Of a DNA stretch of 64,000 nucleotides, positions 1 to 64,000 are shown in pieces (positions within the stretch are counted from its first letter, which is position 1; each line of letters begins with the position of its first letter). The stretch lies in the IMG/VR virus record IMGVR_UViG_3300023202_000383, positions 124,001-188,000 of that record; one strand, given 5' to 3'. Below the pieces are notes generated by a model. The model had not been told where the DNA came from. It did not search any database and saw only the letters and a list, made by a program, of their open reading frames with translations. The translations under genes and the position numbers were made by a program. This DNA comes from a virus.

Positions 1-138
1 GGTAAGACCAGTCCTAAGACCTTAAAAGGTGCATCTAAGCAGATGCATGATTCTATGACAGAGAAAGAGCTTGAAGATTTCGCCAGGAAAGAGTCGTTTG
101 AATTGGCATTGGATACTGTTTTAGAATCAATAGGCTGA
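1..138 (+). CDS. C-terminal end of a DUF3008-like small basic protein (partial)
   Basis: Frame 1 is open from the window edge to TGA at 136-138. The visible 45 residues contain LKGASKQMHDSMTEKEL followed by EDFAR, which resembles the conserved end of DUF3008-type small proteins of phages and bacteria (KGAS-K-M---M-E-ELEDFA). The function of that family is not established. The start lies outside the window. A perfect hairpin follows immediately. Confidence 0.6.
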   Translation, partial: GKTSPKTLKGASKQMHDSMTEKELEDFARKESFELALDTVLESIG

Positions 139-187
139 TTTTTAGCACGCTCATGTCAATACACGTTTGACATGAGCGTGCTAAAAA
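139..187 (+). terminator. perfect 21-bp inverted repeat directly after a stop codon
   Basis: Arms 139-159 and 167-187 are exact reverse complements with a 7-nt loop. The left arm begins and the right arm ends with five T/A pairs, so it can act as a terminator in either direction. The longest start of the next gene (ATG 172) lies inside the right arm. Confidence 0.7.
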
Positions 188-510
188 GAGCTGCAGTCGA
201 ATCAGAGGAAGGTTGGAGAGAGAAAGTTCTCCCAACTATGCCATTTATAAAATTCCCGGACGGCTGGGAAATAAAAATTATTCCACCTATTCAAGGTGCT
301 ACAACGAGGTTTATTGCAAAAATTGAGGGCATTGAGATATCGGTTTATTCAGATCATTTTGAAAACCTAGGCTGCTATGGTAAGCCGTATTGGGAAATAC
401 ACCCCATCGGTGGGGATGTTGCTAGATATGATTTGGACAAGCCAGATGAAATGATACTTGGAATATGCGAATCTGTAGTTGAACAAATGTCTAGAAAACA
501 GACGAAATGA
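172..510 (+). CDS. conserved phage hypothetical protein (KFPDGWEIKIIPP type)
   Basis: The protein has up to 112 residues. The stretch KFPDGWEIKIIPP, then ISVYSDHFENLGCYG and YWEIHPIGGDV resembles a small family of unknown function seen in several phages (from memory). The longest start, ATG 172, lies in the terminator stem and has no Shine-Dalgarno sequence. ATG 238 starts at MPFIKFPDGW, is preceded by GGAGAGAG and matches the usual family N-terminus, so 238 is the more likely start. The stop TGA overlaps the next ATG as ATGA. Confidence 0.65.
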   Translation: MSVLKRAAVESEEGWREKVLPTMPFIKFPDGWEIKIIPPIQGATTRFIAKIEGIEISVYSDHFENLGCYGKPYWEIHPIGGDVARYDLDKPDEMILGICESVVEQMSRKQTK

Positions 511-695
511 ATTGGATATTTAGAGTATTTACGCCGATGATGCGGCCAGACATATCACGCGCTCTAAGTGATCCAAGCACTATTGCTGCTTTCAAGAAAT
601 TCCAAAAATCTTTATGCGCCAACATAATAATGATCCCCCGATGCCCCTCAAATAAAAATGCACATATTCAGCGCAGCAAATCGAAGGTCCCTTGA
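507..695 (+). CDS. small hypothetical protein
   Basis: A 62-residue frame that starts in an ATGA overlap with the upstream stop, suggesting translational coupling. Its last 38 bp overlap the next gene. It has no recognisable domain and is basic towards the end. It could be a chance open frame, but without it the interval 511-657 has no gene. Confidence 0.4.
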   Translation: MNWIFRVFTPMMRPDISRALSDPSTIAAFKKFQKSLCANIIMIPRCPSNKNAHIQRSKSKVP

Positions 696-1131
696 AGAAG
701 CGTCGGTTTTGGGCTTATGTTCAATTCGTGACGGAAAGATTGTAACGGACATAGATGGCCCACATTCTGACGCATTTGTGTGCTTTAGATTTGTCCTTAC
801 TAATGATGCCAAAATAGAAAAGATGGCATCAGATGTTGCTGCAAACATGGCATTCAAGGATATGACCGAGAGTCTCGTTCTTGGTTATAGAGGCAAGAGT
901 GTTGTGGATGTAGGATACTTTTATGCGCCACGTGTGTCACTCCATATCATCCCGGACGATGGTTTTGAATTTGTTTTGGGCGATACAATATTGGTTAATT
1001 CTGATTGTGATGGTTGGGTATTTTGTAAGTCAGGTAAAGTGATATCTCCATCACCATTTAATTTATATATCGAAGATTGCAATATGTTGTTGTCGTTGAT
1101 AAAAGAATATACTAATGAAGTCGGTGAATGA
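658..1131 (+). CDS. hypothetical protein, 157 aa
   Basis: A soluble, mixed alpha/beta protein with no domain I recognise. It begins MHIFSAANRRSLEEAS and ends in an acidic helix. No clear Shine-Dalgarno sequence is visible at ATG 658. The stop TGA overlaps the start region of the next gene, in the tightly packed style of the surrounding small genes. Confidence 0.6.
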   Translation: MHIFSAANRRSLEEASVLGLCSIRDGKIVTDIDGPHSDAFVCFRFVLTNDAKIEKMASDVAANMAFKDMTESLVLGYRGKSVVDVGYFYAPRVSLHIIPDDGFEFVLGDTILVNSDCDGWVFCKSGKVISPSPFNLYIEDCNMLLSLIKEYTNEVGE

Positions 1132-1423
1132 TATGGATATGAGCGGAATTGATCTTAGATATAAGTCGGTTGATGGGTCTATGATTGCTGGGATCGTTGA
1201 TAAATATCTGAATTCAGTGTGGCCGAGGTTGGTTCTAGAAGAAGGCGGTCCGTGTGAATTGTTTTATTGGAAGTCGCATGAATCTAAAGTCAATGAAAAC
1301 TTTGCTGAAATGATTTATGTGATATGGGATGGCAACGAATGTATTGTAGTTGTTGAAAATGACATGGAAAATGCTATCAAAGAACTAATGAAGATTCACA
1401 TAAACTCAGTCAAACCCGCTTAA
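1115..1423 (+). CDS. hypothetical protein, about 100 aa
   Basis: No family recognised. ATG 1115 overlaps the previous gene by 17 bp; ATG 1133, just past the previous stop, is an equally good start. The body alternates hydrophobic strands (EMIYVIWDG, CIVVVEND) with a C-terminal helix. It is convergent with the next gene and overlaps it by 18 bp. Confidence 0.6.
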   Translation: MKSVNDMDMSGIDLRYKSVDGSMIAGIVDKYLNSVWPRLVLEEGGPCELFYWKSHESKVNENFAEMIYVIWDGNECIVVVENDMENAIKELMKIHINSVKPA

Positions 1424-1891
1424 TTTAGTCCATTTGTCAATCGCTAAGTATTTCCCCCAATGACCATGCATTTTCCCGGGTTTGCCGTGTTTTGTTATAG
1501 TTGTTGATGGTGTTATCAGAGCTTCGTCGGTATTATTTCGACCGTAGATTATCACTCCATTCTTATATCCTATTATATTTATTGCATCATCGATGATTTG
1601 TATTTGGTAATCGTTTACAAACAACCCATCATTGTCTATCTCGCTCCATTTGCCATACAATATTTTTATGTCTCCACACCAATCTCCATCATCTGCAAAG
1701 TCCAATGATAATCCATCGTCGTGAACAAATTCGTGCTTGATCTTAGTTAGCTTAGATTTTAAGGCGGCACTGCCTATGTCAATAAAATGTTGTTCTTTTA
1801 CTGGATATAATGGATCATTTAGTTTTGGGTCTCTAAATCCACTCCTCTGTGCCCACATAGCATAAAGCCAATTTGTGAGTTCTTGTTTCAT
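1406..1891 (-). CDS. hypothetical protein, 161 aa
   Basis: Minus-strand gene between plus-strand neighbours. It starts MKQELTNWLYAMWAQRSGF with a TGA stop. The helical N-terminus is followed by a beta-rich part with repeated short strands (IQIIDDAINIIGY, GVIIYGRNN). No domain recognised and no signal or membrane segment. Confidence 0.6.
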   Translation of the reverse strand: MKQELTNWLYAMWAQRSGFRDPKLNDPLYPVKEQHFIDIGSAALKSKLTKIKHEFVHDDGLSLDFADDGDWCGDIKILYGKWSEIDNDGLFVNDYQIQIIDDAINIIGYKNGVIIYGRNNTDEALITPSTTITKHGKPGKMHGHWGKYLAIDKWTKLSGFD

Positions 1892-1932
1892 CTTATTTTA
1901 TATACCATAATGACAAGAAAATATAAAGTAGA

Positions 1933-2082
1933 ATGTTTTCGGCAATCAAATCATTCTTTAAAAAACGAAAATCTATTGCAAATAAGTCTACCCCAAAGGG
2001 CATGTCAAAAGTTATTGTTGTTGAATTCAAAAAAGATAAGATATATAAGTCAGTCAAATATGTCAAGCGCGACAATTTATAA
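1933..2082 (+). CDS. small basic protein, 49 aa
   Basis: A short lysine-rich frame from ATG 1933 to TAA 2080-2082 (MFSAIKSFFKKRKSIANK, then STPKGMSKVIVVEFKKDK). Its even spread of K/V/I codons and sensible composition make it more convincing than the competing frames on either strand here. Function unknown. Confidence 0.5.
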   Translation: MFSAIKSFFKKRKSIANKSTPKGMSKVIVVEFKKDKIYKSVKYVKRDNL

Positions 2083-2109
2083 AGCAGTTACTTGATGTCA
2101 CTGTAGGGA

Positions 2110-2475
2110 GTGAAAAAGCCATATCAATACGTTCTTGAATATAGAGGGATCGAGCTAGTTTATGTGCGTGATCTTGCGTTTGGGAATTATCAAGAGATCG
2201 TGCGTTTAGAAGATCCAACGGTTAAAATTGATCGCGAATTGTATTATTTAGTTTGCTTCTTAGTTGATGGAAGAGCACCAGACTCATCTCGATCAGACAC
2301 GCATGTTGCATATGTATTAGTGGATAACAATGAATATTATGAAGCAAGTTATTTGGCCCATCATTTACTTAAGGGATCTAGGTTGTTGAAAGGCATTAAA
2401 TATCACGACACATCACATGAACTCATAATAGCGTGTAAAGACGCTATCGATAAGCATATAGAGTCTATTGCATAG
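2110..2475 (+). CDS. hypothetical protein, 121 aa
   Basis: Begins at GTG 2110 right after TGTAGGGA, a purine-rich ribosome-binding stretch that is rather close to the start. The N-terminal half is beta-rich (YQYVLEYRGIELVYVRD) and the C-terminus helical (CKDAIDKHIESIA). No domain recognised. Its end overlaps the convergent gene on the minus strand. Confidence 0.6.
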   Translation: MKKPYQYVLEYRGIELVYVRDLAFGNYQEIVRLEDPTVKIDRELYYLVCFLVDGRAPDSSRSDTHVAYVLVDNNEYYEASYLAHHLLKGSRLLKGIKYHDTSHELIIACKDAIDKHIESIA

Positions 2476-2854
2476 ACTCCAAATAAAATTGCACAGCTTT
2501 ATCTAACGTTTCTTTATCATATTTATATAATCTGAAGTCTGGTCGACAAATTTTGTTCGGATGTGGCCTCCACCACCCGACTTTTTCACCGTAAGCCTTT
2601 GGTGTTGTAGTGTAAAATGACCCATCATATATGACAAATTCTAAATCATCGAAGGCTTTTATCATTGTGAGAAAGCAGATAGTTGCATTTGGTCTTGAGA
2701 TATTGTAGTCTATTCTATCTTCTATTACAGATACAGTATCTAGTACCTCAGCATCCGATATCAGATTGCCCCTAATCTTGATCCCCCTATATACATACGT
2801 TATATATTTATTAACGTTTTCAAAGTCCCTCCATAATTTATTTGCAATCCTCAT
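2465..2854 (-). CDS. hypothetical protein, about 130 aa
   Basis: The frame stays open upstream to 2998, but the extension is a run of Arg/Leu/His atypical of its neighbours, so I start at ATG 2854 (MRIANKLWRDFENVNKY). The body contains YVYRGIKIRG, WWRPHPNKI and a C-terminal helix. No family recognised. It is divergent from the next gene with only 18 bp between starts. Confidence 0.6.
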   Translation of the reverse strand: MRIANKLWRDFENVNKYITYVYRGIKIRGNLISDAEVLDTVSVIEDRIDYNISRPNATICFLTMIKAFDDLEFVIYDGSFYTTTPKAYGEKVGWWRPHPNKICRPDFRLYKYDKETLDKAVQFYLESMQ

Positions 2855-2872
2855 CTCTCTAAAGTATATTAA

Positions 2873-3193
2873 ATGCGAAACCAACAATCTTACCAATTGG
2901 AGACTACGATGGAATCGCAACCAATGACGGACAGACCACAATCTAATTCTGAGCGCTATATTGAGAGAATAAATGTTCAAAAATGTATAGTTGCACAATG
3001 CAGGTTAAATGTTTCCGCTATTTCAGACGAATTAGACATGAATTTAAACGGGAGTGGTAGAGATAATGTTGAATGCGAAGAAGGGGATTGCAAAGATGGC
3101 GAGCCAACTAGCGTAAATATTGCCATATCCAAATTAGAGCAGGAAGTTGAAAGGTTGTCAAAACATATTGAAGCCTTGAGAGAAATTATATAA
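2873..3193 (+). CDS. hypothetical protein with C-terminal coiled coil
   Basis: 106 residues from ATG 2873; ATG 2906 is an alternative. The acidic middle contains Cys-rich VECEEGDCKDG. The last 30 residues (ISKLEQEVERLSKHIEALRE) have clear heptad spacing of hydrophobic residues, so a coiled-coil tail is likely. No known family. Confidence 0.55.
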   Translation: MRNQQSYQLETTMESQPMTDRPQSNSERYIERINVQKCIVAQCRLNVSAISDELDMNLNGSGRDNVECEEGDCKDGEPTSVNIAISKLEQEVERLSKHIEALREII

Positions 3194-3238
3194 TTTTCGC
3201 CTGGTTAAGCTTGATGCACTGATGCATAAGGAAGACCA

Positions 3239-3517
3239 GTGGTGGAAAACACAGAACGAGTAAGATGGTACCACGTAGTTTCTAGTTTATCGGGTGGCGA
3301 CGCTGTATTGATCGTTGGTGTGTTTGTGCTTATAAGTGCCTTGATGGGTTTTGAATATGAGACTCCGATCGATGCTGTTTGGAATCTAGCGTTTTGTGCA
3401 GTTGGTTGGCAGATTGGTGGTCTTTTTAAGTGGAGAATGGGGACCCACCCGCATTTCAAATATAATTCAGATGGCAACCTATCTGGATCCGAGGAAGAAG
3501 AAGACGAAGAAGCGTAA
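3239..3517 (+). CDS. small membrane protein, two predicted TM helices
   Basis: 92 residues from GTG 3239. Hydrophobic segments at about residues 20-38 (GDAVLIVGVFVLISALMG) and 45-62 (AVWNLAFCAVGWQIGGLF) should span the membrane. The tail is very acidic (EEEEDEEA). The acidic tail is read from the same DNA that encodes the basic start of the next gene in another frame. Confidence 0.6.
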   Translation: MVENTERVRWYHVVSSLSGGDAVLIVGVFVLISALMGFEYETPIDAVWNLAFCAVGWQIGGLFKWRMGTHPHFKYNSDGNLSGSEEEEDEEA

Positions 3518-3710
3518 GTCTAAAGATAGGCTTAAGCGCAGAAAACCATGGCCATATCGGTTTGCTAGAAAGCCCAATATCGGGTTTGTATCGCAAGCTG
3601 GTCCTGGGTTCGCTGGCGGTGGGTTGGTGGGTGGTGGTTCGTACGCCGCAGCAGTTGGCGAAAGCTATATTAAAAAGCTTGATGATGTATTGTTGTCACC
3701 AATCTCTTAA
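3471..3710 (+). CDS. small basic Gly-rich protein
   Basis: About 79 residues from ATG 3471 (MATYLDPRKKKTKKRKSKD), then a Gly-rich segment (GPGFAGGGLVGGG). It overlaps the preceding membrane-protein gene by 47 bp in a different frame. An upstream in-frame start at 3396 exists but would overlap much further. Highly basic; a nucleic-acid-binding or virion role is possible but only a guess. Confidence 0.5.
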   Translation: MATYLDPRKKKTKKRKSKDRLKRRKPWPYRFARKPNIGFVSQAGPGFAGGGLVGGGSYAAAVGESYIKKLDDVLLSPIS

Positions 3711-3723
3711 CGCATAATACGTT

Positions 3724-4101
3724 GTGAACCACAAAAGAGTGCATGTTGTTGAATTTTCTGATTCACCAGATGGTGAAGTTCTGTCAGTCAATGTCATTAG
3801 TACCGTAGCTATAGATTATAAAAATATGAGGCTTTGTGATGATATCGACAACCCAGATTTTACTCCGGCATTTAGGATAATGGTTAGACTACGAAGGAGA
3901 GATGTATCGATACAAGCTCAATTAATCGTAGCACCAGATGTATGGTATCAGGAAGATATTTCAACACAATTTTCATACTCACATTCACATCAAAAGAATG
4001 ACATGATATTTGAAGGTGAAGATGCGATGTCGAATGGCGAGAGAAAATGGATAGAAAATTGCATTCAAAGGTATATTGATAGTGCTATATGTAAATCATA
4101 A
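3724..4101 (+). CDS. hypothetical protein, 125 aa
   Basis: Starts at GTG 3724 and ends at TAA 4101. Predicted beta-rich (VHVVEFSDS, VISTVAIDYKN) with a helical end. No domain recognised. The end overlaps the next reading frame. Confidence 0.55.
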   Translation: MNHKRVHVVEFSDSPDGEVLSVNVISTVAIDYKNMRLCDDIDNPDFTPAFRIMVRLRRRDVSIQAQLIVAPDVWYQEDISTQFSYSHSHQKNDMIFEGEDAMSNGERKWIENCIQRYIDSAICKS

Positions 4102-4459
4102 CAAATATATTAAAGTGGAGGAGGATAGGTTCAATTCGTTTATTGATGGTTATAGACCAAATATCATAACTGGGCCAAATGGTGCTCCGGAGATAGAGGT
4201 CATAGATATAGTCCATATATCGAACAATAGGGCATATTATGGTGCAGATAAGCCGGGTGTCATCCCGTGGGTGTTGATGTCAATAAAGATACCAAATAGG
4301 GTTTACATAATAACAGATGGTGATAAGTGGGCATATGTCAGGCTGTCGATCTTCGGTTTATTATTGCCAGACAATGTTGATATTGAATTGAATCAGAAAG
4401 ATAGAGCGATAATTATAGGTGAGATGTTGCAATTTTCTGATAGTGTTCTAGCCATATGA
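4076..4459 (+). CDS. hypothetical protein, related in part to the gene at 30127
   Basis: 127 residues; the exact start is unsure (TTG 4076 or GTG codons just downstream). The segment VYIITDGDKWAYV is close to FTIITDGDSWANV in the protein at 30127-30492. Both proteins have a beta-rich N-terminal half and similar length, so they are probably distant paralogues. Function unknown. Confidence 0.55.
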   Translation: MIVLYVNHNKYIKVEEDRFNSFIDGYRPNIITGPNGAPEIEVIDIVHISNNRAYYGADKPGVIPWVLMSIKIPNRVYIITDGDKWAYVRLSIFGLLLPDNVDIELNQKDRAIIIGEMLQFSDSVLAI

Positions 4460-4493
4460 TTTCTCTCATCTTTGGCTTGTTGCAAGATAAGAT

Positions 4494-4718
4494 ATGAAAA
4501 CGGAAGACCTAAAAATTGGCAAAAGCGTTAGTTATATTTTTAGGGCTGTTGTGCCGTACAAGACGACCGGAATTGGGCACGGAAAAGTTGTTTCATTTGA
4601 CAATGACACTGTTTGTTTAGTTGATTCTGTTGGAGATCAATATTTGCATTTTGTTCCAATGCACGAGGTTTTTGATGCACAGCATCAAGCCGAAATGTTT
4701 ATTAAAAATGAAGAATAA
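4494..4718 (+). CDS. hypothetical protein, 74 aa
   Basis: ATG 4494 is preceded by a purine-rich AAGATAAGAT. The protein (KIGKSVSYIFRAVVPYK, GKVVSFDNDTVCLVD) looks like a small beta-barrel (SH3- or OB-like) but has no recognised family. It is the last gene before the structured RNA element at 4787. Confidence 0.55.
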   Translation: MKTEDLKIGKSVSYIFRAVVPYKTTGIGHGKVVSFDNDTVCLVDSVGDQYLHFVPMHEVFDAQHQAEMFIKNEE

Positions 4719-4786
4719 TTTCTGGCATCGAAACAATGTGCCATCGGTGCAAAGATAATATCGAACGTATTGTAAAAACAGAACAA

Positions 4787-4975
4787 TGATCCAGTTACAT
4801 ATGCCATCCATCCTCTCGCCCAGAACCTCAACGAGGTCACGCCTGTCTTCTATAAAAAGGCTATGCGTACTCGTCGGTCGCGGGACAGAGGGTAAGCATA
4901 TGTAACTGGATCACCAAGCATTGAGAGCGGCACGTAACGCCCGGTGATCCAGAAGGTCACCGGGCGTTTGTTATT
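4787..4975 (+). ncRNA. candidate structured RNA / attenuator with its own terminator
   Basis: A perfect 18-bp helix pairs 4787-4804 with 4896-4913. It encloses an inner stem (CCTCT--CCC with GGG--AGAGG), a hairpin (ACCTC/GAGGT, 4825-4837) and further pairable segments. A terminator follows: a perfect 12-bp stem 4936-4947/4957-4968, then TTGTTATTTT. CTGGATCACC at the 3' end of the long helix is also complementary to GGTGATCCAG in the 5' arm and loop of the terminator, so helix 1 and the terminator compete for the same strand. No known riboswitch class was recognised. Confidence 0.6.
4936..4975 (+). terminator. rho-independent terminator
   Basis: 12-bp perfect GC-rich stem (4936-4947/4957-4968), 9-nt loop, then a T-rich tract. 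It closes the structured RNA and precedes the small gene at 5038. Confidence 0.85.
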
Positions 4976-4985
4976 TTAGGAGGCA

Positions 4986-5015
4986 ATGATGACTAGCGTT
5001 GAACGATTCCCTTAG
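4986..5015 (+). CDS. possible leader peptide (9 codons)
   Basis: AGGAGG at 4978-4983 precedes ATG 4986/4989; the frame reads MMTSVERFP and stops at TAG 5013. It lies between the terminator and a hairpin (5010-5018/5021-5029) that covers part of the Shine-Dalgarno sequence of the gene at 5038. This is a typical leader arrangement, but no function is proven. Confidence 0.35.
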   Translation: MMTSVERFP

Positions 5016-5037
5016 TTATCTAACTAAGGAGAGTCGA

Positions 5038-5253
5038 ATGACAGACGAGAGAGTAAAAGAATGGCGATGGCTAAGACACCCAAAGACTACGCAAGAAAGG
5101 AGAGCCAATCAAGACAGAAATGGTGGGTATCATAGGCCGAGGAGAAGAAAACAGAATGTGCCTTGTGCTTATGATGATATTCATGTTTCTTGTTTAGATG
5201 ACAAATGCTGGAAAAGATGGCGTAAGACCCAATACTATCCAGTAGACATGTAA
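5038..5253 (+). CDS. small basic Cys-containing protein, 71 aa
   Basis: AAGGAG precedes ATG 5038 at good spacing; the longer TTG 4999 start is unlikely. Rich in R/K/W (KEWRWLRHPK, HRPRRRKQN) with Cys pairs in NVPCAYDD and VSCLDDKCWKRW. No family recognised. It sits downstream of the structured RNA and hairpin leader, so its expression may be controlled by them. It ends 4 nt before a tRNA. Confidence 0.6.
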   Translation: MTDERVKEWRWLRHPKTTQERRANQDRNGGYHRPRRRKQNVPCAYDDIHVSCLDDKCWKRWRKTQYYPVDM

Positions 5254-5257
5254 ATAG

Positions 5258-5340
5258 GCGGGTGTGGCGGAACGGAAGACGCGGCAGGTTTAGGTCCTGC
5301 TGACCGCAAGGTCGTGGAGGTTCGACTCCTCTCACCCGTA
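5258..5340 (+). tRNA. tRNA-Leu(TAG)
   Basis: Class II cloverleaf: acceptor GCGGGTG/CACCCGT, anticodon loop TTTAGGT, long variable arm, T-loop TTCGACT, discriminator A. No CCA encoded; TT follows. Confidence 0.93.
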
Positions 5341-5348
5341 TTCGGATG

Positions 5349-5399
5349 ATTCGCACCTTAGATCAAATATAAGAAGGAGTATAGATCTGAGGTGCGAAT
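5349..5399 (+). promoter_or_regulatory. 16-bp inverted repeat around the ribosome-binding site
   Basis: 5349-5364 pairs with 5384-5399 (one G-T wobble). The loop holds AAGGAG at 5373, and the ATG of the endonuclease starts at the very next base (5400). The linear Shine-Dalgarno-to-ATG distance is too long, so stem formation would bring them closer. Probably limits or times endonuclease translation. Confidence 0.5.
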
Positions 5400-6062
5400 A
5401 TGGCTGCAAAAATTGATGAAACAATTGTAAAAAAGATTATAAAATTAAGGCAAAATGGAGAACCGGTAAAAAGAATAGCAAAAATTGTTGGATGTTCCAG
5501 TAGCACTGCGTCAAAATATTGTCAAGATGTAAATATCGACAATATTGACAGACACAATAAGATTTGCAACGATACAAAAAGAGAAAATGCATTGGCAGCA
5601 AGCGATGTTGCTAGAGAAAAGTGGCGGCAAAGAAGGGATGAGGTAAAGCGGGCTGCTAAATCTGAATGGAATGAGATAAAAAGTGATCCTCTTATGGTTG
5701 CATTTTTAGGATTATATGCTGGTGAAGGTAAAAAGACAACGTCAACGATAGGAATATCCAACAATGACCCAAGAATTATAAGACTGTCACTAAAAGCAAT
5801 TAGGAAATTGGATCCTAATAAAACATTGTCAGCCAGGGTGGTTTATTACGAGTCACACAACCCAGACGAATGCATGAAGTTTTGGCGAGAGATTTTTGAT
5901 GAGAACGTCAAAATAAAATTGGTTAAAAATTCAGACAATAGGTGCCAAAATTTGTCAGAGCCGCATAAACGGTGCACATTTGGGAGATGTGATCTGGAAT
6001 ACAATAAGTTCCGAACTTATTGGCGAATAATGCAGTGGATTGACTGCATGTATGATATGTGA
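5400..6062 (+). CDS. HTH plus LAGLIDADG-like homing endonuclease, 220 aa
   Basis: Residues 1-45 form a resolvase-like helix-turn-helix (IVKKIIKLRQNG, VGCSSSTASKYCQ). Residues 98-135 carry a LAGLIDADG-type motif (FLGLYAGEGKKTTSTIGISN, then DPRIIRLSLKAIR), as in single-motif intron/free-standing homing enzymes that cut DNA as dimers. Inserted between tRNA-Leu and tRNA-Glu, a common site for such mobile genes. No host gene or intron boundary is visible, so it appears free-standing. Confidence 0.7.
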   Translation: MAAKIDETIVKKIIKLRQNGEPVKRIAKIVGCSSSTASKYCQDVNIDNIDRHNKICNDTKRENALAASDVAREKWRQRRDEVKRAAKSEWNEIKSDPLMVAFLGLYAGEGKKTTSTIGISNNDPRIIRLSLKAIRKLDPNKTLSARVVYYESHNPDECMKFWREIFDENVKIKLVKNSDNRCQNLSEPHKRCTFGRCDLEYNKFRTYWRIMQWIDCMYDM

Positions 6063-6079
6063 TCTTTTGAAAGTTAATA

Positions 6080-6198
6080 ACCGTGATCACTTGCTTAGGT
6101 AGAGCCGCAGCCCACTAAAGTAGCCGTGTTGCGTACGGCAGCCGAAGTAGGTGTCTACTGGTGGTCAGAGCCCAATATGATGGGTGGCCACCAGTATC
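6080..6198 (+). other. gene-free interval with strong hairpins
   Basis: Holds a hairpin ACTGGTGG/CCACCAGT with an inner GCCCA/TGGGT (6155-6195) and GCCGT/ACGGC just upstream. The segment TTAGGTAGAGC is tRNA-like but no cloverleaf can be closed. Possibly a small RNA or tRNA remnant. Confidence 0.35.
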
Positions 6199-6199
6199 A

Positions 6200-6273
6200 G
6201 CCCCTGTCGTCTAGTTTGGTTAGGACGTCGCCCTCTCACGGCGAAAACGCTGGTTCAAATCCAGTCAGGGGTA
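6200..6273 (+). tRNA. tRNA-Glu(CTC)
   Basis: Acceptor GCCCCTG/CAGGGGT, anticodon loop CTCTCAC, T-loop TTCAAAT, discriminator A, no CCA, TT follows. The CTC anticodon reads only GAG. Confidence 0.92.
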
Positions 6274-6278
6274 TTATT

Positions 6279-6365
6279 GGAAGAGTGGCCGAGCGGTAAG
6301 GCAGCAGTTTGCTAAACTGTAATAGGGGTAATTCTCTATCGCGGGTTCGATTCCCGCCTCTTCCG
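6279..6365 (+). tRNA. tRNA-Ser(GCT)
   Basis: Class II: acceptor GGAAGAG/CTCTTCC, anticodon loop TTGCTAA, long variable arm, discriminator G, TT follows. Confidence 0.93.
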
Positions 6366-6370
6366 TTTAT

Positions 6371-6457
6371 GGAATCGTGGCAGAGAGGCTGAATGCGTCG
6401 TCTTGGAAAGGCGATATGCACTTTTGTGCATCATGGGTTCGAATCCCATCGATTCCG
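6371..6457 (+). tRNA. tRNA-Ser(GGA)
   Basis: Class II: acceptor GGAATCG/CGATTCC, anticodon loop TTGGAAA, variable arm with TGCAC/GTGCA, discriminator G, TT follows. Confidence 0.93.
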
Positions 6458-6482
6458 TTCCAAATATATCGAGGAGGAGAAG

Positions 6483-6563
6483 ATGGGGGAAATGTGGTTA
6501 TATGTCAGAGCGTTTTTTGACATGTTTTTTAAGTTCATAAAGGACGTCTTTGGGTCAAGATGA
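6483..6563 (+). CDS. 26-residue hydrophobic peptide
   Basis: A strong GAGGAGGAG precedes ATG 6483. The peptide (MGEMWLYVRAFFDMFFKF, then IKDVFGSR) is amphipathic and could associate with membrane. Below usual gene-calling length; the ribosome-binding site is the main support. Confidence 0.45.
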   Translation: MGEMWLYVRAFFDMFFKFIKDVFGSR

Positions 6564-6657
6564 CGTCTCGTTGGCTTCCCTTTGCCTTTGGAGGTTAATA
6601 GGGTGTCCAGACCTATCCCAGAAAAGACCGCAAAAGAGAGCCCTTCCGGGCCTTACA

Positions 6658-6729
6658 GACCCCGTAGCTTAATGGGCAAAGCATCGGTTTCCGGAACCGA
6701 CGATGCGGGTTCAATTCTTGCCGGGGTTA
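6658..6729 (+). tRNA. tRNA-Arg(CCG)
   Basis: Acceptor GACCCCG/CGGGGTT, anticodon loop TTCCGGA, T-loop TTCAATT, discriminator A, TT follows. The discriminator A plus TT forms the ATT codon at which the downstream GT29-like frame becomes protein-like. Confidence 0.9.
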
Positions 6730-7259
6730 TTGATAAACATGTTAGGGATAAATCGGTAGCAATAATAGGAAATAGTAATTCTATATTTAATGGCAATTAT
6801 GGAGATACAATAGATTCTCATGATATAATTATTAGGATTAATAGGGGGCATGAGATAGAAAGCCCTAAATCCCAAGGATCAAAAACTGATATTTTGTCAA
6901 TATCTATCCCAATACCAGAAAAGCTAGTAACACCGATAATGCCTGAACTAGTAATATGGGCCACAAACAAGATTGGCAATATGCCGAAGTATAACAATAT
7001 AGTTATGGTCAGGAATAGTGACAGTGCATGGAAAAAGCTCTTTGACCAAATCGGATCGAGACCATCTACCGGCTTGATCACAATAAATCTGTTTGCTAAT
7101 TATATGAATTGTAAGAACATATCATTATTTGGATTCGATTTTTTTAAAACAAAGACGTTCTATCATACAGATAGGCGAATAAAGATGCCGCATGACGGCA
7201 AATCAGAGGAAGCATTCGTTAGAAAATTGGTTGGTCGGAAAAACCTAATGCTCTATTGA
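6729..7259 (+). CDS. GT29-like (sialyltransferase-type) glycosyltransferase
   Basis: Recognised by the N-terminal motif SVAIIGNSNSIFNGNYG followed by IDSHDIIIRIN, typical of family 29 glycosyltransferases that use nucleotide sugars. The frame is open back through the whole tRNA-Arg to 6582, but family similarity begins at RDKSVAIIG. No ATG or GTG lies in frame there; the only candidate is ATT at 6729, made from the tRNA discriminator and TT. An initiator inside the tRNA (ATG 6672) is the alternative. Its 3' end overlaps a convergent sulfotransferase gene by 41 bp. Probably modifies host or virion glycans. Confidence 0.65.
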   Translation: MDKHVRDKSVAIIGNSNSIFNGNYGDTIDSHDIIIRINRGHEIESPKSQGSKTDILSISIPIPEKLVTPIMPELVIWATNKIGNMPKYNNIVMVRNSDSAWKKLFDQIGSRPSTGLITINLFANYMNCKNISLFGFDFFKTKTFYHTDRRIKMPHDGKSEEAFVRKLVGRKNLMLY

Positions 7260-7923
7260 ATTCTACCCCACCTGCCAGTTTAAACCATTGTTCCGCTGCA
7301 GGTGTCCATTCCTCTAAAGTAGTATTCTTACTTCTCTTGGTGAGATTTTGTTTTCTCAATGCTTCGTCTACTACAATGCTTGGGTCGATATGTTGAATGC
7401 CGAGAAACTCGACAATTCTGATAACTTCAGACATTGCTGTCGATTCATTTGTGATTGATTCGAATTTACATGGTAAATATTTAGATTCCATCCATCCGAT
7501 ATTCAGTTTTGCATGATTTAATATATAATTACCGCACCGCTTGATTGAATCAAGGTGATTTTTGAATTTACCACCCTGAGTGAGTCGGTGTCTACGCCAT
7601 GACAAAATGCAGTGGCGGAGTTCTCTATGCATAAATATAACTTTGCAATCTGATAATTGATTATGACACTGATATTGCACATGGCCGATACTGAATCCGT
7701 TTTCTGGTATCGCGTCTATTGACTCGCTGAGCGATCGTTTTATGGAACCATATTTTCCTTGCTCTTTTAGTTTGGCCATCTGCTCCAAACTATTGATACC
7801 TTTATTTACAATATATCGATCTTCTCTCACATGATGGCCGGTCCAATTAAGACCTAGTATGTCAAGATACTGGCACATTAGGTATGTACCTGATTTTGGG
7901 ATTGATGTTACGAATGCTTTCAT
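7219..7923 (-). CDS. sulfotransferase-domain protein
   Basis: Starts MKAFVTSIPKSGTYLM, the 5'-phosphosulfate-binding loop (IPKSGT) of PAPS-dependent sulfotransferases. VIFMHRELRHCILSWRR is in the place of the 3'-phosphate-binding motif, so the second motif is divergent. ATG 7923 overlaps the stop of the upstream methyltransferase gene (ATGA), forming a two-gene minus-strand operon. Likely transfers sulfate to a sugar or small acceptor. Confidence 0.75.
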   Translation of the reverse strand: MKAFVTSIPKSGTYLMCQYLDILGLNWTGHHVREDRYIVNKGINSLEQMAKLKEQGKYGSIKRSLSESIDAIPENGFSIGHVQYQCHNQLSDCKVIFMHRELRHCILSWRRHRLTQGGKFKNHLDSIKRCGNYILNHAKLNIGWMESKYLPCKFESITNESTAMSEVIRIVEFLGIQHIDPSIVVDEALRKQNLTKRSKNTTLEEWTPAAEQWFKLAGGVEFNRALGFSDQPIF

Positions 7924-8537
7924 TTTGTTATCATTGCATTGCCGCATTCTAATGCAGCAAACTTCATGGAATAATCGTTGCTACAGAATTCCATAACTGC
8001 TTTTGTGCAACCTGGAAAATTTCCGCCTTTAGGCCACGGTCCAAAATCATCGATTATTATAATGCCGTGATCAACCATTCTTGGATAAAAGTATTCTAGC
8101 GATTGTTTTGTTGGATGATATAGATCAACATCAATATGAACGAAGCTGTACTTTTCTGTGTCTGATTGTTCAAAGACTTCTGGGATCCAGCCTTTGTGGA
8201 CGCTGATGTTGTCGGCCTCTTTAAGAACCCATTTTAGGTTATCAACTGATGATTTGAATTGGCCTTTTTTGCTTTTTGGGATGCGGTCTTTATCAGACGG
8301 CATGCTAAGGCCTTTAAATGAATCAAATATGTCGAATTGGCAATAATTCAAATAGTTTGATATTAAGTATGATGATAATCCTTTATAGCATCCAGCCTCC
8401 GCTATATTGCCATAGGGACACAAGCGAGCTATCTGGATCATATTGTAAAACCTTCGTCTCCTACGAGACAGATCCGGCATATTAGTCAGAGCGATAGCTC
8501 TGTCATATATTGTATTAAATTCGCTGAAAGGATGCAT
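7920..8537 (-). CDS. TylF/macrocin-O-methyltransferase family protein
   Basis: 205 residues with the SAM-binding start IAEAGCYKGLSSYLI, then DIFDSFKGL and FVHIDVDLYHPTKQSLEYFY, and the metal-site region GIIIIDDFG, all typical of the TylF family of O-methyltransferases. Coupled to the sulfotransferase by a 4-bp overlap. A role in sugar methylation fits the other glycan genes here. Confidence 0.85.
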   Translation of the reverse strand: MHPFSEFNTIYDRAIALTNMPDLSRRRRRFYNMIQIARLCPYGNIAEAGCYKGLSSYLISNYLNYCQFDIFDSFKGLSMPSDKDRIPKSKKGQFKSSVDNLKWVLKEADNISVHKGWIPEVFEQSDTEKYSFVHIDVDLYHPTKQSLEYFYPRMVDHGIIIIDDFGPWPKGGNFPGCTKAVMEFCSNDYSMKFAALECGNAMITK

Positions 8538-8556
8538 ATTTTATTTTTGTGATGAT

Positions 8557-8643
8557 GGTGGGATGGCAGAGCGGCTGAATGCGTTGGTTTTGAAAACCAA
8601 TAACGATTAACTTCGTTCGTGGGTTCGAATCCCACTCCCACCT
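8557..8643 (+). tRNA. tRNA-Ser(TGA)
   Basis: Class II: acceptor GGTGGGA/TCCCACC, anticodon loop TTTGAAA, variable arm ACGATTAACTTCGT, T-loop TTCGAAT. The discriminator is T rather than the usual G. TT follows. Confidence 0.9.
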
Positions 8644-8649
8644 TTTCTG

Positions 8650-8799
8650 CCCATTCTGCTGCCAAGGTCCTTACGCTCCCCCAAGTGAATTAGCCCCGCT
8701 CGGCCTCGAACCGAGTTTTCCGGATTTAAAGCCCGGCGTGCTAACCAGGTACACTACGGGGCCACTTCCCGGACCAAGGATGACGTCCAGCAGGATGGG
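8650..8799. repeat. imperfect inverted repeat flanking the minus-strand tRNA
   Basis: 8650-8661 pairs with 8788-8799 over 12 positions (one G-T), and GGTCC 8666-8670 with GGACC 8771-8775. They bracket the only minus-strand tRNA of the window. Confidence 0.5.
8691..8763 (-). tRNA. tRNA with anticodon TTA (predicted ochre suppressor)
   Basis: A full cloverleaf on the minus strand: acceptor GGCCCCG/CGGGGCT, D-stem GTGT/GCAC, anticodon stem CCGGG/TCCGG with loop CTTTAAA (C32, T33, TTA, A37, A38), 4-nt variable loop, T-stem CTCGG/CCGAG, loop TTCGAGG, discriminator A. All usual conserved positions (T8, A9, A14, GG in the D-loop, A21, T33, TTC, A58) are present. Anticodon UUA pairs with UAA. The acceptor stem is the same as that of tRNA-Arg(ACG) at 10344. 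Its amino acid is unknown. Confidence 0.75.
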
Positions 8800-8804
8800 T
8801 ATTT

Positions 8805-8892
8805 GGAGCGTCAAGCAGATTGGCGACTGCACTGTTTTCGAACAGCAGCGAGCCTGAACAAGGCCTTGGGGGTTCGATTCCCTCACGCTCCG
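8805..8892 (+). tRNA. tRNA-Ser(CGA), irregular anticodon arm
   Basis: Class II: acceptor GGAGCGT/ACGCTCC, D-stem GCAG/CTGC, variable arm GCC/GGC, T-loop TTCGATT, discriminator G, TT follows. The anticodon arm CTGTTTTCGAACAG folds only as 5 bp with a 4-nt loop or 3 bp with an 8-nt loop, so it seems to have lost bases and may be non-functional. Confidence 0.7.
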
Positions 8893-8894
8893 TT

Positions 8895-9263
8895 ATGAAG
8901 TTAAGGCATAAATTACCAAACAGTAGCAAACGACCAACCACTATTAGAGAAGTGCTTGTTGTCACAATCGATAGAAAGCCAAAGACGCTGATAAGCCTAA
9001 TTTCTCAATCTATAGAGGATCCAGATAGAGAGATATTTTGGGTCATAACATATAGTTGGGATGCGTCGAGAGATGCTACATCGAGGCATGCTACATCATA
9101 CCTAACTAGATCTGTATTGGTAGATGCGAATTTGGAGAGATATGGTGCTATTATCAATGTTGGTAGTGATATCAACCCAGAGTATGGTGTTGACAGGACA
9201 ACTGAATTGGAAATAATTCCGACTAAAGAACAAATAATAAAAGCGATAAATAATAAATTTTAG
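8895..9263 (+). CDS. hypothetical protein, 122 aa
   Basis: ATG 8895 lies 2 nt after tRNA-Ser(CGA) with no Shine-Dalgarno sequence; the frame is open through the tRNA but the tRNA part is not protein-like. The product starts MKLRHKLPNSSKRPTTI and contains ISLISQSIEDPDREIFWVIT. No family recognised. The stop TAG (9261-9263) shares its G with base 1 of the next tRNA. Confidence 0.6.
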   Translation: MKLRHKLPNSSKRPTTIREVLVVTIDRKPKTLISLISQSIEDPDREIFWVITYSWDASRDATSRHATSYLTRSVLVDANLERYGAIINVGSDINPEYGVDRTTELEIIPTKEQIIKAINNKF

Positions 9264-9335
9264 CCTCCGTAGCTCAATTGGTAGAGCAGCGTGCTCTTAA
9301 CGCGTTTGTTGTAGGTTCGAGCCCTACCGGGGGTA
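9263..9335 (+). tRNA. tRNA-Lys(CTT)
   Basis: Acceptor GCCTCCG/CGGGGGT, anticodon loop CTCTTAA, T-loop TTCGAGC, discriminator A, TT follows. G1 is also the last base of the upstream stop codon. Confidence 0.92.
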
Positions 9336-9337
9336 TT

Positions 9338-9392
9338 GGGAGTGTAGCTCAGCTGGCAGAGTTCTCGGCTTTTAACCGAGCGTTTTGGGTTG
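9338..9392 (+). pseudogene. 5' part of a degenerate tRNA-Lys(TTT)
   Basis: GGGAGTG acceptor strand, D-arm GCTC/GAGT and anticodon arm CTCGG-CTTTTAA-CCGAG are good, but the T-arm region (GGGTTGCAAGC) is damaged and no CACTCCC acceptor partner follows. An intact tRNA-Lys(TTT) starts at 9416. Confidence 0.65.
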
Positions 9393-9415
9393 CAAGCATT
9401 AACGGTGATGCACCT

Positions 9416-9488
9416 GGCCTCCTAACTCAATCGGCAGAGTTCTTGACTTTTAATCAAGATGTTCTGGGTTCGAATCCCAGGGAGGCCA
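9416..9488 (+). tRNA. tRNA-Lys(TTT)
   Basis: Acceptor GGCCTCC/GGAGGCC, anticodon arm CTTGA-CTTTTAA-TCAAG, T-loop TTCGAAT, discriminator A, TT follows. Confidence 0.93.
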
Positions 9489-9522
9489 TTTAAAGCATAC
9501 TTATGTCATTAAAATATAAGTT

Positions 9523-10257
9523 ATGGACCCAGATAAAATTCTTATTGCGTGGTATCGTAAGAACAAAGAGACTTTGTCTGCCAATGGAATGAAAAGTCTT
9601 GATGATGTTATTGGTTTTATGGGCTGGCCATCAGAAGAGGATTTTCAGCCTTATTTAGAAGATGGCGGAAGCGCACTAAATACATATGAAGAAGATTTGG
9701 GTCTCCCATTGCCAAAAGAAATAATGCAGTATAAGATAAGCAAATGGCTTGGTAGAGAGGTTAAAATCGATCACCCGCTTGTGGTCAATCCAGATAAATG
9801 GCGGGGGATAGAAATGGATTCGCAATTTGATTCCGAAGATCCAATTGAATATAAACAATACTGGTTGCTAGTATACAATTCTGCTGGCCCAGAATTTAAG
9901 AAAAATATGGGATCATATAAAGATGTTACGGGCCGTATCGAATCTCCGGAAGTTCGAGGGAAGCTATATTATACTAGCATAAATGGCGTACCGGTTTCTA
10001 TTGTTGCTGGCGATGACTCTGTTGCATTCTTAATCGACAACGAAAAGATCAAAATATTCGATTATGATGGAAACAGGTTATATAAAGAAACTGGTAGTGA
10101 TCCTGATGACTACCCGAAAGTGATCAGTTGGATATCTGGATATCCAGGCCTCGGGATTAAATTAGATGATTTGAACCAGTTGCACGCCATCCTTGGTAAT
10201 AAATTAGCTAACTTAGTGATTGGCAAAGACGATATAAGTGTGCTCGATTTGCCGTAA
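9523..10257 (+). CDS. hypothetical protein, 244 aa
   Basis: Acidic soluble protein starting MDPDKILIAWYRKNKETL. Two SMI1/KNR4-like cues (GDDSVAFLIDNEKIKIFD) are weak, and I do not assign a family. The helical N-terminal third is followed by a strand-rich C-terminal half. It sits between tRNA-Lys and tRNA-Gly genes. Confidence 0.65.
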   Translation: MDPDKILIAWYRKNKETLSANGMKSLDDVIGFMGWPSEEDFQPYLEDGGSALNTYEEDLGLPLPKEIMQYKISKWLGREVKIDHPLVVNPDKWRGIEMDSQFDSEDPIEYKQYWLLVYNSAGPEFKKNMGSYKDVTGRIESPEVRGKLYYTSINGVPVSIVAGDDSVAFLIDNEKIKIFDYDGNRLYKETGSDPDDYPKVISWISGYPGLGIKLDDLNQLHAILGNKLANLVIGKDDISVLDLP

Positions 10258-10267
10258 TTCTTAATAT

Positions 10268-10339
10268 GTGCCTATAGCTCAGTGGCAGAGCGTCACCTTG
10301 CCAAGGTGAATGTCGTGGGTTCAAATCCCACTAGGCACT
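10268..10339 (+). tRNA. tRNA-Gly(GCC)
   Basis: Acceptor GTGCCTA/TAGGCAC, anticodon arm TCACC-TTGCCAA-GGTGA, discriminator T, TT follows. Confidence 0.93.
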
Positions 10340-10343
10340 TTCT

Positions 10344-10416
10344 GGCCCCGTAGCTCAATGGATTAGAGCAATGCACTACGGATGCAAAGATAGAGGTTCG
10401 AATCCTCTCGGGGCTA
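10344..10416 (+). tRNA. tRNA-Arg(ACG)
   Basis: Acceptor GGCCCCG/CGGGGCT, anticodon loop CTACGGA on TGCA/TGCA, T-loop TTCGAAT, discriminator A, TT follows. The base pair 27-43 is mismatched. Confidence 0.88.
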
Positions 10417-10432
10417 TTTCCAAATATAAAGT

Positions 10433-10594
10433 GTGATATTTAACTCCAAATTTCAATTTTGGTGTGGCGCACTGGCTTTTGTGTTTGGGTTTATTGCAAC
10501 ATCTATATTATCTGAACTGGTTTGGTGTGTTATAGGTGTTGTAAGCCTTATTTGGGGATCGATCTTATATGAACTTAGAAGATGCGGCCAATAG
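10433..10594 (+). CDS. small membrane protein, 53 aa
   Basis: GTG 10433 to TAG 10592-10594. Two hydrophobic stretches (FWCGALAFVFGFIATSIL and LVWCVIGVVSLIWGSILY) form a likely helical hairpin in the membrane with a basic C-terminus (ELRRCGQ). Too short for most gene callers. No clear ribosome-binding site. Confidence 0.5.
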   Translation: MIFNSKFQFWCGALAFVFGFIATSILSELVWCVIGVVSLIWGSILYELRRCGQ

Positions 10595-10676
10595 GGTATT
10601 TTTCGTCACAGTTGGTGATGTCATAACAACGTGTAAAACCTCAACCTCATAGAGTGCAATAGCTCGGGAGAAAACA

Positions 10677-11429
10677 ATGTCTGAAAAGAAGAATCCACGT
10701 CTGAACCAGATCATCGCGGTGCTGACCGCCCGCAAGAACCAGTCCCAAAAGAGACTGACTGATCTGTATAAAATGGTCCAGAGACCCGATGCCTTTAACG
10801 GCATGAGCAAGGTCTACACTCCTCGCGATGAAGATGGGGTCAAGTTCCCGACTGACTCGAAGCGTGTCCAGTTTCGTGCTAAGGATGTGTTTGATCGTGC
10901 CGAAGAGATCCTTACTGATTTCTTCGATCTAGCACTCACCCAGGATTCTGGCAACCAAGTGGCTAAGGCTGATGTGGTTGTTGGTGGCGAGACGATCGCT
11001 ACTGATGTTCCTGTCTCGACGCTGCTTTTCTTTGAGAAGCAGCTGACCGACATGAGAACTTTGATCACTAACGTTCCTACTCTCGATCCCGCCCACGAAT
11101 GGGATTTCGATGACAACTCTGGGCTGTACCGGACCAAGGACGAGATCATCAGTACCAAGACGCAGAAGGTCGCCAAGCCGATCGTTCTGCATCCGCCCAC
11201 CAAGGAACACCCGGCCCAGACCGAAATGGTGACCGAAGATCAGGTCGTTGGCGACTGGCATACGACCTACCTGTCCGGTGCTATCAGCCAGAGACGCAGA
11301 GATCAGCTTCTGCAGCGTGTCGATAAGCTGATCGATGCCGTCAAGACGGCTCGCGAGGAAGCCAACGCGATCGAAGTCGAACAACGCAAGGTCGGCAACA
11401 AGCTTATGGCCTTCCTGTTCTCCGAATAA
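10677..11429 (+). CDS. DUF7873 family protein, 250 aa
   Basis: GGGAGAAAACA precedes ATG 10677. The sequence pattern (LTDLYKMVQRPDAFNGMSK, FFEKQLTDMRTLI, WDFDDNSGLYRTK, HPPTKEHPAQTEMVTED, TAREEANAIEVE) matches DUF7873 proteins as I remember them from actinobacteria, deinococci and phages; the role is unknown. Base composition is clearly more GC-rich and codon use more C/G-ending than in the flanking genes, suggesting either recent transfer or high expression. A GC-rich hairpin follows the stop. Confidence 0.8.
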   Translation: MSEKKNPRLNQIIAVLTARKNQSQKRLTDLYKMVQRPDAFNGMSKVYTPRDEDGVKFPTDSKRVQFRAKDVFDRAEEILTDFFDLALTQDSGNQVAKADVVVGGETIATDVPVSTLLFFEKQLTDMRTLITNVPTLDPAHEWDFDDNSGLYRTKDEIISTKTQKVAKPIVLHPPTKEHPAQTEMVTEDQVVGDWHTTYLSGAISQRRRDQLLQRVDKLIDAVKTAREEANAIEVEQRKVGNKLMAFLFSE

Positions 11430-11437
11430 CTATCAAA

Positions 11438-11463
11438 CCCCTCCCCCTAGGATGGGGGAGGGG
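11438..11463 (+). terminator. 10-bp GC-rich hairpin without U-tract
   Basis: CCCCTCCCCC (11438-11447) pairs exactly with GGGGGAGGGG (11454-11463) with a 6-nt loop. No T-run follows, so it may be a 3'-end stabiliser or processing signal instead of a terminator. Confidence 0.5.
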
Positions 11464-11512
11464 CTCCCATAGCTGGAGCCAAACTTAGACTTAAGCTCAA
11501 GTTAAATAAAAG

Positions 11513-11602
11513 CGTGACAGTGTGTGGTTCGAATCCCGCCCCCGGCATTCAAACTAACCCTAAGCCGGGGTAGCCCAATGGCAGAGGCAGCGCGAATAAA
11601 AG
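11513..11602 (+). tRNA. candidate permuted tRNA: 3' half (11513-11547) before 5' half (11564-11602)
   Basis: The upstream segment has a T-loop (TTCGAAT), T-stem strand CCCGC, acceptor strand CCCCGGC and discriminator A, followed by TT like the normal tRNAs. After a 16-nt linker comes GCCGGGG-TA, a D-arm (GCCC/AGGC) and GCGCG. GCCGGGG and CCCCGGC are fully complementary. AATAAAAG occurs both just before the 3' half (11505-11512) and at the end of the 5' half (11595-11602). The T-stem needs a bulged base and no clean anticodon can be read. A scrambled remnant is the alternative. Confidence 0.5.
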
Positions 11603-11661
11603 TCAAGTTATTGCTCCCAAGCTCAAGCGTGCTGTTCATCGTCTCGAACTCCAACCCCTGG

Positions 11662-11753
11662 ATGCCTGGTGCTGGTTCGAATCCGGCCCTCCCCTTTCTG
11701 GTTTGAAGCACGCGAAAACATCGGGGAGGTAGCTCAAGGGCAGAGCAAGGTAT
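11662..11753 (+). tRNA. second candidate permuted tRNA: 3' half (11662-11695) before 5' half (11723-11753)
   Basis: ATGCCT, T-arm GCTGG-TTCGAAT-CCGGC, acceptor CCTCCCC and discriminator T (then TT) precede, after a 27-nt linker, GGGGAGG-TA-GCTC-loop-GAGC-A-AGGTAT. The acceptor strands (GGGGAGG/CCTCCCC) and the anticodon-stem strands (AGGTAT/ATGCCT) are fully complementary, but the anticodon loop itself is not present in either half. Confidence 0.5.
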
Positions 11754-11824
11754 ATGAAGCTAAGGGAAGGATTAAACGGAAATGTGGCGATGAAGTGAGC
11801 AACAGGCCAGCGCGGATACAAAGA

Positions 11825-11861
11825 ACTATCTCTTGAAAAGATAGTGGACTTGTAATCCACT
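11825..11861 (+). other. two tandem anticodon-arm-like hairpins
   Basis: ACTATCT-CTTGAAA-AGATAGT (11825-11845) and AGTGGA-CTTGTAA-TCCACT (11843-11861) each have a 7-nt loop of form C-T-NNN-A-A, as in tRNA-Ser(TGA) and tRNA-Thr(TGT). No D- or T-arm adjoins them; they lie just downstream of the permuted tRNA halves. Confidence 0.5.
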
Positions 11862-11863
11862 CC

Positions 11864-11897
11864 GCCCCCGTAGCAGGGTATGCTACGGGGGCTTTTT
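11864..11897 (+). terminator. rho-independent terminator
   Basis: Perfect 11-bp stem GCCCCCGTAGC/GCTACGGGGGC with a 7-nt loop, followed by TTTTTAT. It ends the unit that contains the rearranged tRNA pieces. Confidence 0.9.
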
Positions 11898-11904
11898 ATA
11901 AAAC

Positions 11905-12030
11905 AATCGGCAGAAATGCCGTTGCGATAACCGGTTCCAGGCTCCAAAGGTTGGAGCAAAAACTAGGGATTGCGCACTAATCCCGCCTCTTACTGGTGCC
12001 GATTTGCCCGTCTCCACCCGAGCGGGCAAA
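11905..12030 (+). other. gene-free interval with a series of hairpins
   Basis: AATCGGCA (11905) can close with TGCCGATT (11997-12004) around three local hairpins: CGGCA-GAAA-TGCCG, GCTCC/GGAGC and GGGATT/AATCCC. A further 8-bp hairpin TTTGCCCG/CGGGCAAA (12003-12030) abuts tRNA-Gly. Probably a structured RNA; no known class recognised. Confidence 0.4.
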
Positions 12031-12031
12031 T

Positions 12032-12103
12032 GCGCTATTGGTGTAATAGGAAACACGCCACTCTTCCAAAGTGGAATTATCAGTTCGATTCTGATATGGC
12101 GCA
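12032..12103 (+). tRNA. tRNA-Gly(TCC)
   Basis: Acceptor GCGCTAT/ATGGCGC, D-stem GTGT/ACAC, anticodon arm CCACT-CTTCCAA-AGTGG, T-loop TTCGATT, discriminator A, TT follows. Confidence 0.93.
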
Positions 12104-12125
12104 TTAGTTCGAATAATGCAGAATC

Positions 12126-12473
12126 ATGAATCTTCATAAAATAATTGCAAAGACCATTGTCGATGAATTGAATTTAAATTCTGCTTATATGGTAAAATCA
12201 AATAAACATAGGTCGTTCATAAGACAATATGGTACCACTAGAGAAGATGCGATTATAGAAAATGATAAAGTATATATAGGAATCAGATATAGAAGAATCG
12301 AATTCGACCCATGCGATCCAGATTTCGATCCGATAAGAATCGAATTCGACCCATGCGATCCAGATTTCGATCCGATAAGAATCGAATTCGACCCATGCGA
12401 TCCAGATTTCGATCCGATAATATTTTCATCAAAGATCGCAAACAAAATAGACAATTTACCGCCACTTCCTTAA
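12126..12473 (+). CDS. hypothetical protein with three identical 14-residue repeats
   Basis: 115 residues. Residues about 57-98 are three perfect copies of RIEFDPCDPDFDPI. The acidic Asp-Pro-rich repeat with one Cys per copy could bind metal, but that is a guess. The flanks (MNLHKIIAKTIVDEL and IFSSKIANKIDNLPP) are ordinary. The repeat is exact at DNA level, so it expanded recently. Confidence 0.6.
   Translation: MNLHKIIAKTIVDELNLNSAYMVKSNKHRSFIRQYGTTREDAIIENDKVYIGIRYRRIEFDPCDPDFDPIRIEFDPCDPDFDPIRIEFDPCDPDFDPIIFSSKIANKIDNLPPLP
12294..12419 (+). repeat. 42-bp tandem repeat, three perfect copies
   Basis: Copies at 12294-12335, 12336-12377 and 12378-12419 are identical and in frame with the gene at 12126. 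Confidence 0.95.
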
Positions 12474-12491
12474 AACAGGTATTTTATTGTC

Positions 12492-13004
12492 ATGGCCCAG
12501 AAAAAGAAACAGCGAGAATATACTCAGGAAGAAATTTCTGGAGCCTTGGAGAAGCTTGATCAAATATTAAGACATATCAAATTAGTCCAAGATGCTTGTC
12601 ATCTACTCGGTAGAAGATTGATTCAAGATGGGGATGTTCAACTTGGGTTGAATCTAATAAGAAATAGCTTCAAGCACGACAATAGCAAGTTTTATGGTCT
12701 AGAGTGGGAGCATATTGCTACAGCCGTGTCAGACAATAAAGATATTCAACAATTAGTTATTTACCATCATCGAATGATAAATGATCACCATCCTGAATTT
12801 TGGGACGGGATCGACCATATGCCGCAGGTTTCTTTAGCAGAATGCGTATGTGATTGGTACGCTAGAAGCACTGAATTCGCCACTGATCTCAGGGAATGGA
12901 TAAATAAAGAAGCATTAGATAGATATGATGTTTCTAAACACAGCAAAACATACAAATCAATAAAACGGTATGTTGATTTGTTGGTAGAGAAACCATTTAA
13001 ATGA
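12492..13004 (+). CDS. DUF5662-like protein, 170 aa
   Basis: The pattern HDNSKFYGLEWEHI, YHHRMINDHHPEFWDG, LAECVCDWYARSTEF is that of the phage/bacterial DUF5662 family, helical proteins with conserved His/Asp that suggest an HD-like metal site; activity unknown. ATG 12492 opens shortly after the repeat-protein gene. It ends TGA; the same frame then stays open for about 60 codons. Confidence 0.7.
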   Translation: MAQKKKQREYTQEEISGALEKLDQILRHIKLVQDACHLLGRRLIQDGDVQLGLNLIRNSFKHDNSKFYGLEWEHIATAVSDNKDIQQLVIYHHRMINDHHPEFWDGIDHMPQVSLAECVCDWYARSTEFATDLREWINKEALDRYDVSKHSKTYKSIKRYVDLLVEKPFK

Positions 13005-13043
13005 GGAATATTATGGATCGTCGCAATTATAAAGCTGCTTGAT

Positions 13044-13190
13044 GTGAACGATGATTACAAGCCATTTATGATATATGGTTGGATAGAATTAAGGCAACAT
13101 TGTTTTGATAACAAGAAGTTGTTGTCCATTAGCGATTACACCAGAGCAAATACAATGTCTGTCGATAAGTGGGAACAAGCATACTTGTAA
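13044..13190 (+). CDS. small hypothetical protein, 48 aa
   Basis: GTG 13044 to TAA 13188-13190, immediately upstream of tRNA-Thr(CGT). The product (MNDDYKPFMIYGWIELR...) looks coding in composition. No Shine-Dalgarno sequence. The frame is the same as that of the DUF5662-like gene and is uninterrupted from its TGA, so UGA readthrough is an alternative. Confidence 0.4.
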   Translation: MNDDYKPFMIYGWIELRQHCFDNKKLLSISDYTRANTMSVDKWEQAYL

Positions 13191-13194
13191 TTAT

Positions 13195-13267
13195 GCCGAT
13201 GTAGCTCAATTGGTAGAGCAGTTCTCTCGTAAAGAACAGGTCGTCGGTTCAAGCCCGACCATCGGCT
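13195..13267 (+). tRNA. tRNA-Thr(CGT)
   Basis: Acceptor GCCGATG/CATCGGC, anticodon arm GTTCT-CTCGTAA-AGAAC, T-loop TTCAAGC, discriminator T, TT follows. Confidence 0.93.
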
Positions 13268-13269
13268 TT

Positions 13270-13584
13270 ATGAAATCATTGAGAAGCTTTAGGAGGAAGG
13301 TTCTCAGCATTAAAGCCTCTGCGGAGTTGAGCTGCGCCAAATCAACAAAATATCATAGGCTGTTTCTTGAATGCGGCCATATTGTAAATCAACATAAAGA
13401 CAGAAAAATGTGGAGCATGAGAGTGACACTTGTTAAAAAGGGTTATGGTCCCTTTTTCACATGTTGCAAAATGTGTCAATCAAATGAGCCGCCTTCATTG
13501 GATATCACGACAAAAGAGTATGAAGTATTGCCGAAAGACGTGAGAGCCAAAATAGATAAACAGCTTGACAAAATGGTCAAATAA
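13270..13584 (+). CDS. hypothetical Cys-containing protein, 104 aa
   Basis: ATG 13270 is 2 nt after tRNA-Thr with no ribosome-binding site. Cysteines and histidines in LECGHIVNQH and FFTCCKMC resemble a zinc-binding unit. Basic N-terminus. The stop overlaps the next ATG (TAATG). Confidence 0.6.
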   Translation: MKSLRSFRRKVLSIKASAELSCAKSTKYHRLFLECGHIVNQHKDRKMWSMRVTLVKKGYGPFFTCCKMCQSNEPPSLDITTKEYEVLPKDVRAKIDKQLDKMVK

Positions 13585-13877
13585 TGTATTATGGCAGCCC
13601 AGAATATCACCGAGTAGTTGGATATAAAGGCGGAAGAATCATATATAATCCTGATCCTGAGACGAATTGTGCAATGTATGTGATTAATGTTAATCACAAA
13701 ACAAAATGTGGTTGGCTCGTGGATGTTAATGGAAAACGCGTGAAACCGATAATAAGCAAAGAAGTAACTGGAGAAGATATTTGCCACAAGCGATGGTACA
13801 GAGTCGGCAGCGGCATACATGTTGAGCATTTAGTAGAAGAAGCCGAGTATTATTTGCGGTGGTGCATGGCTCCATAG
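13584..13877 (+). CDS. hypothetical protein, 97 aa
   Basis: Coupled to the previous gene by the TAATG overlap. Beta-rich (YKGGRIIYNPDPET, GWLVDVNGKRVKP). Its last codons ATG-GCT-CCA-TAG lie in the acceptor stem of tRNA-Thr(GGT), and the stop is formed by tRNA bases 8-10. No family recognised. Confidence 0.6.
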   Translation: MYYGSPEYHRVVGYKGGRIIYNPDPETNCAMYVINVNHKTKCGWLVDVNGKRVKPIISKEVTGEDICHKRWYRVGSGIHVEHLVEEAEYYLRWCMAP

Positions 13878-13938
13878 TTAAATGGCATAACACGTTCTTG
13901 GTACGAACGGATTGTGGGTTCAACTCCCGCTGGAGCCT
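13868..13938 (+). tRNA. tRNA-Thr(GGT)
   Basis: Acceptor GGCTCCA/TGGAGCC, anticodon arm CGTTC-TTGGTAC-GAACG, T-loop TTCAACT, discriminator T, TT follows. It overlaps the end of the upstream gene by 10 nt. Confidence 0.92.
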
Positions 13939-13953
13939 TTATTAGGAGATAAA

Positions 13954-14184
13954 ATGAGCAACAAGAAAGATCTTAGAGATATGGCGGCTATCATCTTTAA
14001 TGGATGTATTATTAGAGGGGTGGCAGGTCCCGACCACTCTGCTGGCGATAACAATAAAGCCATTAAGTTTGCTGTTGCCTGCGGGAAAAAGTTGATTGAC
14101 CGTGCCGATAAAGAAGCCCCAGCTGAGTCAGATATGCCTCCTCAAAGTGTGCTTAATGCTCCTTTGCCAGATCAGAATGTTTGA
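13954..14184 (+). CDS. hypothetical protein, 76 aa
   Basis: AGGAGATAAA precedes ATG 13954. Contains FNGCIIRGVAGP and a helical stretch (IKFAVACGKKLIDRADKEA), with a Pro-rich tail. Function unknown. The stop overlaps the next gene by 8 bp. Confidence 0.6.
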   Translation: MSNKKDLRDMAAIIFNGCIIRGVAGPDHSAGDNNKAIKFAVACGKKLIDRADKEAPAESDMPPQSVLNAPLPDQNV

Positions 14185-14440
14185 CAGACAAATCCAATCA
14201 AGCAGATGGGTTCTCGATAAGGCTATGATTGTGTTCTTTGTTAATGTATTTCTCGACAATCCGAATGAAATATTTAAAGACTTTGATCCGGGCAAGAAGC
14301 CAAAGCCGAAGATTTGGGTTGAATTAACTGGATTCTTGTTTTGCAGGAATTCCACATTTACTGAAACTCAAACAAGAGCTGATGCTAAAATTAGAGCTGC
14401 ATTTGATGTAGACAAGATGTTGACATGTGGGGGATTATGA
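14177..14440 (+). CDS. hypothetical protein, 87 aa
   Basis: Start taken at ATG 14177 (MFDRQIQSSRWVLDKAM), overlapping the previous stop; the longer frame is a shadow. Contains IWVELTGFLFCRNS. Linked by ATGA to the next gene, part of a run of overlapping small genes up to 15112. Confidence 0.55.
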   Translation: MFDRQIQSSRWVLDKAMIVFFVNVFLDNPNEIFKDFDPGKKPKPKIWVELTGFLFCRNSTFTETQTRADAKIRAAFDVDKMLTCGGL

Positions 14441-14631
14441 TTTCAAAATATAGTGTTAATACCAAAACTAATTCATTTCATCTTTGCCATGTTTTTGATG
14501 CATCAAAAAAAGAATTTGTGGTATCTAATAATCCGAGCATTGCATGCCATGATAGTAATTATATAATCAATAGAGATGAATTAATGGAACACATCGGAGA
14601 ATGTGTTGAAGAAATACTAACTAATGAATAA
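14437..14631 (+). CDS. hypothetical protein, 64 aa
   Basis: ATG 14437 overlaps the previous TGA and is preceded by GGGGATT. Beta-rich N-terminus, acidic helical C-terminus (LMEHIGECVEEILTNE). No family recognised. Confidence 0.55.
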   Translation: MISKYSVNTKTNSFHLCHVFDASKKEFVVSNNPSIACHDSNYIINRDELMEHIGECVEEILTNE

Positions 14632-14866
14632 AAAGTTAGAACAAATACCGAAAGGTCACTATTGTTACAATAAAGATGGCGTGTGCCCGCATTGGGAGAA
14701 TCATCCAGAATATGGTGAGCAGAACAGTGGGTACTGCAGCTTGCTAGAGATTGGAGACTGGATGTTTGTTCCGGAAAATCAATGGATTGGGAAAGATGGC
14801 ATTATCCGGCACATGGGACTGTTGTGGGACAAAGTCAAAATCTGTGAGAAGAATGAAGACAAATGA
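14624..14866 (+). CDS. small Cys-rich protein, 80 aa
   Basis: ATG 14624 overlaps the preceding stop. Four Cys/His clusters (HYCYNKDGVCPHWENH, GYCSLLEIGDW) suggest a zinc-bound mini-domain. Two aromatic-rich stretches follow. Function unknown. Confidence 0.6.
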   Translation: MNKKLEQIPKGHYCYNKDGVCPHWENHPEYGEQNSGYCSLLEIGDWMFVPENQWIGKDGIIRHMGLLWDKVKICEKNEDK

Positions 14867-14958
14867 AGGAAATAGTAAGCAAAATATGTAACCAAACTCT
14901 TGTGCAAATAAAAGATGCCATATCTGATTTATTGGAAAGGCGATCGAATGGTGAATAA
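14863..14958 (+). CDS. 31-residue helical peptide
   Basis: Begins in an ATGA overlap with the preceding stop and ends at TAA 14956-14958. A single amphipathic helix (SKICNQTLVQIKDAISDLL). Short, but the chained overlap supports it. Confidence 0.4.
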   Translation: MKEIVSKICNQTLVQIKDAISDLLERRSNGE

Positions 14959-15112
14959 AGCGTCCAGTATGCTTTCAATAGCTAACCTACTAATTGCAAA
15001 AAACATGGTAGATAAGTCACTTGGCGATGAATCCAAATTACCGTTTTGGATCCGCAAAGAATGCAAGCATCGTGACTTATCTTTATCGGAGTGGATAAAA
15101 GTAATACCTTGA
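14948..15112 (+). CDS. small hypothetical protein, 54 aa
   Basis: ATG 14948 (MVNKASSMLSIANLL) overlaps the previous small frame. Contains KLPFWIRKECKHRDLSLSEW, basic with Cys and His. No family recognised. Confidence 0.5.
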   Translation: MVNKASSMLSIANLLIAKNMVDKSLGDESKLPFWIRKECKHRDLSLSEWIKVIP

Positions 15113-15156
15113 TTGTACGTGATAAAACAGATCTCAGATTATGTCCCACAATAGAA

Positions 15157-15230
15157 GGCCCTGTATCCCAACTGGCAGAGGAATGACGCTTAAAACGTCA
15201 GAGTTGGCGGTTCGAATCCGCCCAGGGCTA
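15157..15230 (+). tRNA. tRNA-Leu(TAA), short variable loop
   Basis: Acceptor GGCCCTG/CAGGGCT, anticodon arm TGACG-CTTAAAA-CGTCA, variable loop GAGTT (5 nt), T-arm GGCGG/CCGCC, discriminator A, TT follows. A Leu anticodon on a class I body is unusual. Confidence 0.88.
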
Positions 15231-15232
15231 TT

Positions 15233-15433
15233 ATGCTTGACAAGGATGGCCTTTATTCTGTTGACTTGCCATATGCTTGTTATGGCATTGTGATTGAGAA
15301 TGGTGTTGTTATAGAAGCGGCTAATATAGCGGGATGGATGACGGGAAAGCGTGCTGAGGATGTCGAAAGATGGTTGATCAAAAAGAACGCGAAAATGATC
15401 GGTCCGCTTGAGCATCATTTGCCGAATTCATAA
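15233..15433 (+). CDS. hypothetical protein, 66 aa
   Basis: ATG 15233 is 2 nt after tRNA-Leu. YGIVIENGVVIEAANIAGW and MTGKRAEDVERWLIKK recall a small phage protein family with a WxxGxxxxxVxxWL pattern (from memory; function unknown). Convergent overlap with the sulfotransferase gene. Confidence 0.6.
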   Translation: MLDKDGLYSVDLPYACYGIVIENGVVIEAANIAGWMTGKRAEDVERWLIKKNAKMIGPLEHHLPNS

Positions 15434-16053
15434 CCAAAATATTTTATGTCTTTCTTGAACACTTTGGCGACTATATCTTTGGTTTTGTCTGTATAATGCT
15501 CCCAGTATGGTTTTCTTGGTCTGCTTGACTTATTCAGATGCGGTATCTTGTGCTTGCCAAGGCCAATTCTGTCCAATACTTCATTTGTGTCGTGTTCAAA
15601 ATTTTCGAATCTTCCTATGAAATCCATTGCAACATTTCCGTTGTGATCGGTTATCCAATCTAATTGAAGCCTATGGTCCCAATTAGAGACATATTCTTCA
15701 AACGGCATGTTTTTGGTTGAATATGGCATGCCATCGAACATGTCGTCCTTTTTATAAAAATAGTGCGACACGGCCCTGTCCCAGGGATTTCTGACAAACG
15801 CGAATTTGAAATAATCATCTAGGTCTATATTGCACCTATCTACATACTCTCTTATTGTCCAATGGCCACCGGTCCAATTTTTAAGTGCCTCTTTCGATTT
15901 TTTAGTCTTTTGTGGATAAAGATTGGCTATGTCTTCATTAGAAATGTCATCTAATACATCTAGGTCGTGGGTATTAACCAGGATGCATTTTAAACTTATG
16001 CCCCCAGTTTTTGGTATCCTAACGCCCAGCCACTTGTGCTCGGAATTCATCAT
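15415..16053 (-). CDS. sulfotransferase family protein (Sulfotransfer_2 type)
   Basis: N-terminal VRIPKTGGISLKC is the 5'-phosphosulfate loop and FAFVRNPWDRAVSHYFYKK the 3'-phosphate-binding motif, both intact, followed by DFIGRFENF typical of carbohydrate sulfotransferases that use PAPS. 212 residues, a single domain with no membrane anchor. Close in design to the protein at 26698. Likely sulfates a surface glycan. Confidence 0.88.
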   Translation of the reverse strand: MMNSEHKWLGVRIPKTGGISLKCILVNTHDLDVLDDISNEDIANLYPQKTKKSKEALKNWTGGHWTIREYVDRCNIDLDDYFKFAFVRNPWDRAVSHYFYKKDDMFDGMPYSTKNMPFEEYVSNWDHRLQLDWITDHNGNVAMDFIGRFENFEHDTNEVLDRIGLGKHKIPHLNKSSRPRKPYWEHYTDKTKDIVAKVFKKDIKYFGYEFGK

Positions 16054-16212
16054 GATAATTAAATACTGATATGGGACGATTAGACACTGAATTTATATCT
16101 TAAGTCATTAACTGCAGCAGTTGATGATGGTGCTGTACGCATAGGTCGGTGAGCATAGAGCTAACCGAGGATAAAATGTAATAGATAAATCCATTGATAA
16201 ATGGCTTAATAC

Positions 16213-16284
16213 GCCCTCGTAGCTCAGCGGAAGAGCAGCTGCCTTCTAAGCAGCAGGCCGCAGGTTCGAATCCTGCCGGGGGTA
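16213..16284 (+). tRNA. tRNA-Arg(TCT)
   Basis: Acceptor GCCCTCG/CGGGGGT, anticodon arm GCTGC-CTTCTAA-GCAGC, T-loop TTCGAAT, discriminator A, TT follows. Confidence 0.93.
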
Positions 16285-16286
16285 TT

Positions 16287-16360
16287 GTGACTGGAGCTCG
16301 GTCTGGTAGAGCACCTGATTGTGGTTCAGGGGGTCGCGGGTTCAAATCCCGTCAGTCACC
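16287..16360 (+). tRNA. tRNA-His(GTG)
   Basis: Acceptor GTGACTG/CAGTCAC, anticodon arm CCTGA-TTGTGGT-TCAGG, T-loop TTCAAAT, discriminator C, TT follows. Position -1 is T, so the usual encoded G-1 opposite C73 is missing; position 8 is G. Confidence 0.9.
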
Positions 16361-16381
16361 TTTACAACAAATATTCTATGG

Positions 16382-17278
16382 ATGTCAAGATATAGACCAA
16401 AAGTATATTTATTAAATGACACGAGCCGAGAACATGTCGGTTCAAAAGCTGCATCATATGTCATAAAGTCAGCGATCCGTAAGAACTACAGATTATATGC
16501 TAAGCATTTTACAAACACTCCGGTTGATTATGATATATTAAAAGCATCAAATATTGTAGTTATCAATGGCGAAGGAACTATGCATCATGATACAAGCAGG
16601 TCTATAATTTTAATGACGGCTATTAGACGAGCAATTAAGATGAACAAGCAAGTTCATCTCGTTAATACCGTGTGGCAAGATATGCACAGAAAATGGACTC
16701 GCATACTAAATAAAGTTGATAGCATAGTTGTAAGAGAGCCGAGAAGCAAGGCCGCATTGGAAGACATCGGAGTCAATAATGTCGAGATTTACCCAGACAT
16801 TTGTGTTGGGTTGAAAGCTAAGAAAGTAAAACCACAAATAAACTTTAGAGGCAAAGTCGTCGTGGGAGATAGCGTTAGAAAATTCAACGACATGCCACTA
16901 AAGGACGATAGAGTGTTTAGAAGGACGCCAAATTACAATATCCCGCGTGACAATTGGGCGCATTTTATAGCAGTGTTAAAGACTATAGGCGTATATGTAA
17001 CTGGTAGGCATCACGGGATATATGCCTGTTGTGCTGCTAAGACGCCGTTTGTGGCGTTTAAATCCAACACGCACAAAATGGAGGGACTTCTTGAATGGGC
17101 TGGATCATCCATCCCAATTTTAGACAACCCAAAAGATGCGCCATCAGCTATAAGATGGGCAAAGGACAACCAAGAAGAATATGATAAGCTCTTCAAATGG
17201 ATGAGAAGTCTACAAAAATGGCCAGGGTTTGATGATACTCGAGCACGACGCAATAATAATTCCGGAAGCGGCGGTTGA
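16382..17278 (+). CDS. polysaccharide pyruvyl transferase family protein
   Basis: 298 residues from ATG 16382 (MSRYRPKVYLLNDTSREHV); the longer frame runs into tRNA-His. Family marks: VVINGEGTMHHD, DSIVVREPRSKAALEDIGV, VEIYPDI and a C-terminal GRHHGIYACCAAKTPFVAF. Members transfer pyruvate or act as glycosyltransferase-like enzymes on surface polysaccharides. Fits the other glycan enzymes nearby. Confidence 0.85.
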   Translation: MSRYRPKVYLLNDTSREHVGSKAASYVIKSAIRKNYRLYAKHFTNTPVDYDILKASNIVVINGEGTMHHDTSRSIILMTAIRRAIKMNKQVHLVNTVWQDMHRKWTRILNKVDSIVVREPRSKAALEDIGVNNVEIYPDICVGLKAKKVKPQINFRGKVVVGDSVRKFNDMPLKDDRVFRRTPNYNIPRDNWAHFIAVLKTIGVYVTGRHHGIYACCAAKTPFVAFKSNTHKMEGLLEWAGSSIPILDNPKDAPSAIRWAKDNQEEYDKLFKWMRSLQKWPGFDDTRARRNNNSGSGG

Positions 17279-17648
17279 TTACCAAGGTTATGGGTGGCCG
17301 CATTCTAATTTGTTCTATATTTACAATGCCAGTTTCTCTTCTAAACGGATTGGTGGGGAACAGATTACATTTCTAGCTGAACAAGCCAAGGTGGTAATAT
17401 GCAATGTAAAGATGGATTTAGATATATGCCTCCGCGACAGGTCTCGATATTGTGTAGATCTTAATATTAGTGACCCGAGTATTCAACCTTGGATTATTGT
17501 GTTTTTTGGGCTAGATAAGTTTTTGTTGACCGACTCAGTGAATTGGTACGTTTTAAAAAGTTCTAATCTATATCATGATAGTAACCATGGTAGAGTCGGC
17601 GTACCTAAGTCTGTAATCGAAGCATGCATAGAGGCCAATATTAGGTGA
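17229..17648 (+). CDS. hypothetical protein, 139 aa
   Basis: Overlaps the end of the pyruvyl transferase gene by 50 bp. Starts MMILEHDAIIIPEAAVDYQG and is beta-rich. No family recognised. Chained to the next gene by a 4-bp overlap. Confidence 0.55.
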   Translation: MMILEHDAIIIPEAAVDYQGYGWPHSNLFYIYNASFSSKRIGGEQITFLAEQAKVVICNVKMDLDICLRDRSRYCVDLNISDPSIQPWIIVFFGLDKFLLTDSVNWYVLKSSNLYHDSNHGRVGVPKSVIEACIEANIR

Positions 17649-18118
17649 ACCTGTTCATTCTAGATCGAAATCCAATAAAAGCTGCAGAAATGTATTGTGA
17701 TAAGCACGTTTGTAAAATCATACTTGAATCTGCACAGATGATGGCGATGGTTCATTGGATCCAGGGTTTTGATGTTCCTTCGGAATTAATATGCAAGTCG
17801 CATAAAAATAATCATGTTTCTAAATGGGTCAGGCAAACTACTGGAAATTACGAATGGACTGGGATCCATGCTAAGGCGTTATGTTCAGAATACACATACC
17901 GATATGGTAAGACCCATAAATGGAATAGCCATATTGATTGGTTAGCAACTAGCAATTCCTGCATCAGAGACCGAGGGATGACCGAATTCAGGCAAGCGGT
18001 CGACGATCCATGTCGTGACCCAGACCCAGTATTGGCATACCGCAAATATTATATGACTACCAAAAGAAGCATCTGTAAATGGGACAAAGGTAGACCAAAA
18101 CCGCGTTGGTTCATTTGA
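17645..18118 (+). CDS. conserved phage protein (DKHVCKIILESAQMM type)
   Basis: GTG 17645 overlaps the previous stop. The pattern MNLFILDRNPIKAAEMYCDK, HVCKIILESAQMM near the start and YRKYYMTTKRSICKWDKG, RPKPRWF at the end is one I recall from many phages. It is sometimes labelled pyrimidine-dimer glycosylase-like, but I do not see enough to assert that activity. 157 residues, helical, rich in His/Trp. Confidence 0.65.
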   Translation: MNLFILDRNPIKAAEMYCDKHVCKIILESAQMMAMVHWIQGFDVPSELICKSHKNNHVSKWVRQTTGNYEWTGIHAKALCSEYTYRYGKTHKWNSHIDWLATSNSCIRDRGMTEFRQAVDDPCRDPDPVLAYRKYYMTTKRSICKWDKGRPKPRWFI

Positions 18119-18388
18119 ATGCCAGAATATGAATTTAGTTTGGTTTGTATTGATGGTAACATGGTTGTTGATATTATAGACAATCCTGGGTCTAAGCCAT
18201 ATGTATTGGTAAAGCACGACTATCACAATAGATTGGTTGACTTAGATGAGTCTAGAATAGCTGACTGTTATCATGATCTCAAGAACACGTATATTCTTAG
18301 CGAATTTAGAAGGTGTCTTAGGTTCAATGATGGCCCGGTGATAGATGCCGCCATAAAATGGATTAGGAGTTTAGATATCAATGCCTAA
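18119..18388 (+). CDS. hypothetical protein, 89 aa
   Basis: ATG 18119 directly follows the preceding stop. Beta-rich start (YEFSLVCIDGNMVVDIID), helical end (AAIKWIRSLDINA). It overlaps the next gene by 8 bp. Unknown function. Confidence 0.6.
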   Translation: MPEYEFSLVCIDGNMVVDIIDNPGSKPYVLVKHDYHNRLVDLDESRIADCYHDLKNTYILSEFRRCLRFNDGPVIDAAIKWIRSLDINA

Positions 18389-18767
18389 AGAACCAAAAGT
18401 TAGCGAGATAGATCTTAAATGTGTCTGTTGTGGCGCAGGCATAGATGAAGTACCGGGATCTCCTGACTCTGAAGCGTCTTCGTCGTGTTGGGATGGTGCT
18501 GTTGTCGATAAGATTTGTGGTGGTTATGGGTCTAAGCATGATATGTCATTGTTCATTATTGGTATTTGTGATAAATGCGTGTCTGAAAGAATAGAAAGCG
18601 GGCTGCTAATAAGATTCAGAACCATGGACGATATGCTCGAATCTCCTGAATTTAAAGCACAACAAGCTGGAATTTTAGAGATAATTAGGGATCAAAAAGG
18701 AAATGCAAAAAAGAATTCGCTCAAAAGATTCTGGAGAACACTTAGAGAATACCTCATTAATCCCTGA
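18381..18767 (+). CDS. hypothetical zinc-ribbon-like protein, 128 aa
   Basis: CVCCGAG near the N-terminus and GICDKCVSER further on form a plausible four-Cys zinc site, with WDGAVVDKICGGYGSKHD between; the second half is helical and basic. No known family. It ends just before tRNA-Pro and overlaps a smaller gene in another frame. Confidence 0.6.
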   Translation: MPKEPKVSEIDLKCVCCGAGIDEVPGSPDSEASSSCWDGAVVDKICGGYGSKHDMSLFIIGICDKCVSERIESGLLIRFRTMDDMLESPEFKAQQAGILEIIRDQKGNAKKNSLKRFWRTLREYLINP

Positions 18768-18882
18768 GTGCGACCACTCCAGTATGACTGTTGCAGAATC
18801 TTATGTTAAATCAAAATGCATGATTTGTGGAAAGATTTTGATTTGCATAGAGACACCAAACAGCGTTATGCCGAGCGGTTGA
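18703..18882 (+). CDS. small zinc-finger-like protein, 59 aa
   Basis: AAAAAGGAA precedes ATG 18703. ECDHSS and YVKSKCMICGK give a C-x2-H ... C-x2-C pattern common in tiny phage proteins. The frame overlaps the preceding gene by 65 bp and runs 22 nt into tRNA-Pro, where TGA stops it. Confidence 0.5.
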   Translation: MQKRIRSKDSGEHLENTSLIPECDHSSMTVAESYVKSKCMICGKILICIETPNSVMPSG

Positions 18883-18933
18883 GGCGCTGCGTTTGGGGCG
18901 CAGATCTGGCTGGTTCGACTCCAGCAACGCTGA
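18861..18933 (+). tRNA. tRNA-Pro(TGG)
   Basis: Acceptor CAGCGTT/AACGCTG, anticodon arm CTGCG-TTTGGGG-CGCAG, T-loop TTCGACT, discriminator A, TT follows. Confidence 0.92.
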
Positions 18934-18997
18934 TTGAAAGACATGATTGATAGCGAACCCACAAAACACAGAGAATTAAAGCAGAAGCGAGGACCCG

Positions 18998-19717
18998 ATG
19001 GATGACACACCGAAACCATGCCCGTTTTGCGGGGAAGATGATGCATACTTCACCAGCCACTATGTATCGCCTAACGTAAGGGTCGCGTGTGGGACGTGTG
19101 GAGCATCCAGCATTGACAAGTGCTGCAAAGAGGACGCTGTGAAATTGTGGAATGCACGCGCCACCCCGAAGGCAGAGACAGTGGGTCGAATCACAGAAAG
19201 GAAGTGCAAAATGAACTTTGAGCCAACACACACAATGGGAAAGAATGGACCAAGATGCAAGCCCCTAAACTTTGAGTCTGATCATATATCTAACGAATGC
19301 CTATTAGATAACGGCGTGGTTGTTGAGGTTCCAACGCTTGATCTCATTCCCATTAACCCACCGCTCAAGTGCGAGCCGGAGTACGTGACGGTTCGGAGGT
19401 TGATCGACGGGTACGGTGCAATGCATCGTGATTGGTGGACCAGCCGGGACCCGGACAGCGTGAAACACCACACGAACACAGGCGATGAGCGCACGTTCCT
19501 CGTCGGAGTGCCTATGGTCGAAGAGTTTGTCGAGCATTTCGACGTAGGGATCAAGGGCTATAAGTGGGGTGGCATCTCATTCAGCCCGCTCGGAGATGAT
19601 TTTAAGTTCCGATCGTTAATACCATGCAAGGAAACGTTGGACGAAGCTCGCATTGCGGTATGGGAATACATGATCGAGCACGAGCCCGACAAAGCACGGG
19701 CATGGATTGAGCAGTGA
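18998..19717 (+). CDS. Lar-like restriction-alleviation zinc ribbon with extra C-terminal domain
   Basis: Residues 5-55 (PKPCPFCGEDDAYFTSHY, RVACGTCGASSIDKC, DAVKLWNAR) match the Lar/RalR zinc ribbon with two CxxC knuckles and the conserved W-N-R end. Lar proteins protect DNA from type I restriction. The remaining 180 residues (VTVRRLIDGYGAMHRDWWT, KWGGISFSPLGDDFKF) are not recognised. GC content is visibly higher than in the neighbours, suggesting recent acquisition. Confidence 0.75.
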   Translation: MDDTPKPCPFCGEDDAYFTSHYVSPNVRVACGTCGASSIDKCCKEDAVKLWNARATPKAETVGRITERKCKMNFEPTHTMGKNGPRCKPLNFESDHISNECLLDNGVVVEVPTLDLIPINPPLKCEPEYVTVRRLIDGYGAMHRDWWTSRDPDSVKHHTNTGDERTFLVGVPMVEEFVEHFDVGIKGYKWGGISFSPLGDDFKFRSLIPCKETLDEARIAVWEYMIEHEPDKARAWIEQ

Positions 19718-19733
19718 TTTGGGGTGAATGTGA

Positions 19734-19994
19734 TTGAAATTAAGATTTATTGACAATATCTCTATTGCTAAGATAAGCAATATTTGTTGCTTTTCTGGAG
19801 CTCATAAGCGTGAGGAAATCACGTTTAAGGCTGGTGATGAAATTGAGTATAACGGACTATCAGAAGAACGCAGGTTAGATGCTCCTAATGGTCGTAAAGG
19901 CGATAAGGTGGTTGATATTTTCATTAGCGATAGAACATTACATCCTAATAGGTATATTGACGTCCCTATTAAATCGTTTGAGGCAATAGAATGA
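19734..19994 (+). CDS. hypothetical protein, 86 aa
   Basis: TTG 19734 is the only usable start in frame (preceded by GGGGTGAA). Starts MKLRFIDNISIAKISN and ends IDVPIKSFEAIE; strand-rich. The TGA stop is immediately followed by the first base of tRNA-Pro. Confidence 0.55.
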   Translation: MKLRFIDNISIAKISNICCFSGAHKREEITFKAGDEIEYNGLSEERRLDAPNGRKGDKVVDIFISDRTLHPNRYIDVPIKSFEAIE

Positions 19995-20067
19995 CCGCAT
20001 TTAGCTCAATTTGGTAGAGCGCTCGCTTTGGGGCGAGAGGTTGCAAGTTCAAATCTTGCAATGCGGA
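19995..20067 (+). tRNA. tRNA-Pro(TGG), unusual anticodon loop
   Basis: Acceptor CCGCATT/AATGCGG, D-arm GCTC/GAGC, T-arm GCAAG/CTTGC, discriminator A, TT follows. The anticodon arm CTCG-CTTTGGGG-CGAG has an 8-nt loop with 4 bp, or a 6-nt loop with 5 bp, not the normal 7. Confidence 0.82.
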
Positions 20068-20102
20068 TTCACAAAAGTTTTGATCCCAATCAAACATAAG
20101 CT

Positions 20103-21020
20103 ATGAAATTCAATGAAATCGACTGGGATCTAATACAATCAGATTATGATTCGGGCCTTACTCTTAGGCAGGTTGGCAAGAGACATAAAATTGGCAATTC
20201 TAGTATCCATAAAGCACAAAAATCAGGACTTCTTAAGACTACGCGGAAGCGATCGTTATCAGAAGAGCATAGAAAAAAGCTTTCTGATAGTATGAAAAAA
20301 GCTGGTATAAGACCGCCCACAACTGTCAAGAGAGAAATTTCAAGCACTAAAGCATGTACTAAATGTACATGCTTGAAACCTATTAATCAATTCCATAAAA
20401 AAGATGGAGCATATGATGGTAGGCAATCAATATGCAAATCGTGCCGCAATATTCATGGTAGAAAATATATGTGCAAGCCGCATATAAACAAAAAACTCAA
20501 GAAACGAAAAGAAGAAATAAAATACAGAAATCAGAGATATATTAAAGAATATTTGTCGATGCATTCATGCAAGTGTGGTGTCGATGACATCAGACTTCTT
20601 GAATTCCACCATCTTAAAAATAAAAAATATGAAGTCCATCAAATGGTGTGGCACAAGTTAGAATCCATAGATAAAGAAATCGCAAAATGTGTTGTTTTGT
20701 GTGTTAATTGTCATAGAAGAGAAACAAATAAAGATAACCCTAGAGAGAATCAGAAGCATCGCAGGGCCATAAAATACAAATTAATAGAAGAAATTCATGG
20801 TACTAAATGTGTGGAGTGTGGGCTTGACGATAAGATAATTATGGATTTAAACCATATCGACCCAACGACCAAATTATTCAATATTGGCGGGTGGTCTGCG
20901 GGCGATACTGATGTATTGATTAAAGAGATAAAGAAATGTGAGCTTATCTGCCCTAATTGTCATCGTCTCAAAACTATTACACAGTCCGACAATTACCTTC
21001 ACAGGATAAAGGAGGCCTAA
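20103..21020 (+). CDS. HTH + double zinc-ribbon/HNH homing endonuclease, 305 aa
   Basis: Residues 1-45 are a helix-turn-helix (LRQVGKRHKIGNSSIHKAQ), then a zinc ribbon (CTKCTCLKPINQFHKKDG, CKSC). Two HNH-like units follow: LLEFHHLKNKK...CVVLCVNCHRRE and LNHIDPTTKLF...CELICPNCHRLK. Free-standing mobile gene between tRNA-Pro and the release factor; GGAGG at its 3' end serves the next gene. Confidence 0.85.
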   Translation: MKFNEIDWDLIQSDYDSGLTLRQVGKRHKIGNSSIHKAQKSGLLKTTRKRSLSEEHRKKLSDSMKKAGIRPPTTVKREISSTKACTKCTCLKPINQFHKKDGAYDGRQSICKSCRNIHGRKYMCKPHINKKLKKRKEEIKYRNQRYIKEYLSMHSCKCGVDDIRLLEFHHLKNKKYEVHQMVWHKLESIDKEIAKCVVLCVNCHRRETNKDNPRENQKHRRAIKYKLIEEIHGTKCVECGLDDKIIMDLNHIDPTTKLFNIGGWSAGDTDVLIKEIKKCELICPNCHRLKTITQSDNYLHRIKEA

Positions 21021-21021
21021 A

Positions 21022-21794
21022 ATGGCCAGGAAACCAAGAATACCGGTTAAGAACAGGGGGCGGCTTTGACTCCGCTAAGAATGGTGGAGTAAGGGGGTGT
21101 CTTTGAAAATGCCACTGAAATTATCGTCGAAATCCAATTTGGCGAAGGTGGCGATGATAGCAAGTTGTTTGTGGACGACCTGTTATCTGCTTACTTGAAA
21201 TATGCCAAGTCGCTCGGTTTTAAGTCCGATCTGATATTCTCAGATAACGGGCATGCTACAATTAAAATCATTGGTAACAATGTTTGGAAGGCTTTTAGAT
21301 ATGAGCCTGGTAAACATTGTGTTCAGCGTATCCCACCAACAGAGAGCAAGGGTAGAGCGCAGACTTCTATTGTTTCTGTGGCTGTGTTGCCGATACCGCC
21401 CAAGATAGGCACTAAGCTTAAATCGAGTGATCTCAAAATTGAGAGGGTTAACCTCGGTGGAAAGGGCGGACAGCACCAGAATAAGACTCTATCTGGTTGC
21501 AGAATGACTCATATTCCAACTGGCCTTAAAGCAACCATCAATGGTAGAGATTACCATAGCAATGAGCGGGAAGCTAAGAGGATACTGGCTGCTAGAGTTC
21601 AGGAGCTTAAACAATCTAAAGCCAATGCTAATTACTCCGCAAAAAGAGTTGAGCAACTTGGGGGCGGAGGCAGGAGCGATAAGGTGAGAACTTACAACTT
21701 CATTAAATCTAGGGTTGTAGACCATAATCTTGGCACTAAGACCAGGAACATCAAGCAAGTGATGAAGGGCAACTTTGAGCTGTTGTTGAAATAA
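21022..21794 (+). CDS. peptide chain release factor (RF1-type body) with two prfB-like +1 frameshift sites
   Basis: GGAGG precedes ATG 21022. The frame reads 15 codons to AGG-GGG-CGG-CTT-TGA (21055-21069); +1 shift gives 12 codons to AGG-GGG-TGT-CTT-TGA (21092-21106); a second +1 shift enters the main frame at GAA 21105. Both sites copy the E. coli prfB signal (AGGGGG, 3 nt, CTTTGA). The joined product is about 256 residues, lacking RF domain 1. Seen: IQFGEGGDDSKLFVDDLL, the stop-recognition region RIPPTESKGRAQTS (PPT, compare PAT of RF1), the catalytic GGQ in LGGKGGQHQNKT, and RSDKVRTYNF as in RF1. It should hydrolyse peptidyl-tRNA at stop codons; the PxT motif predicts UAA/UAG. Confidence 0.88.
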
Positions 21795-21819
21795 TGGAAA
21801 CACCGAACATAGGTGTCAT

Positions 21820-22179
21820 ATGGACAAACCGCACGTAATAAAGAGGAAAAAAGCCATAGATGTGACGCCACTAGATCACGGCATTTGGTGCACAGTATGT
21901 GACAGTGAGCCGTTCGTCAACGCTATTGTACTGCGAAAGTGGTCTGAAGATGGCAAAAAGATATGGTTTATGTTAGACACTCATAATTTCATGGATGCCG
22001 ACCCTGATGAAGAGATAGATGTTGTTGAGATTGAGCCAATGTATCCTCCTAAATTGTTTAGAGAATGTCTAGAAAAAGACAAGATAAAAATGGCCAATAG
22101 GCCGATAGAGCAGCATAATTGTCCACACTGCAACGGCTCTGGAAAATCCCCGTTGCCAAAGAGCCTGGTGGTAGAATAG
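21820..22179 (+). CDS. hypothetical protein with C-terminal CxxC zinc knuckle
   Basis: 119 residues from ATG 21820. Contains HGIWCTVCDSEPF and a C-terminal CPHCNGSGKS, the kind of knuckle seen in DnaJ-like zinc sites. Middle part acidic (DADPDEEIDVVEIEP). No family recognised. Confidence 0.6.
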   Translation: MDKPHVIKRKKAIDVTPLDHGIWCTVCDSEPFVNAIVLRKWSEDGKKIWFMLDTHNFMDADPDEEIDVVEIEPMYPPKLFRECLEKDKIKMANRPIEQHNCPHCNGSGKSPLPKSLVVE

Positions 22180-22265
22180 TATTTAATATTAACCAAGTAA
22201 ATGACGATAGAGAAGGTAAAGACCACCGTTTGTTCTTGGCGTTGAATATAAATGTGTCCCTGTAG
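22119..22265 (+). CDS. possible small protein ending in the tRNA-Arg first base
   Basis: TTG 22119 opens 48 codons (…KEPGGRIVFNINQVNDD…) in a frame different from the gene above and stops at TAG 22263-22265, whose G is base 1 of tRNA-Arg(CCT). Weak start; support is mainly the coding-like composition and the repeated TAG/tRNA junction. Confidence 0.25.
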   Translation: MSTLQRLWKIPVAKEPGGRIVFNINQVNDDREGKDHRLFLALNINVSL

Positions 22266-22337
22266 CCCCCATCGGTTAATTGGATAAACCACGGGCTTCC
22301 TAAGCCTGGACTGCAGGTTCGAATCCTGCTGGGGGTA
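22265..22337 (+). tRNA. tRNA-Arg(CCT)
   Basis: Acceptor GCCCCCA/TGGGGGT, D-stem GGTT/AACC, anticodon arm CGGGC-TTCCTAA-GCCTG, T-loop TTCGAAT, discriminator A, TT follows. Confidence 0.92.
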
Positions 22338-22351
22338 TTAAGGAGTGTCAA

Positions 22352-22540
22352 ATGGCTAAGAAAGTAATACTGCAGGTTCAAAAGTCTGATGGCTGGTACG
22401 TTGGTAAGGCCAAGGACTGTTTGGGTGTAATTAGTCAAGGCAGGACAATCGAAGAACTAAAAGAAAATATTATTGATGCCCATTTATTGATGTATCCTAA
22501 TGAACCTAGAGAGATAGATATAGAAGTAGTTACTATATGA
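22352..22540 (+). CDS. HicB-like domain protein, 62 aa
   Basis: AAGGAG precedes ATG 22352. The sequence (DGWYVGKAKDCLGVISQGRT, EELKENIIDAHLLM) matches the HicB-type partial RNase H fold of antitoxins. No HicA toxin lies next to it and there is no DNA-binding tail, so it may be a stand-alone phage HicB-like protein. Confidence 0.7.
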   Translation: MAKKVILQVQKSDGWYVGKAKDCLGVISQGRTIEELKENIIDAHLLMYPNEPREIDIEVVTI

Positions 22541-22558
22541 AAGACGAATGTGACTAGG

Positions 22559-22672
22559 ATGAAGTGTCATAAGAATCCGTATGTATGGCATGAGACGAAA
22601 AACGCTATTAGAGTTTATTTTGAGTCTGTTTATTGGGCGTTTAGCAAGACAGGCAGAAAACTGCCAGTCTAA
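22559..22672 (+). CDS. 37-residue hypothetical peptide
   Basis: ATG 22559 (alternative GTG 22550) to TAA 22670-22672. Aromatic-rich (NPYVWHETKNAIRVYFESVY). A terminator-like hairpin follows directly, which supports a real transcript end. Confidence 0.4.
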   Translation: MKCHKNPYVWHETKNAIRVYFESVYWAFSKTGRKLPV

Positions 22673-22675
22673 TTA

Positions 22676-22699
22676 AGTGGCTCTTTGGGAAGAGCCACT
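22676..22699 (+). terminator. 8-bp hairpin after a small gene
   Basis: AGTGGCTC pairs with GAGCCACT around an 8-nt loop; the following T-run is weak (GCAGTTTT). Confidence 0.5.
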
Positions 22700-22739
22700 A
22701 AGCAGTTTTCCAAACATACCATAGAAAGGAGGTGGTGGA

Positions 22740-23357
22740 ATGTCTGCTGTACTTTCGCAGCCGGTTCTTGTTATCAACAAGAATTATCGTGCCGTTAACT
22801 TCGCAAGCGTCAAAAGAGCTTTCTGCCTTCTAGCTAATGGTGTGGCAGAAGTCATTGACGTAGAAGACGGCAAATACTACAATTACGACTTTGAGTCGTG
22901 GCAAGAACTTAGTGAGTTTGAATCTGAGTTCGAAGACAATAGGTATGACTGGGTCAATTGCGTTGACTACAAAATTCCTATACCAAAAATTGTTCGTCTG
23001 TTAGCATTCGGAGAATTCAAGAGACCGAAGGTTAAGTTCAATCGTAGGAACATCTACGCAAGGGATAAGAACACTTGTCAGTATTGTGGAAAGAGGTTCT
23101 CTACTAAGGATCTTAACTTGGACCATGTTTTGCCAAGATCTCTTGGAGGCCAGAGTTGTTGGACCAATATCGTATGCAGTTGCATAAAGTGCAACACGAA
23201 AAAGGCCAACAGAACGCCAGAGCAGGCTGGGATGAAGTTGATAAGACCTCCGAAGGCATTAGATAGGCCAATTTTTATGGTCAAGGAAAAGTATCACCAC
23301 GATTCCTGGAAGCATTTCGTGGACGAAGCTTATTGGAATGTGACCCTACGTGACTAG
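22740..23357 (+). CDS. HNH endonuclease, 205 aa
   Basis: A strong AAAGGAGGTGGTGGA precedes ATG 22740. The N-terminal VLVINKNYRAVNFASVKRAF and the C-terminal RRNIYARDKNTCQYCGKRF, LNLDHVLPRSLGG, NIVCSCIKCNTKKAN are typical of the widespread bacterial/phage McrA-like HNH nuclease family. It could be a homing or restriction-type nuclease or assist packaging; the good ribosome-binding site suggests regular expression. Confidence 0.85.
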   Translation: MSAVLSQPVLVINKNYRAVNFASVKRAFCLLANGVAEVIDVEDGKYYNYDFESWQELSEFESEFEDNRYDWVNCVDYKIPIPKIVRLLAFGEFKRPKVKFNRRNIYARDKNTCQYCGKRFSTKDLNLDHVLPRSLGGQSCWTNIVCSCIKCNTKKANRTPEQAGMKLIRPPKALDRPIFMVKEKYHHDSWKHFVDEAYWNVTLRD

Positions 23358-23379
23358 GCAATACAATATGTGCCTAAGA

Positions 23380-23521
23380 CAACAAAAGTGTAGAAGTTTT
23401 GGGTTGAATTGGTTAGAGCAAGCAGTTTAAGAATTAATTACCGTGTTGGTAATAACTTGGGATCGTAAGACTAACGCCACCCTGTCTGATCCCTCACTCT
23501 CGGTAGGTTAAGCCGAGTTTG
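23380..23521 (+). other. gene-free interval with a tRNA-like remnant
   Basis: GGGTTGAATTGGTTAGAGC, a TTTAAGA loop, a variable-arm-like ATTACC/GGTAAT and a late CCACCC suggest a decayed class II (Leu-like) tRNA. CTCGG/CCGAG follows before tRNA-Ile. No gene seen. Confidence 0.3.
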
Positions 23522-23594
23522 GGGCCTGTAGCTCAGCGGTCAGAGCTGGCCACTCATAATGGCTAGGTCGGGGGTTCGAATCCCTCCAGGCCCA
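23522..23594 (+). tRNA. tRNA-Ile(CAT), probably lysidine type
   Basis: Acceptor GGGCCTG/CAGGCCC, anticodon loop CTCATAA, T-arm GGGGG/CCCTC, discriminator A, TT follows. Its body resembles Ile2 tRNAs; elongator Met is the alternative. Confidence 0.85.
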
Positions 23595-23608
23595 TTCAAG
23601 CATATGAT

Positions 23609-23680
23609 ATGAAGATACAATGCAACGAATGTGGGAAATATTCAATAAGAGACCAAGCTAAGCGCTTATTGAATTCATGA
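23609..23680 (+). CDS. 23-residue peptide with CxxC
   Basis: ATG 23609 to TGA 23678-23680; reads MKIQCNECGKYSIRDQAK then RLLNS. It looks like the start of a zinc-ribbon protein cut short by the convergent gene, so it may be a remnant. Confidence 0.3.
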   Translation: MKIQCNECGKYSIRDQAKRLLNS

Positions 23681-24053
23681 AACTGACGAATTCTGAGTCA
23701 GCATTGAGATCAGCCAATACTGCTGCTAAATCTGCGGTTATTTGCTCATCTATTGAAGACAATTCTTTGTTGCTGCCTAGAACGTTAATGGATCCGTTCG
23801 TAGTTACGGCAGCAAACCTGAATGTATAATCTTCTACAGTATTAGGTGTGGGGTCCGGGGATCCCTTGCCGTATCCTATAGCCTGTAGAAATGTATTTAG
23901 TTCTGGTAGTGTAGTAGCAACAGAGAAATCAGATAGCTCACCATTCACAAATCTCACGACGCCATTTGAAGTGTTATCCTTTATAGCAGCGAAATTATCT
24001 TCTAGGCCGTTGGTTCTGGCTAGTTGAATTGATAGTGTCCAAAGAGTTTCCAT
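23658..24053 (-). CDS. hypothetical protein, 131 aa
   Basis: Minus strand with GGAGGTATTAA before ATG 24053. Low in Cys and charged residues, rich in T/N/A/S (NGSINVLGSNKELSSID), ending in a helix (ADLAAVLADLNADSEFVSFM). The composition resembles virion proteins, but no family is recognised. Confidence 0.6.
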   Translation of the reverse strand: METLWTLSIQLARTNGLEDNFAAIKDNTSNGVVRFVNGELSDFSVATTLPELNTFLQAIGYGKGSPDPTPNTVEDYTFRFAAVTTNGSINVLGSNKELSSIDEQITADLAAVLADLNADSEFVSFMNSISA

Positions 24054-24102
24054 TTAATACCTCCTTGATATGTTTGATAAAATATAATTAGGAGGTTTAA
24101 CT

Positions 24103-24315
24103 ATGTTTATGTTTCTAAAGAAATTGTTCACAAAGACTCCTTTGGGTCTCATTGTGAGGGTTGAAAACAAGAATAAGCACCATGCTGCTGATAAGCAGTA
24201 TTATGTTGTAAAGGTGAAGTTTACTAATGGTGTCAGACATCTGATGTTGACTGATACTGAGGTCGAGCGTGCCCTCAAAAGAGTAGAGAAAAATAAAGAA
24301 GATCTACCTAAGTAA
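24103..24315 (+). CDS. hypothetical protein, 70 aa
   Basis: TAGGAGG precedes ATG 24103. Small basic beta protein (YYVVKVKFTNGVRHLMLTD). The divergent promoter region is shared with the minus-strand gene at 24053. Unknown function. Confidence 0.65.
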   Translation: MFMFLKKLFTKTPLGLIVRVENKNKHHAADKQYYVVKVKFTNGVRHLMLTDTEVERALKRVEKNKEDLPK

Positions 24316-24342
24316 ATAGCAAATTCAAGCCCATTGGAGATT

Positions 24343-25656
24343 ATGATGCCGAGACCAGATAAACCACGAGCAGACCTGACTGCCAAAGAAGCTATTGCTA
24401 ATCTAAGTAAAGAAATATCAGATTTCATGTTATCCAGGCGCATGAATTCAATGGTTGAGATGGGCGACTTTAAGGGTCTTCAGGAATGGGCGTTGAGGGC
24501 AGCCGAAAAATATAAAGAAAGAGGGCTTAGTAGAGCCCATTATATGGAATTCGTCAACGCTGTTAAGGGCACGCCTTTACCAGGGAAAGAAGGGAAGTTC
24601 ACTGGAAGTTATGGTCGAAAGATATGGGACCATATCCAAAGGGGTGACGTAGCCGCTTTGGCTCAAATGTTGTCTAATTATGCCCTGTCCGGTGCTGACT
24701 TGTCTGTATTGTCACAATCTAAAAAACCGTATCATAGAGAAAGTTTAAGCGATGTTGATATCGTTGCATCTATGATGACGGAAGATCCGAATATATTTAA
24801 TGATTTGCCCGATCGTTACAAGGAATTGGTTGAGGCATATGCTGAAATGTTTCCGGGCGATGAGAGTATAGCGATAAAGCTTATATATGAAAATGCACAG
24901 ATATTTGAAGATGAAGAAGTTGGTGACTATGCTGGAGATTATGGACGTGAAGAAGCGGATATGTCTTCCGGAGATCTGACTAGCTCAGAGGCAAGACCAA
25001 ACCTCAGCAAAGAGATCTCAGAATTTATGAATAGTGAGCGAATGGCCGAAATGGTCAGTTCCGGCGATTTAGATGGTCTTAAGCAATGGGCTTTGGAAGC
25101 AGCTGCAAAATATCGTGGCAAGGGGTTGAGTGAAAGAAATTACAAAGAATTTATCAGGAGAGTACATCAAGCCAGAAATATTGATAGACTGAGTATGATG
25201 CTTTCTAATTATATGCTGAAAGCAGCGGGTCTCGGTGTTCTTGAATCATCGAATGCCATAGATGCAATAGCGCGTTGTATTACTGAGGATATCAACACAT
25301 TTAACAATATGTCTGACGAGCAGAAGAGGCTTGCCACTTTACATCTTGAAATGTTCCCAGACACGCAAGTTGTGATGCTTGAAGACCATAACGATTATGA
25401 AGATGGAGTAGAAGCCAGTATGTCTGTTGGCGTTAGCAAGCCTGAACCGGAGCCTGAGGCAGAGGACCACGGACACGACGAAATGGTTTTGGTAATTGCT
25501 GATATGAAAGACCAGCCGCCAGCGGTCTTTTCTGGAAATTATGGGTTGTTGGAATCTTTATTTAAAGGTCAGGGTCGCGAATACCATATAATGAAAGCCT
25601 CTGAAGTCCATGATTTCTTAGGCGGCAGAGAGTTTGTAACTTCACATATGTCATGA
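24343..25656 (+). CDS. hypothetical protein with an internal duplication, 437 aa
   Basis: TTGGAGATT precedes ATG 24343. Two repeats share NLSKEISDFM / NLSKEISEFM, then ALRAAEKYKERGLS / ALEAAAKYRGKGLS, then the MLSNY and MFPGDE / MFPDTQ segments, at about residues 15-190 and 220-345. The rest is acidic with a separate C-terminal unit (EMVLVIADMKDQPPAVF). Helical; function unknown. ATGA overlap with the acetyltransferase gene. Confidence 0.7.
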   Translation: MMPRPDKPRADLTAKEAIANLSKEISDFMLSRRMNSMVEMGDFKGLQEWALRAAEKYKERGLSRAHYMEFVNAVKGTPLPGKEGKFTGSYGRKIWDHIQRGDVAALAQMLSNYALSGADLSVLSQSKKPYHRESLSDVDIVASMMTEDPNIFNDLPDRYKELVEAYAEMFPGDESIAIKLIYENAQIFEDEEVGDYAGDYGREEADMSSGDLTSSEARPNLSKEISEFMNSERMAEMVSSGDLDGLKQWALEAAAKYRGKGLSERNYKEFIRRVHQARNIDRLSMMLSNYMLKAAGLGVLESSNAIDAIARCITEDINTFNNMSDEQKRLATLHLEMFPDTQVVMLEDHNDYEDGVEASMSVGVSKPEPEPEAEDHGHDEMVLVIADMKDQPPAVFSGNYGLLESLFKGQGREYHIMKASEVHDFLGGREFVTSHMS

Positions 25657-26069
25657 TTAGATATGCTAGAATCGAAGATTTAGACGACATATTAAGGTTA
25701 TTAGACCAGCTAAGCCCAGCTGATAAAACAGATAGATCGGAATTTGTATTCAGAATGCTCATAAATAATGGGCATTATGTTATAGCTTTATATGAAGATG
25801 GTAATAAAGTAATTGGCACTGCAACTTTGATGGTCAGGATAAATCTGTCTCACGATTGCAGGCCGGTTGGCTATATAGAAAATGTTGTTGTTGATGATTC
25901 GTACAGGGGTCAGGGCATAGGGAAAAAACTTGTTGAAAATCTTCTTGATAAAGCAGACGCTCTGGACTGCTATAAAGTAATATTAGATTGCTCCAAACAC
26001 AATATTAAGTTCTATGAAAAGGTTGGCTTCTCTGTAACTGATGAAGTGAATATGAGAGTTGACCTGTAG
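25653..26069 (+). CDS. GNAT family N-acetyltransferase
   Basis: 138 residues. Motif A is clear: YIENVVVDDSYRGQGIGKKL (acetyl-CoA pyrophosphate loop), then CYKVILDCSKHNIKFYEKVG. Overall closest by eye to glucosamine-6-phosphate N-acetyltransferase (GNA1)-like enzymes, which would fit sugar metabolism, but the substrate is not certain. Translationally coupled to the preceding gene. Confidence 0.85.
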   Translation: MIRYARIEDLDDILRLLDQLSPADKTDRSEFVFRMLINNGHYVIALYEDGNKVIGTATLMVRINLSHDCRPVGYIENVVVDDSYRGQGIGKKLVENLLDKADALDCYKVILDCSKHNIKFYEKVGFSVTDEVNMRVDL

Positions 26070-26098
26070 AACAAAAATATTTATGGAGGATAGGAGAG

Positions 26099-26701
26099 AT
26101 GAGAATATTAATTGCTATGGTCGTGTTGTTGGTGTCGTCTGCTGTTCTAGCAGACAATTTAACTGATTCAGAACGTAAAGAAAAAGCCGATGTTGTGCGT
26201 TCTGAATTGGCGCATAATCAAATGCAGAGGCGAATGATAATTGAGAGAGCCAAGATGCTCAACTCTGCTATGGTTATGCTGCGTAAAGAACGCCCTGATG
26301 CCAGTGACGAAGACAAGAAAGAAATCGACAAGAGAATTGATCGCCTAAAGCTTGAGCTGCAATCTCTTAGAATAGAGTCTTTGAGGTTGTCGCATTCTAG
26401 AATGCGACTAATCCATGAGCAAAATCGAGATCGTGCAAGAGAAAAAGAAAAGCCGCCAGTCTTCAAAATGAGGACTAGGTATAAGATTAAGAACAAGAGA
26501 TTTGTGCCAATTCCGCCACATATTGCTGCTACAAGTTACTACTTACGTGACCCACGAACTGGCCAGTATTATTATGTCAATATGCATGATGCTGGGTCTG
26601 CAACGCCTGGACTAAGGCACGCTCCTAGGCAGCCGAAGGTTCTTAAGTATGATTATGAGAGATATCACAAATATAATCCAGTCGAATCTAAAAGTAAGTG
26701 A
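26099..26701 (+). CDS. secreted or periplasmic coiled-coil protein, 200 aa
   Basis: GGATAGGAGAG precedes ATG 26099. Residues 1-18 (MRILIAMVVLLVSSAVLA) are a signal peptide with a probable cleavage after ALA. A charged coiled coil follows (about 25-120), then a tail rich in Y/P (YYLRDPRTGQYYYVNMHDAG). No family. Overlaps the sulfotransferase start by 4 bp. Confidence 0.65.
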   Translation: MRILIAMVVLLVSSAVLADNLTDSERKEKADVVRSELAHNQMQRRMIIERAKMLNSAMVMLRKERPDASDEDKKEIDKRIDRLKLELQSLRIESLRLSHSRMRLIHEQNRDRAREKEKPPVFKMRTRYKIKNKRFVPIPPHIAATSYYLRDPRTGQYYYVNMHDAGSATPGLRHAPRQPKVLKYDYERYHKYNPVESKSK

Positions 26702-27276
26702 TATCAAGCATATATAAATGCATATTTGTGCACATCCCGCGAACGGGCGGCACCAGTATAGAGAAGCAGCTTAATCCTTCTCTTAGGGATGGCGTAAAGA
26801 GCGGTCATTCTAAACACATGACCGCTAAGCAGATTTATAGTTTACATCCTGATGCGTGGGACAAGTACTTCAAATTCTCATTTGTTAGAAACCCATGGGA
26901 CAGAATGGTATCTATGTACTACCAAGGATTCTATAATAATCCTAAAATTCCAACTAGATATTATGGGCATAAATCAGGACATTCTTTAGAAGAATTTATT
27001 GAATGGTGGAAGCCCACCAAATGGGAAAAGCTGCTGCAAGTAGAATATTTTGACCATAGTGAGATGGACTTTATTGGTAGGTTTGAGAGACGCAGTAGGG
27101 ATTTGACATACATCTCTGATCAGATAGGTCTAGATTTGACAAGCAGCATAAAACTTCGTCCTAGTCGCGGCAGGCCGAAGGATTATACGAAGCTTTATAC
27201 TAGGCAAGCAATTAAAACGGTAGAAAACAGATTCGCAGAAGATATTGAAGCGTTTGGATATAAATTTGGAAAATAA
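26698..27276 (+). CDS. sulfotransferase family protein (Sulfotransfer_2 type)
   Basis: GTG 26698 in GTGA overlap with the upstream stop. IFVHIPRTGGTSIEKQL (PAPS 5' loop) and FKFSFVRNPWDRMVSMYYQG (3'-phosphate motif) are intact, then MDFIGRFERRS. 192 residues, cytosolic. Second enzyme of the same type as that at 15415 but only moderately similar, so the two probably differ in acceptor. Confidence 0.88.
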   Translation: MISSIYKCIFVHIPRTGGTSIEKQLNPSLRDGVKSGHSKHMTAKQIYSLHPDAWDKYFKFSFVRNPWDRMVSMYYQGFYNNPKIPTRYYGHKSGHSLEEFIEWWKPTKWEKLLQVEYFDHSEMDFIGRFERRSRDLTYISDQIGLDLTSSIKLRPSRGRPKDYTKLYTRQAIKTVENRFAEDIEAFGYKFGK

Positions 27277-27286
27277 AATATAAAAT

Positions 27287-27733
27287 ATGGAAGATTCGAC
27301 TAAGAAAACAATATATAAAACTGTTGCCAGTGTTTTGGCTGGCGCTGTACTAACTTGGGGCACTTGGGTAACGGTTAATATATATGGGTCGCAAAGCAAG
27401 CAAGCAGAATATGACACATATATTCAAGCGGCGTTTAGTACTCTTGCTAAAGCAGAAGAAATGGCATCTAAAGCCGATAGAGAGTCATATGCTAACAGCA
27501 AAGTAAACGAAATGCTGGTTCAAATAATGTCTGGACATGGCATAGATCCAGAAAAAGTTAAAAACGCTCTAGAAAGTGTTGATCCAACAGAAGATGGCGC
27601 AGAAGAGGACAGGAGCTTGCCTAATAGGAATACAAGCTCGGATCGTAGCTCTCCACCCAGGACAATTACTGGAGAAGAGTTAGATAGATACATGCAACGC
27701 CAGGTCCAGCAGGTAGCACCCGCTGGAAAATAG
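27287..27733 (+). CDS. membrane-anchored hypothetical protein, 148 aa
   Basis: One N-terminal transmembrane segment (TVASVLAGAVLTWGTWVTV), then a helical stretch and a disordered acidic/Ser/Pro tail (DGAEEDRSLPNRNTSSD). Six base pairs separate its stop from tRNA-Leu. Function unknown. Confidence 0.6.
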   Translation: MEDSTKKTIYKTVASVLAGAVLTWGTWVTVNIYGSQSKQAEYDTYIQAAFSTLAKAEEMASKADRESYANSKVNEMLVQIMSGHGIDPEKVKNALESVDPTEDGAEEDRSLPNRNTSSDRSSPPRTITGEELDRYMQRQVQQVAPAGK

Positions 27734-27739
27734 ATTTAA

Positions 27740-27821
27740 GCCCCCATGATGGAATTGGCAGACATGTGGCACTCAAAATGCCATGCCGCAAGGCGTGTAG
27801 GTTCGAATCCTACTGGGGGTA
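27740..27821 (+). tRNA. tRNA-Leu(CAA)
   Basis: Class II: acceptor GCCCCCA/TGGGGGT, anticodon arm TGGCA-CTCAAAA-TGCCA, variable arm GCCGCAAGGC, discriminator A, TT follows. Confidence 0.92.
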
Positions 27822-27823
27822 TT

Positions 27824-27866
27824 GGGCCTGTAGCTCAGTTTGGCCAGAGCGTTCAGGATTGTACTT
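27824..27866 (+). pseudogene. 5' half of a split tRNA (GGGCCTG acceptor)
   Basis: GGGCCTG-TA-GCTC-loop-GAGC-G is a good tRNA 5' half, almost the same as tRNA-Ile(CAT) at 23522, but it then runs into AT-rich sequence and an endonuclease gene. The matching 3' half is at about 28446-28477. Confidence 0.65.
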
Positions 27867-27895
27867 TTGTCCACAAATTCGAGCAAATATGATAA

Positions 27896-28417
27896 ATGGA
27901 TAAATGGAAAAACGAACAGTATCTTACTAAATTAATATCAAGCGGATTGACTCAAAGAGAAATTGCAAAAGAATGCAATGTTAGTCAATCGACAATAAAA
28001 TATTGGCTTAAAAAGTTTAGCCTAAAAACAAGCAATGACAATAAACCACGACCACGACCACGACCACGACCACAATGTAGATACTGCGGTGACGACAAGC
28101 TTGAGTCATTTTACAGAAAACAACGCAGAATGTGCAAAAAATGCGACGCAAAAAGAATAGTGGAATTGTCAAGGTCCAAAAAAGCTAGAGCTGTTGAATA
28201 CAAAGGCGGTGAATGCGAACGATGTGGATATCATAAATATCATGGGTCATTGGCGTTCCATCATGTAGATCCATCTTCAAAGGATCCAAATTTTAATTCT
28301 ATGAATTTATGGAAATGGGATAGAATAAAAGAAGAAATTGATAAATGTATGCTATTGTGCACTAACTGTCATCAAGAATTGCACGGTGGTGTTTGGGCGA
28401 TTGGCGCAGATGGCTAG
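27896..28417 (+). CDS. HTH + zinc ribbon + HNH homing endonuclease, 173 aa
   Basis: Residues 1-40 are a helix-turn-helix (GLTQREIAKECNVSQSTIKYW), followed by a (Pro-Arg)4 linker encoded by a CGACCA repeat, a zinc ribbon (CRYCGDDKLESFYRKQ), and an HNH unit (CERCGYHKYHG, LAFHHVDPSSKD, CMLLCTNCHQELHGG). Inserted between the two halves of a tRNA. Its last codons overlap a second tRNA 5' half (28395), with TAG falling in that D-loop. Confidence 0.85.
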   Translation: MDKWKNEQYLTKLISSGLTQREIAKECNVSQSTIKYWLKKFSLKTSNDNKPRPRPRPRPQCRYCGDDKLESFYRKQRRMCKKCDAKRIVELSRSKKARAVEYKGGECERCGYHKYHGSLAFHHVDPSSKDPNFNSMNLWKWDRIKEEIDKCMLLCTNCHQELHGGVWAIGADG

Positions 28418-28514
28418 CGCGCCGGTGTTAGTGCTTACACCGCATGTGAGTCGGGGGTTCGAGTCCCTCCAGGCCCATTACATAATGCCCCCAGTTCGAT
28501 CCTGAGATCGCCCA
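28395..28514 (+). pseudogene. interleaved tRNA pieces (GGGCGAT...ATCGCCC enclosing ...CAGGCCC)
   Basis: 5' half GGGCGAT-TG-GCGC-loop-GCGC begins at 28395 and its acceptor partner ATCGCCC with A is at 28507-28514. Between them lie one hairpin (CGGTG/CACCG) and the T-arm plus CAGGCCC-A (to 28477) that match the 5' half at 27824. Both 3' ends are followed by TT. Neither cloverleaf has a normal anticodon loop. Confidence 0.55.
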
Positions 28515-28555
28515 TTATAAATTTTTGTTGTTTGCTATGTTATGTACATTAAAAC

Positions 28556-29137
28556 ATGGCAGATCCCAAAAAAGCCCAAGAAATTTTAAGAGAATACTTC
28601 AAGAGCGTCTCCAAAGAGCAATTTCTCAAAGACGTTGAAGAATCCAGTCCAGGATTCTTAAAAGAATGCGCCGATGTAGCTCAACTGGCAGAGCAGCCGC
28701 CTCATGAGCGGTATGTTGGGGGTTCGAATCCCTCCATCGGTATTACAGTAGTTGCTTCGGCATTAGTGCCGGGCAATGGTAAGATCTTGCTTGGTAAACG
28801 TAAGAAAAGTACCAGCCAATGGTGGGGCATGCCTGGCGGGAAGGTTGAATTTGGCGAAAACCCTATCGAGGCTGTAAAGCGAGAAGTCTTCGAGGAGACA
28901 AACCTTAAGATTGATAAATTAAGCTTGTTCGATGTTGTGTCATGGGTGGGAGAAAATGGGCACAAGATAGTTATAATTTACGCAGCAAGGTCGAAAACCG
29001 GCGAGCTTAAGAATATGGAGCCCGATAAGTTCGAAGAGTGGCGATATTTTGGCGTAGATGAATTATCAGAAACCGGCAACCCTTCCATCGGGAAGTACCA
29101 AAATGAAGAAGATTTCTGGTGGAGATTTTGGAAATGA
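28556..29137 (+). CDS. NUDIX hydrolase frame with tRNA-Met embedded in frame
   Basis: From about residue 63 the protein is a NUDIX enzyme: VVASALVPGNGKILLGKRKK, then the Nudix box GKVEFGENPIEAVKREVFEE (pattern GX5EX7REUXEE), so it likely cleaves a nucleoside-diphosphate derivative. The frame also includes a helical N-terminal segment (MADPKKAQEILREYF, then VSKEQFLKDVEESS) and stays open through all of tRNA-Met. NUDIX similarity starts at the ATT made by the tRNA discriminator plus TT (28742). It is either one long protein or two pieces separated by tRNA processing. Confidence 0.75.
   Translation: MADPKKAQEILREYFKSVSKEQFLKDVEESSPGFLKECADVAQLAEQPPHERYVGGSNPSIGITVVASALVPGNGKILLGKRKKSTSQWWGMPGGKVEFGENPIEAVKREVFEETNLKIDKLSLFDVVSWVGENGHKIVIIYAARSKTGELKNMEPDKFEEWRYFGVDELSETGNPSIGKYQNEEDFWWRFWK
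28670..28742 (+). tRNA. tRNA-Met(CAT)
   Basis: Acceptor GCCGATG/CATCGGT, anticodon arm GCCGC-CTCATGA-GCGGT, T-loop TTCGAAT, discriminator A, TT follows. Elongator-type body; Ile2 identity is possible. It lies entirely within an open reading frame. Confidence 0.88.
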
Positions 29138-29361
29138 CAGAAGAGAATGCTAGAAAACAGGCGAAGAAAATCGCTGAAAAGATCCAAGTCGAAGCGAGAA
29201 AAGAACGAGAAAAGTACCACGACATTATCATGCGGGGCGGAAATGCCTCGGAATATGGAATGAGAGGAGATGTCGAATTAATAACCGACATTCTCGCTCC
29301 TGAAATTCTTAAAATAAGTAGAAAATTGCCATTCTCTGATGATCCCGACTTCACTTTCTGA
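29134..29361 (+). CDS. hypothetical protein, 75 aa
   Basis: ATG 29134 overlaps the NUDIX stop (ATGA). Highly charged N-terminal helix (KQAKKIAEKIQVEARKERE) then ILAPEILKISRKLPF. Two base pairs separate its stop from tRNA-Thr(TGT). Unknown. Confidence 0.6.
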   Translation: MTEENARKQAKKIAEKIQVEARKEREKYHDIIMRGGNASEYGMRGDVELITDILAPEILKISRKLPFSDDPDFTF

Positions 29362-29363
29362 AT

Positions 29364-29436
29364 GGCACCTTAGCTCAGTTGGCAGAGCGGCTCTCTTGTA
29401 AAGAGCAGGTCGTCGGTTCAAGCCCGACAGGTGCCT
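29364..29436 (+). tRNA. tRNA-Thr(TGT)
   Basis: Acceptor GGCACCT/AGGTGCC, anticodon arm GCTCT-CTTGTAA-AGAGC, T-loop TTCAAGC, discriminator T, TT follows. Confidence 0.93.
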
Positions 29437-29438
29437 TT

Positions 29439-29990
29439 ATGAATTACTTTACAATATCGATAGCGTTTTATGCTGGCGCATCTATTATCACTTTGGTAAT
29501 GATGCTTGGCTCATATTGTGAGAATGTGTGTTGTAAAAGAAATTATTCTCATAGTATAAAAGTGTTGTTATTGATATTCGCTTGTTCGTGCTTATGGCCG
29601 ATTCTTTTGGTATATACTACAATATATCTTTGTGATTTGAGATCGAAAACAAAATCATGTGAGGATGATCGCTCTGAAAGAATATCGCACATTGTGTTTG
29701 ATAAGCCAGTCGATTCCGGTCAGTGGATTACTGGAATAACTATACGCAAACCGGCGATTTCTCCAGATCCAGATACAGAGGCCAGATTAAAATTTGATAT
29801 CGATATCGAGTTAGATAGTCCGTTATCTGGTATAGGGGCACAATCATCGGCATCTACTAAAGTATATATGAATGATAGCGGCGAACTAGAATTTGTCGAT
29901 GGAGATCTTGTTAAAGCAGGCAATCTTGATATTGCAATAGATACTATAGAAAAGATCATTGGTTGGCATTTTGATGGGATACTTAAGTAA
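29439..29990 (+). CDS. membrane protein with two TM helices, 183 aa
   Basis: ATG 29439 is 2 nt after tRNA-Thr; the longer frame is tRNA sequence. Hydrophobic segments at about residues 5-26 (ISIAFYAGASIITLVMMLG) and 41-64 (VLLLIFACSCLWPILLVYT), then a cytoplasmic beta-rich domain (LKFDIDIELDSPLSG). Function unknown. Confidence 0.6.
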   Translation: MNYFTISIAFYAGASIITLVMMLGSYCENVCCKRNYSHSIKVLLLIFACSCLWPILLVYTTIYLCDLRSKTKSCEDDRSERISHIVFDKPVDSGQWITGITIRKPAISPDPDTEARLKFDIDIELDSPLSGIGAQSSASTKVYMNDSGELEFVDGDLVKAGNLDIAIDTIEKIIGWHFDGILK

Positions 29991-30023
29991 GTGGTCACGG
30001 TTAAATTGGCCGGGTAGCCAAAT

Positions 30024-30108
30024 GCACGGTTGGCCGAGTGGTTGAAGGCGTTGGCCTGCAAAGCCAATGGGCGGAAGCTCCACGTGGGTTCGAATCCCTC
30101 ACCGTGCT
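30024..30108 (+). tRNA. tRNA-Cys(GCA) with a long variable arm
   Basis: Acceptor GCACGGT/ACCGTGC, D-arm of Ser/Leu style (GCC-loop-GGC), anticodon arm TTGGC-CTGCAAA-GCCAA, long variable arm GGGCGGAAGCTC, T-loop TTCGAAT, discriminator T, TT follows. GCA plus U73 are Cys identity elements, but the body is class II. Confidence 0.88.
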
Positions 30109-30126
30109 TTTGCCAAAGGTTTGATT

Positions 30127-30492
30127 ATGAATAAAATAACTTTTAATCAATTCATTCCTGGCAAAGAGACTCTGGTACATATAAATGTTGTTCGTGTAGT
30201 GTCTATGAATGAAGTTGGCGACATAGAGGAAGATATCGCCAATCCTTCAAAATCTGTATTTCTTGAATTAACCGTACGTAATAATGCTAATATTAGTTTT
30301 ACTATCATAACTGATGGTGACAGTTGGGCCAATGTAGCAAAAGTTTTGGCCGATATTTACAGCTATGATAGTCTTGGTGCTGACATGAAGTATAGAATTG
30401 TAGACATGTCTGACTTAATTCAACTAACCACGGCAGACCAAGACAAAATAAAATCTAATATCCAAAAATTCTTGGAAGATTTAGACATATGA
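30127..30492 (+). CDS. hypothetical protein, distant paralogue of 4076
   Basis: 121 residues from ATG 30127. FTIITDGDSWANVAKVL matches VYIITDGDKWAYV of the protein at 4076, and both precede a helical C-terminus. No outside family recognised. ATGA overlap with the methyltransferase gene. Confidence 0.6.
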   Translation: MNKITFNQFIPGKETLVHINVVRVVSMNEVGDIEEDIANPSKSVFLELTVRNNANISFTIITDGDSWANVAKVLADIYSYDSLGADMKYRIVDMSDLIQLTTADQDKIKSNIQKFLEDLDI

Positions 30493-31067
30493 GATCGATA
30501 ATCCATGTTGGTGCACATAGAGGTCAGGAAGCCAAGAAATATCATAATTCTGGGTCGCAAGTTGTGTGGGTCGAGGCAATACCGTGGATCTTCTTAGACC
30601 TCCAGGAGAAAATTAAAAAATATAAAAATCAAGTTGCCATAAATGCATTGGTGTCAGACAAGCATGATTCTGAATATAACTTTAAAATATCAAATAATAG
30701 AGATGGTGTAAGTTCATCTATATATGAATTCGGTAAAGATGGAAATGAAATGTTCGACATCTCTATGTGCAGTTCTATATTGTTGCGTAGCACTACATTA
30801 AAAATGCTGTTTGATAATTATAGGTTGCATAAAAGAAATATTGAGCATATGGTTCTGGATGTTCAAGGTGCAGAACTGTTGGTATTAAAAGGTGCCGGTT
30901 CTCTGCTAGGTCAGTTCAAGATTATTAAAACCGAAGTGAGTACGGTTGAAGTTTACAAAGATGGCGTTCAATGGCCAGAATTGAGACAGTTCTTGAACAA
31001 TAAGGGATTCAAGGAAGTTGCGGCACCATCTAAAGAACATTGCGATGTAGTTTTTAAACGCGTATAA
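30489..31067 (+). CDS. FkbM family methyltransferase
   Basis: IIHVGAHRGQEAKKY (SAM-binding motif I), VWVEAIP, then MVLDVQGAELLVLKGAG and IIKTEVSTVEVYKDG are the hallmark of FkbM-type O-methyltransferases, which methylate sugars. 192 residues, complete. Translationally coupled to the gene before it. Confidence 0.88.
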   Translation: MRSIIHVGAHRGQEAKKYHNSGSQVVWVEAIPWIFLDLQEKIKKYKNQVAINALVSDKHDSEYNFKISNNRDGVSSSIYEFGKDGNEMFDISMCSSILLRSTTLKMLFDNYRLHKRNIEHMVLDVQGAELLVLKGAGSLLGQFKIIKTEVSTVEVYKDGVQWPELRQFLNNKGFKEVAAPSKEHCDVVFKRV

Positions 31068-31099
31068 TTTCTGTGCAATAATGCGTTTGATATAACGTA

Positions 31100-31170
31100 T
31101 TCAAAGATAGACTGCGGCAATGGGCCGCAGAAGAAGAGTGGCAGCAATCGGCTGCGAAGAAGAAGGAGAT
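31100..31170 (+). promoter_or_regulatory. two tandem hairpins in the 5' leader of 31175
   Basis: CTGCGG/CCGCAG and GCAGC/GCTGC, each followed by GAAGAAG, lie just upstream of AAGGAG and ATG 31175. They may control translation or protect the 5' end of the message. Confidence 0.4.
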
Positions 31171-31174
31171 TGTC

Positions 31175-32071
31175 ATGAGTATTGGCGAGAAGTTTCTATC
31201 TGTACGTAGTATCCTCCAAGAGCACAATAAAGTTATTGGCGAAGGAAATGCGGGATTTATAGATCTCGACAAATTTTTTGCCAATATCAAAGCTGCTGGA
31301 GGAACGTCTGAACCCCGCTTAAAATCAATGAAGTATGAGGATATCCTTGCATGCTTCCCTGCAAGCGGGTCTACCGATGGTGGCGTCAAGCCCACAGCAC
31401 TTGCCCGAGACATAGCTAAGGTCTTTAGGGGCAAGGAAGACACAACGGCGAGCCGAAGGCCAGTATCTTCTAGGCGTGCCGAATTGATGCCGCTAAATGA
31501 GCTTATCGGAGCGTTTGATCCCGACGAGCCGGATAACCCCGTAGCGAAGCGGCTTAAAACGATTAGTAGTAATCGACCGTTTATTGTCTACAATGATGGT
31601 GTAGACGTAAATGTCGAGGCTACATATCAATTGCTAAAAGAATTGAAGCAGGGATATCCGCCGAGAGACAGCTTCGATGTAAATGGAGTCCCCAAGAAGA
31701 TATATTCTGTCGGTGACAGGCCAGATAGATTGGTTCCCGAAAATCCAATTTATCACGGAAGGCCGTTGCGTCCCGATGGGACATGTGATCAAACTGGCAG
31801 ATCATGGGATGGTGTCGATAAGGAAGTCAGGCAACTGATACGTATTGGTACCAGGATTGGCGAGATCAAGATCAAGAGTATCGATGATGCCCATTCAGTC
31901 ATGGACCTCGCCATCTCTGAGGATGCTGCTAATAAGTTGAGATCTCGGTACAAGAAAACATCTCTCGAATTTGATAACAAGGACAGATTGGGCAACCTGC
32001 CTAATCTGGTTGTAGAATTAGGTAAGTCCGGCTCTAGCTTTCCGGACGGCAAAAAAGTTCTTTTGGGCTAA
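31175..32071 (+). CDS. hypothetical protein, 298 aa
   Basis: AAGGAG before ATG 31175. Helical start (FLSVRSILQEHNKVIGEG), a Ser/Arg linker (TTASRRPVSSRRAE) and a C-terminal globular part. No family recognised. Its stop is 18 bp before the vWA gene and the two share higher GC and leader style, so they probably act together. Confidence 0.65.
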   Translation: MSIGEKFLSVRSILQEHNKVIGEGNAGFIDLDKFFANIKAAGGTSEPRLKSMKYEDILACFPASGSTDGGVKPTALARDIAKVFRGKEDTTASRRPVSSRRAELMPLNELIGAFDPDEPDNPVAKRLKTISSNRPFIVYNDGVDVNVEATYQLLKELKQGYPPRDSFDVNGVPKKIYSVGDRPDRLVPENPIYHGRPLRPDGTCDQTGRSWDGVDKEVRQLIRIGTRIGEIKIKSIDDAHSVMDLAISEDAANKLRSRYKKTSLEFDNKDRLGNLPNLVVELGKSGSSFPDGKKVLLG

Positions 32072-32089
32072 ATTGACAAGGAGACAAAA

Positions 32090-32878
32090 ATGTCTGGAAA
32101 AGCTCATGTTGCGATTGTTTTAGATAGGTCGGGCTCGATGTTCGACAAGGTCGAAGAAACTGTTAAAGGTTTCAACGAGCAGGTTCAGCAGGTAAAGCAC
32201 AATGCTGAGGAGATTGAAACCGAAGTGTCATTGATCACATTTAATGGCAATGTCTTCGAACACTTATGGAACGAACCTGCTGGTTCGTTGGTCGAGACAA
32301 CTGCTGAAGGTTATGAGCCCAGTGGAGTAACGGCTATGTACGATGCTCTTGGGTATGTGGTTGACAAATTTAAGGAAACTACTGATTATCAGAATGAAGA
32401 CAATACATATCTGATAGTTGTGATTTCCGATGGTGATGAAAATTCATCTCGTCATTACAATTCGAGTTCTATAAAAGAGATAGTCGAGGGATGCCAAGCG
32501 ACTGGAAGATGGACGTTTACATTTATCGGCTGCGATAAGAGTTCTCTTGAGAAGTTAGCTAGGGCAACTAGCGTCCCAGTTAGCAATATGGCTGCTGTCG
32601 ATTGGAGTGCCAGGAATGCTGTGTCGGCTGGATTTGCTGCCACTGCGGCCAACACTGGTAGATACTTGAGAAGCAGGGGCGAGGGCGTTATCAGAACTGC
32701 CAATTTGTATAGTAAAACTGACAATTTGGTGGATATATCAGCAGACAATGCCGACATGATTGTTGACAATCTTGCGGATGAATCTGGTAATGTGTTAAAG
32801 ACCACTACCAATGTGCTTGGGTCCGGCAATGTGCTTGGATCCGGTAAGCAAGTTACGATTAGCCGCAGCGATTCTTAA
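32090..32878 (+). CDS. von Willebrand factor A domain protein
   Basis: AAGGAG before ATG 32090. The MIDAS metal site is complete: DRSGSM (residues 12-17), a Thr in PSGVTAMYDAL and SDGDE near residue 108. vWA proteins bind partner proteins through the metal ion; phage copies have varied roles. The C-terminus has a small duplicated LGSGNVLGSG. Overlaps the convergent epimerase by 20 bp. Confidence 0.87.
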   Translation: MSGKAHVAIVLDRSGSMFDKVEETVKGFNEQVQQVKHNAEEIETEVSLITFNGNVFEHLWNEPAGSLVETTAEGYEPSGVTAMYDALGYVVDKFKETTDYQNEDNTYLIVVISDGDENSSRHYNSSSIKEIVEGCQATGRWTFTFIGCDKSSLEKLARATSVPVSNMAAVDWSARNAVSAGFAATAANTGRYLRSRGEGVIRTANLYSKTDNLVDISADNADMIVDNLADESGNVLKTTTNVLGSGNVLGSGKQVTISRSDS

Positions 32879-33809
32879 CGTACCAGTCGATCGTTCGTTT
32901 TAGACCTTCATCAAGGCCTACCTTGGGTTCCCATCCGAGGTAGGCCTTTGCTTTAGATATATCTAGGCATCGCCTTGGCTGCCCGTCCGGTTTTGATGAA
33001 TCCCACACTATCTCACCTTCGTATCCACATAAATCGGCTATTTTGTTGGATAAATCTCTTATTGTGATTTCGCTGCCTGTGCCGAGGTTTATTGGCGTGG
33101 GGTTATCAACCTTTTTGGTGATTTCGATTATTCCATCTGCTGCATCACCCACATATAGGAATTCTCTGCTTGCAGATCCTGTGCCCCAACATTCTACTTG
33201 TGGCTTCCTGTTTTCTTTAGCTTCCAAAAATTTTCGAATAAGAGCTGGTATTACGTGGCTGGTTTCTAAATTGAAGTTGTCTTCGGGTCCGTAAAGATTT
33301 ACTGGCACTGGAATAGCACTACGCATTCCATACTCTCTATTATATGCATCTAGCATGACGAATAGAGATTTCTTAGCAACACCATATGGGGCGTTTGTTT
33401 CTTCAGGGTATCCATTCCATATGTCGTCTTCATTAAACGGCACTGGTGTGAATTTTGGATATGCGCACACTGTACCAACTTGGATAAATTTATATATGCC
33501 TCTTTTTCTAGATTCTTCGATTAAATTAAGACCCATAGCTATATTGGCAAAAAAGAATCTGCCGGGCCGCTTCATATTTGCACCTATCCCGCCGACTTCT
33601 GCTGCTAGATGAATCACAATTGTGTGTCTAGGATCCCTGCATATTGTTTGGAACATTTCTTTTGCGTGGCTTGATTGAGTCAGATCAAATCGCTTACTTC
33701 TAGGAATCCATATGGATCTGCACCCTATATCTGATAATTTTTTGACTAGTGGCTTACCCAGGAAGCCCGCACCACCTGTTACAATAAAATCAAATCTCGA
33801 AAGGTCCAA
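32859..33809 (-). CDS. NAD-dependent epimerase/dehydratase (GDP-L-fucose synthase-like)
   Basis: Start set at TTG 33809, which has AAGGAGG 5 nt upstream; the longer ATG start would overlap the preceding gene. Rossmann motif FIVTGGAGFLGKPLV, HLAAEVGGIGAN, catalytic YGVAKK (YxxxK) with the upstream Thr-Val-Cys of the fucose-synthase group, VPVNLYGPEDNF and a C-terminal LGWEPKVGLDEGLKRTI. It makes nucleotide-activated deoxysugar, consistent with the glycan genes. Confidence 0.87.
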   Translation of the reverse strand: MDLSRFDFIVTGGAGFLGKPLVKKLSDIGCRSIWIPRSKRFDLTQSSHAKEMFQTICRDPRHTIVIHLAAEVGGIGANMKRPGRFFFANIAMGLNLIEESRKRGIYKFIQVGTVCAYPKFTPVPFNEDDIWNGYPEETNAPYGVAKKSLFVMLDAYNREYGMRSAIPVPVNLYGPEDNFNLETSHVIPALIRKFLEAKENRKPQVECWGTGSASREFLYVGDAADGIIEITKKVDNPTPINLGTGSEITIRDLSNKIADLCGYEGEIVWDSSKPDGQPRRCLDISKAKAYLGWEPKVGLDEGLKRTIDWYVKNRCG

Positions 33810-33810
33810 A

Positions 33811-34224
33811 TCATCCTCCTTGAATGTTTGGCAATCCTTGTCTCTGTTTGAACATGTGGGCATCACGTCGAATATTATATTCTGGGTTGGGCTTCATAAC
33901 CCTATTTACTTTTATCTTTCCGGAGTCTCTATTGATGCTGCTTCTCTTGTAGCCCTTTTTGTGTATGGCGGGCGATTTGTATTGCGAGCGGAATTCCGTT
34001 TCTTGATCTTGTTTAGATTTGCTGGGCAGGTTTCTCAATGTATCGTTGATATCTCTAAGAGCATTTACATCGTCAATTGATAGATCAGCTATATCTATCT
34101 TAGATGCATTTTTTATTATCTCATCTATTATTGTGCCGTTGTCAGTCTCGGAGTATGATTCTGTTTCGCCAATAATTGAGTTGAGTTTAGATTCAAAATC
34201 AGTCGTTTTATAGTTTATATTCAT
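33811..34224 (-). CDS. hypothetical protein, 137 aa
   Basis: Minus strand, directly upstream of the epimerase: its TGA and the TTG start are 1 nt apart and its last codons supply the Shine-Dalgarno sequence. N-terminal half acidic and helical, C-terminal half basic (KKGYKRSSINRDSGKIKVNR). No family recognised. Confidence 0.6.
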   Translation of the reverse strand: MNINYKTTDFESKLNSIIGETESYSETDNGTIIDEIIKNASKIDIADLSIDDVNALRDINDTLRNLPSKSKQDQETEFRSQYKSPAIHKKGYKRSSINRDSGKIKVNRVMKPNPEYNIRRDAHMFKQRQGLPNIQGG

Positions 34225-34246
34225 ATTATATCTTTGGATAAGAAAA

Positions 34247-34277
34247 GACCCGTTGATGCGGTCTGCACCAACGGGCC
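34247..34277 (-). terminator. terminator of the ribonucleotide reductase transcript
   Basis: On the minus strand a 13-bp stem (with two G-T pairs) and 5-nt loop is followed by TTTTCTT. It lies between the reductase stop and the next minus-strand gene. Confidence 0.8.
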
Positions 34278-34339
34278 TGGATCCCGGCCAGCGGACCTCC
34301 CGCCGACTTCACGGGATGCCTATTACTGTGTGATTTCTT

Positions 34340-37150
34340 TTAAAGGTTGATCTGGCATGTTCCACCAGCACATGCTGCTTCACCAGACAGGTCAGTGTTG
34401 TCTTCTTCCTCGTGGAAGTCTTCCCAATTTATTTTTGTATAATTTGAGATTAGCTCTTTCCACTTTGCTTCATCTGCGTCGGTGGATATTTCTTCAAATG
34501 GAGCGTTTTCATACTCTTTATCACCAGTAAATGCCAGCATTGATACGCCCGAGAAGTACTTCTTATTTTTCCACAAGAATTCTTTAACATCATCCCATTC
34601 ATCTTCCTTGACGCTTATCGTGTTAGACACATTGTGCGTGACCCCTGGAGATGAATCAGGCTTGGCGGTTCCGGGCGATACCCAATTCTTTTGAGTAGAC
34701 ATGACACGCTCAAGGAATTCAACAGCTGTGAAGTCCGATCTTATAAGTGCCCCATCTGGTGCCTTGACTGGGAACATTAGAAGATCTTTGTTCTTATTGA
34801 CAGTAATGCACATATGCGGATTATGTTTTTTAAATTCCTTGTATGCTTCGCATTGCGGATTTACTCTTATTCTTCTGAAATATCTTCTAGCGTGGTGGCA
34901 ATGATGGCCAGCACCTACGCCTCCAAGCACTAATGATGCGGTGCCGCTTGGTTTGACGCATGTTACTCTAGCTGCCGACCTTATTCCAATTTTGTTTGCG
35001 ATTTCAATATTGGTTTCGACAGCTATTTGAGCTGCTGTCTTCTGAACCTCCGGGCTTAGAGCAATATCTGGATTGTCCATTATACCAGTGAGAGATACTC
35101 CTAGAAGTGCCTCTCTAGTGCATATTGCTTCGCTGACCCATCCAAGATAACCAAAATCTGTATATCCTGCTTGAGCTGTGCCAAGTATAGCTGCTGCTTT
35201 TACTCTGTCATAAAACTCTTCTGTTGTGTCTGCAGTTGCACAATTTACCTCAGATAAATTACATTGCTGCCAGCCCCAGTAGGTTGAGCCGACTTTCAAT
35301 TTTGGGGTCTTTTTGCCATTCTCTTTGGCCCATTTTTCTGTCCATACTTTTATCTGTGGCGTGATTTCGAATTTTGGGTTCAACCCGATTTCGACGCATT
35401 GTCCTATTTGAATAGTATTGATGAATACTTCATTATTTGATGGTTCGTTTAGGCAGTACACCTGCTTCTTGCCAATATATTCAATAGCTTTAACTTTGGT
35501 ATAGTCGTAAGATCCCTGGGGATAAGCTAGCGGGATTCTATCGCCAATTTTTAAGTCTTTGCATTGTTTCCTGATTTTAGTCCTACCAGCAACAGCAGTA
35601 GCAGTAGATCCAGTACCGTTTTTGCGCCAGTTTCTCTTATCTTCAAGGACTATCCATTGATGATTGGAAGTAGTCTCTATTTGGTCACCATTCTGCAATG
35701 TTATTCTATATACCTTAGCAGATTTAGATGTCCTAAAAACATTCGATGCAATTGATCTACCGTGACTGTTGACTATATTCTGGACGCCATAATCATCGAG
35801 AGTCTTATGGCTAGCATATTCTTGGCGTCCTCCGTTTTCCCACAATTCTTCGATGGTCTTGTATCCATCGCTTGTCATTAGCTTCATGTTGCCAGTAAAG
35901 CACGGATTAGCCCCTGTATCTTCGTCATTAGTAAAATAAAATCCAGGCTCGCCCCATTGTCTTGTCGATTTGAATATTCTGTCGTATTGTCTCTTCTTTG
36001 TCTCTTTACGATGCAAAACAACAGAGTTGTTAGACCTAGCCCTCCATGGATGAGTCTCGCCCCATTTGCCAGTCTTGGCATTCATCATTTCGCCATCGTC
36101 AATAGAAAACAGGCATATCATTGCCGCTTCTCTGATGCCGCCAGCGTAAACAGCGTCTGCCAATGAGCACATGATGTCATAACATTCTATTGGTCTTAGG
36201 TGTCTTCCTTGTGCTAAGTCTAGAATGCTTCTGGATCTATCTAATGCCTGCTTAAGCGGTAAGTGTCCAGGTGCCTTCCCGCCGCTTGTTTTAAGAGGAG
36301 ATCCCTTAGGTCTTATCTTGCCGTATGAGAACTCTACGTATGTTCCCGTATGCATATAGGATCTGATCAATTCGTGTGCTGCATCTGCCCAGCCTTCGAT
36401 TGTGTCTGGTATAGCAAAATGTTTTACATTGTCACTATCGATTCTTTTAAGCTCTGGCAACTGATCTACATGCTGGAATTGAACAGAGAACCCAACTCCA
36501 GTTCCACTCAACAGCAACCAGAAAGCTTCTGCAAAAAATTTTGGTCTGTTGCAAACAGAGAATGAGCAGTTGTAGCCTTTAGCGTGATTCAATTCTTGAG
36601 CAGGTCCTCCGAATTGCATAGATCTCATTGATCCAAGCACCTGCTTGTCCCGTACCTTATCCATTACCCAATCTAATTCGCCCTTAATTTGCGGGTATCG
36701 GTCAGCGTGCATTTTGTGCACTCTGTCTACACACTCTTCATAGGTTTCTCGCCTTTTCAGATCTTCTCTGTAGCGAGAATATCGCATTCTTACTACGAGA
36801 TCTTCTATTATTGTTGGGTCTGGGTCTAGACGAGTCTTTCTTAGATCGTCTTTGTGTCTACTATATAATATGTATTCTTCTGCAACACCGTGAAATTGAT
36901 AATCCATCAGTTTACGTTTGACGATTTGTTGAATGTCGTCGACGCCTATTCGATTGTCGCTGTCTAATCTGACAAATGCTTCATCTTCTATCGCTTTTAA
37001 AAGATGATCGAATTTCCCATTAATGTCTGTGCTAGCATCTTTTGCTGCTTTTTGGATCGCTATCTTTATTTTGTCTGGATTCCAGTCTACTGATGTTTTC
37101 CCATCTCTTTTGATAACTTTAGCGGACGCCTTCGTAAGTGGTGACATCAT
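34340..37150 (-). CDS. nrdJ: class II (B12-dependent) ribonucleotide reductase with an intein
   Basis: 936 residues including an intein. N-terminal ATP-cone-like VIKRDGKTSVDWNPDKI; catalytic core with SMRSMQFGGPAQ, GYNCSFSVCN, LLLSGTGVGFSVQ and the intein-split active-site segment NP-CVEIGL; C-terminal VKPSGTASLVLGGVG and the redox tail ACAGGTCQ. It matches the monomeric RTPR/NrdJ type, which makes dNTPs with adenosylcobalamin and needs no oxygen. After removal of 168 intein residues the enzyme is 768 residues, normal for the family. It supplies precursors for phage DNA. Confidence 0.93.
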   Translation of the reverse strand: MMSPLTKASAKVIKRDGKTSVDWNPDKIKIAIQKAAKDASTDINGKFDHLLKAIEDEAFVRLDSDNRIGVDDIQQIVKRKLMDYQFHGVAEEYILYSRHKDDLRKTRLDPDPTIIEDLVVRMRYSRYREDLKRRETYEECVDRVHKMHADRYPQIKGELDWVMDKVRDKQVLGSMRSMQFGGPAQELNHAKGYNCSFSVCNRPKFFAEAFWLLLSGTGVGFSVQFQHVDQLPELKRIDSDNVKHFAIPDTIEGWADAAHELIRSYMHTGTYVEFSYGKIRPKGSPLKTSGGKAPGHLPLKQALDRSRSILDLAQGRHLRPIECYDIMCSLADAVYAGGIREAAMICLFSIDDGEMMNAKTGKWGETHPWRARSNNSVVLHRKETKKRQYDRIFKSTRQWGEPGFYFTNDEDTGANPCFTGNMKLMTSDGYKTIEELWENGGRQEYASHKTLDDYGVQNIVNSHGRSIASNVFRTSKSAKVYRITLQNGDQIETTSNHQWIVLEDKRNWRKNGTGSTATAVAGRTKIRKQCKDLKIGDRIPLAYPQGSYDYTKVKAIEYIGKKQVYCLNEPSNNEVFINTIQIGQCVEIGLNPKFEITPQIKVWTEKWAKENGKKTPKLKVGSTYWGWQQCNLSEVNCATADTTEEFYDRVKAAAILGTAQAGYTDFGYLGWVSEAICTREALLGVSLTGIMDNPDIALSPEVQKTAAQIAVETNIEIANKIGIRSAARVTCVKPSGTASLVLGGVGAGHHCHHARRYFRRIRVNPQCEAYKEFKKHNPHMCITVNKNKDLLMFPVKAPDGALIRSDFTAVEFLERVMSTQKNWVSPGTAKPDSSPGVTHNVSNTISVKEDEWDDVKEFLWKNKKYFSGVSMLAFTGDKEYENAPFEEISTDADEAKWKELISNYTKINWEDFHEEEDNTDLSGEAACAGGTCQINL
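35399..35902 (-). mobile_element. mini-intein in NrdJ (residues 417-584)
   Basis: Begins CFTGNMKLMTSDGYKTIEEL (block A, Cys1), block B TTSNHQW with the TxxH motif, and ends VYCLNEPSNNEVFINTIQ, then IGQ, followed by extein Cys585. No endonuclease domain. The C-terminal residues are Gly-Gln instead of His-Asn. Inserted exactly before the active-site Cys, so the enzyme is inactive until splicing. Confidence 0.85.
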
Positions 37151-37302
37151 TACCTCGTGTTTATGAATTAAATTTCTTGTCGGATTGACCAGTGTATCTT
37201 TGACAAATGTTTTGCAAGCTCATGCCACATGTTGGATAGCGCTGGTCACAACAGACTGTCATTTACATTTTGTTTATATACTTAAACGACAAAAATACTA
37301 TA

Positions 37303-37773
37303 ATGGATATTTTAGAAAATCTGAATCTTGCGATTCAATCAATATCTGAAGATATCGATAAAGGCGATCTAGATGCATTTAATACTGCCGGTTCATATGT
37401 TGATGCTCCTGGTTATCTGATAGCGTATAGGATGCTAATTGGTGGCAGAAGATCTGGTTATTGGATAGTAAATTATAATGACCAAATGGTTGGCACAATA
37501 AACATAAAAGGAACTAAATGGAAGCACGAACAAATAAATCATACATATAATTATCCTAATAAAGTAATGAATAAGGACAATAGGAGGTATCTAGATAGCA
37601 AAATGCACGATTTGGGCAGGGAGATAAGGAAAGCGATTTCTGCCAGAAATGCCGACATTGTAAAAATAAAAGTAGATAACGAAGAGATCAATGCATCTGA
37701 AATGAATTATACGATACCAAATTATAGGGGAGGAGCCGCATTTGCAGACCCAGAAAGGCGGAGGCCAAGATGA
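37303..37773 (+). CDS. hypothetical protein, 156 aa
   Basis: Divergent from nrdJ. ATG 37303 (MDILENLNLAIQSISEDI) chosen over the in-frame 37270. It contains IAYRMLIGGRRSGYWIVNY and a basic C-terminus (ADPERRRPR). ATGA overlap with the next gene, starting a three-gene coupled set. No family recognised. Confidence 0.6.
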   Translation: MDILENLNLAIQSISEDIDKGDLDAFNTAGSYVDAPGYLIAYRMLIGGRRSGYWIVNYNDQMVGTINIKGTKWKHEQINHTYNYPNKVMNKDNRRYLDSKMHDLGREIRKAISARNADIVKIKVDNEEINASEMNYTIPNYRGGAAFADPERRRPR

Positions 37774-38060
37774 GTTGCGATAAAACCCCATGGCCGCAGT
37801 CAAAGACTGCTCAAGTGATGCTCACAAACAAGGCTGTAGTGCATTCCAATGCACAGCCAGAAACGCCAGATAGTGTAGTCAATCAAATAGCTGCCATGAT
37901 GGATGAGAACGATGAGCCAAAGCCAGCTAAAACTAAAGACGTTAAAATAGAAACTAGTCCGCTGAAGCTCAATGGCAATCTGCCTGCTGCGAAAGTCGTT
38001 GATATGAGCTCAGAAAAAGTGCTTGTTGACTTGCTATCGCAGGGCTATGAGATATTATGA
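37770..38060 (+). CDS. hypothetical protein, 96 aa
   Basis: Starts in ATGA overlap. Unstructured-looking Pro/Lys-rich middle (DENDEPKPAKTKDVKIE) and a short C-terminal helix (SSEKVLVDLLSQGYEIL). ATGA overlap with the next gene. Confidence 0.55.
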   Translation: MSCDKTPWPQSKTAQVMLTNKAVVHSNAQPETPDSVVNQIAAMMDENDEPKPAKTKDVKIETSPLKLNGNLPAAKVVDMSSEKVLVDLLSQGYEIL

Positions 38061-38578
38061 AATTCGATGATATACTAAACTTGGCGTTAGAGACTATCGA
38101 ACCAGAAGACAAAGCTGGGTCGCAATGGGCTAAAAGCGGTTCACAAGATAGAGAAAAGGGCAAAATCGGGCCAAAAACTTTTAGCGGCGAAGAAGATAAA
38201 GTAAAAATCAAATTCGACCCAGACGACCCGGACATTAAGGGTGAGTATATTGAACATACCCATCCGATACCGGATGGAATGGAGCCATCTGTTGCCATAG
38301 CACTTCCATCTCATGAAGACTTAGAAGTAGCCATGGATCATATAGACCATAATATTGCTGGCATAATAGTTTATACCAGTGATGGCAGATATCAGTCTAA
38401 ATTGACTTATACTGACAAAATAAGACCAAATGCTGACACATCAGCTTACAAACAAGTATTCGAGATAGCCGCTAAAGATCGCACAGATGAAAATATTCAG
38501 AGGGCGATAGATGAATTAAAGAAGTTGGGATTTGATGTGGATATAATCGACCACGAGAAATCACAAGAATTAGCTTAA
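38057..38578 (+). CDS. hypothetical acidic protein, 173 aa
   Basis: Third gene of the coupled set. Contains FDPDDPDIKGEYIEHTHPIP and SVAIALPSHEDLEVAMDHID, then AGIIVYTSDGRY; the His/Asp arrangement HTHP...HEDLE recalls JAB-like metalloproteins, but I do not claim it. Convergent with the cupin gene. Confidence 0.55.
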   Translation: MKFDDILNLALETIEPEDKAGSQWAKSGSQDREKGKIGPKTFSGEEDKVKIKFDPDDPDIKGEYIEHTHPIPDGMEPSVAIALPSHEDLEVAMDHIDHNIAGIIVYTSDGRYQSKLTYTDKIRPNADTSAYKQVFEIAAKDRTDENIQRAIDELKKLGFDVDIIDHEKSQELA

Positions 38579-38579
38579 C

Positions 38580-38930
38580 TTATTCTAACGACCCACAATC
38601 CCTTCTGATAATATCATTTGTGTCTAACTCTGTCCAGTAAATTTCATAGCAGATCGAATCATTATCTAAAACTTCAAATCTATGATATTCTTCTGGTTTT
38701 ATTGTCATAGATTGGTGTGGTTCTAATATTGTTTCGTCGACTAAGTCATAATCATTTTTCTCAATTACTACTTTTATTCGCCCTTTTTCAACAAAAAACA
38801 TCGAATATTTATGGCTATGCTTATGCATAGAACTTTTGCCGCCGGTTTTACCGACTATTCTAAATATTTCAACATTGTTTTTGGAAAACAATTTACTTGT
38901 GCATCCCCATACTTTTCCGCTAATATCCAT
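38580..38930 (-). CDS. cupin-domain protein, 116 aa
   Basis: From ATG 38930: MDISGKVWGCTSKLF, then metal-binding cupin motifs HKHSHKYSMFFVEKGRIKV and EPHQSMTIKPEEYHRFEVL. Similar in layout to small sugar-related cupins (mannose-6-phosphate isomerase type). It starts inside the end of the HNH gene. A second copy of its N-terminus, with a good ribosome-binding site, lies on the far side of that HNH gene (39636-39725). Confidence 0.8.
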   Translation of the reverse strand: MDISGKVWGCTSKLFSKNNVEIFRIVGKTGGKSSMHKHSHKYSMFFVEKGRIKVVIEKNDYDLVDETILEPHQSMTIKPEEYHRFEVLDNDSICYEIYWTELDTNDIIRRDCGSLE

Positions 38931-39657
38931 TTTTGTTCTCCATGTGAAATTTACACAATTGATAGATCCAACCATAAAATTCGTCGATGGTTTTGTTTGA
39001 TTTTGCTGAATTACATGTGGTACAACATGGTACTACATTGTTGACTGCATAATGCTGTAGATTGTCTACTCTATCCAATCCGTTATAATAATAATCTCCA
39101 TTGCCTCTTGGATTTTTAATAATTGACTGAGGCTTAGATCCACAATAATGGCAATTCATTGATGTCAATTTAATAAATTCGCCAAATGGTATATCAAAGA
39201 CCAGATTCCTGTTGCCAGCTGATGATTTATATATATTAAAAAGCGCCTTTTTTGAACTCATCCCAAATTCAGTTTTGCGTTTTAAATAGCACCCGCAACT
39301 AGACATTTTATTTGGCTGCAAGCTAGAAGTGCGTTTTGTTATTTTCTTGCCGCAGTCGCACCGGCATAGCCATATTCTGTCTGTGCGTTTGAAATTTTTG
39401 CCCCTAACTTTTGTGCCAGCTGACTCTAGTACTATTAATTTGCCGAACCTCTGCCCAATAAGATTTTTACGACTTCTGCACCCGCAGTTTGTGGATTTTC
39501 CATTAGCTAGGTGCCCAAAACTTACTAATTTTATGCTCCCACATTTGCATTTGCATTCATAATAATTTGAATTAGAATTTTGGTTTTTACAAGGTCCATT
39601 TAGCACAGTCCACGACCCGCATTTGCTGCCGGGCTTTAAGTTTGCCGCTTTACGCAT
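38920..39657 (-). CDS. zinc-ribbon/HNH homing endonuclease, 245 aa
   Basis: Three Cys-rich repeats (YECKCKCGSIK, WLCRCDCGKKI, SSCGCYLKR) of the sort found in phage homing enzymes, then an HNH-like nuclease unit MNCHYCGSKPQ, YNGLDRVDNLQHYAVNN and VVPCCTTCNSAKSN. Inserted in the 5' end of the cupin gene: its start lies within a displaced N-terminal fragment and its stop overlaps the present cupin start. Confidence 0.85.
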   Translation of the reverse strand: MRKAANLKPGSKCGSWTVLNGPCKNQNSNSNYYECKCKCGSIKLVSFGHLANGKSTNCGCRSRKNLIGQRFGKLIVLESAGTKVRGKNFKRTDRIWLCRCDCGKKITKRTSSLQPNKMSSCGCYLKRKTEFGMSSKKALFNIYKSSAGNRNLVFDIPFGEFIKLTSMNCHYCGSKPQSIIKNPRGNGDYYYNGLDRVDNLQHYAVNNVVPCCTTCNSAKSNKTIDEFYGWIYQLCKFHMENKNGY

Positions 39658-39725
39658 ATCGAGTTATATTTGAGTAAGAATGTGAATGTTTGTGTTTTGC
39701 CCCAGACCTTTCCTTGGACTTCCAT
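39636..39725 (-). pseudogene. displaced N-terminal fragment of the cupin gene
   Basis: TAGGAGG precedes ATG 39725; the 29 codons start MEVQGKVWGKTQTFTF, clearly related to MDISGKVWGCTSKLFS of the cupin at 38930. The frame then runs into the HNH gene and stops. It looks like the original cupin start, left behind when the endonuclease inserted with its own flanking copy. Confidence 0.65.
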
Positions 39726-39792
39726 GATAGCCTCCTAATTGCTGGAAAAGCTTCTATGATATATTTTAGCAGGGGTTGACCGAAGAGGGATT

Positions 39793-40569
39793 ATGAAAGA
39801 CGGCTTCGATAGAGTGTATATTGACGATTCGTTTAAGAAATCGAATTGCATGAGAGTGTATGACATCGACATTGATGTCGAACGCCAAGTGGTTTTGTTT
39901 TATGAGCCGATATCGAAGTTCCCTAAGTCAGATGAACAATTTATGTTTAAACAGTATAATTTCTTTAAATATAGATACTTAAGATTTAAAGATGAACAAT
40001 ATTATCATAAAGCCAAAATCATAAAAGACAAGATTGGGAAACAATATATAAATCTTATCAGAAAAGAAGCACAGAGGTGCGCAGAACGGACCAGCAGGAC
40101 GGAATCTTATGATGATGCGTTCTCTGAAGCGAATATATTGTTCTCTAGATCAATAGATTTATTTAATTTTAATCTGGGATATAGATTTTCAACTTACATT
40201 GTTAATTCCATAAGAACTACGTTGCCTAGAAACTTCCTACGATTATTTAGGCACCATAGCAAGGAATGGAATTGTTCTAATGCTGTTGATAGTGACGATG
40301 CATTTATCAAGATCATAGACCCAAAATCTGGCAAGGACCTGGATGGGGCGTTAATAAGGTCCGACATTGATATGATATTTAATGGTAATGTTGAATTGTT
40401 AGATGATAGAGAACGAGAGATAATGCGTAGAAGGTATGGTTTCAATGGCGAAACAATATCTATGAGGGATCTCGCCAAAGAAACAGGGATTAGTCTAGCT
40501 AGCGTTAGCGGTGCAGAATCATCAGCTAAAAAGAAGCTGCGTGGATTCCGCGAAAAAGGCGGTATTTAA
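39793..40569 (+). CDS. sigma-70 family RNA polymerase sigma factor
   Basis: 258 residues. Region 2: ESYDDAFSEANILFSRSIDL, FNFNLGYRFSTYIVNSIR (core binding and -10 contact). Region 4: LDDREREIMRRRYGFNGE, ISMRDLAKETGISLASV (HTH for -35). Region 1.1 and most of region 3 are missing, as in phage late sigma factors. It probably redirects host RNA polymerase to phage promoters. AAGAGGGATT precedes ATG 39793. Confidence 0.87.
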   Translation: MKDGFDRVYIDDSFKKSNCMRVYDIDIDVERQVVLFYEPISKFPKSDEQFMFKQYNFFKYRYLRFKDEQYYHKAKIIKDKIGKQYINLIRKEAQRCAERTSRTESYDDAFSEANILFSRSIDLFNFNLGYRFSTYIVNSIRTTLPRNFLRLFRHHSKEWNCSNAVDSDDAFIKIIDPKSGKDLDGALIRSDIDMIFNGNVELLDDREREIMRRRYGFNGETISMRDLAKETGISLASVSGAESSAKKKLRGFREKGGI

Positions 40570-40574
40570 TTCCG

Positions 40575-41606
40575 GTGAATAAAATTGTATTTAGACATCA
40601 TTTATCGCCTGGAGATATAGTGTGCATGACTGCGGCGATCCGCGATCTGCATATGAACCATAGCGGTAAGTTTGAGACTGGCGTTGATACAACTGCAATG
40701 CAGGTTTGGCAGGGCAATCCATATATTACCAAATTCAACCATAAAGATATAGTAAAGCTAGACAACGACAAAGATGATAAATATAGAGCTACCCACGACG
40801 AAATAAAAGAAATATGGGATTCTGGCAAGATCCCATCAGTGAAGCTTCATTATGATTTGATCCATCAATCGAACACTTGCACTGGCCATTTTATAGATGG
40901 GTTTTGCGATGGCATAGAAGATCTTCTAAATGTTAGAATAAAGAACCGCAAATGTTATGGTGACATATATATATCTGATGTCGAGCGGTCATGGGTGTCT
41001 CAAGTCCAAGAAGTGACTGAATCTGACACCCATTTCTGGATAGTTGTGAATGGCGGAAAATACGACTTCACATGCAAATGGTGGGATCCATTTAGGATGC
41101 AGAAGGTCGTAAACGCTATGAGACACATAACATTTGTGCAAGTTGGTGAAAAAGGGCACAACCATCATCCATTGGTTGGCCCAAATGTGATAGATTTTAT
41201 AGGCAAAACAGACATTAGGCAGCTGATAAGATTAGTGTATCATAGTAGTGGAGCCATATGTCCGGTTACATTTATGATGCATCTGGCGGCTGCTGTGCCA
41301 GTAAGGCCAGAAAAGACGTATGCTAGAAAAACAAGGCCTTGTGTTGTTATTGCTGGGGGCAGAGAGCCCTCCAGATGGGAAGCATATACCAATCATGCAT
41401 ATTTGCACAAATGTGGTACACTAGCATGCTGCGACAATGGTGGGTGTTGGAAGTCTAGAGTTGTTCCTTTAGGTGACGAAGATGAGAAAGATAAGGATCT
41501 CTGTTTAGATCCAGTTACCACAGAAAATGGTATAATCGTCCCTAAATGTATGAAAATGATAACAGTGTCTGATGTTATAGAAGCTATTGAAAGCTATTTA
41601 CCATAG
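40575..41606 (+). CDS. glycosyltransferase family 9-like protein
   Basis: Starts at GTG 40575 with FRHHLSPGDIVCMTAAIRDL, the GT9 (heptosyltransferase-type) N-terminal motif; C-terminal VGPNVIDFIGKTDIRQLIRL and CPVTFMMHLAAAVP correspond to the nucleotide-sugar-binding half. Cys-rich insert near residue 285. 343 residues. Likely adds a sugar to a surface glycan. It ends 8 bp before groEL. Confidence 0.8.
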   Translation: MNKIVFRHHLSPGDIVCMTAAIRDLHMNHSGKFETGVDTTAMQVWQGNPYITKFNHKDIVKLDNDKDDKYRATHDEIKEIWDSGKIPSVKLHYDLIHQSNTCTGHFIDGFCDGIEDLLNVRIKNRKCYGDIYISDVERSWVSQVQEVTESDTHFWIVVNGGKYDFTCKWWDPFRMQKVVNAMRHITFVQVGEKGHNHHPLVGPNVIDFIGKTDIRQLIRLVYHSSGAICPVTFMMHLAAAVPVRPEKTYARKTRPCVVIAGGREPSRWEAYTNHAYLHKCGTLACCDNGGCWKSRVVPLGDEDEKDKDLCLDPVTTENGIIVPKCMKMITVSDVIEAIESYLP

Positions 41607-41614
41607 GAGTTGTA

Positions 41615-43234
41615 ATGCCGAAGGATATCATTTTTGATGAGTCAGTTAGAAGCAAGATCCAAGACGGTCTCAACAAGCTGGCCCAAGCAGTCAGAGTGAC
41701 TTTGGGGCCGACTGGCCGTGTTGTCATGATTGAAAGGGATTTTGGAGACCCTATCATAACGAAGGATGGGGTCACTGTAGCCAAACACATAGATCTTGAA
41801 GATAAGCTGTCGAATATGGCTGCAATGATGGTGCGTCAGGCGGCGTCCAAAACTGCCTCTGAGGCTGGAGATGGCACAACGACTGCTACTATTTATACTG
41901 AAGCAATATATGGTGCTGGTATAAAGAGTGTTCTGGCTGGGGCTAATCCTCAAGATCTCAAAAATGGGATGAATAAAGCTGTACAGGCTATCGTCCATCA
42001 ACTTGAGAGAATGGCTAAGCCTATAACCAGCACAGAAGAGATAAAGCAGGTCGCTGCGTGCAGCGCCAATCAAGACAATATTATAGGGTCTATAATTGCC
42101 GACGCTATGGATAAAGTCGGCAAAGATGGCGTTGTCACAATAGAAGAAGGCAAGACGTTGGATACTTCGGTATCTGTTGTCGATGGTTATCAATTCGATA
42201 AAGGATATATGAGCCAACATTTTGTGACCAATAAGGAAAAGATGGTCGCTGAATACGAGGAGCCCTATATACTGTTGAGCGAAGATCGAATCGACGATCT
42301 TAAAAGCCTCTTGGGGATGCTTGAGCTCGCAATCAAGAAGGGCCAAAGGCCGATAGTTATCATAGCCGATGATTTTGATGATACGGTCATGACGACTTTG
42401 ACTGTCAATCACTTAAGGGGGTCGTTGAAAGTGTTGGCTATAAAGTCCCCCGGCTTTGGCGACAGACGTAAGCAGATGATGGAAGATATAGCAACAATAA
42501 CTGGTGCGAAGGTCTTCTCCAAGGCATCTGGCGTGACAATGAAGAATCCTAGCATAGACGCTTTTGGGTCGTGCGAAAAGATCACTGCGTCTGATGATTC
42601 CACTATTATAGTGGAAGGTGCTGGCGATGAATCTGAAATAGAAGAAAGAATAAATCAGATCAGGACTCAGCTCGAATCTGTTGGTGGCGATTTTGATAAA
42701 GAAAAGCTCCAAGAAAGGCTTTCTAAGCTGATAGGCGGCGTTGCTAGAATTGTCGTCGGCGGTGCTACAGAAGTTGAAGTTAGAGAAAAGAAAGATCGCA
42801 TCGACGACGCTTTACATGCTTGCAAAGCTGCTGTTCAAGAAGGAATATTGCCTGGCGGTGGTGTTGCTGTTCTACGAGCTTTCCAATCTGTTTCTCTGGA
42901 GTTTGATTCTAGAGATGAGGAAATGGGAGTTGGCATAATATTCAAAGCCATAGAAGATCCAATAAGGCAAATCGCCAAGAATACTGGCAAGGATGATGGT
43001 GCTGTTCTCGCTAAAGTGATGGAAAGCAGCGATGCCAACTTTGGGTTCAATGCTGCCAAGGATTCCTTCGAAAATCTGATCGACGCTGGCATAATCGTCC
43101 CAGCCAAGGTTGAGAGGATTGCATTGCAAAATGCCGCATCTATAGCTGCCTTACTTCTTGCTACGGATTGCATGATATCTATAATTCCTGAAGTCGCACC
43201 CGCACAGCCTGACGGGATATATCCAGGGATGTAG
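41615..43234 (+). CDS. groEL: GroEL-type chaperonin subunit
   Basis: AGGAG before ATG 41615; 539 residues, normal length. Family marks: VTLGPTGRVVMIERDFG, ITKDGVTVAKHI, SEAGDGTTTATIYTEAI (ATP site), GFGDRRKQMMEDIA, GGVARIVVGGATEVEV, GILPGGGVAVL. Apical helices are present. The C-terminus ends DGIYPGM, without the usual Gly-Gly-Met repeats. No GroES is seen nearby. Phage GroELs help fold phage proteins, some without a co-chaperonin. Confidence 0.96.
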   Translation: MPKDIIFDESVRSKIQDGLNKLAQAVRVTLGPTGRVVMIERDFGDPIITKDGVTVAKHIDLEDKLSNMAAMMVRQAASKTASEAGDGTTTATIYTEAIYGAGIKSVLAGANPQDLKNGMNKAVQAIVHQLERMAKPITSTEEIKQVAACSANQDNIIGSIIADAMDKVGKDGVVTIEEGKTLDTSVSVVDGYQFDKGYMSQHFVTNKEKMVAEYEEPYILLSEDRIDDLKSLLGMLELAIKKGQRPIVIIADDFDDTVMTTLTVNHLRGSLKVLAIKSPGFGDRRKQMMEDIATITGAKVFSKASGVTMKNPSIDAFGSCEKITASDDSTIIVEGAGDESEIEERINQIRTQLESVGGDFDKEKLQERLSKLIGGVARIVVGGATEVEVREKKDRIDDALHACKAAVQEGILPGGGVAVLRAFQSVSLEFDSRDEEMGVGIIFKAIEDPIRQIAKNTGKDDGAVLAKVMESSDANFGFNAAKDSFENLIDAGIIVPAKVERIALQNAASIAALLLATDCMISIIPEVAPAQPDGIYPGM

Positions 43235-43250
43235 TCAAAGATATCATGGA

Positions 43251-44363
43251 ATGATTTCTGATAGATTAGATACGGCCTTGGAGCAGGTCGGTCACTGGAG
43301 ACCCCATACTGGTGGCCGAGTTAGATTTACTGCATATCCAGAGAAATATCCAGACTCGATGGACAAATTAGATTCATCTGGTAAAATCAAAAAGAAGCGA
43401 AAGAAGAAAAAAGGCAAGTTCTTCGAAGATTCTAGTAATCTGACCGTGTATCTATATATACCAGAATGGGACGATTACGATGCTTTTTCTGGCAGCGAAG
43501 AAGATCTACGGAAAGAATTATTCGGCTATCTTCAAAAATATGATTCGAAGCAATTGTTTAATATAGCCAAAGAAGGCCATGATTTTAAATTATATTATGA
43601 TTTGCCAAGTAAAAACGCTGTGATCAGGAATCTTATTGATAATTTAATAGATCGTGCTCATGAGCGTGCGAAGGAAGATACAATGCATAGCCCAAGAATT
43701 CCTCCAAAAGGCCCTAATCCATATAGAGCCAGGGCACATAATCCAATTAGGTCGTGGGTTGGTGCTGAAAATTTGGATAAAGTAGATGATGTTTTAAATG
43801 AATTAGTAAGTAGCGGCGCTGTTGCTATGGGCGATGTGGCGGCATTTCATGATGTCACTAAGAATGCTGCCACTCACGGAGGATACGGAAGAGTTGACGG
43901 GCTTAGCGGAGGAGACCACAAACAACCGAAACCGGGTCGACTACTTCGGAAAACGAAAAAGAAAAAGAAGAGCAAAGGGAAGCCAAAAAAGATACATTCC
44001 CGGCTCACCCATAAACTCGCTGGGATAAATGAGGAAGGTGAGCGTCCTCTAAGTGTACACCCGGGGGAATTATTAGATAACACTGTTGAAGATATATATT
44101 GGATGTTCCGCAAGTTGCAGTCTAGAGAGAAGCGGACGGAAGATGCTATTCATAAATTAAGATATGGATTGTTGTTCCTAAAAAATTTCAAATCCAGTGT
44201 AGAGCCTGAGAAACAGAGATATTGGTTTAGAAGGGCAGTTGATAGTCTTGAAGCAGTAGCTGGATTCTACGCGGATACAGATGAGGGTAAAGAGCTGGAC
44301 AGTGTTTTGAAGTCGCTCGATAAGTATATAAAATTAGTAAATGATCGATCTGAATCTGACTAA
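43251..44363 (+). CDS. hypothetical protein, 370 aa
   Basis: Two Lys-rich clusters (KIKKKRKKKKGKFF and KTKKKKKSKGKPKK) flank globular segments (LTVYLYIPEWDDYDAF). The C-terminal 130 residues are helical. No family recognised. It directly follows groEL and may be co-transcribed. Confidence 0.65.
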   Translation: MISDRLDTALEQVGHWRPHTGGRVRFTAYPEKYPDSMDKLDSSGKIKKKRKKKKGKFFEDSSNLTVYLYIPEWDDYDAFSGSEEDLRKELFGYLQKYDSKQLFNIAKEGHDFKLYYDLPSKNAVIRNLIDNLIDRAHERAKEDTMHSPRIPPKGPNPYRARAHNPIRSWVGAENLDKVDDVLNELVSSGAVAMGDVAAFHDVTKNAATHGGYGRVDGLSGGDHKQPKPGRLLRKTKKKKKSKGKPKKIHSRLTHKLAGINEEGERPLSVHPGELLDNTVEDIYWMFRKLQSREKRTEDAIHKLRYGLLFLKNFKSSVEPEKQRYWFRRAVDSLEAVAGFYADTDEGKELDSVLKSLDKYIKLVNDRSESD

Positions 44364-44366
44364 TTT

Positions 44367-44792
44367 ATGAAGAAGAAGCCATATCTTAGAATAGGTAGAG
44401 ACGAGCCAGCTGAGGGGAAAGCTGTATATGAGTTGGTCGTAGACGACTACTTTGAGGAACTCAATCCTCCGAAACAGCTTGGTGTCGAATCGATGAGTCC
44501 AGCAATGTATTATGTCACTAGTGGTGACGCTGTGCAGAAAGCGTTGAAGCTTAAGAAAGACTTATACGCTTATGCTGGAAATGCAAGATCAGCTCTAAAT
44601 TCTATTAAATCTCCATCGAAATCCAGCAAAGAATTTGTCAAAAAATGTTGGTCTGCCGCTTCTAAATGCAATCAGCTTATAAAGGATTTAGAAGCAGCTC
44701 GTGGGGATGATGTGTTCTTAGAGACCGAGAGAGACATCGAGGGTAAATTAAAATGCATTCCTAAAAACCCACGAATTAAGAAGTCTTCTTAA
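44367..44792 (+). CDS. hypothetical protein, 141 aa
   Basis: Starts MKKKPYLRIGRDEPAEGKAV, with a mainly helical rest (AVQKALKLKKDLYAYAGNA). No family. The 3' end overlaps the convergent kinase gene by 45 bp. Confidence 0.6.
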   Translation: MKKKPYLRIGRDEPAEGKAVYELVVDDYFEELNPPKQLGVESMSPAMYYVTSGDAVQKALKLKKDLYAYAGNARSALNSIKSPSKSSKEFVKKCWSAASKCNQLIKDLEAARGDDVFLETERDIEGKLKCIPKNPRIKKSS

Positions 44793-45209
44793 GTCCTCTA
44801 GAGACCCATTGTTGCTTATTGTTTCCGTCGAATCTTCTGGGCCTATTTGATCTGTTGTATTTCTGTTTGCAGATGCCCTATCTATCCATAATATATGATC
44901 AAATAAGTGCTTAGATGCTTTGATTTCATCTTTATTTCTTACGCCTACTATAATATTGTGATTTTCAAGTCCCTTGGATACTGGATAACTCGGATCCTTG
45001 GCTTGCTTTTCCCTTCCGAATTGATATAGGTCATCTCTCAAATCTTTTTTGTTGGCAACTACGTAATCAACATCTAAGTTATTTGAATCGGCAAAATCTT
45101 GCATGATTATATCAGATGTGTTTATAGCAGACATATTAAGCTTTTCTGCTAACATATCTGCGGCGGCGCTTTTGCCGGATTCGCTATATCCAAGAATCAT
45201 GATGTTCAT
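44748..45209 (-). CDS. P-loop nucleotide kinase (deoxynucleotide monophosphate kinase-like)
   Basis: From ATG 45209: MNIMILGYSESGKSAAADML is a Walker A with the SGKS-AAD arrangement of phage dNMP kinases; VGVRNKDEIKASKHL and HILWIDRASANRNTTD fit the second half. 153 residues, complete. It fits nucleotide metabolism with nrdJ and dUTPase. ATGA overlap with the upstream gene. Confidence 0.75.
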   Translation of the reverse strand: MNIMILGYSESGKSAAADMLAEKLNMSAINTSDIIMQDFADSNNLDVDYVVANKKDLRDDLYQFGREKQAKDPSYPVSKGLENHNIIVGVRNKDEIKASKHLFDHILWIDRASANRNTTDQIGPEDSTETISNNGSLEDLRRLLNSWVFRNAF

Positions 45210-45556
45210 TGCACATTCCAAACATAATAGGCTGCTATCAAACTTGCGCCAACTGTCGATATGATAGCAACAATCACGCATATTGTTGCTATCCTGTTGT
45301 TGGTTTTGTCGTGGTTTTCTTCGGGGTCTTGCTCGTCTATTCCCATCAATTTGTTCCTGTTATTTCTGAGTTTTGTCAGCTGGATCTCTCCGATTTTCAA
45401 CACATCATACTCTGATTTGCTTATCTGCATAATGTCGCTTGGTGTCTTGCCGTCTTGCAATAAACTTAATGCGACGTATTCAAAGCTTATAGCTTGGTCG
45501 ACACCACTATAGTAGTTACCATTATCATCATAGGCTTTATATTTAAAGTATCGCAT
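45206..45556 (-). CDS. small protein with C-terminal TM helix, 116 aa
   Basis: Residues 1-45 (FKYKAYDDNGNYYSGVDQAI, ALSLLQDGKTPSDIMQI) resemble the N-terminal segment of type II secretion/pilus F proteins, possibly by chance of fold. A single TM helix at 90-112 (IATICVIVAIISTVGASLI). Coupled to the kinase. Confidence 0.55.
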   Translation of the reverse strand: MRYFKYKAYDDNGNYYSGVDQAISFEYVALSLLQDGKTPSDIMQISKSEYDVLKIGEIQLTKLRNNRNKLMGIDEQDPEENHDKTNNRIATICVIVAIISTVGASLIAAYYVWNVQ

Positions 45557-45567
45557 TGGAGGTTGCT

Positions 45568-45750
45568 GTGGATTTATTGGTAAAATACCAGTCTGATGAG
45601 ATAAGGGAGCATATGTCTGTTAAATATGCCAAAAGAGGCGATGCTGGCATAGATCTATATAATGCAAGTGGTAAAGAAATAATCATCAAACCAGACACTA
45701 AAGAACGGGGATCGTGGCGCACCGTCTTTCTTAGAAAAATAATCGCATAG
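45568..45750 (+). pseudogene. N-terminal fragment of the original dUTPase
   Basis: GGAGG precedes GTG 45568. MDLLVKYQSDEIREHMSVKY, then AKRGDAGIDLYNASGKEII is the beginning of a dUTPase with motif 1 (GDAGIDLY). After KPDTKERGSW the similarity stops and the frame ends at TAG 45748-45750. The matching C-terminal piece is at 47020. Confidence 0.75.
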
Positions 45751-45823
45751 CACATGCCAGCCAATCGAGGTGGTGATTTCTTGTCGTCAACTATTTTAAT
45801 TTATGTAGATTAGGGGCAGCAAA

Positions 45824-47014
45824 ATGCCATTGGTCAAAGTACTACCAACTGCTAATTATAAAGAACTTCCAAAATTAAAGCAGTTCACAAAAGGTTCTGT
45901 TGGCATCGACCTATATTGCGCATCCGATGCCACAATCATGCCCAGGCAAAAAATAGATATTCCATGTGCTATAAAATTAGAATTGCCAAAAGGGTATTAT
46001 GCTAGGATTACCGGCAGATCTTCATCATTCATGCTTGGTATAGATATTAGAGAAGGCATAATCGACCAAGACTACAGGGGCGAGATTTATATTGGTGCCT
46101 ATAATTTTAGCGATGAGACGGTCACGATTAGCAGAGGTGACCGGCTAGCTCAAATGCTAATATCAAAATACGAGGATATAAGCATTGAGTACGTTGAATC
46201 AATAAATGATACTCAGAGGGGAGACGGGGGTTTTGGCAGCACAGATGTTACTGTTGGGGTAGAACATGCCAATTTTATCAATAAAGAATTCTTAGATGAA
46301 TTCTACATAAAAAAAGGGCTGTCTGCTGCCGAAATCGCCAAGAGATTCAACGTTGGCAAAACAACAGTACTGAGGAAAATGACAGAAAATGGTGTTGCCG
46401 CCTTAAATTCGTGGGAAAGACATCCACCAGAATTAGACGAATTACAGAGCATGCTAATTGCCGGGTCTATAATCGGCGATTTATCCATCAAGCATAGCGA
46501 GGCTTGGACGCATGCCAGGTGTGACTTCGCACACGGGCCTAATCAAATAGACTACTTAAGATATAAAAAAGACATAATGGCGAAATTCGTTACAATGGAC
46601 ATAAATTCTAAATATAACAAAGAATTCGATTCCGTCACTTTTTATTTCTCGACCATCACACATCCAATATTCACGCGACTGAGGGAGGAATATTATCCTA
46701 ATGGTGTGAAAGTGGTGACCGATAAGCTTTTGAATAGATTGAATCCTTTTTCACTATCTGTTTGGTATATGGACGATGGGTCTCTGCACATTAGTAATAG
46801 CAATAGTAGGTGGATATCTATGCATGTGGAGGGGTTTGACCCCGACTCACAAGTTAGAATCTTGTCGTGGCTTAATGATAACAGGTATGAGGCTAAATTC
46901 AGAAACGACGGGAAAGGCCATAGGTTTATCGTTCTCAATTCGATTGGTACAAGAAGGCTTATAGACACAGTAGAACCACACATCATCCCATGCATGCAAT
47001 ACAAAATTAGGTAA
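45824..47014 (+). CDS. dut: dUTPase fused to a LAGLIDADG homing endonuclease, 396 aa
   Basis: Residues 1-145 form a full dUTPase: motif 1 GSVGIDLYCA, 2 TGRSSSFML, 3 GIIDQDYRGEIYIG, 4 ISRGDRLAQMLI, 5 RGDGGFGSTDV. It converts dUTP to dUMP. Immediately after motif 5 follows an HTH (LSAAEIAKRFNVGKTTVLRK) and a LAGLIDADG-type endonuclease with LIAGSIIGDLSI and LSVWYMDDGSLHI. The fusion sits between the N- and C-terminal remnants of another dUTPase. Confidence 0.88.
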   Translation: MPLVKVLPTANYKELPKLKQFTKGSVGIDLYCASDATIMPRQKIDIPCAIKLELPKGYYARITGRSSSFMLGIDIREGIIDQDYRGEIYIGAYNFSDETVTISRGDRLAQMLISKYEDISIEYVESINDTQRGDGGFGSTDVTVGVEHANFINKEFLDEFYIKKGLSAAEIAKRFNVGKTTVLRKMTENGVAALNSWERHPPELDELQSMLIAGSIIGDLSIKHSEAWTHARCDFAHGPNQIDYLRYKKDIMAKFVTMDINSKYNKEFDSVTFYFSTITHPIFTRLREEYYPNGVKVVTDKLLNRLNPFSLSVWYMDDGSLHISNSNSRWISMHVEGFDPDSQVRILSWLNDNRYEAKFRNDGKGHRFIVLNSIGTRRLIDTVEPHIIPCMQYKIR

Positions 47015-47019
47015 CTAGC

Positions 47020-47112
47020 GTGATTCCGTATTTAAGTGCTAACATCATAGAAGTGAATTCGTTGCCGGACACCGAGAGAGAGCATAGTGGTTTTGGGAAT
47101 TCCGGTCTTTAA
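47020..47112 (+). pseudogene. C-terminal fragment of the original dUTPase
   Basis: GTG 47020 to TAA 47112 reads VIPYLSANIIEVNSLPDTER then EHSGFGNSGL, which is a dUTPase end with motif 5 (compare RG-GGFGSTG). It begins 5 bp after the fusion gene and has no start of its own. Confidence 0.75.
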
Positions 47113-47130
47113 TAGTTCAAAGATAATAAA

Positions 47131-47415
47131 ATGTTTTTAGTGGTATATTGTAAAATTAGTGATGATAAATCCGAAGGCATAGAGCTATCGACTGTATATT
47201 TTGGTGGTGTCTGTGCGACTCAAGAAGAAGCGGATAATGTCGCAACTGAATGCGTTAGCAACACACAGGGCGGGATAATAATACCTAGAATATTGCAGTT
47301 TGAAGGCAATATGTTTGATGCCATAGATGAGGTCATTGTCCAGCTTGATAAAATGATACAAAGAATGCAAGACAATGATGATATTATGCGGAATACTAAA
47401 TATTATAAGAGGTAG
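47131..47415 (+). CDS. hypothetical protein, 94 aa
   Basis: ATG 47131 follows GATAATAAA. Beta-rich start (LVVYCKISDDKSEGIELS), FGGVCATQEEADNVATEC, helical end. It resembles small phage proteins of unknown function. Convergent with the methyltransferase gene, with no gap. Confidence 0.6.
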   Translation: MFLVVYCKISDDKSEGIELSTVYFGGVCATQEEADNVATECVSNTQGGIIIPRILQFEGNMFDAIDEVIVQLDKMIQRMQDNDDIMRNTKYYKR

Positions 47416-48135
47416 TTATTTCTTGTTTGCTCTTGATTTTATGGTATAATCCTTGCCTAAAGGATGCATTTGTTTTTCTATTGTGCATTGAATCTTTATA
47501 GCTCTAATTTTATTTGAATCTTTTACGGTTTTAACGAAGAAGCAATTTACATTTATGCTTCTTGCATGGATGTATCCAAATTCAGATAGGAAACTGATCA
47601 GTTTTGTTTTGTCTTGGTTTGAATTTGCTTCAGCAACAATCACATCTGGCTTGTTGGATTTTAGGTCCATGCCACTTAAAACATCAAGCTCGTGACCTTC
47701 TACATCTATAGAAATGAAGTTGATATGTCTATTGGGCAAGACATTAGACAGGGGTTTGCATATGACTTTGTGATTCTTGACGCCAGGATATTCTAATTTC
47801 CTGCCTCGATATCTCTTTTTTAGGTCATTTTCGTCAACGTTTATCCCAGACAAAAGACCTATGTCCTCTGCCATAAAGTCAACAACGTATTCTTTAGACC
47901 CACATGCTATCTCTAGGCATTTAGAGTTTGGTCGATTTGATTTGCACAACGGAAAATATTTTGGATGCGGTTCTATGCATATGCCGTCCCACCCGGCTAA
48001 CTCGAACGAATATGAATTACTTAAATGTACACCATCAAATGCACCAACGTCTACGTAAAACCCATCTGGCTTCCTGTCAAAGAATTCCCATAATAAGTAA
48101 TCCTCCCCATGCTGACTATAGTATTTATATTCCAT
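47416..48135 (-). CDS. FkbM family methyltransferase
   Basis: Starts MEYKYYSQHGEDYLLWEFF, GFYVDVGAFDGVHLSNSY (SAM motif), GICIEPHPKYF and FISIDVEGHELDVLSGMDL, the standard order in FkbM enzymes. 239 residues. Second FkbM protein of the window (see 30489), different group. Divergent from the next gene with a 2-bp overlap of start codons. Confidence 0.88.
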   Translation of the reverse strand: MEYKYYSQHGEDYLLWEFFDRKPDGFYVDVGAFDGVHLSNSYSFELAGWDGICIEPHPKYFPLCKSNRPNSKCLEIACGSKEYVVDFMAEDIGLLSGINVDENDLKKRYRGRKLEYPGVKNHKVICKPLSNVLPNRHINFISIDVEGHELDVLSGMDLKSNKPDVIVAEANSNQDKTKLISFLSEFGYIHARSINVNCFFVKTVKDSNKIRAIKIQCTIEKQMHPLGKDYTIKSRANKK

Positions 48136-48904
48136 GAAAATAGCTCATATAATAAATCCAGTTAATGTTAAACCGAATTCCAATCTCGGTATTGCTCAAC
48201 CAATAACATTTAAGACGATGGAAATCGCCAAAGATCATGTTAAAAATACTATCGATGTTAAACTATATTCTGCACAATACAAAGAAGATAGGGTGGCTGT
48301 GCCTGCCGGATTTATTATGACCCCGGACCTAAAAGAATCGGTGTTGGATTATGGTAAATTTAATATTCCTAGGAAGTTGCCTATTCTTGACGATATAATA
48401 AGAAGGTTACATCATTACTCCAACGAAGATTATTTGATATATACAAATGCTGACATAGCATTGATGCCAAATTTTTATCAAGAAGTTGCAAGATATATAG
48501 ACGATGGGCACGATGCCATCGAAATAACAAGAAGAACGATACCATCTACATATAGTGATGTGAGCCAGATAAAAAAGATGTTTAAATTAAAAGGGAAGAA
48601 GCATCCCGGCCACGATTGTTTTGTGTTCCACGCGTCTCTGTTTCAGAGAATGTTTGAATTGGCCAAAGTTTGTATAGGTGCACCTGCTGTCGGTAAGTGC
48701 ATGTTGTTGAACTTGCGGTGCTTCGCTAAGAAATTTATCAGGGTCACTGATCGTCATTTAACATTCCATATTGGTGACGATAAGATTTGGAATAAATATG
48801 CTGACTATAAAGAATACAATAGGTCAGAATATAGAAAAGCACACAATAGACTGCTAGTTAGGCATGCAATCCCAAATAGACTATTGGAATGGGCCGAGCT
48901 ATGA
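48134..48904 (+). CDS. glycosyltransferase-like protein, 256 aa
   Basis: MKIAHIINPVNVKPNSNLG followed later by DYLIYTNADIALMPNFYQEV with a D-x-D-like NADIAL element, and GHDCFVFHASLF; I read it as a GT-A-fold protein of the kind found beside FkbM genes. No exact family. ATG overlaps the start of the divergent methyltransferase. Confidence 0.65.
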   Translation: MKIAHIINPVNVKPNSNLGIAQPITFKTMEIAKDHVKNTIDVKLYSAQYKEDRVAVPAGFIMTPDLKESVLDYGKFNIPRKLPILDDIIRRLHHYSNEDYLIYTNADIALMPNFYQEVARYIDDGHDAIEITRRTIPSTYSDVSQIKKMFKLKGKKHPGHDCFVFHASLFQRMFELAKVCIGAPAVGKCMLLNLRCFAKKFIRVTDRHLTFHIGDDKIWNKYADYKEYNRSEYRKAHNRLLVRHAIPNRLLEWAEL

Positions 48905-49945
48905 GCAATAGAATATGTAATCTGTGTGCTTTGAGGCTATTCTTGTCAGCACTTTTATGATTCTGTGTGGCTTGAATAATTTTTTAGCTTCATCGTACTG
49001 ATAATTGTTGACAAACACGATTGAGTTTTTATATTCTCCAGACACTTCAGCTATTTCTCTTATATCAGCTTTCCTGAATCTTCTTATGGCAATAAGAACG
49101 TCCTTGCTCCTCGATAGGCCCAACCCTATTGCGTTGTAAAATTCGTTGCCAAATCTATCTTCGTGTCTTAAGGGATAATATTTGTGTCCTTGGAGTGCAC
49201 ATGCTACGGCCTTTTCTCCAACGTTTGGAAACATGTCGTGTATCGTCCTGTTTTCACTATCTTCTAAGAGGTTAAAGATACCTTTGTATACTGCTGGAGA
49301 TACCCATTTCGGCCCACCATATTTATAAGTCTTTCCTATTATGTTGTTTATAGTAATGTCTTGCGTGGCACTATTTGCCATTTTAGATATTACTAAATAG
49401 CGTATTCTTTTATCATCCATTGTCCTTCTGAATGATTTATCATACTTGTTCTCGACTATATCTTGAAAATTGACGTACTTCTCGAATATTTGTCTTCCTG
49501 CTTTTCTCCTGTGGTAAGCATGGATATGATCGGACACCTTTATCATCGAAACATCATCTATTCGTTTCAATTCATTGTATGTTTCTGTGTCTGTATATAC
49601 TGGATCTGTATATCCAGTGACTCTCAGCAACAGTTTATGGATAAGTATTTCTTTATCCATATATGTTGAATTTTTTAGGTCGCTCTTTTTTACTAATGGA
49701 TACTTATTTGAATCTCGGTCGTGAAATTGATCATGTATTGGTATGTCGCGGCTTATTACGCCTTTTTCTCTGTCTATCGGCCTTATATATCTATATCGTT
49801 TTTTGGGCTCTAGAAAGCAATAATTTCTTTTCATCCCATTCTTGTATGTGACATATATTCTATCGGTGTCGAGACGTAATTTTTCAACCACGTCTTTCGC
49901 CTTTAATGCCTCGAATAACCTTCTAACCCATATCGGGGGTGACAT
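48899..49945 (-). CDS. hypothetical protein, 348 aa
   Basis: Basic, mixed alpha/beta (YVTYKNGMKRNYCFLEPKKR, GEKAVACALQGHKYYPLRHE). The C-terminal half (AIGLGLSRSKDVLIAIRRF) could be a nucleotide-binding or nuclease fold, but no motif is diagnostic. It overlaps the upstream HTH gene by 43 bp, so the two are probably a functional pair. Confidence 0.6.
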   Translation of the reverse strand: MSPPIWVRRLFEALKAKDVVEKLRLDTDRIYVTYKNGMKRNYCFLEPKKRYRYIRPIDREKGVISRDIPIHDQFHDRDSNKYPLVKKSDLKNSTYMDKEILIHKLLLRVTGYTDPVYTDTETYNELKRIDDVSMIKVSDHIHAYHRRKAGRQIFEKYVNFQDIVENKYDKSFRRTMDDKRIRYLVISKMANSATQDITINNIIGKTYKYGGPKWVSPAVYKGIFNLLEDSENRTIHDMFPNVGEKAVACALQGHKYYPLRHEDRFGNEFYNAIGLGLSRSKDVLIAIRRFRKADIREIAEVSGEYKNSIVFVNNYQYDEAKKLFKPHRIIKVLTRIASKHTDYIFYCS

Positions 49946-50514
49946 TGATAATACCTAATGCTAATTCCTGCCTTGGTTAACCATTGCCTTATTGTGCTGG
50001 CACTAACCCCAGCCAGCCTGGCACATTCTCTCATACCCATCATCTTATCGATATGATGCTCTTTAAGCCATTCTATATTATTTAGTGGGTGTTTTTGCTC
50101 ATTGTTGTCGATCGTGATGTTTTCTTTTGCTAACATCCTCTTTATTCTTTCTTTAGAACACTGAAAGATGTGAGCTAGTCTTCTAAGGCTATAACCTTTT
50201 TCATATAATTCACATACTCTATTGATATTTAGTGGCTCTATTTCGTCATTGTACTTAGGTTCTCTTGGTGGTTTGTATGGTTCTAGTCTCTCTATCTCCG
50301 CTAGGCAGTTGCCAAAGTCTATTATGACTACTTCGTCTACTCCCCATCTCTTCTTTGTATGTATAATTGACTGTTCTGATGTGCCGATCACGTGTGACAA
50401 TTCGGCATTAGTAAGGTCTTGATGCGACTTAAACCAAGATCTTAATGATTTTATGTCTTTTTTGCCGATCGATTCGAATTGCTCTTTGATCTTATCTAGG
50501 TCTTGATCTTTCAT
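49903..50514 (-). CDS. protein with several helix-turn-helix units, 203 aa
   Basis: Three HTH-like segments: LTNAELSHVIGTSEQSIIHT, YSLRRLAHIFQCSKERIKRM and MGMRECARLAGVSASTIRQW. Looks like a DNA-binding protein built from resolvase-type HTHs, as found in the DNA-recognition parts of homing enzymes or transposases; no catalytic domain. Overlaps its neighbours on both sides (4 and 43 bp). Confidence 0.7.
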   Translation of the reverse strand: MKDQDLDKIKEQFESIGKKDIKSLRSWFKSHQDLTNAELSHVIGTSEQSIIHTKKRWGVDEVVIIDFGNCLAEIERLEPYKPPREPKYNDEIEPLNINRVCELYEKGYSLRRLAHIFQCSKERIKRMLAKENITIDNNEQKHPLNNIEWLKEHHIDKMMGMRECARLAGVSASTIRQWLTKAGISIRYYQCHPRYGLEGYSRH

Positions 50515-53447
50515 GGCTGGTTAGGATCAGGGACCGGTTCCCACACAGCGAGTTTTACGCCGCGTCTTGGATCAAATGCTACCCATTTACGCCTAAACAA
50601 CACATTAAGCCTTGTGTTGTAATAGAAATTGTTTCTATGTGTTGTCGCATCTGGCTCGTGAGGCAGGTAATCTATGATAGCACCACCAAACATCTCGACA
50701 AATCTATGAGGATTGTCTCCAGGCTCTCTAGGTCTAACGGCTGTAGACGATGAGCTTGAACTGGACTCGCTCGATTCGGAGCTTTCGCTGCTTGCTGAAC
50801 TTGAAGCACTAGATCCGCTTGAATCGCTGGATCCACTGGATGAGCTTGATGGTATCGAGCTTTCGCTGCTTGCCGAACTTGAGCTGCTTGGGAATGTTCC
50901 GCAGGCAGCGAATTCGAATCCAGCAGTTTGGTTGTCGTTATCATCTACAGCCACGACTCTAAAGTCATATGTACTATTAGCGTCTAATCCAGTAACAGTA
51001 AATGTAGTTGCTGGTGGAGGCAATGTTCCGCCTCCAGAGTTCGACCCAGATAAAATCCAAAATGCATCACCAGTCATTCTGTAGTAGATATCATATCTTA
51101 CGACTTCTCCGTCTGGGTCAGTCGACGCATCCCATTCTATGTCTATGGTAGTAGCGGTGGAGTCGACGCATCTAATATTTCCTGGTGCAGTCGGCGGAAT
51201 ATCTCCTGGAGATGTAGAGCTGCTGGAACTACTACCGCTAGATGATGAGCTTTGGCTCGAATCTGAGCTTTGGCTGGAACTGCTGGAATCGGAGCTTGAG
51301 CTTTGGCTAGAACTGCTATCACTGCTCGAGCTACTAGAACCAGAACTGGAGCTAGAACTAATGCTGCTGGAGCTGCTAACACTACTAGAACTTGAGCTCC
51401 CGCTCGATGAGCTCGATGAGCTTTTGCTTGATCCTGAGCTTGAGCTGCTTCCGCTAGAACTGCTTCTACTGGAGCTTGATGGCAATGTAAATCCAGACCC
51501 AGCGAAGGCCAAGCCACCAACAACATCATCAATTACAGTGCCAGTTATTGGGTATGCAGCAGAGAATCCAGGACTAGAAACCCTTAGTACATCCCCACCG
51601 TTAGTGTCCAATATCCATAATCTACCGTTGGCGTCATACGCCATGGCAGTTGGGATAAGTGAACTATCTCCTGGATCGATCGAGTGCAATCCAGTATATG
51701 GGAATGGCACCCTTGTAAATCTTGTGTTCGCACTAGGAACGGGACCTATCGCAACAACTAAGTCCAAGTTGGATGGATCTATTGCACAAGCGCGGATACC
51801 AGCATTATTGGGGTTCGCTATACTGCCAAGAAATGTCCTAACGCCAGTAGCTATGTCTACTTCTGCGATTCTAACTGCTGGCGTTAATCCGCTCGATGGG
51901 ATGACTACAGAACCTGGAGTAAGAACATAGTAAACACCGGTCACATCACTTTTAGTGAAGCACCCGTCGTAATTTACCTGCAAAATGTTACTTGAAGTGT
52001 TGTCTACGGCACTAATATCAGCGAACTTTTGTCCGAGGTTTAGTGTTGTGGAAGCGCCGTGAACAACTATATCATCAGAAATGTCATCTCTGAACGCTGC
52101 ACCGCCGACTGCCGAAGAGAAAATTTCGGGAGTTCTTATCCCATCGACTCTTACTGTCAACCCAGCAGATGGACCTTCTGGCACTACCCTGTAAAGTCTT
52201 CTAGTTCCGACCATATATAAATCAGTCAGAGACTCCGGAGTGCTTGACGATGAAGAAGATGCTGTAACTGGTTGATCCAGGAATGGCGATCCGCTTATTA
52301 TAAAGACGCTACCATCGAATGTCGCTAAAGCTGTACCAAATTGGTCGCCAGCCCCAGCGCCAGACTCTTGGTCGAAATCCGATGTAGTAATTTGTTGCGA
52401 CTGAGAAAATGACCCACCGGACCTTGTAAATGTTACTATCGATCCGGAATTAGATCTATCGTTGTTGTTTGTTGTGGATGATGCACAAACAACCATCCTA
52501 TTGCTGTCCAATAAGGCGATTTTATTGCCGAGACCGTTGAATTGGCCTCCAACTATTCTTTGTGTTTGGGTCGCGGTGCCGTTGCTAGTGTTTAAACTGA
52601 ATACATATACAGCACCATTGGCATCGCCTAGTGGGTCCTCTTCTCCAGGCGCTCCAGTCACGATAGTACTGCCGCTTATGGCTACCGATGACCCAAATAG
52701 GACATCTTGGTCGCTTGGGTTACTGCCGGATGGCCTCAACACATCTGTTTCTATATAACTTGGCCCAGTAAGTTCATAGATGTGGAAAGCGCCATTAAAG
52801 TTTGCAGGCGACAATTCGTCTTGTCTGGCCCCGATTACAACAAAGTTACCATCAGTATCTATGTCGGAGCCGAAGAACCTGAAGTTGTTTGTGCCAGATG
52901 GCTGGTTGGGGCCATTTATGGCTTGGACAAAATTGAATCCCGATCCAGTGTAATCATATATAAAGACTCTACCGTGACCACTATTTGCGGCGATAGACGA
53001 TACAAATATTCTGTTTCCGTTTGCATGGATTATGTCTAAAACGTTGTCCGATATAGATATTGTAAGCTGTTCATTTAATGTATATGTACCGCCGCTTCTC
53101 TCGTACGCATAAACTTTCTTGAGAAAGCCACTTACGATAAACAATGTGGTGCCATTAAATGCGATTGCCTTTCCAAAGCTACCGAATGATTCCTCTGGCG
53201 ATTCGATAGTTTGAGCAAAGACTAATTCATCATTTATTATATCATATATATGTACCGCTCTGCCGACGCTCGATCCTGTAGCGGAGTTTAATTTAGCACC
53301 TATGGCGACTATGCTTCCATTTGAAGCAATGTCATCGCCAAAATTTTCTTGCCCAAAGACAACCGGCGGATTGACCTTATCGACTTCTACCAGTGATGAT
53401 AGGTCGTTACCTTTGAATAAATATGCTGCACCAACATCGAATGCCAT
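50511..53447 (-). CDS. large FG-GAP/Fn3 protein with Ser-rich linkers, 978 aa
   Basis: Residues 1-400 are FG-GAP-like repeats (FGDDIASNGSIVAIGAK, FGSSVAISGSTIVTGAPG) forming a probable beta-propeller. A second propeller-like part follows to about 650, a long Ser-only linker, one Fn3 domain (TAPGNIRCVDSTATTIDIEW, YDFRVVAVDDN) near 770-860, a second Ser linker and a basic C-terminal cap. The architecture suggests a virion fibre or adhesion protein. No signal peptide. Confidence 0.75.
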   Translation of the reverse strand: MAFDVGAAYLFKGNDLSSLVEVDKVNPPVVFGQENFGDDIASNGSIVAIGAKLNSATGSSVGRAVHIYDIINDELVFAQTIESPEESFGSFGKAIAFNGTTLFIVSGFLKKVYAYERSGGTYTLNEQLTISISDNVLDIIHANGNRIFVSSIAANSGHGRVFIYDYTGSGFNFVQAINGPNQPSGTNNFRFFGSDIDTDGNFVVIGARQDELSPANFNGAFHIYELTGPSYIETDVLRPSGSNPSDQDVLFGSSVAISGSTIVTGAPGEEDPLGDANGAVYVFSLNTSNGTATQTQRIVGGQFNGLGNKIALLDSNRMVVCASSTTNNNDRSNSGSIVTFTRSGGSFSQSQQITTSDFDQESGAGAGDQFGTALATFDGSVFIISGSPFLDQPVTASSSSSSTPESLTDLYMVGTRRLYRVVPEGPSAGLTVRVDGIRTPEIFSSAVGGAAFRDDISDDIVVHGASTTLNLGQKFADISAVDNTSSNILQVNYDGCFTKSDVTGVYYVLTPGSVVIPSSGLTPAVRIAEVDIATGVRTFLGSIANPNNAGIRACAIDPSNLDLVVAIGPVPSANTRFTRVPFPYTGLHSIDPGDSSLIPTAMAYDANGRLWILDTNGGDVLRVSSPGFSAAYPITGTVIDDVVGGLAFAGSGFTLPSSSSRSSSSGSSSSSGSSKSSSSSSSGSSSSSSVSSSSSISSSSSSGSSSSSSDSSSSQSSSSDSSSSSQSSDSSQSSSSSGSSSSSSTSPGDIPPTAPGNIRCVDSTATTIDIEWDASTDPDGEVVRYDIYYRMTGDAFWILSGSNSGGGTLPPPATTFTVTGLDANSTYDFRVVAVDDNDNQTAGFEFAACGTFPSSSSSASSESSIPSSSSSGSSDSSGSSASSSASSESSESSESSSSSSSTAVRPREPGDNPHRFVEMFGGAIIDYLPHEPDATTHRNNFYYNTRLNVLFRRKWVAFDPRRGVKLAVWEPVPDPNQP

Positions 53448-53451
53448 CTGA

Positions 53452-54738
53452 TTATCCTAACAGGAAACCGAATTCCGTCTTGATTTCTTCTTCGATAGTT
53501 CTCAATTCAGGCCAATCAGATTCTGATATTACTTGCTCGCCATCGAATATGACTCGTACTGTTTCTTTCGATCTCCAATCGGCTTCTCCAAGCACCTCTG
53601 CGACATTGTCGCTAATGTCAATAATTGATTCTCTAGTCCTAATATTATATATCAAGATCAATTTATTGCCGTTAGAGAAATCAAAATAGCTACCTTTGTT
53701 CTCTAATTTATGATCGAAGAATTCATCTATTTGGTGGCATTTTATATATTCAGATGGATTACGCCATTGGACATCTTTTGTATTATCCAATTGCTCCACT
53801 ATCCTCTCTAATTTGTTTTCAAATGATTCTTCTACGTCTTCCGGCCCTTCCTTGTCCGTCTCTTCTCTACCTCTTAGCTTATCTACTAATCCTTTTATTC
53901 CGCCGCCTATTTTCTTGCCGGCTTGCTTGAGCTTGTCAACGATTTGTGATGCTATTTTCTTAACTTTTAGTTTGTCTGCTGCTGATTTAACGTCGCGTTT
54001 TATTCTGCTGACAATGTCATCTTTTTCTGGTTCTTCTGGTTCTTCTGGTTCTGGCTTTTCTTCCTTAGCTTCTGGTTCTGGTTTTTCTTCCGGTTCAGAT
54101 TCCGCTTCGGGTTCCTCTGGTTCGGGAACCGGCATCTTTGGCTCTTTTTCAGCTTCTGGCTCCGGTATCCTCGGGGCCTTTTCAGGTTCGTCAGGCATCT
54201 CCGGGGGCTCTTCTTGTGGCTTCGTTGGTGGTTCTGGCTCATCAGGCTCAGGTTCTGGTCGTTCCGGAAGTTCGTCTGGGTCTGGAGGAGTCACAGCTTT
54301 CGGCTCTGGCAACTTTCTTTCAGTATCTCTAGGATTGCTAATATAGGCTTGATTCCAGTGCCTATAGGTCCTTTTCATAAATTCTATGCCAAGCAGGTCT
54401 TTGGCTTTGCTATATCGCTCGCGGGGGCTAAGTTTGCTGCTCATTATTTCTGGCAGCGCTTCCTTAAATTGCTCTTTCGCTTGTTGCGGCAAAGACCTGA
54501 TCTTCTTTAGGTTCATTCCATAAAGAAGCTCGTTGTTGGTTCTAGGGTGCCTATATGCCCCGAATGGTATCACTAGTGGATTAGGGTCTGTTGTGTTTGG
54601 GCCAGCGTAATCCATCTGTAGAACCCTAAGCACACCCTCAATCAATAAGTCGATGTCATTGTGGTGGTCATATTCAGACAGCAACTTATCTAGTTGCGAT
54701 TCTGTGGCTGAATGTGTGATAAATTCGTGTAAATCCAT
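53452..54738 (-). CDS. virion-like protein with Pro/Glu-rich middle, 428 aa
   Basis: N-terminal globular part (FITHSATESQLDKLLSEYD), then about 110 residues of P/E/K repeats (EPEPDEPEPPTKPQEEPP) acting as a long stiff spacer, a basic helical part (KLKVKKIASQIVDKLKQAGK) and a C-terminal beta domain. No known family. Lies 4 bp from the Ser-rich protein gene and 1 bp from the next, so probably one minus-strand operon. Confidence 0.65.
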   Translation of the reverse strand: MDLHEFITHSATESQLDKLLSEYDHHNDIDLLIEGVLRVLQMDYAGPNTTDPNPLVIPFGAYRHPRTNNELLYGMNLKKIRSLPQQAKEQFKEALPEIMSSKLSPRERYSKAKDLLGIEFMKRTYRHWNQAYISNPRDTERKLPEPKAVTPPDPDELPERPEPEPDEPEPPTKPQEEPPEMPDEPEKAPRIPEPEAEKEPKMPVPEPEEPEAESEPEEKPEPEAKEEKPEPEEPEEPEKDDIVSRIKRDVKSAADKLKVKKIASQIVDKLKQAGKKIGGGIKGLVDKLRGREETDKEGPEDVEESFENKLERIVEQLDNTKDVQWRNPSEYIKCHQIDEFFDHKLENKGSYFDFSNGNKLILIYNIRTRESIIDISDNVAEVLGEADWRSKETVRVIFDGEQVISESDWPELRTIEEEIKTEFGFLLG

Positions 54739-55110
54739 TTACTTGTAATCATCCAAATCTAATTCCTGGGAGACATGATCTCCGTGGTCTTTTACTTTAT
54801 CGTCATCGTTTTCTAGGTCTCTTTCTGATATTTGATTATCGTAATCACTGACCGTCGTGTCCACGACCTTACCTGGCCCTACTGCATTAGGGATTCTATA
54901 GGTCCATTTCTTTTTAATGGATTCTAATTCAGATTCTATATCTGGTTTCTTAACTACTTCTGGTTCCGGTTTTTCTTGGTCTGGGGGAGATACAGATCTA
55001 CCACTACCGCGTCGCTGTTTCATCTTTATCAGCTTTTGCGGTAGTGGTAGATCTTTAAATGGGATTCGAACGAGTCCCTTGTGAAACTTCTTATCTACAG
55101 TGGCAGGCAA
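54739..55110 (-). CDS. hypothetical basic/acidic protein, about 123 aa
   Basis: The frame is open to 55233, overlapping the LysM gene, but TTG 55110, just after that gene's stop, is a tidier start (ATG 55023 is another). Basic first half (QKLIKMKQRRGSGRSVSP), acidic end (ERDLENDDDKVKDHGDHV). Probably a disordered virion or scaffold-like protein; not recognised. Confidence 0.5.
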   Translation of the reverse strand: MPATVDKKFHKGLVRIPFKDLPLPQKLIKMKQRRGSGRSVSPPDQEKPEPEVVKKPDIESELESIKKKWTYRIPNAVGPGKVVDTTVSDYDNQISERDLENDDDKVKDHGDHVSQELDLDDYK

Positions 55111-55123
55111 ATCCTGTTGAGGA

Positions 55124-57094
55124 CTATTTCTTACTCGCCGGGAGTTCCTGCTTCTGTTTTTCAATGAATACACTCGCTTGCTTGACGGAATCGAAATAAC
55201 CTTCTGGATGGTCTTCCGCCCTACGCCACTCAAACTTCTCGCCGCTAGAGGTCTGGCCCGCCTTGGTTATTTCTTTTTGCCATTGCTGGACTTCATATTT
55301 GCCTTGTATCGTCTTTCCGTCATCGTCTTTTGCTGGCATTATCTTAAACGCGCGTCCGGTGTTACCACGCACATCCTTGTACTTCTTGCTGAGCTCTGGA
55401 TCTTTTTCAGATACATGTCTAAACTTCTTAATTGCGGACTTGATATCTTTGTTGACTTTAATTCCAGTCTTCCCCATGATCTTGCCAATCGCAGTAGGGC
55501 CATGCTTGACTCGCGGCCGCTTAATATATTCTTTGTACTGCTCGATCTGCGCATTTATTTGATCGGCGGCTGGATGATCAGCTGGTGCCTTAAGGCCGAA
55601 ATAAAGTCTAAGAGCCGTTTCCTGGCCTGGAGTTAGGTATGATTGGCCCATAAAATCTTGGCTAGATGCTTTATCGAAAAAGCCCTTGATGAGTGATGCT
55701 CTAAGGGCTTTTTCATCTCTAGTAGCCATTTGTGTTTCTGGTTTCGGAGGTTTTGGCTTTTCAGGCGATCTCTCATCTTTTACGGCAATCGTGCCTTTAC
55801 CGGCCCTTCCACCCTTGCCAAGCTGTTTTGCGACACCGCCACACATATCACAGCCAACTAGGAATTTGCGGCCCCCATATTCCATTTCTACGACGCCGCC
55901 GCCGCTTAGTTTCAATTCCACTCCCGGATTGATGGCTTTATCGTCCGCGCGTCGCAGATCTGCAATTCCAGCGTCTTTGAGTGATTTGCGGTTTTGTCTA
56001 GCGATCATTTTCCAGAGACTTTCATCACCAAATACGTCTCTGGCTATGCTTTTGAGAGTATCACCCTCTTTTGTTTCGTATGTTTCTTTAGATCCGCACT
56101 GTGGGCATATCTTCTTGGCCATAAATGCATCAACATGGCCCTGTATGTCATGCATCGACCCTTCGTCGTCGCCAACGGGAGCATCCATTGATTGGATTAC
56201 ATCGCCGACTTTTTGGCCTTTCGTTCTGGCTGTTCTAGTATCGACCTGAGAACGACCTTGCTTGTATGCACGGCGGTCGGCTCGTCTGCTCATTGCATTG
56301 AAGACGTGACCAGAGAATGGCTGAATACCCTTGTCGGTCTTCAGTGCCTGCATGATAGCAAACGTGGCTTCTTGGAATGCATCTCCAAGATCCATGCTGC
56401 GTTGGCGGCGTACGATTTTAGAAATCGGGCCTTTAACGCCGGAAGCTTCCCCACCCTTGAACTTCAGTCCGCCAAGGGCTTCAACGATTTCCGCTATAGT
56501 CCATGGTTGTCTACCGATTCTGTCGAGAGCCAGGGGAAGCTTGACATTCTTCAGATGTCTATAGTCCGGGAAGTCGGGATCATTGCGATACCCCTCTGGG
56601 TTGCTGTCCGACACTTCTCCTACATGCGTCTTTTCTTTTCCAGTTGCAGTTCTGTACTTCTCGTTGTCGGCTCTGAATTTCTGGATAGCAGCGAGGATTT
56701 CTTCGTCGAAGATATTGCCTTGCTCGTCTGCATTGCCAGCGAGGTCATATTCCTTGCCATCTACAGTTATCTGGTCTGGAAGACCACTGATACTCTTTTT
56801 GGATTTGTCTTCATCTCCTTCATCGGCCTTTGTGATTATTTTTATAGCATAGTCATCGTCATCCAGGCTGCTGCCGAGACCGCCTTCTTCCTTAGACATC
56901 TCAATGTATTCTGCGGCACCCTCGCGGTCCGTGAATTTACTGGAAACGGGCTCCCCTGATTTGTCTACAACAACATACTCATAGTTATCCTCGTCGAAAA
57001 ACACATCCTCAAGCAGGATCGGTGCTTCGACAAGATACAATACACCATGACTACGTATGAACATAACGAACCTCCTATTAGTAGATTTGCCCAA
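55124..57094 (-). CDS. LysM-containing protein with sigma-2-like segment and zinc knuckles, 656 aa
   Basis: A helical segment at about residues 230-275 (DLGDAFQEATFAIMQALKTD, FSGHVFNAMSRRADRRAY) resembles sigma-70 region 2. Then a CPQCG knuckle, a LysM-like unit (EGDTLKSIARDVFGDESLWK, IARQNRKS) and a CDMCGG knuckle. The C-terminal third is basic. No family covers the whole. It could be a DNA-directed factor carried in the virion or a structural protein; GC content is raised compared with neighbours. Confidence 0.6.
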   Translation of the reverse strand: MGKSTNRRFVMFIRSHGVLYLVEAPILLEDVFFDEDNYEYVVVDKSGEPVSSKFTDREGAAEYIEMSKEEGGLGSSLDDDDYAIKIITKADEGDEDKSKKSISGLPDQITVDGKEYDLAGNADEQGNIFDEEILAAIQKFRADNEKYRTATGKEKTHVGEVSDSNPEGYRNDPDFPDYRHLKNVKLPLALDRIGRQPWTIAEIVEALGGLKFKGGEASGVKGPISKIVRRQRSMDLGDAFQEATFAIMQALKTDKGIQPFSGHVFNAMSRRADRRAYKQGRSQVDTRTARTKGQKVGDVIQSMDAPVGDDEGSMHDIQGHVDAFMAKKICPQCGSKETYETKEGDTLKSIARDVFGDESLWKMIARQNRKSLKDAGIADLRRADDKAINPGVELKLSGGGVVEMEYGGRKFLVGCDMCGGVAKQLGKGGRAGKGTIAVKDERSPEKPKPPKPETQMATRDEKALRASLIKGFFDKASSQDFMGQSYLTPGQETALRLYFGLKAPADHPAADQINAQIEQYKEYIKRPRVKHGPTAIGKIMGKTGIKVNKDIKSAIKKFRHVSEKDPELSKKYKDVRGNTGRAFKIMPAKDDDGKTIQGKYEVQQWQKEITKAGQTSSGEKFEWRRAEDHPEGYFDSVKQASVFIEKQKQELPASKK

Positions 57095-57103
57095 CTGGTT
57101 CTT

Positions 57104-58084
57104 TTATCGCCCTCTGATATATTCTTCGAACAATTCGCAGGCGTTATCCTTGAATTGTTCGAGATCATTCTTGGTAGCAAGCCCGTTGCTCAATGCAAGA
57201 TCGAACTCGTCGTCGAGCCTGCAGCCGAATTGTATGGGATCGTCTGTGTTTAGAGTGATCCTACAACCGGCTTCAATCATTCTTTTTATAGGATGGTCCC
57301 CTATCGATTTTACGACCCCAGTGTAGAGATTGCTGTGGAGGGCCAAATCAAAGGTGATCCCCTGGTTGTTGCACATGTCAAGAATCTCTTTAGAGGCTTG
57401 GATTCCGTGTGCTATTCGATCGACGCCACTACATTTTACCACATCTTCAACGTGCTTGCAAGTATCTGGCAGCTCACCCACATGTGCACGAACGTGCTTA
57501 CCGGCTTTGCGCCAGTTTTCGATGAGTGGTTTGTAAAAGTCGATATCAAAGGCTGCCTCATCCCCAACGAGGTCCATTCCAACAAAATGACGCGCTATCT
57601 CATCATCAAAAATTATATCGGCAAATCGCTTTTGATCATCTCTAGAGGACTCGTACTTTAAAGACAATAACAGGCCGACATTTACGTTATGTCTTTTAGA
57701 CGACTCTTCGAGGTTGCGTGTTATTATCTCAGCTGCTTTATGGACCGACCAGTTGTGGTGCTTAGTAAACTTGTTTAGTGACAAGCTTATTTCAGAGAAA
57801 TCAATATTATCCTCTCTGAGATCTTTACAGACCTGGTCGACCATTATTCTTATGGCCCACTCATCCCACGTAATCTCATCCAGAATTTGGAATTTAGTTA
57901 AGAATGTCTTGAAATCATTTTTGTCGCCACGAGAGAATCTCATGGCTTTGTTTACTTCTCGAAATGATTTAGCTATATGGTATGATTTAGATTTATTTAT
58001 TATTGACCATACAGTTTCAGGGGATATAGACCCACCTAGCTAAAGGTGGCGATGAATGTCGCACCTTGGACGTTCAATCGCCAC
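57104..58084 (-). CDS. adenosine deaminase family protein interrupted by an in-frame UAG
   Basis: From residue 48 on: VGLLLSLKYESSRDDQKRFA, AHVGELPDTCKHVEDVV, RIAHGIQASKEILD and CRITLNTDDPIQFGC are the zinc- and substrate-binding motifs of adenosine deaminases. The frame extends upstream to GTG 58084 (AGGAGG 3 nt before), giving CDIHRHL, the N-terminal HxH zinc motif, then TAG at 58040-58042, then LGGSISPETVWSIIN. Without TAG and the following CTA the sequence would read HRHLGGSI as in the family. Either a recoded gene or a damaged one expressed only from ATG 57943, lacking the HxH motif. Confidence 0.75.
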
Positions 58085-58091
58085 AGTCCTC

Positions 58092-58415
58092 CTATCCTGA
58101 TATTAGATCCCTAATAGAGATATTTAAAGAGTTGAGCATTCTGTCCGTGATTCTATCCATCAAGTCATTTTTTCTATCATACGAATGAGTCAATAGAACT
58201 ATTTCTTTTACTGTTATATCATCGAGACTTTTAGACAAGTTATATTTCTTGTCGATAAGACCCGACTTTCTAAGAACCGCAACCACTTTCGCTATATACG
58301 ATTCTGATCCATCTATATTTTCTGATATGCCAGCAATGCTTTGAGCGCCGTCATCGACAGCTACTAATATATCGATAGCATACTCAATCCACTTTTCGTC
58401 TCTAAGCATTGTCAA
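58092..58415 (-). CDS. winged-helix protein similar to Rrf2 regulators, 107 aa
   Basis: WIEYAIDILVAVDDGAQSIA, ISENIDGSESYIAKVVAVLR, KSGLIDKKYNLSKSLDDITV follows the Rrf2-type winged-helix layout (HTH then wing). The Cys cluster of Fe-S Rrf2 proteins is absent. Probably a small phage regulator. Coupled by 4 bp to the gene upstream. Confidence 0.65.
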   Translation of the reverse strand: MTMLRDEKWIEYAIDILVAVDDGAQSIAGISENIDGSESYIAKVVAVLRKSGLIDKKYNLSKSLDDITVKEIVLLTHSYDRKNDLMDRITDRMLNSLNISIRDLISG

Positions 58416-58708
58416 TCCTTTTCGGATATCGTGTCAGTTTCTAGAGGCGTCGGTGGTGCTTGAAACACTTCTGGATTATAAGCCTCTAAAGACTTCTTAA
58501 AAACTTCATATGTTTGCCGATCTTCATTATGCGATGGTATTAGCATACAGGTATCACCATTATCGGCCCATATTGTGTAGCTGCCAACTGGTATCTTTAT
58601 AGCGTCAGATACCACAGCATTGATGTTAAGTGTCATTCCTTCCTCTATGACGAGCTCATTTTTGTCTAAGCTCTCTAGAGCCGCATGCAATTTATTGTCG
58701 AATTTCAT
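58412..58708 (-). CDS. hypothetical protein, 98 aa
   Basis: MKFDNKLHAALESLDKNELV then a beta-rich body (IPVGSYTIWADNGDTCMLIP) and a Pro-rich tail. The start resembles MKFDDILNLALETIE at 38057, a short common phage tag-like N-terminus. Divergent from the tail-fibre operon. Confidence 0.6.
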   Translation of the reverse strand: MKFDNKLHAALESLDKNELVIEEGMTLNINAVVSDAIKIPVGSYTIWADNGDTCMLIPSHNEDRQTYEVFKKSLEAYNPEVFQAPPTPLETDTISEKD

Positions 58709-58782
58709 ATTTCACCTATAGTATTTTTATTTCCATACGCAAGATAAGGCAAATCTATTAAAGAGATCTGGAGACTATATAT

Positions 58783-61700
58783 ATGCCGATTTTTAACAAT
58801 TCTTTGATCCCGTCAGTTAGTGCTGGCAGAATCATTGATAGATTTCTGTCTGATGAGACTCTGAATGTACGCTGGCTCACTCCGGAAGATCCTGCGCACT
58901 TTAGTGCTTTGAATAGGCCGTTGTCTGATCTTGCATTGAGGCAATTGGTAATTGCGAAAGTTCTCGACACCATTACATTAGATTTGAAGTTCGTTGAGAA
59001 GTTTCCGTTTGTGTGCCAGCCTGTTGTGGAAGGTGGTTCATTTACTTTAGATCTACCTCTGAAACTAATTAGAGATCTTCATGTGGCCTTCCCTGCTAAG
59101 TACGCGAATCCAAGACTAGCTAGGATAGATCGTTTAAATGGCTCGAATGATTCTGGGACTGATCCGAAATATACTGGAACGCTAAGATTTATATTTATTG
59201 CTGATTCTGGAGATGGTAGCGATGTTGCGTTATTTTATGCTGATTATTTAATCGATAGTAGTGATGATTTACAATTTGTTAGTGTAGAAGCCGCATCTGA
59301 CCAATCCAAAGTTCCTGGCTTAACTCCGCTCCCAAGCGAGGATTCTGGTTTCATTACCGGTGTTATGATATTTAGGACCGGTGACCAAGATTTATCAGAT
59401 ATAACTACATTTTATGATTTTGTTGCTCCAAGCGACGTCAATGGTATAGCCAATTATCCGATATTAGATGCACAAAGCTGTGAGATAAATATCGGAACTG
59501 ACGTTTTAGATAGCGGGAGCGGCTTACTAACATCTAGTGCTTATAATCAGATAATATCTGGTATTAATATAGAACCGGCAGCGGAAAGTGGAATAACTGT
59601 AGAATTTGATGAGGATCAAAATGCCTTTATAATTGGGCTAGATCAATCTCAGATAGATCATACTCAAATTGCAAATATTGGCGTCAACACTCACGACCAA
59701 ATTGATGCCCATATAATTAACACCAATAATCCCCACCAAGTCACGCCTACGCAGCTTGGCAATGGCTCTCCGATATGGAATACCAATAAAATTCAGAGCA
59801 GAAACGTCAGTAACCAAGCGCCAGAAGATGGCCAAGCTCTGATATTCGACCAAGCAACTAACCAATATATACCATCGGATGTGGCAGCTAGCGGCGGTGG
59901 CAGCGGAAATGTTGTTGAGAGAACTGTATTTATCGACCCAGTAACGGTTGATGAATCCGACTCATCCGACACTAAAGCGTTTACGACATTTGATGCATCT
60001 GACTTCGTCGACAATGATGCTGTCGCTGTCGTGCTGCAGGCCAAAGGTGATGGTGTTGCTGGCGTCGCTGGTAGTCTTTCATGGGTTGGCTTCACTGCCC
60101 ATCAATCCGAGCCGCTGGGCAGGGGTGCTGGCAGTCTTAATATACCTATATATCCTGGCGTTGTTGAAGTTTCCAGATCTGATGGTGTTCAGACTTATGC
60201 ATATGATGTGTCTGGCTTTGTTGGTAGCGGTTTCAACCAGAGCCAATTGACATTTATTCAGATCCATGCATATATAGATATCGGAACTGCTGGTGCGAGT
60301 TCATCTGACTTCATAAGAATACAAGCTAGGTGGCCAGATGGCTCATTTAGGGATTTAGCAGTAGGAAGAGCCGATGGTGGTGATGATTCTAGGCACGGCA
60401 AAACATTGTTGGTTCCTATTGCTCCTGGCCAAACGCAATTTGAAATAAGGATTGAGCAAACTTGGGACGACGACGGAGGGTGGGTATACCAGATTCTTGG
60501 TGCTGTCCAACAAGGAGGTGCTCAAGGGGGCAGCAGTGCCGGTCAGATAACCGTCAGAAAAGAAGATGGTGAACCAGAATACAATCTAATTATAGCTAGT
60601 GACGGTTCTGAGCAGGCGATCTTCCCGCTAGCCAGTGACAAGAGCTTTGAATATGCAGTACCAGCTGGGTTTGCTGACGGCTATAAGATAGAGCTTATAG
60701 GCTATATCAGAAGAAGTCTAGATGGTAGAAGTATACCGAGAGATCTTGCTGGCAGGACTTTCTTGCCAGCTGATTCGTCATCTACTAGATTCCATAGAGT
60801 AGGTGGATTTGGTACTGGTTCGTCAAGCCATTTCAAGAATATAGATAGGCTTGAAAAGAACCCCAATATGAACAATAGGTTCGACTATTGGGCTAAAAGG
60901 GTTAATCTCAACACCGGATTGACTAACGAAGCCGTGCCAGAGAATGCCACGCATGTCATGTTAAGGGTGTTGGCTGATTACAATTTACTAGGGTCTGATG
61001 AAGTTACGCTCCATATTGGAAAATTTGACAATAGCTTGCCAGAATCATATACTGGGTCTACATTCAATGATGCCAATTTAATAGGCACTACGCAAGCTAC
61101 TTCATTTATCAACACGCCTGGTACAGACAAAGCGCTGGCGTTGTCTAGAACAGCCACTACTAACTTGGATCAACAGGGATCGACAGTTGTGGTCCCAATA
61201 GAGCCAGAAGATACCAACCACATAACGTGGCTTCTTGGGCTAAGAGACATAGCAGATAACACATCGCTAGATTTTACGATTTATGTGGAAGGATATTATC
61301 TAAGAGAAAGCCAGACAATAGTCGATGATAGTGAGAGCACTGATACTGGAGGGGATACTGGTCCTGGCGGAATCTTGTTAGCCGACCTACTACAGGATCC
61401 GAATTTCTATGACCACCTTAGTGGAAATCTTGGGAATCAGAATTCCGGGATGACCACTAAGGGCGAGGCGTTGCCGTTTACTGAGGTGCCGCAGTCTGAG
61501 CAGACTATAGTTATAGATCCAGATAATGCAAGGCGTGTTGCGATACTCAGAGTAGACATTAGATATAGTGCTACCGGGAATGGCGATCCACTAACGTTTA
61601 GGCTAAGATCAACAACGGCTGGCGATACCTACACGAGGTGGGTAACGGATCTTTATCGCGCTGGCAATGGCGACAGACCTCACGCTGGTTTTTCGTCAAC

Positions 61701-62649
61701 AGTTTTGATACCTCTCGATGATTCTGGTGCTGTTAGAGTAACAGCATTCGCACAAGACATAAACGCTGCGTTCTACAGACTCCAGCTTGAAGGTTTCGCT
61801 TCCAATGAAGGGGGCGGAGGTGATGGGGGCGGGGGTGCAACACCCCCACCGGCAATTGTTTCTGGTTTAATAACTGGCTCAATAGGTGGGCTTCTTATGC
61901 GGCAAAGCACGGGAGATCCAGACAATGATATTGTCATAACTTCCGGGTCGTGTGTCGATGCGAATGAGACTATTTTGATGAGGGTAACTGGCACGCTCAT
62001 CAAGAGATTAGACGCACCTTGGAGCGAAGGCACGAATGATGGTGGTTTGGCTAGTTCGCTATCTGTTCAACCAAATAGAACTTATCATGTTTTCTTGATT
62101 GCCAAGCCTGATGGGACAGTGGATGGTGGATTTGATGAGGATGTGTCGGCCTCCGCATTATTAGCGGATGGTTCACCATCTGGGTACACAACTTATCGTA
62201 GGGTTGGGTCTATAGAGACCGATGGCAATAGCAGAATCAGAGATTTTGTCTCGAATGAGACTCCTGGTGGCGGCTTAGAAATCCTATGGTCCCAAGACAG
62301 GACCAAACCGTTGTCAACAGTTGGTTCGGGGGGATTTTTTGAACTCAATGTACCGTTTGGCGTAAGTTATGAGGCTATAATAAATGCCAGACTTAGCGGG
62401 CAAGGCGGCAACGGAGGAGAATTGCGGATAACAACTCCATCTGGTCCTATTCATAATTCCGATGTCCCAGCTATAGAAATTGGTGGTTCTTTTATAAGAG
62501 ATAGTGACCAAACAGATAATTTTATTTTGTCATCTCAATTGAGGGTAAGAACCAACGCAGCCAAACAAGTTGTAGTGTCTATCAGTGGCGATGACGATGA
62601 ATCAGAAGTGACAACAATCGGATTTATAGACTCCAGAAGACAAATTTAA
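58783..62649 (+). CDS. tail fibre-like protein, 1288 aa
   Basis: Starts MPIFNNSLIPSVSAGRIIDR and contains VNTHDQIDAHIINTNNPHQV-TPTQLG, the N-P-H-x-V-T repeat typical of phage tail fibres. Gly/Asp-rich beta modules with linkers (GGGDGGGG near 1010), and a beta-rich end. ATG 58783 follows CTGGAGAC. The N-terminal 400 residues are shared with the next gene. A host-recognition or baseplate-attached fibre is likely. Confidence 0.8.
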   Translation: MPIFNNSLIPSVSAGRIIDRFLSDETLNVRWLTPEDPAHFSALNRPLSDLALRQLVIAKVLDTITLDLKFVEKFPFVCQPVVEGGSFTLDLPLKLIRDLHVAFPAKYANPRLARIDRLNGSNDSGTDPKYTGTLRFIFIADSGDGSDVALFYADYLIDSSDDLQFVSVEAASDQSKVPGLTPLPSEDSGFITGVMIFRTGDQDLSDITTFYDFVAPSDVNGIANYPILDAQSCEINIGTDVLDSGSGLLTSSAYNQIISGINIEPAAESGITVEFDEDQNAFIIGLDQSQIDHTQIANIGVNTHDQIDAHIINTNNPHQVTPTQLGNGSPIWNTNKIQSRNVSNQAPEDGQALIFDQATNQYIPSDVAASGGGSGNVVERTVFIDPVTVDESDSSDTKAFTTFDASDFVDNDAVAVVLQAKGDGVAGVAGSLSWVGFTAHQSEPLGRGAGSLNIPIYPGVVEVSRSDGVQTYAYDVSGFVGSGFNQSQLTFIQIHAYIDIGTAGASSSDFIRIQARWPDGSFRDLAVGRADGGDDSRHGKTLLVPIAPGQTQFEIRIEQTWDDDGGWVYQILGAVQQGGAQGGSSAGQITVRKEDGEPEYNLIIASDGSEQAIFPLASDKSFEYAVPAGFADGYKIELIGYIRRSLDGRSIPRDLAGRTFLPADSSSTRFHRVGGFGTGSSSHFKNIDRLEKNPNMNNRFDYWAKRVNLNTGLTNEAVPENATHVMLRVLADYNLLGSDEVTLHIGKFDNSLPESYTGSTFNDANLIGTTQATSFINTPGTDKALALSRTATTNLDQQGSTVVVPIEPEDTNHITWLLGLRDIADNTSLDFTIYVEGYYLRESQTIVDDSESTDTGGDTGPGGILLADLLQDPNFYDHLSGNLGNQNSGMTTKGEALPFTEVPQSEQTIVIDPDNARRVAILRVDIRYSATGNGDPLTFRLRSTTAGDTYTRWVTDLYRAGNGDRPHAGFSSTVLIPLDDSGAVRVTAFAQDINAAFYRLQLEGFASNEGGGGDGGGGATPPPAIVSGLITGSIGGLLMRQSTGDPDNDIVITSGSCVDANETILMRVTGTLIKRLDAPWSEGTNDGGLASSLSVQPNRTYHVFLIAKPDGTVDGGFDEDVSASALLADGSPSGYTTYRRVGSIETDGNSRIRDFVSNETPGGGLEILWSQDRTKPLSTVGSGGFFELNVPFGVSYEAIINARLSGQGGNGGELRITTPSGPIHNSDVPAIEIGGSFIRDSDQTDNFILSSQLRVRTNAAKQVVVSISGDDDESEVTTIGFIDSRRQI

Positions 62650-62679
62650 AATAGGTAAATATAATAGGGAAATTTAGGT

Positions 62680-64000
62680 ATGCCTAATTTTAATTCAGGA
62701 TTAGTTCCAACAATAACGCCAGGGACCATTTTTGATAGGTTCTTGTCGGATGAGACGATCAATATACGGTGGTTGACTGCTTTAGATCCAGCTTACTTTG
62801 AGGCTATCAACCGTCCGATGGCTGACATAACGCTGCGTCAGTTAATTATAGCCAAAGCTCTTGATACACAAAATGCTAAGCTTGGTGCCGCCTCTATATT
62901 CCCGTTCTTGATTACTCCACAGGTCACTAACGGTTCGTCAAGTGTAGAACTCCCCGTACGGTTGTTTTGGGACATGCATGTGTCGATACCAGGCAGGTGG
63001 AGGAATTTGAGGTTAGCTAGAGTTGACAGGATATCTGGGGCAAACAATCCAGATATCACTGGAACCGCCAGATTTATTTGGGCTGCTGAAGATTCGAGCG
63101 ATGGCGATACTGAAAAAGCTTTGTTTTATGCTGACTATGAAATAGATAGCGATGTCACGTATCAAATAGCTCCAATAACATTGGTTGATTCCGGAATTGC
63201 AAATCCTCTAACTGCCGCACCAGATGGTCAAGCCAATTTTATTGGTGGACTGGTGGTATTTAGGACGGGCGATCTGGATGACTCGACATTCAGTTCATTT
63301 TTCGAGTTTGTTGGTCCAGGCACTAATTTCAAATATGAAGTTGTCGATACTGATGGATCTGAAGTTGAGACATTTAGTGAATTTGGCCTAAGCCACGGTC
63401 GTGGGTTAATGGTTGCTAGTGCCTTCAATGTAATTCCTGGCACTGGTGGTGCTGGGACAGATGGTGGCACCGAAGGTGGTAGTGGTCTTGGATTCGATAT
63501 CGAGCCAGCAGGTAGCTCGGTTACAGTCACGTTTGATGACTCGACCAATACGTTTACGATCGGAATCGATCCGACAGAGATCGCACACCAATCATTGAAC
63601 GGTGTTGGGTCATTTACCCACGCCGACATTGATGACCATATTGTAGACAAAACGAACCCACATGCTGTTACTGCTGCCCAGGTTGGTAGGGATACTGCTC
63701 AATGGAATGCTAGCAAGATCCAGGGTACTCCTGTGGACGGTGCAGCACCAGCGGCCACTAATGACATTTTAGCGTACAACCTTGGCACGAACAGATATGA
63801 GCCGAAAGCATTAAGTTCTGATATTCTTACTGTAGATCTTCCGAGCGGTGACACAGTTAGCTTGACCGATTACGTTAGCTTGATCCCATCGGTAATAATT
63901 ATAACAGAAGTTAGCGACACTGCATTGTCAGTAGTTAAGGATGACTGGCAACCAAGAAGACTTAATACAATAGCTGCCAATAGTGCTGGATCAACCGTTT
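62680..64000 (+). CDS. tail fibre-like protein, paralogue of 58783 (partial)
   Basis: ATG 62680, open to the window end. MPNFNSGLVPTITPGTIFDR, FLSDETINIRWLTALDP, NRPMADITLRQLIIAKALD and HIVDKTNPHAVTAAQVG align position by position with the preceding protein, so it arose by duplication. The C-terminus is outside the window. Confidence 0.8.
   Translation, partial: MPNFNSGLVPTITPGTIFDRFLSDETINIRWLTALDPAYFEAINRPMADITLRQLIIAKALDTQNAKLGAASIFPFLITPQVTNGSSSVELPVRLFWDMHVSIPGRWRNLRLARVDRISGANNPDITGTARFIWAAEDSSDGDTEKALFYADYEIDSDVTYQIAPITLVDSGIANPLTAAPDGQANFIGGLVVFRTGDLDDSTFSSFFEFVGPGTNFKYEVVDTDGSEVETFSEFGLSHGRGLMVASAFNVIPGTGGAGTDGGTEGGSGLGFDIEPAGSSVTVTFDDSTNTFTIGIDPTEIAHQSLNGVGSFTHADIDDHIVDKTNPHAVTAAQVGRDTAQWNASKIQGTPVDGAAPAATNDILAYNLGTNRYEPKALSSDILTVDLPSGDTVSLTDYVSLIPSVIIITEVSDTALSVVKDDWQPRRLNTIAANSAGSTV

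Follow-up and report, generated by a model that had tools for sequence, protein, structure and literature searches.

Laboratory ochre suppressors of E. coli are mutant tRNA genes with the anticodon UUA, which reads both UAA and UAG by wobble. In phages, suppressor tRNAs are usually regarded as tools of stop codon reassignment, mostly of UAG. UAG-reassigned phages use such tRNAs (PMC10879173; PMC11210395), 99.7% of a published set of ribozyme-associated phage suppressor tRNAs were amber (PMC10879173), and none of 10,754 jumbo phages was found to be TAA-recoded (PMC13037316). Release factor autoregulation by a +1 frameshift is known for prfB but not for prfA, and TAG has not been found at the prfB shift site (PMC12421855).

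The window, the 64,000-nucleotide stretch analysed here (positions 124,001 to 188,000 of IMG/VR record IMGVR_UViG_3300023202_000383), is part of a 256,507-base (256.5-kb) phage record. A 73-nt tRNA gene with the ochre-reading anticodon UUA and no encoded CCA is located at 8691–8763 on its minus strand. ARAGORN predicts tRNA-Stop(tta) at c[8690,8764], and the match to the Rfam tRNA family RF00005 spans exactly 8691–8763 with 55.9 bits (E = 2.4e-9; gathering score, 29 bits). The original prediction of a canonical tRNA with a UUA anticodon is thus borne out by two programs run independently. The anticodon TTA (positions 34–36; 8727–8729) is found in the 7-nt loop CTTTAAA (8725–8731), which has U33 and a purine at position 37. 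The acceptor stem (GGCCCCG/CGGGGCT) comprises seven pairs, the first of which is G1·U72, and is accompanied by a GTGT/GCAC D stem, a CCGGG/TCCGG anticodon stem, a CTCGG/CCGAG T stem with the loop TTCGAGG, and the discriminator base A73. All four stems are intact, with pairing at 21 of 21 positions when G·U is included. That all conserved positions are present, as had been claimed, is a slight overstatement, as C15 and A48 are atypical with respect to the usual purine-15/pyrimidine-48 pair and the CCA is absent. The CM score of this tRNA is mid-range for the record, whose other tRNAs score 27–74 bits.

About 35 tRNAs are found in the record, in two clusters. The UUA tRNA lies on the strand opposite to its cluster and adjoins minus-strand TylF/sulfotransferase genes. 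It is indeed the only minus-strand tRNA of the window, but not of the record, where all nine members of the second cluster (~195–207 kb) share that strand. The cluster of the UUA tRNA also contains a degenerate tRNA-like stretch at 9338–9404 (plus strand), whose score of 21.1 bits gives a picture of what tRNA decay looks like in this cluster; it is tRNA-Lys-like and stands just ahead of an intact tRNA-Lys(UUU), apparently as a decayed copy. Imperfect inverted flanks surround the UUA tRNA (8646–8800, no strand assigned; 12-nt arms at 8650–8661 and 8788–8799) and do not go beyond chance, since 18 of 300 shuffles gave an equally good duplex and this tRNA was one of 26 tested. A processing stem and an invertible switch were both rejected as roles for these flanks, because the pairing falls within that of the shuffles and similar repeats occur nearby. 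No ribozyme or other RNA family flanking the tRNA was detected in Rfam, and no promoter for the minus-strand gene was recognisable above chance level.

Other features were recorded alongside. The predicted tRNA-Ser(CGA) at 8804–8893 (plus strand) has a poor score of 29 bits as a normal tRNA but fits the selenocysteine tRNA model with 37.9 bits and a long D stem. Unexpected variable arms occur in tRNAs at 15157–15230 and 30024–30108 of the window and at 3222–3306 and 10226–10313 of L105, being short in tRNA-Leu(UAA) and long in tRNA-Cys(GCA), tRNA-Trp(CCA), and tRNA-Gln(UUG). At 19995–20067 (plus strand), ARAGORN predicts a tRNA with a six-base anticodon loop, which is possibly Pro-like. Among the protein-coding genes, a ribonucleotide reductase gene of the B12-dependent type (34340–37150, minus strand) has an intein N-terminal match and is probably intein-interrupted, a dUTPase is fused to a LAGLIDADG-type homing endonuclease match (45824–47014, plus strand), and an adenosine deaminase gene is carried at 57104–57943 (minus strand).

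The amino acid that the UUA tRNA would carry is best guessed as glutamate or glutamine. Its nearest neighbours among 300 distinct tRNAs from this and related records are the tRNA-Glu(CUC), tRNA-Glu(UUC), and tRNA-Gln(UUG) of related phages, and a single base change separates the anticodons UUC and UUA. It contains U11-A24, U13·G22, and A46 and lacks position 47, all of which are identity elements for GluRS, and like the tRNA-Glu(CUC) of the phage itself it has G1·U72 and A73. These D-stem pairs combined with a short variable loop are found in four of 12 tRNA-Glu genes, and also in some tRNAs for Asp, Arg, Ile, His, Gly, and Lys. As the GTGT/GCAC D-arm is likewise present in Asp, Arg, Ile, His, and Gly tRNAs of the relatives, the assignment is unsure. 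A search with PF00749 found no GluRS or GlnRS gene in the phage's own record; one is present in the related phage G002.

Stop codon usage was counted in 216 of the 256.5 kb of the record, which contain 219 ORFs that do not overlap and reach 100 aa or more. TAA is the commonest terminator, at the end of 95 ORFs (43%), followed by TGA (80) and TAG (44), and the shares expected from composition are 42%, 29%, and 29%, respectively. TAA is therefore used as a normal stop, in agreement with the original prediction, and the partial readthrough that had also been proposed leaves no sign in these 216 kb. TAA is not depleted, and tandem stops are not enriched after it relative to the other stops, another in-frame stop being reached no more than five codons downstream of 34% of TAA, 35% of TAG, and 35% of TGA terminators. 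The long in-frame extensions beyond TAA have the look of separate genes or of antisense runs. Those in the window run on into neighbouring genes, each with a start of its own and mostly also a Shine-Dalgarno (SD) sequence; they comprise the adenosine deaminase gene, which precedes a 656-aa ORF, a 298-aa ORF that precedes a VWA protein gene, and two others. Those outside it are adjacent genes or stretches that do not look like protein. No gene that requires UAA as a sense codon was found in the 216 kb, and the signature of a UAA-reassigned genome, in which TAA is avoided as a terminator and present inside genes, is absent from the same stretch. Recoding of UAA was rejected on stop usage, on ORF length with each stop removed in turn, and on inspection of the long TAA extensions. 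UAA is not reassigned and is a working stop in this phage. Since it is not avoided as a terminator, suppression cannot be strong, and strong constitutive suppression of UAA is unlikely.

The phage release factor mentioned in the original prediction is present and, by models and PDB matches, of the RF1 type. Its gene (21022–21794, plus strand) matches PF00472, and the NCBIfam prfA models (198 and 195 bits) outscore prfB (117 bits); the best PDB matches are RF1. The protein contains GGQ and is without domain 1, and its tripeptide region reads PPT instead of the SPF of RF2 (prfB) stop recognition. By homology, the factor probably reads UAA and UAG and would thus compete with the UUA tRNA at UAA.

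We favour, at a probability of roughly 0.55, the reading that the phage carries an intact UAA-decoding tRNA, most likely of the Glu or Gln type, which has a low-level or conditional effect while the standard code is kept. If transcribed, the tRNA is probably charged, and it would decode UAA, possibly also UAG through U34 wobble, most likely as glutamate or glutamine. Insertion would occur at a minority of UAA codons, against host RF1/RF2 and the RF1-type factor of the phage. Proteins would be extended at the C-terminus, or nonsense codons suppressed, at a low level or under certain conditions, with no new genetic code, and the effect may be weak, late in infection, or dependent on conditions.

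Searches by tRNA DNA, by flanking proteins, and by a 25-kb stretch recovered no near relatives, and viral contigs scanned with a broader UUA-arm pattern yielded no stop-reading tRNA. Distant relatives were reached through the release factor family. The 527-kb genome of G002 has both a UUA and a CUA tRNA, each imperfect, the UUA one being less canonical. One CUA tRNA is found in the 595-kb genome of W01/LR756511 and in each of G007 and G013, and two are found in each of G005 and G006. TAA, TAG, and TGA are all used as stops in the examined stretches of relatives with stop-reading tRNAs. By eye, the D-arm, anticodon arm, and acceptor of the relatives' CUA tRNAs are unlike those of the UUA tRNA, and these tRNAs therefore look like separate origins. 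Stop-reading tRNAs are present in six of the eight tRNA-rich members of the release factor family and in two of nine controls, which are large phages from the same search that carry other GGQ proteins (one-sided Fisher p = 0.044, a weak result given that the genomes are related and tRNA coverage is incomplete). The two positive controls mean that stop-reading tRNAs are not special to the release factor group. Among tRNA-rich phages that keep the standard code, a stop-reading tRNA is thus no rarity, but one with UUA is.

These counts bear on the main rival explanation, in which the UUA tRNA is a drifting by-product of tRNA duplication and mutation in a tRNA-rich genome. A change of C36 (or G36) to A would have produced the UUA anticodon, and the tRNA would be poorly expressed or tolerated, and useless. 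Such an origin would suit a tRNA with no dependent gene and no trace in stop usage, which is placed against the strand of its cluster beside the TylF/sulfotransferase genes and close to the degenerate stretch at 9338–9404, and it agrees with the stop-reading tRNAs of the two controls. Against it stand the fully intact fold and the recurrence of stop-reading tRNAs in most tRNA-rich relatives with the same release factor, and we consider a by-product possible but on balance unlikely.

More surprising than the UUA tRNA is the arrangement of the release factor gene, the reading of which requires two successive prfB-like +1 frameshifts (AGGGGGNNNCUUUGA). The gene starts at ATG 21022, downstream of an SD sequence, and its initial frame ends at TGA 21067 inside the first cassette, AGGGGGCGGCTTTGA (21055–21069, plus strand). 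A predicted +1 shift at CTT leads to the second cassette, AGGGGGTGTCTTTGA (21092–21106, plus strand), where a second +1 shift enters the release factor frame, giving a predicted full product of 15 + 12 + 229 codons. By sequence, both are prfB-type cassettes, with an SD-like run, a short spacer, CUU plus stop, and a +1 frame into the release factor. The two are the only AGGGGGNNNCTTTGA sites on either strand of the 216 kb.

Cassettes with UGA, UAG, or UAA occur in eleven relatives. The stops are UAG and UAG in L035 and L121, UAA then UGA in L033, and UAG then UGA in L123, which is a sister of L033 and nearly identical to L124; L119 and L125 have UAG and L034, L036, L126, L128, and L133 have UGA. 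L120 has neither a cassette nor an in-frame UGA. In L122 (5986) and L127 (5983), an in-frame UGA follows the release factor start with no shift cassette, and TGA is a normal stop there. PPT is found in the tripeptide region of most of the relatives' release factors; L125 and L128 differ. A literature search of limited coverage found no description of such release factor cassettes in phages. The predicted double cassette lends independent support to the earlier suggestion that this phage actively manages termination.

A functional link between the UUA tRNA and release factor control is hypothetical. It would take the form of a circuit in which the UAA-reading tRNA opposes an RF1-type factor gated by two stop-dependent +1 frameshifts, so that competition at stops sets the amounts of release factor and of readthrough products during infection. 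Other large phages would then be variants tuned to different stops, with UAG, UAA, or UGA cassettes and CUA or UUA tRNAs. This proposal is tentative, and we think it rather doubtful. In two phages, the cassettes do not contain the stop cognate to their own suppressor: the phage of the window (UUA tRNA; UGA cassettes) and LR756511 (CUA tRNA; UAA and UGA cassettes). G002 runs counter to this pattern, combining CUA and UUA tRNAs with UAG cassettes, and no weight can therefore be placed on an avoidance of suppressor-cognate stops.

Phage tRNAs with altered anticodon loops are reported to evade anticodon nucleases. The Glu-like body of the UUA tRNA would be in keeping with such a part in anti-defence, as a decoy or a replacement insensitive to nucleases that cut Glu/Lys-type anticodons; a stop anticodon is nevertheless unable to replace lost decoding, and we regard this role as improbable. 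Least probable is a true reassignment of UAA late in infection, with some late genes containing in-frame UAA, which could appeal to the suppressor tRNAs of UAG-reassigned phages (PMC10879173; PMC11210395) but is largely refuted in the 216 kb, where TAA is the commonest stop and dropping it mostly fuses neighbouring genes that have their own starts, and which would be without a counterpart among 10,754 jumbo phages (PMC13037316).

The amber suppressor tRNAs (CUA) carried by UAG-recoded phages (crAss-like and Lak phages; code 15) resemble the UUA tRNA in that they too have a stop anticodon and are encoded by large, tRNA-rich phages. The UUA tRNA differs from them in its anticodon and in its genome, which keeps all three stops and in 216 kb of which a search for coding UAA found none. 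That a genome with 43% UAA-ended genes should carry an intact ochre-reading tRNA does not fit the account of phage suppressors as reassignment tools, and conditional readthrough is directly testable. The laboratory ochre suppressors of E. coli have the same anticodon, whereas here UUA is found in a natural phage gene with a tRNA-Glu-like body and putative suppressor activity. With the +1 frameshift of prfB (RF2 autoregulation), the release factor gene shares an SD-like AGGGGG, a spacer, and CUU plus stop near its 5′-end. In contrast to prfB, the phage protein is RF1-type (PPT) and without domain 1, its gene has two tandem cassettes, and the cassettes of relatives use UAG or UAA besides UGA, whereas the prfB motif is reported to be without TAG (PMC12421855). 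An RF1-type factor controlled by tandem cassettes with UGA, UAG, and UAA would contradict the current view, which restricts this kind of control to prfB and leaves UAG out of it.

Follow-up and report, generated by a model that had tools for sequence, protein, structure and literature searches.

A putative two-headed tRNA-mimic RNA beside the DUF7873 gene in phages of very different hosts

YrlA is a bacterial Y RNA in which a basal stem, bearing a tRNA-like domain at its end, binds the Ro60-like protein Rsr (PMC8394870). The tRNA-like effector domain has been reported to bind PNPase (PMC8394870), in its solved structure (PDB 6CU1) the order of a tRNA is circularly permuted (PMC13355120), and the idea that YrlA competes with tRNA-targeting nucleases has been raised (PMC7790460). 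For phages, the parts of PMC12282133 considered here describe highly expressed candidate Y RNAs in Listeria phage CKA15, which are unannotated and lie near tRNA genes and the gene for an Rsr-like protein.

Here, we describe a locus that resembles these systems in architecture. Our window is the whole stretch of DNA analysed, 64,000 nucleotides in length (positions 124,001 to 188,000 of IMG/VR record IMGVR_UViG_3300023202_000383). Directly after a gene of the DUF7873 family it contains two permuted tRNA-like units, and we consider it likely that these belong to a two-headed, YrlA-like tRNA mimic to which the DUF7873 protein would bind.

Two permuted units and their partner gene

A sequence-only reading of this DNA had called the first element, unit A, a circularly permuted tRNA gene. 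On the plus strand its T-arm/acceptor half (11513-11547) indeed precedes its acceptor/D-arm half (11564-11594), and the acceptor strands GCCGGGG and CCCCGGC match perfectly (7/7 pairs), as that reading had said; the T stem has one extra base, the bulged T11525. A covariance search with R1, a model built from 55 units of relatives and none from the window, returned unit A at 11513-11600 (55.0 bits, E 2.1e-15) together with a second element of the same design, unit B, at 11662-11758 (54.1 bits, E 4.2e-15). Both lie 3' of the DUF7873 open reading frame (Table 1).

Table 1. Features of the DUF7873 locus, in window coordinates
Feature	Position	Strand	Basis
DUF7873 protein gene, 250 aa	10677..11429	+	Pfam PF25283, E 1.1e-95, 320.5 bits
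G+C-rich hairpin (CCCCTCCCCC/GGGGGAGGGG), between DUF7873 stop codon and RNA	11438..11463	+	read from sequence
Unit A basal stem, 5' strand (GGAGC CA AACTT A GACTT)	11475..11492	+	pairs with 11600-11617 in minimum-free-energy fold and centroid; flank pairing, 49 loci, z -6.0
Unit A anticodon-stem 3' strand (CGTG)	11513..11516	+	pairs with CGCG 11591-11594
Unit A T arm (GTG[T]GG TTCGAAT CCCGC, one bulged T)	11522..11539	+	sequence; R1 alignment
Unit A acceptor 3' strand CCCCGGC (11540-11546) and discriminator A11547	11540..11547	+	7/7 pairs with 11564-11570; covaries across relatives
Unit A acceptor 5' strand GCCGGGG	11564..11570	+	7/7 pairs; covariation; R1
Unit A D arm (TA GCCCAATGGCAGAGGC)	11571..11588	+	R1 alignment
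Unit A anticodon-stem 5' strand (CGCG)	11591..11594	+	pairs with CGTG 11513-11516; fold
Unit A basal stem, 3' strand (AAGTC AAGTT ATT GCTCC), conserved UUAUYGCUC motif	11600..11617	+	flank pairing; fold
Unit B basal stem, 5' strand	11638..11657	+	fold of 11605-11810; duplex with 3' flank; flank pairing, 49 loci, z -9.3
Unit B anticodon-stem 3' strand (ATGCCT)	11662..11667	+	pairs with AGGTAT 11748-11753
Unit B T arm (GCTGG TTCGAAT CCGGC)	11671..11687	+	R1 54.1 bits, E 4.2e-15
Unit B acceptor 3' strand CCTCCCC and discriminator T	11688..11695	+	7/7 pairs with 11723-11729
Unit B acceptor 5' strand GGGGAGG	11723..11729	+	7/7 pairs with acceptor 3' strand
Unit B D arm (TA GCTC AAGGGCA GAGC)	11730..11746	+	R1; within Rfam YrlA match 11651-11773
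Unit B anticodon-stem 5' strand (AGGTAT)	11748..11753	+	pairs with ATGCCT 11662-11667
Unit B basal stem, 3' strand, conserved UUAAACG motif at 11772-11778	11764..11792	+	flank pairing; duplex; fold
Two overlapping anticodon-arm-like hairpins, loops CTTGAAA and CTTGTAA	11825..11861	+	sequence; relatives
End hairpin, 12 bp, GGGTA loop, then T5; terminator-like	11864..11897	+	sequence; relatives

ARAGORN reports 26 tRNA genes in the window, neither unit being among them, and both units also go unreported by Rfam at gathering score. A group I permuted intron-exon arrangement was set aside, as no intron family matched at gathering score. Two further details noted in the sequence-only reading stand in part. 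A TT does follow A11547, and most rather than every one of the plus-strand tRNAs share it. The 8-nt repeat AATAAAAG is present at 11505-11512 and 11595-11602; however, it is probably no scar of a duplication, since the window has 10 copies of it where 5.4 would be expected, and the relatives compared have no flanking repeat of this kind.

The units are bracketed by smaller hairpins. GodonK and Racecar also have hairpins at the place of the one that lies between gene and RNA, and anticodon-arm-like hairpins follow unit B in 20/50 relatives (5% of shuffles), some of them being parts of complete ordinary tRNAs. We infer that the whole, from roughly 11433 to 11897, makes up one structured phage RNA of ~450 nt, produced as a single transcript. 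An RGGNUAY-like loop at the end hairpin is kept in relatives on stems of unrelated sequence, so that this hairpin and its counterparts are conserved beyond the need of a plain terminator.

The assignment of the neighbouring protein to DUF7873 lies above the Pfam gathering score (320.5 bits vs 27). Its AlphaFold2 model is confident (pLDDT 97.0), and neither Foldseek (best E 0.017, low TM-scores) nor VIA-align (Z at most 7.1) gave a convincing fold relative. There is no family for DUF7873 in PHROGs or NCBIfam, a single weak match in PADLOC (E 0.039), no copy in 194 genomes of one bacterial phylum, and no mention in the literature searched.

The window has several other features of note. In an open reading frame at 12126-12473, a 42-nt unit is repeated in tandem three times and nearly perfectly (protein repeat RIEFDPCDPDFDPI). 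A “tRNA-Stop” reported by ARAGORN at 8690-8764 has the anticodon TTA and may be an ochre suppressor; it lies on the minus strand, whereas the other tRNAs lie on the plus strand. By eye, we also noted a ribonucleotide-reductase-like frame with an apparent intein-like insertion (CFTGNMKLMTSDGYKTIEEL...) at 34340-37150, a GroEL-like chaperonin gene at 41615-43234, and a dUTPase-like frame with an apparent fusion to a homing-endonuclease-like domain at 45824-47014.

Spread and covariation among relatives

Relatives of DUF7873 were found in 73 phage records, 364 IMG/VR stretches (of which 80 were kept), and four actinobacterial replicons. The gene and both units occur together in phages of Gordonia, Arthrobacter, Rhodococcus, Pseudanabaena, and Klebsiella, in dozens of IMG/VR contigs, and in Streptomyces/Nonomuraea replicons (three loci), so the homologues in related phages that the sequence-only reading had suggested looking for do exist, at the DUF7873 loci of many phages. 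In the phage records examined, the two-unit RNA is unannotated as such, with only calls of single tRNAs or small hypothetical proteins over parts of it.

The loci were scanned by one criterion, the permuted order of T arm, acceptor, and D arm. Of the matches, 142 fell within 900 nt downstream of DUF7873 (86 kb searched); the rest of these loci, 449 kb, gave 21, and the other strand gave 2. Where at least 700 nt were available (94 loci), 51 loci had two matches, 32 had one, 10 had none, and one had three. Apart from its own shadow open reading frames, the only recurrent neighbour of the RNA in 99 loci is DUF7873, no other protein family recurring beside it. Three loci deserve separate mention. 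At L009, both units lie upstream of DUF7873 rather than downstream (2157-2385; 71.6 and 51.2 bits). At L005 (Enterococcus phage PEf771), ~1.7 kb without annotated genes (1199-2893) give permuted tRNA-like matches, the best of 40.3 bits at 2339-2412, and may contain a further variant of the element. L025, the sole locus from a genome contig scan, was discarded, as DUF7873 was not confirmed there.

A position directly downstream of the gene in most loci is also what would be expected of a structured 3' untranslated region of the DUF7873 mRNA, acting only in cis as an RNase P/RNase Z processing or stability signal. We regard this as very improbable: the L009 units stand upstream of the gene, and two different heads with conserved internal motifs exceed what a cleavage signal would need.

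The acceptor stems themselves differ almost everywhere between loci, yet they remain complementary. All seven pairs form in 107/131 units, compared with 2.5% when the 5' strands are swapped between loci; for this count the T and D arms were picked blind to the acceptor, to avoid the bias of an acceptor-based scanner. There are 82 distinct stems, with several pair types at every position. Unit A of the window is outside this set because of its bulged T stem, and R1 still finds it. Please note that alignment A4 was selected for paired stems, and pair counts drawn from it are descriptive only.

These stems bear on the origin that the sequence-only reading had put forward, a tandem tRNA copy that had lost its outer halves. 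Many tRNA genes lie in this region, and a T arm followed by a D arm is what tandem tRNAs yield. However, the real tandem-tRNA junctions of the window, which are the next best R1 matches, reach at most 33.4 bits and have mispaired acceptors, the 82 stems covary, and no normal-order copy of unit A was found in the 256,507-base record to which the window belongs. As other matches to unit A in that record are T-arm-like stretches of 17-24 nt only, its being a decayed duplicate is unsupported; so is the loss of outer halves from a tandem copy, because very divergent phages have the same layout. On the junction scores and the missing normal copy we rejected decay of tandem tRNAs, and give it, or mere chance, next to no credence.

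Basal stems, acceptor ends, and a possible particle

In a tRNA, the outer ends of such units would make the anticodon arm. Here, the flanks of the units prolong the anticodon stem into a basal stem. Across 49 loci, duplex energies of a locus's own flanks beat those of swapped flanks by z -6.0 for unit A and z -9.3 for unit B, as against -2.5 to 0 for other segment pairs. The anticodon stems at the unit ends vary in length and have no conserved loop, and the flank pairing continues past them. For unit A, the basal motif sets GGAGC opposite UUAUYGCUCC; for unit B, there is a conserved internal loop (5' AAUCGA vs 3' UUAAACG), and a helix inside the motif covaries, with 6/6 pairs in 33/45 cases vs 4% by chance. 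The fold of window positions 11470-11625 contains the GGAGC/GCUCC, AACUU/AAGUU, and GACUU/AAGUC helices, the CGUG/CGCG anticodon stem, and the acceptor helix, the outer helix of unit A being short and interrupted in the window. The case for the basal stems depends on comparison, since neither single-sequence fold stands out in stability (z -1.8 for unit A, +1.1 for unit B). A peptide or tag (KLRLKLKL) is a less likely reading of the 6-nt periodic ARNYTN tract that flanks unit A: its two flanks form pairs with one another, and by class the pattern is complementary to itself.

The acceptor ends have their own regularities. The discriminator is A in 36/48 distinct unit A sequences and U in 31/48 distinct unit B sequences, and the acceptor loops, mostly with T or A at -1, usually open with N-C-C/U (NCCA in 35-40% of distinct units). 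Across 44 loci, which are not phylogenetically independent, NCCA in the units also correlates with CCA encoded in the ordinary tRNAs of each locus (rho 0.39, p 0.009). Given these loop starts and this correlation, the acceptor ends may be processed like those of tRNAs.

It is from such ends, and from the intact and covarying T, acceptor, and D arms, that one would argue for true circularly permuted tRNA genes. In such genes, known from some algae and archaea, the outer ends are cut and ligated at the anticodon arm, and the acceptor loop is opened by RNase P together with 3' processing to give an ordinary tRNA. Halves joined in this manner should give a recoverable anticodon loop; instead, no such loop is conserved and the flanks pair well past a 5-bp anticodon stem. 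RtcB was not found in the window's own 256,507-base record, and both units sit at fixed places by DUF7873, which is unexpected of interchangeable tRNA genes. We consider this origin of ordinary tRNAs quite improbable. What the data support of the original call is the permuted topology, which is conserved and under strong selection, but not the joining of the halves into a working tRNA.

The same loop starts (NCCA or NCU, mostly after T or A) and the CCA correlation would suit a multi-piece RNA, in which RNase P and 3' nucleases cut each acceptor loop and the fragments, perhaps with charged CCA ends, are held by the acceptor stems. Two-piece, or permuted, tmRNA has its acceptor strands in the same order as the phage units. 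However, tmRNA is without a D stem, which the phage units have, ARAGORN reports no tmRNA in the window, and no conserved tag reading frame was established. A multi-piece RNA in its own right is unlikely, although such cutting is compatible with a tRNA mimic as an added processing step.

For the two-headed mimic that we favour, each head would run from T arm and acceptor 3' strand through a short loop to acceptor 5' strand and D arm, and the outer ends would pair mutually into a basal stem with conserved internal loops. The permutation would then be the functional topology, and splicing would be unnecessary because the design is that of YrlA-type bacterial Y RNAs; a mimic without splicing is also simpler than a permuted tRNA gene. 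As Ro60 does on Y RNAs, DUF7873 would most likely bind the conserved basal-stem motifs, and protein and RNA would most likely form a particle similar in design to bacterial Y RNAs. The two heads, usually A vs U in discriminator, could serve to hold or titrate proteins that read the elbow and acceptor of tRNAs, for which host ribonucleases and processing enzymes (PNPase, RNase P, RNase Z) or tRNA-targeting defence enzymes are candidates. Their capture might redirect RNA decay, as has been proposed for Rsr/Y RNA/PNPase, or compete with tRNA-targeting nucleases. Counting against the mimic, a closed YrlA-like head would seem not to need NCCA/NCU tRNA-like ends, and DUF7873 has no clear fold relative, so its RNA binding stays putative. 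More tentatively, DUF7873 and its RNA may be a hitherto undescribed phage RNP, a counterpart of the Y RNA system that is independent of Ro60, whose heads (usually A73 and U73) capture two different tRNA-recognising enzymes, thereby redirecting RNA decay or shielding phage tRNAs from host tRNA-targeting defence.

Relation to described systems

The Rfam model of YrlA (RF02553) matches unit B of the window at 11651-11773 with 26.5 bits, and unit B of several DUF7873-linked relatives with 35-41 bits (at most 40.8), all below its gathering score of 69. In the cmscan alignment, unit B has the permuted head of the YrlA type (T arm, acceptor, D arm), and the flank pairing (z -6.0 and -9.3) gives a basal stem of the YrlA type in place of an anticodon loop. 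TROVE (Ro60, PF05731), whose gene would be expected in the genome of a YrlA RNA and usually close to it, has no match in the window's own 256,507-base record, which is perhaps a fragment. With no match at the Rfam cut-off and no Ro60 gene found in that record, the RNA is best called YrlA-like in architecture, as judged from sequence comparison, and not a member of YrlA. TROVE is present in 8/51 records with DUF7873, and R1 matches Ro60-adjacent phage RNAs at 54.9-55.8 bits. Because some DUF7873-carrying phages have permuted YrlA-like units adjoining TROVE (L106, 2903-3174, minus strand; L108, 2772-3184, plus strand), the two systems can coexist.

A two-gene module of DUF7873 and a previously unannotated structured RNA is found in phages of very different hosts. 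It gives DUF7873 a likely RNA partner and suggests that phage tRNA-mimic RNPs go beyond Ro60/Y RNA. What is called a “permuted tRNA gene” in a phage can turn out to be a Y-RNA-like mimic, and the cultured phages GodonK, Racecar, and FBKp24 offer a setting in which to ask what phages gain from such permuted look-alikes of tRNA.

Set beside the CKA15 RNAs, so far as the parts of their description considered here extend, the phage RNA is likewise unannotated and near tRNA genes and, putatively, the gene of an RNA-binding protein; the partner there is Ro60-like, those parts give no RNA structure, and the likeness is one of analogy only. With two-piece tmRNA it shares the acceptor 3' strand before the 5' strand in the transcript, and it differs in having a D stem and two tRNA-like units, with no tag reading frame identified. 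Like the permuted tRNA genes of algae and archaea (Soma 2014, PMC3978253), the units place the 3' half first, have little sequence between the halves, and keep the acceptor stem intact, whereas no anticodon loop and apparently no joinable junction is conserved at their ends, their flanks form a long stem, and two of them are tied to one protein gene. With YrlA, finally, they share the head order of T arm, acceptor 3' strand, acceptor 5' strand, and D arm, and a basal stem where tRNA would have its anticodon stem; unlike YrlA, the phage RNA has two heads per locus, linkage to DUF7873, an acceptor of 7 bp in the model, loops with NCCA/NCU-like starts, and basal motifs of its own, AAUCGA/UUAAACG and GGAGC..UUAUYGCUC.

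Follow-up and report, generated by a model that had tools for sequence, protein, structure and literature searches.

A phage gene for a short RF1-type release factor with two prfB-like +1 shift sites in series

A phage genome known at this locus from a single metagenomic record carries a gene that appears to encode a short RF1-type release factor and to gate its synthesis through two consecutive programmed +1 frameshifts, an arrangement that would make the gene a sensor of slow termination. We put the probability of this reading at about 0.85. The gene occupies positions 21022-21794 of the window (the whole stretch of 64,000 nucleotides that was analysed), and two +1 shifts, AGGGGGCGGCTTTGAC and AGGGGGTGTCTTTGAA, yield a 256-residue protein. 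A preliminary description of this DNA had placed two motifs at 21055 and 21092, each with AGGGGG at the spacing found in prfB, and both were exact to the base. AGGGGG CGG CTT TGA C lies at 21055-21070 and AGGGGG TGT CTT TGA A at 21092-21107, so that the base after the stop (+4) is C at site 1 and A at site 2. Site 1, AGGGGGCGGCTTTGA, spans 21055-21069, and site 2, AGGGGGTGTCTTTGA, spans 21092-21106. When CTTT is taken as a single leucine at each site, the translation runs from ATG 21022 to the terminal TAA and contains PCRF and RF-1 domains. Without any shift the window sequence translates to 15 residues, and with one shift to 27. The features of the gene are listed in Table 1.

Table 1. Features of the release-factor gene and its shift sites, in window coordinates
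Feature	Position	Strand	Basis or location
AAGGAGG ribosome-binding site, for the leader open reading frame	21009..21015	+	Read directly; within the 3' end of the upstream gene (20103-21020)
Frame-0 leader open reading frame, ATG to first TGA, MARKPRIPVKNRGRL	21022..21069	+	
Internal Shine-Dalgarno-like AGGGGG of site 1	21055..21060	+	
Shift site 1, CTT TGA C; predicted +1 slip to UUU, then GAC	21064..21070	+	
Second frame segment, DSAKNGGVRGCL, closed by the second TGA	21068..21106	+	
TAA in the release-factor frame, between the sites; bars a single -1 bypass	21090..21092	+	
Internal Shine-Dalgarno-like AGGGGG of site 2	21092..21097	+	
Shift site 2, CTT TGA A; predicted +1 slip, then GAA	21101..21107	+	
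Release-factor body, RF1 domains 2-4 without domain 1, stop TAA 21792-21794	21105..21794	+	
Tip motif Pro-Pro-Thr (PxT, RF1 type)	21333..21341	+	Alignment to RF1 structures
Catalytic Gly-Gly-Gln	21465..21473	+	

The two sites stand well above chance expectation. Across the whole 256,507-base phage record, the pattern AGGGGGNNNCTTTRR matched only at these two positions, and its reversed-pattern control gave 0 matches. Shuffles of the window averaged 0.15 matches when one mismatch was allowed; both real matches are exact. Passing Salmonella prfB (AGGGGGTATCTTTGAC) and Staphylococcus prfB (AGGGGGTCTCTTTGAC) through the same pipeline returned a motif and spacing identical to those in the window. 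A Shine-Dalgarno-like element is present at fixed spacing 5' of CTT at both sites. Its pairing energy with the anti-Shine-Dalgarno sequence is -9.4 at site 1, a value equalled by 0.7% of background positions, and -12.5 at site 2, which beats all 600 background positions sampled.

By profile, tree, tip motif and predicted fold, the product is a short RF1 without domain 1 and not RF2. Its Pfam domains are PCRF and RF-1, and its NCBIfam scores are 224 bits for RF1, 134 for RF2 and 50 for prfH. The RF1 profile was matched from position 102 on, and domain 1 is therefore absent. Neither the RF1 equivalog cut-off of 400 bits nor the RF2 cut-off of 370 was reached, and the tip is PPT, as in RF1, not SPF. 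On these sequence grounds, the product is a short relative of RF1 rather than a standard prfA. RF1 also ranked top among PDB sequences, with 156 bits versus 113 for RF2. In a tree with bacterial RF1 and RF2, the product fell in a phage clade (support 100/99) beside RF1 and was split from RF2 at 100/100; branching within the phage clade was poorly resolved. The AlphaFold2 model (pLDDT 87.6, with low confidence at residues 10-23 in the shift region) found its best structural match in ribosome-bound RF1, with a TM-score of about 0.82, and GGQ is intact. Homology to eRF1/aRF1, the type of giant-virus R726, was considered and rejected, the domains being those of bacterial RF-1/PCRF.

Relatives were gathered from viral contigs, phage records and bacterial genomes. 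The preliminary description had named conservation in related genes as a check, and conservation was found: 31 distinct loci, the window included, carry a total of 38 CTT-stop +1 sites, with seven loci being tandem and 24 single-site. The stop is TGA at 18 sites, TAG at 17 and TAA at 3. Tandem pairs are TGA+TGA in the window and L092, TAG+TAG in L003 (with AGGGGG at both sites) and L041, TAG+TGA in L043/L044, TAA+TGA in L036 (LR756511, 595 kb), and TAA+TAG in L295. Relatives that encode the protein in one frame, which had been proposed as evidence against the sites, do exist (L040, L303, L459 and the TGA-recoded huge phages L085-L088), but 31 loci keep them. Odd members include L042 and L047, with an in-frame TGA, and L297, with GTT-TGA; L302 was placed in neither the site-bearing nor the site-less set.

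The sites follow a common pattern. CTT makes up 1.7% of codons in window open reading frames of at least 120 residues, yet 31 of 34 frame-broken genes have it directly 5' of the stop that blocks them. C follows the stop (+4) at 23 of 32 clade sites, and TGT is the codon 5' of CTT at 16 of 32. When chains were searched with shifts permitted at every stop, the CTT sites came out again in the loci covered; L298/L299, which lack a good Shine-Dalgarno at the start, were the exception and were assigned by eye. Pattern scans of viral contig DNA returned chance matches and no additional release-factor gene, and no near-identical phage records were found for the window phage. Between L455 and L456, the upstream spacer and domain 2 are nearly identical and the leader peptide is strongly divergent. 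Within that divergent leader a TGTCTTTARC block is retained, reading TAG in one and TAA in the other. Similarly, site 1 is TAA in L036 versus TAG in L043, with an identical CTTTGAC at site 2. Both comparisons are as would be expected if selection acts on the shift signal rather than on the leader peptide. The tree, poorly resolved as it is, requires at least 10 changes in site number and at least 8 in the identity of the last stop.

Several relatives were noted for other reasons. In L042 (2980-3684) and L047 (2962-3669), the leader TGA is in the frame of domain 2, and readthrough may replace frameshifting, as can be compared with Mimivirus R726. L089 (1492-2149; LR745208, a 485 kb phage) encodes a related protein resembling release factors, with GGAGGGGTCTTTGAC as an internal site and a tip loop without PxT. 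The RF1 genes of L085-L088, from phages of 634-735 kb, belong to the same RF1 clade, contain in-frame TGA read as sense and lack a shift site, which would be expected if only UAA/UAG release is needed there. Finally, 5 of the 53 Obscuribacterales genomes searched (L214, L215, L217, L223 and L379) carry this short RF1 too, with one CTT-TAGC site, located among ordinary bacterial genes as an extra copy besides the usual release-factor genes. Domestication of a phage gene is a possible origin of these copies.

In prfB, when the stop is read slowly, the tRNA on CUU can slip to UUU, aided by the internal Shine-Dalgarno. On the reading we favour, a ribosome starting at 21022 would pause when CUU occupies its P site and UGA its A site, with AGGGGG pairing holding it from behind. 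A release factor arriving first would set free a 15-residue peptide. If termination were slow, the P-site tRNA would slip from CUU to UUU and the ribosome would go on translating in the +1 frame until it met a second, similar checkpoint. The enzyme would come only from ribosomes that had slipped twice, and output would scale approximately with the squared probability of slipping at a single site. As a sensor of slow termination, the gene would add RF1 when the infected cell is short of release activity. We infer efficient slipping, a response of slipping to the amount of release factor, and production of the enzyme during infection.

What such a loop would sense depends on the stops. RF1 of the PxT type acts at UAA and UAG but not at UGA. 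Relatives whose sites are TAG or TAA would have an RF1 that represses its own synthesis directly. Direct feedback is not obvious in the window phage because both of its stops are UGA, which canonical RF1 does not read. With TGA twice, control would lie with host RF2, and relief would be indirect through the phage RF1 taking over UAA termination. Direct control by UGA termination, as originally proposed, is not supported, given an RF1-type product and relatives whose sites are TAG about as often as TGA. The proposed very steep response is plausible as far as modelling goes: when synthesis was changed 10-fold in a minimal feedback model, the enzyme changed 2.6-fold with two sites versus 3.5-fold with one. 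Stops are exchanged freely across the clade, as they are not in prfB, and this argues either for a general sensor of termination stress or for an enzyme that reads all three stops.

The second option corresponds to a phage RF1 of widened specificity that also reads UGA, which would make every site a direct negative feedback and is the only way in which the TGA sites of the window would close a direct loop. We consider this unlikely, although it has points in its favour. Stops at the sites are interchangeable without the PxT tip motif changing alongside, and bacterial prfB never uses the non-cognate TAG (PMC12421855). The clade also has helix-5 GGxDSK rather than GGxEA, and the GR of the tip loop is followed by Arg or Lys, as in RF2, together with Gln or His. 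Against it, PxT and the overall affinity to RF1 predict reading of UAA and UAG only, and the Gln/His variation is independent of the stop used; across the clade, no association was seen between stop identity and tip-loop residues.

Alternatively, the sites could be a fixed throttle rather than sensors, with two leaky steps holding a potentially toxic release factor low and constant. An excess of RF2 is reported to be toxic (PMC12421855), and slipping would be inefficient at the many sites where no strong Shine-Dalgarno is present. By pairing energy, the internal Shine-Dalgarno was in the top 5% at 3 of 7 second tandem sites and at 4 of 18 single sites in the clade. Slip efficiency may differ widely between relatives because several of their sites have no recognisable internal Shine-Dalgarno. 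However, a weak ribosome-binding site would serve equally well as a throttle. Moreover, the slippery CTT, the weak +4 C and a true stop are kept as stop identity changes, and these are the needs of a step sensitive to release factor. We therefore regard a fixed throttle as improbable, and more so than widened specificity.

A stable hairpin, CTCCGCTAAGAATGGTGGAG, was predicted at 21071-21090, beginning right after site 1 and ending just before the site 2 Shine-Dalgarno. The inter-site segment containing it has a z-score of about -2.8 versus mononucleotide shuffles. The other six tandem loci gave no prediction of a comparable stable hairpin, and a conserved RNA structure was rejected as a general element. 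An Rfam search near the gene found tRNAs only.

Returning to the proposed pair of serial shifts, we considered whether the protein could arise by another route, such as readthrough of a stop, re-initiation or a single -1 shift. Relative to the start, the release-factor frame lies at +2, which equals -1, and a single -1 shift was therefore checked. It cannot replace two +1 shifts because the TAA at 21090-21092 is in the release-factor frame between the sites. Readthrough of the first stop halts at TAA 21076 and of the second at TGA 21116. The earliest ATG, GTG or TTG in the release-factor frame, at 21165, is already inside domain 2. Hence, neither a -1 shift, nor readthrough of either stop, nor a downstream start that keeps domain 2 whole can substitute. 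This bears out the original claim that the frames join into one 256-residue release factor only via both +1 shifts. In all seven tandem loci, likewise, a stop in the release-factor frame separates the sites and readthrough meets another stop, and the inter-site spacing ranges from 34 to 70 nt, always 3n + 1. The in-frame TGA that replaces the shift in L042 and L047 means that readthrough may be used there, but for the tandem loci another route is very improbable.

Equally hard to sustain is the first proposal, that the product is RF2 under direct RF2-type autoregulation via UGA. The prfB-type tandem sites on which it was built are real, with the same motif and spacing, but profiles (224 vs 134 bits), tree, tip motif and fold all point to RF1, and relatives carry TAG at their sites. 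That two base changes in a dead or mis-sequenced gene created the sites is a reading we dismiss: although the window locus comes from one metagenomic record, seven tandem and 24 single-site loci with divergent proteins, mostly from separate assemblies, break at CTT-stop with GGQ and tip motifs largely intact, and sequencing error is excluded as a general explanation because 31 loci carry such sites.

The sampled genomes use the standard code with all three stops, and called genes of the window phage end in TAA (42%), TAG (25%) or TGA (34%). An alternative genetic code was thus rejected for the window phage and the sampled relatives. Exactly one RF-1-domain gene (PF00472) was detected in each of 15 other phage records and in the window's record, and so no separate RF2 was seen in these 16 records. 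We called 26 tRNA genes in the window, and tRNAs adjoin the release-factor genes of several relatives. Just upstream of the release-factor neighbourhood, at 19995-20067, is a tRNA gene with a two-base anticodon call by ARAGORN, an Rfam tRNA score of 47.7 bits and an unusual anticodon loop. A tRNA-Arg(CCT) at 22265-22337, 470 bases downstream, reads the AGG codons of both Shine-Dalgarno elements, possibly by coincidence. The protein encoded at 18998-19717 has an N-terminal Lar restriction-alleviation domain.

The closest known system is bacterial prfB, which shares AGGGGG, three bases, CTT, a stop and, at site 1 and most clade sites, a following C, as well as a +1 slip and a release-factor product (PMC12421855). 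It differs in that the phage product is RF1-type without domain 1, the window has two sites in series, and the phage site sometimes lies within domain 2 (L049, L089, L230 and L300). In a survey of 12,753 genomes, the prfB motif had TGA in 98.6%, TAA in 1.4% and TAG in 0 of 8,164, whereas TAG is as common as TGA in the phage clade; the same survey reported no convincing programmed frameshift in prfA (PMC12421855). Bacterial prfA shares domains 2-4, the PxT and GGQ motifs and the fold, and unlike the phage RF1 it has domain 1. Among viruses, Mimivirus R726 is an eRF1-type gene with one readthrough and one CUU UAG C shift, demonstrated in E. coli, and Megavirus mg280 has UAA at that shift site (PMC3521657). 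These genes, too, encode viral release factors (class I) that require recoding twice, once at a CUU UAG C or CUU UAA C whose stop varies between relatives (PMC3521657). They are eukaryotic/archaeal-type genes of amoeba viruses that combine UGA readthrough with a shift, in contrast to a bacterial-type RF1 with two +1 shifts. Retroviral gag-pro-pol likewise has two successive shifts whose effects multiply in series (PMC5009743), but they are -1 shifts without stop-codon sensing that control a ratio. A review stated that readthrough autoregulation is used by no bacterial RF2 gene and gave a UAG/RF1 counterpart as also unknown, the giant-virus case being the only one (PMC5009743). Text searches of the literature, covering mostly open-access papers and few preprints, found no frameshift in a phage release-factor gene, and the tandem pair is, as the preliminary description had supposed, undescribed in the literature searched.

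What is new is that large phages repeatedly carry RF1-type genes whose shift sites contain UAG, UAA or UGA, and that some bacterial contigs have them as well. Gene annotation is affected directly, as plain open-reading-frame calls drop the start and the beginning of domain 2 of such genes. We tentatively suggest, as a possibility that we would not yet favour, that the clade is an RF1 mirror of RF2 autoregulation in large phages, with one or two checkpoints at which UGA, UAG and UAA are exchangeable and an enzyme that may read all three stops. If so, mixed pairs (TAG+TGA, TAA+TGA and TAA+TAG) would be AND gates sensing a shortage of more than one release activity. The natural series of genes with zero, one or two sites and varied stops makes both the self-reading of the loop and its gain directly testable, and it bears on why phages carry release factors at all.
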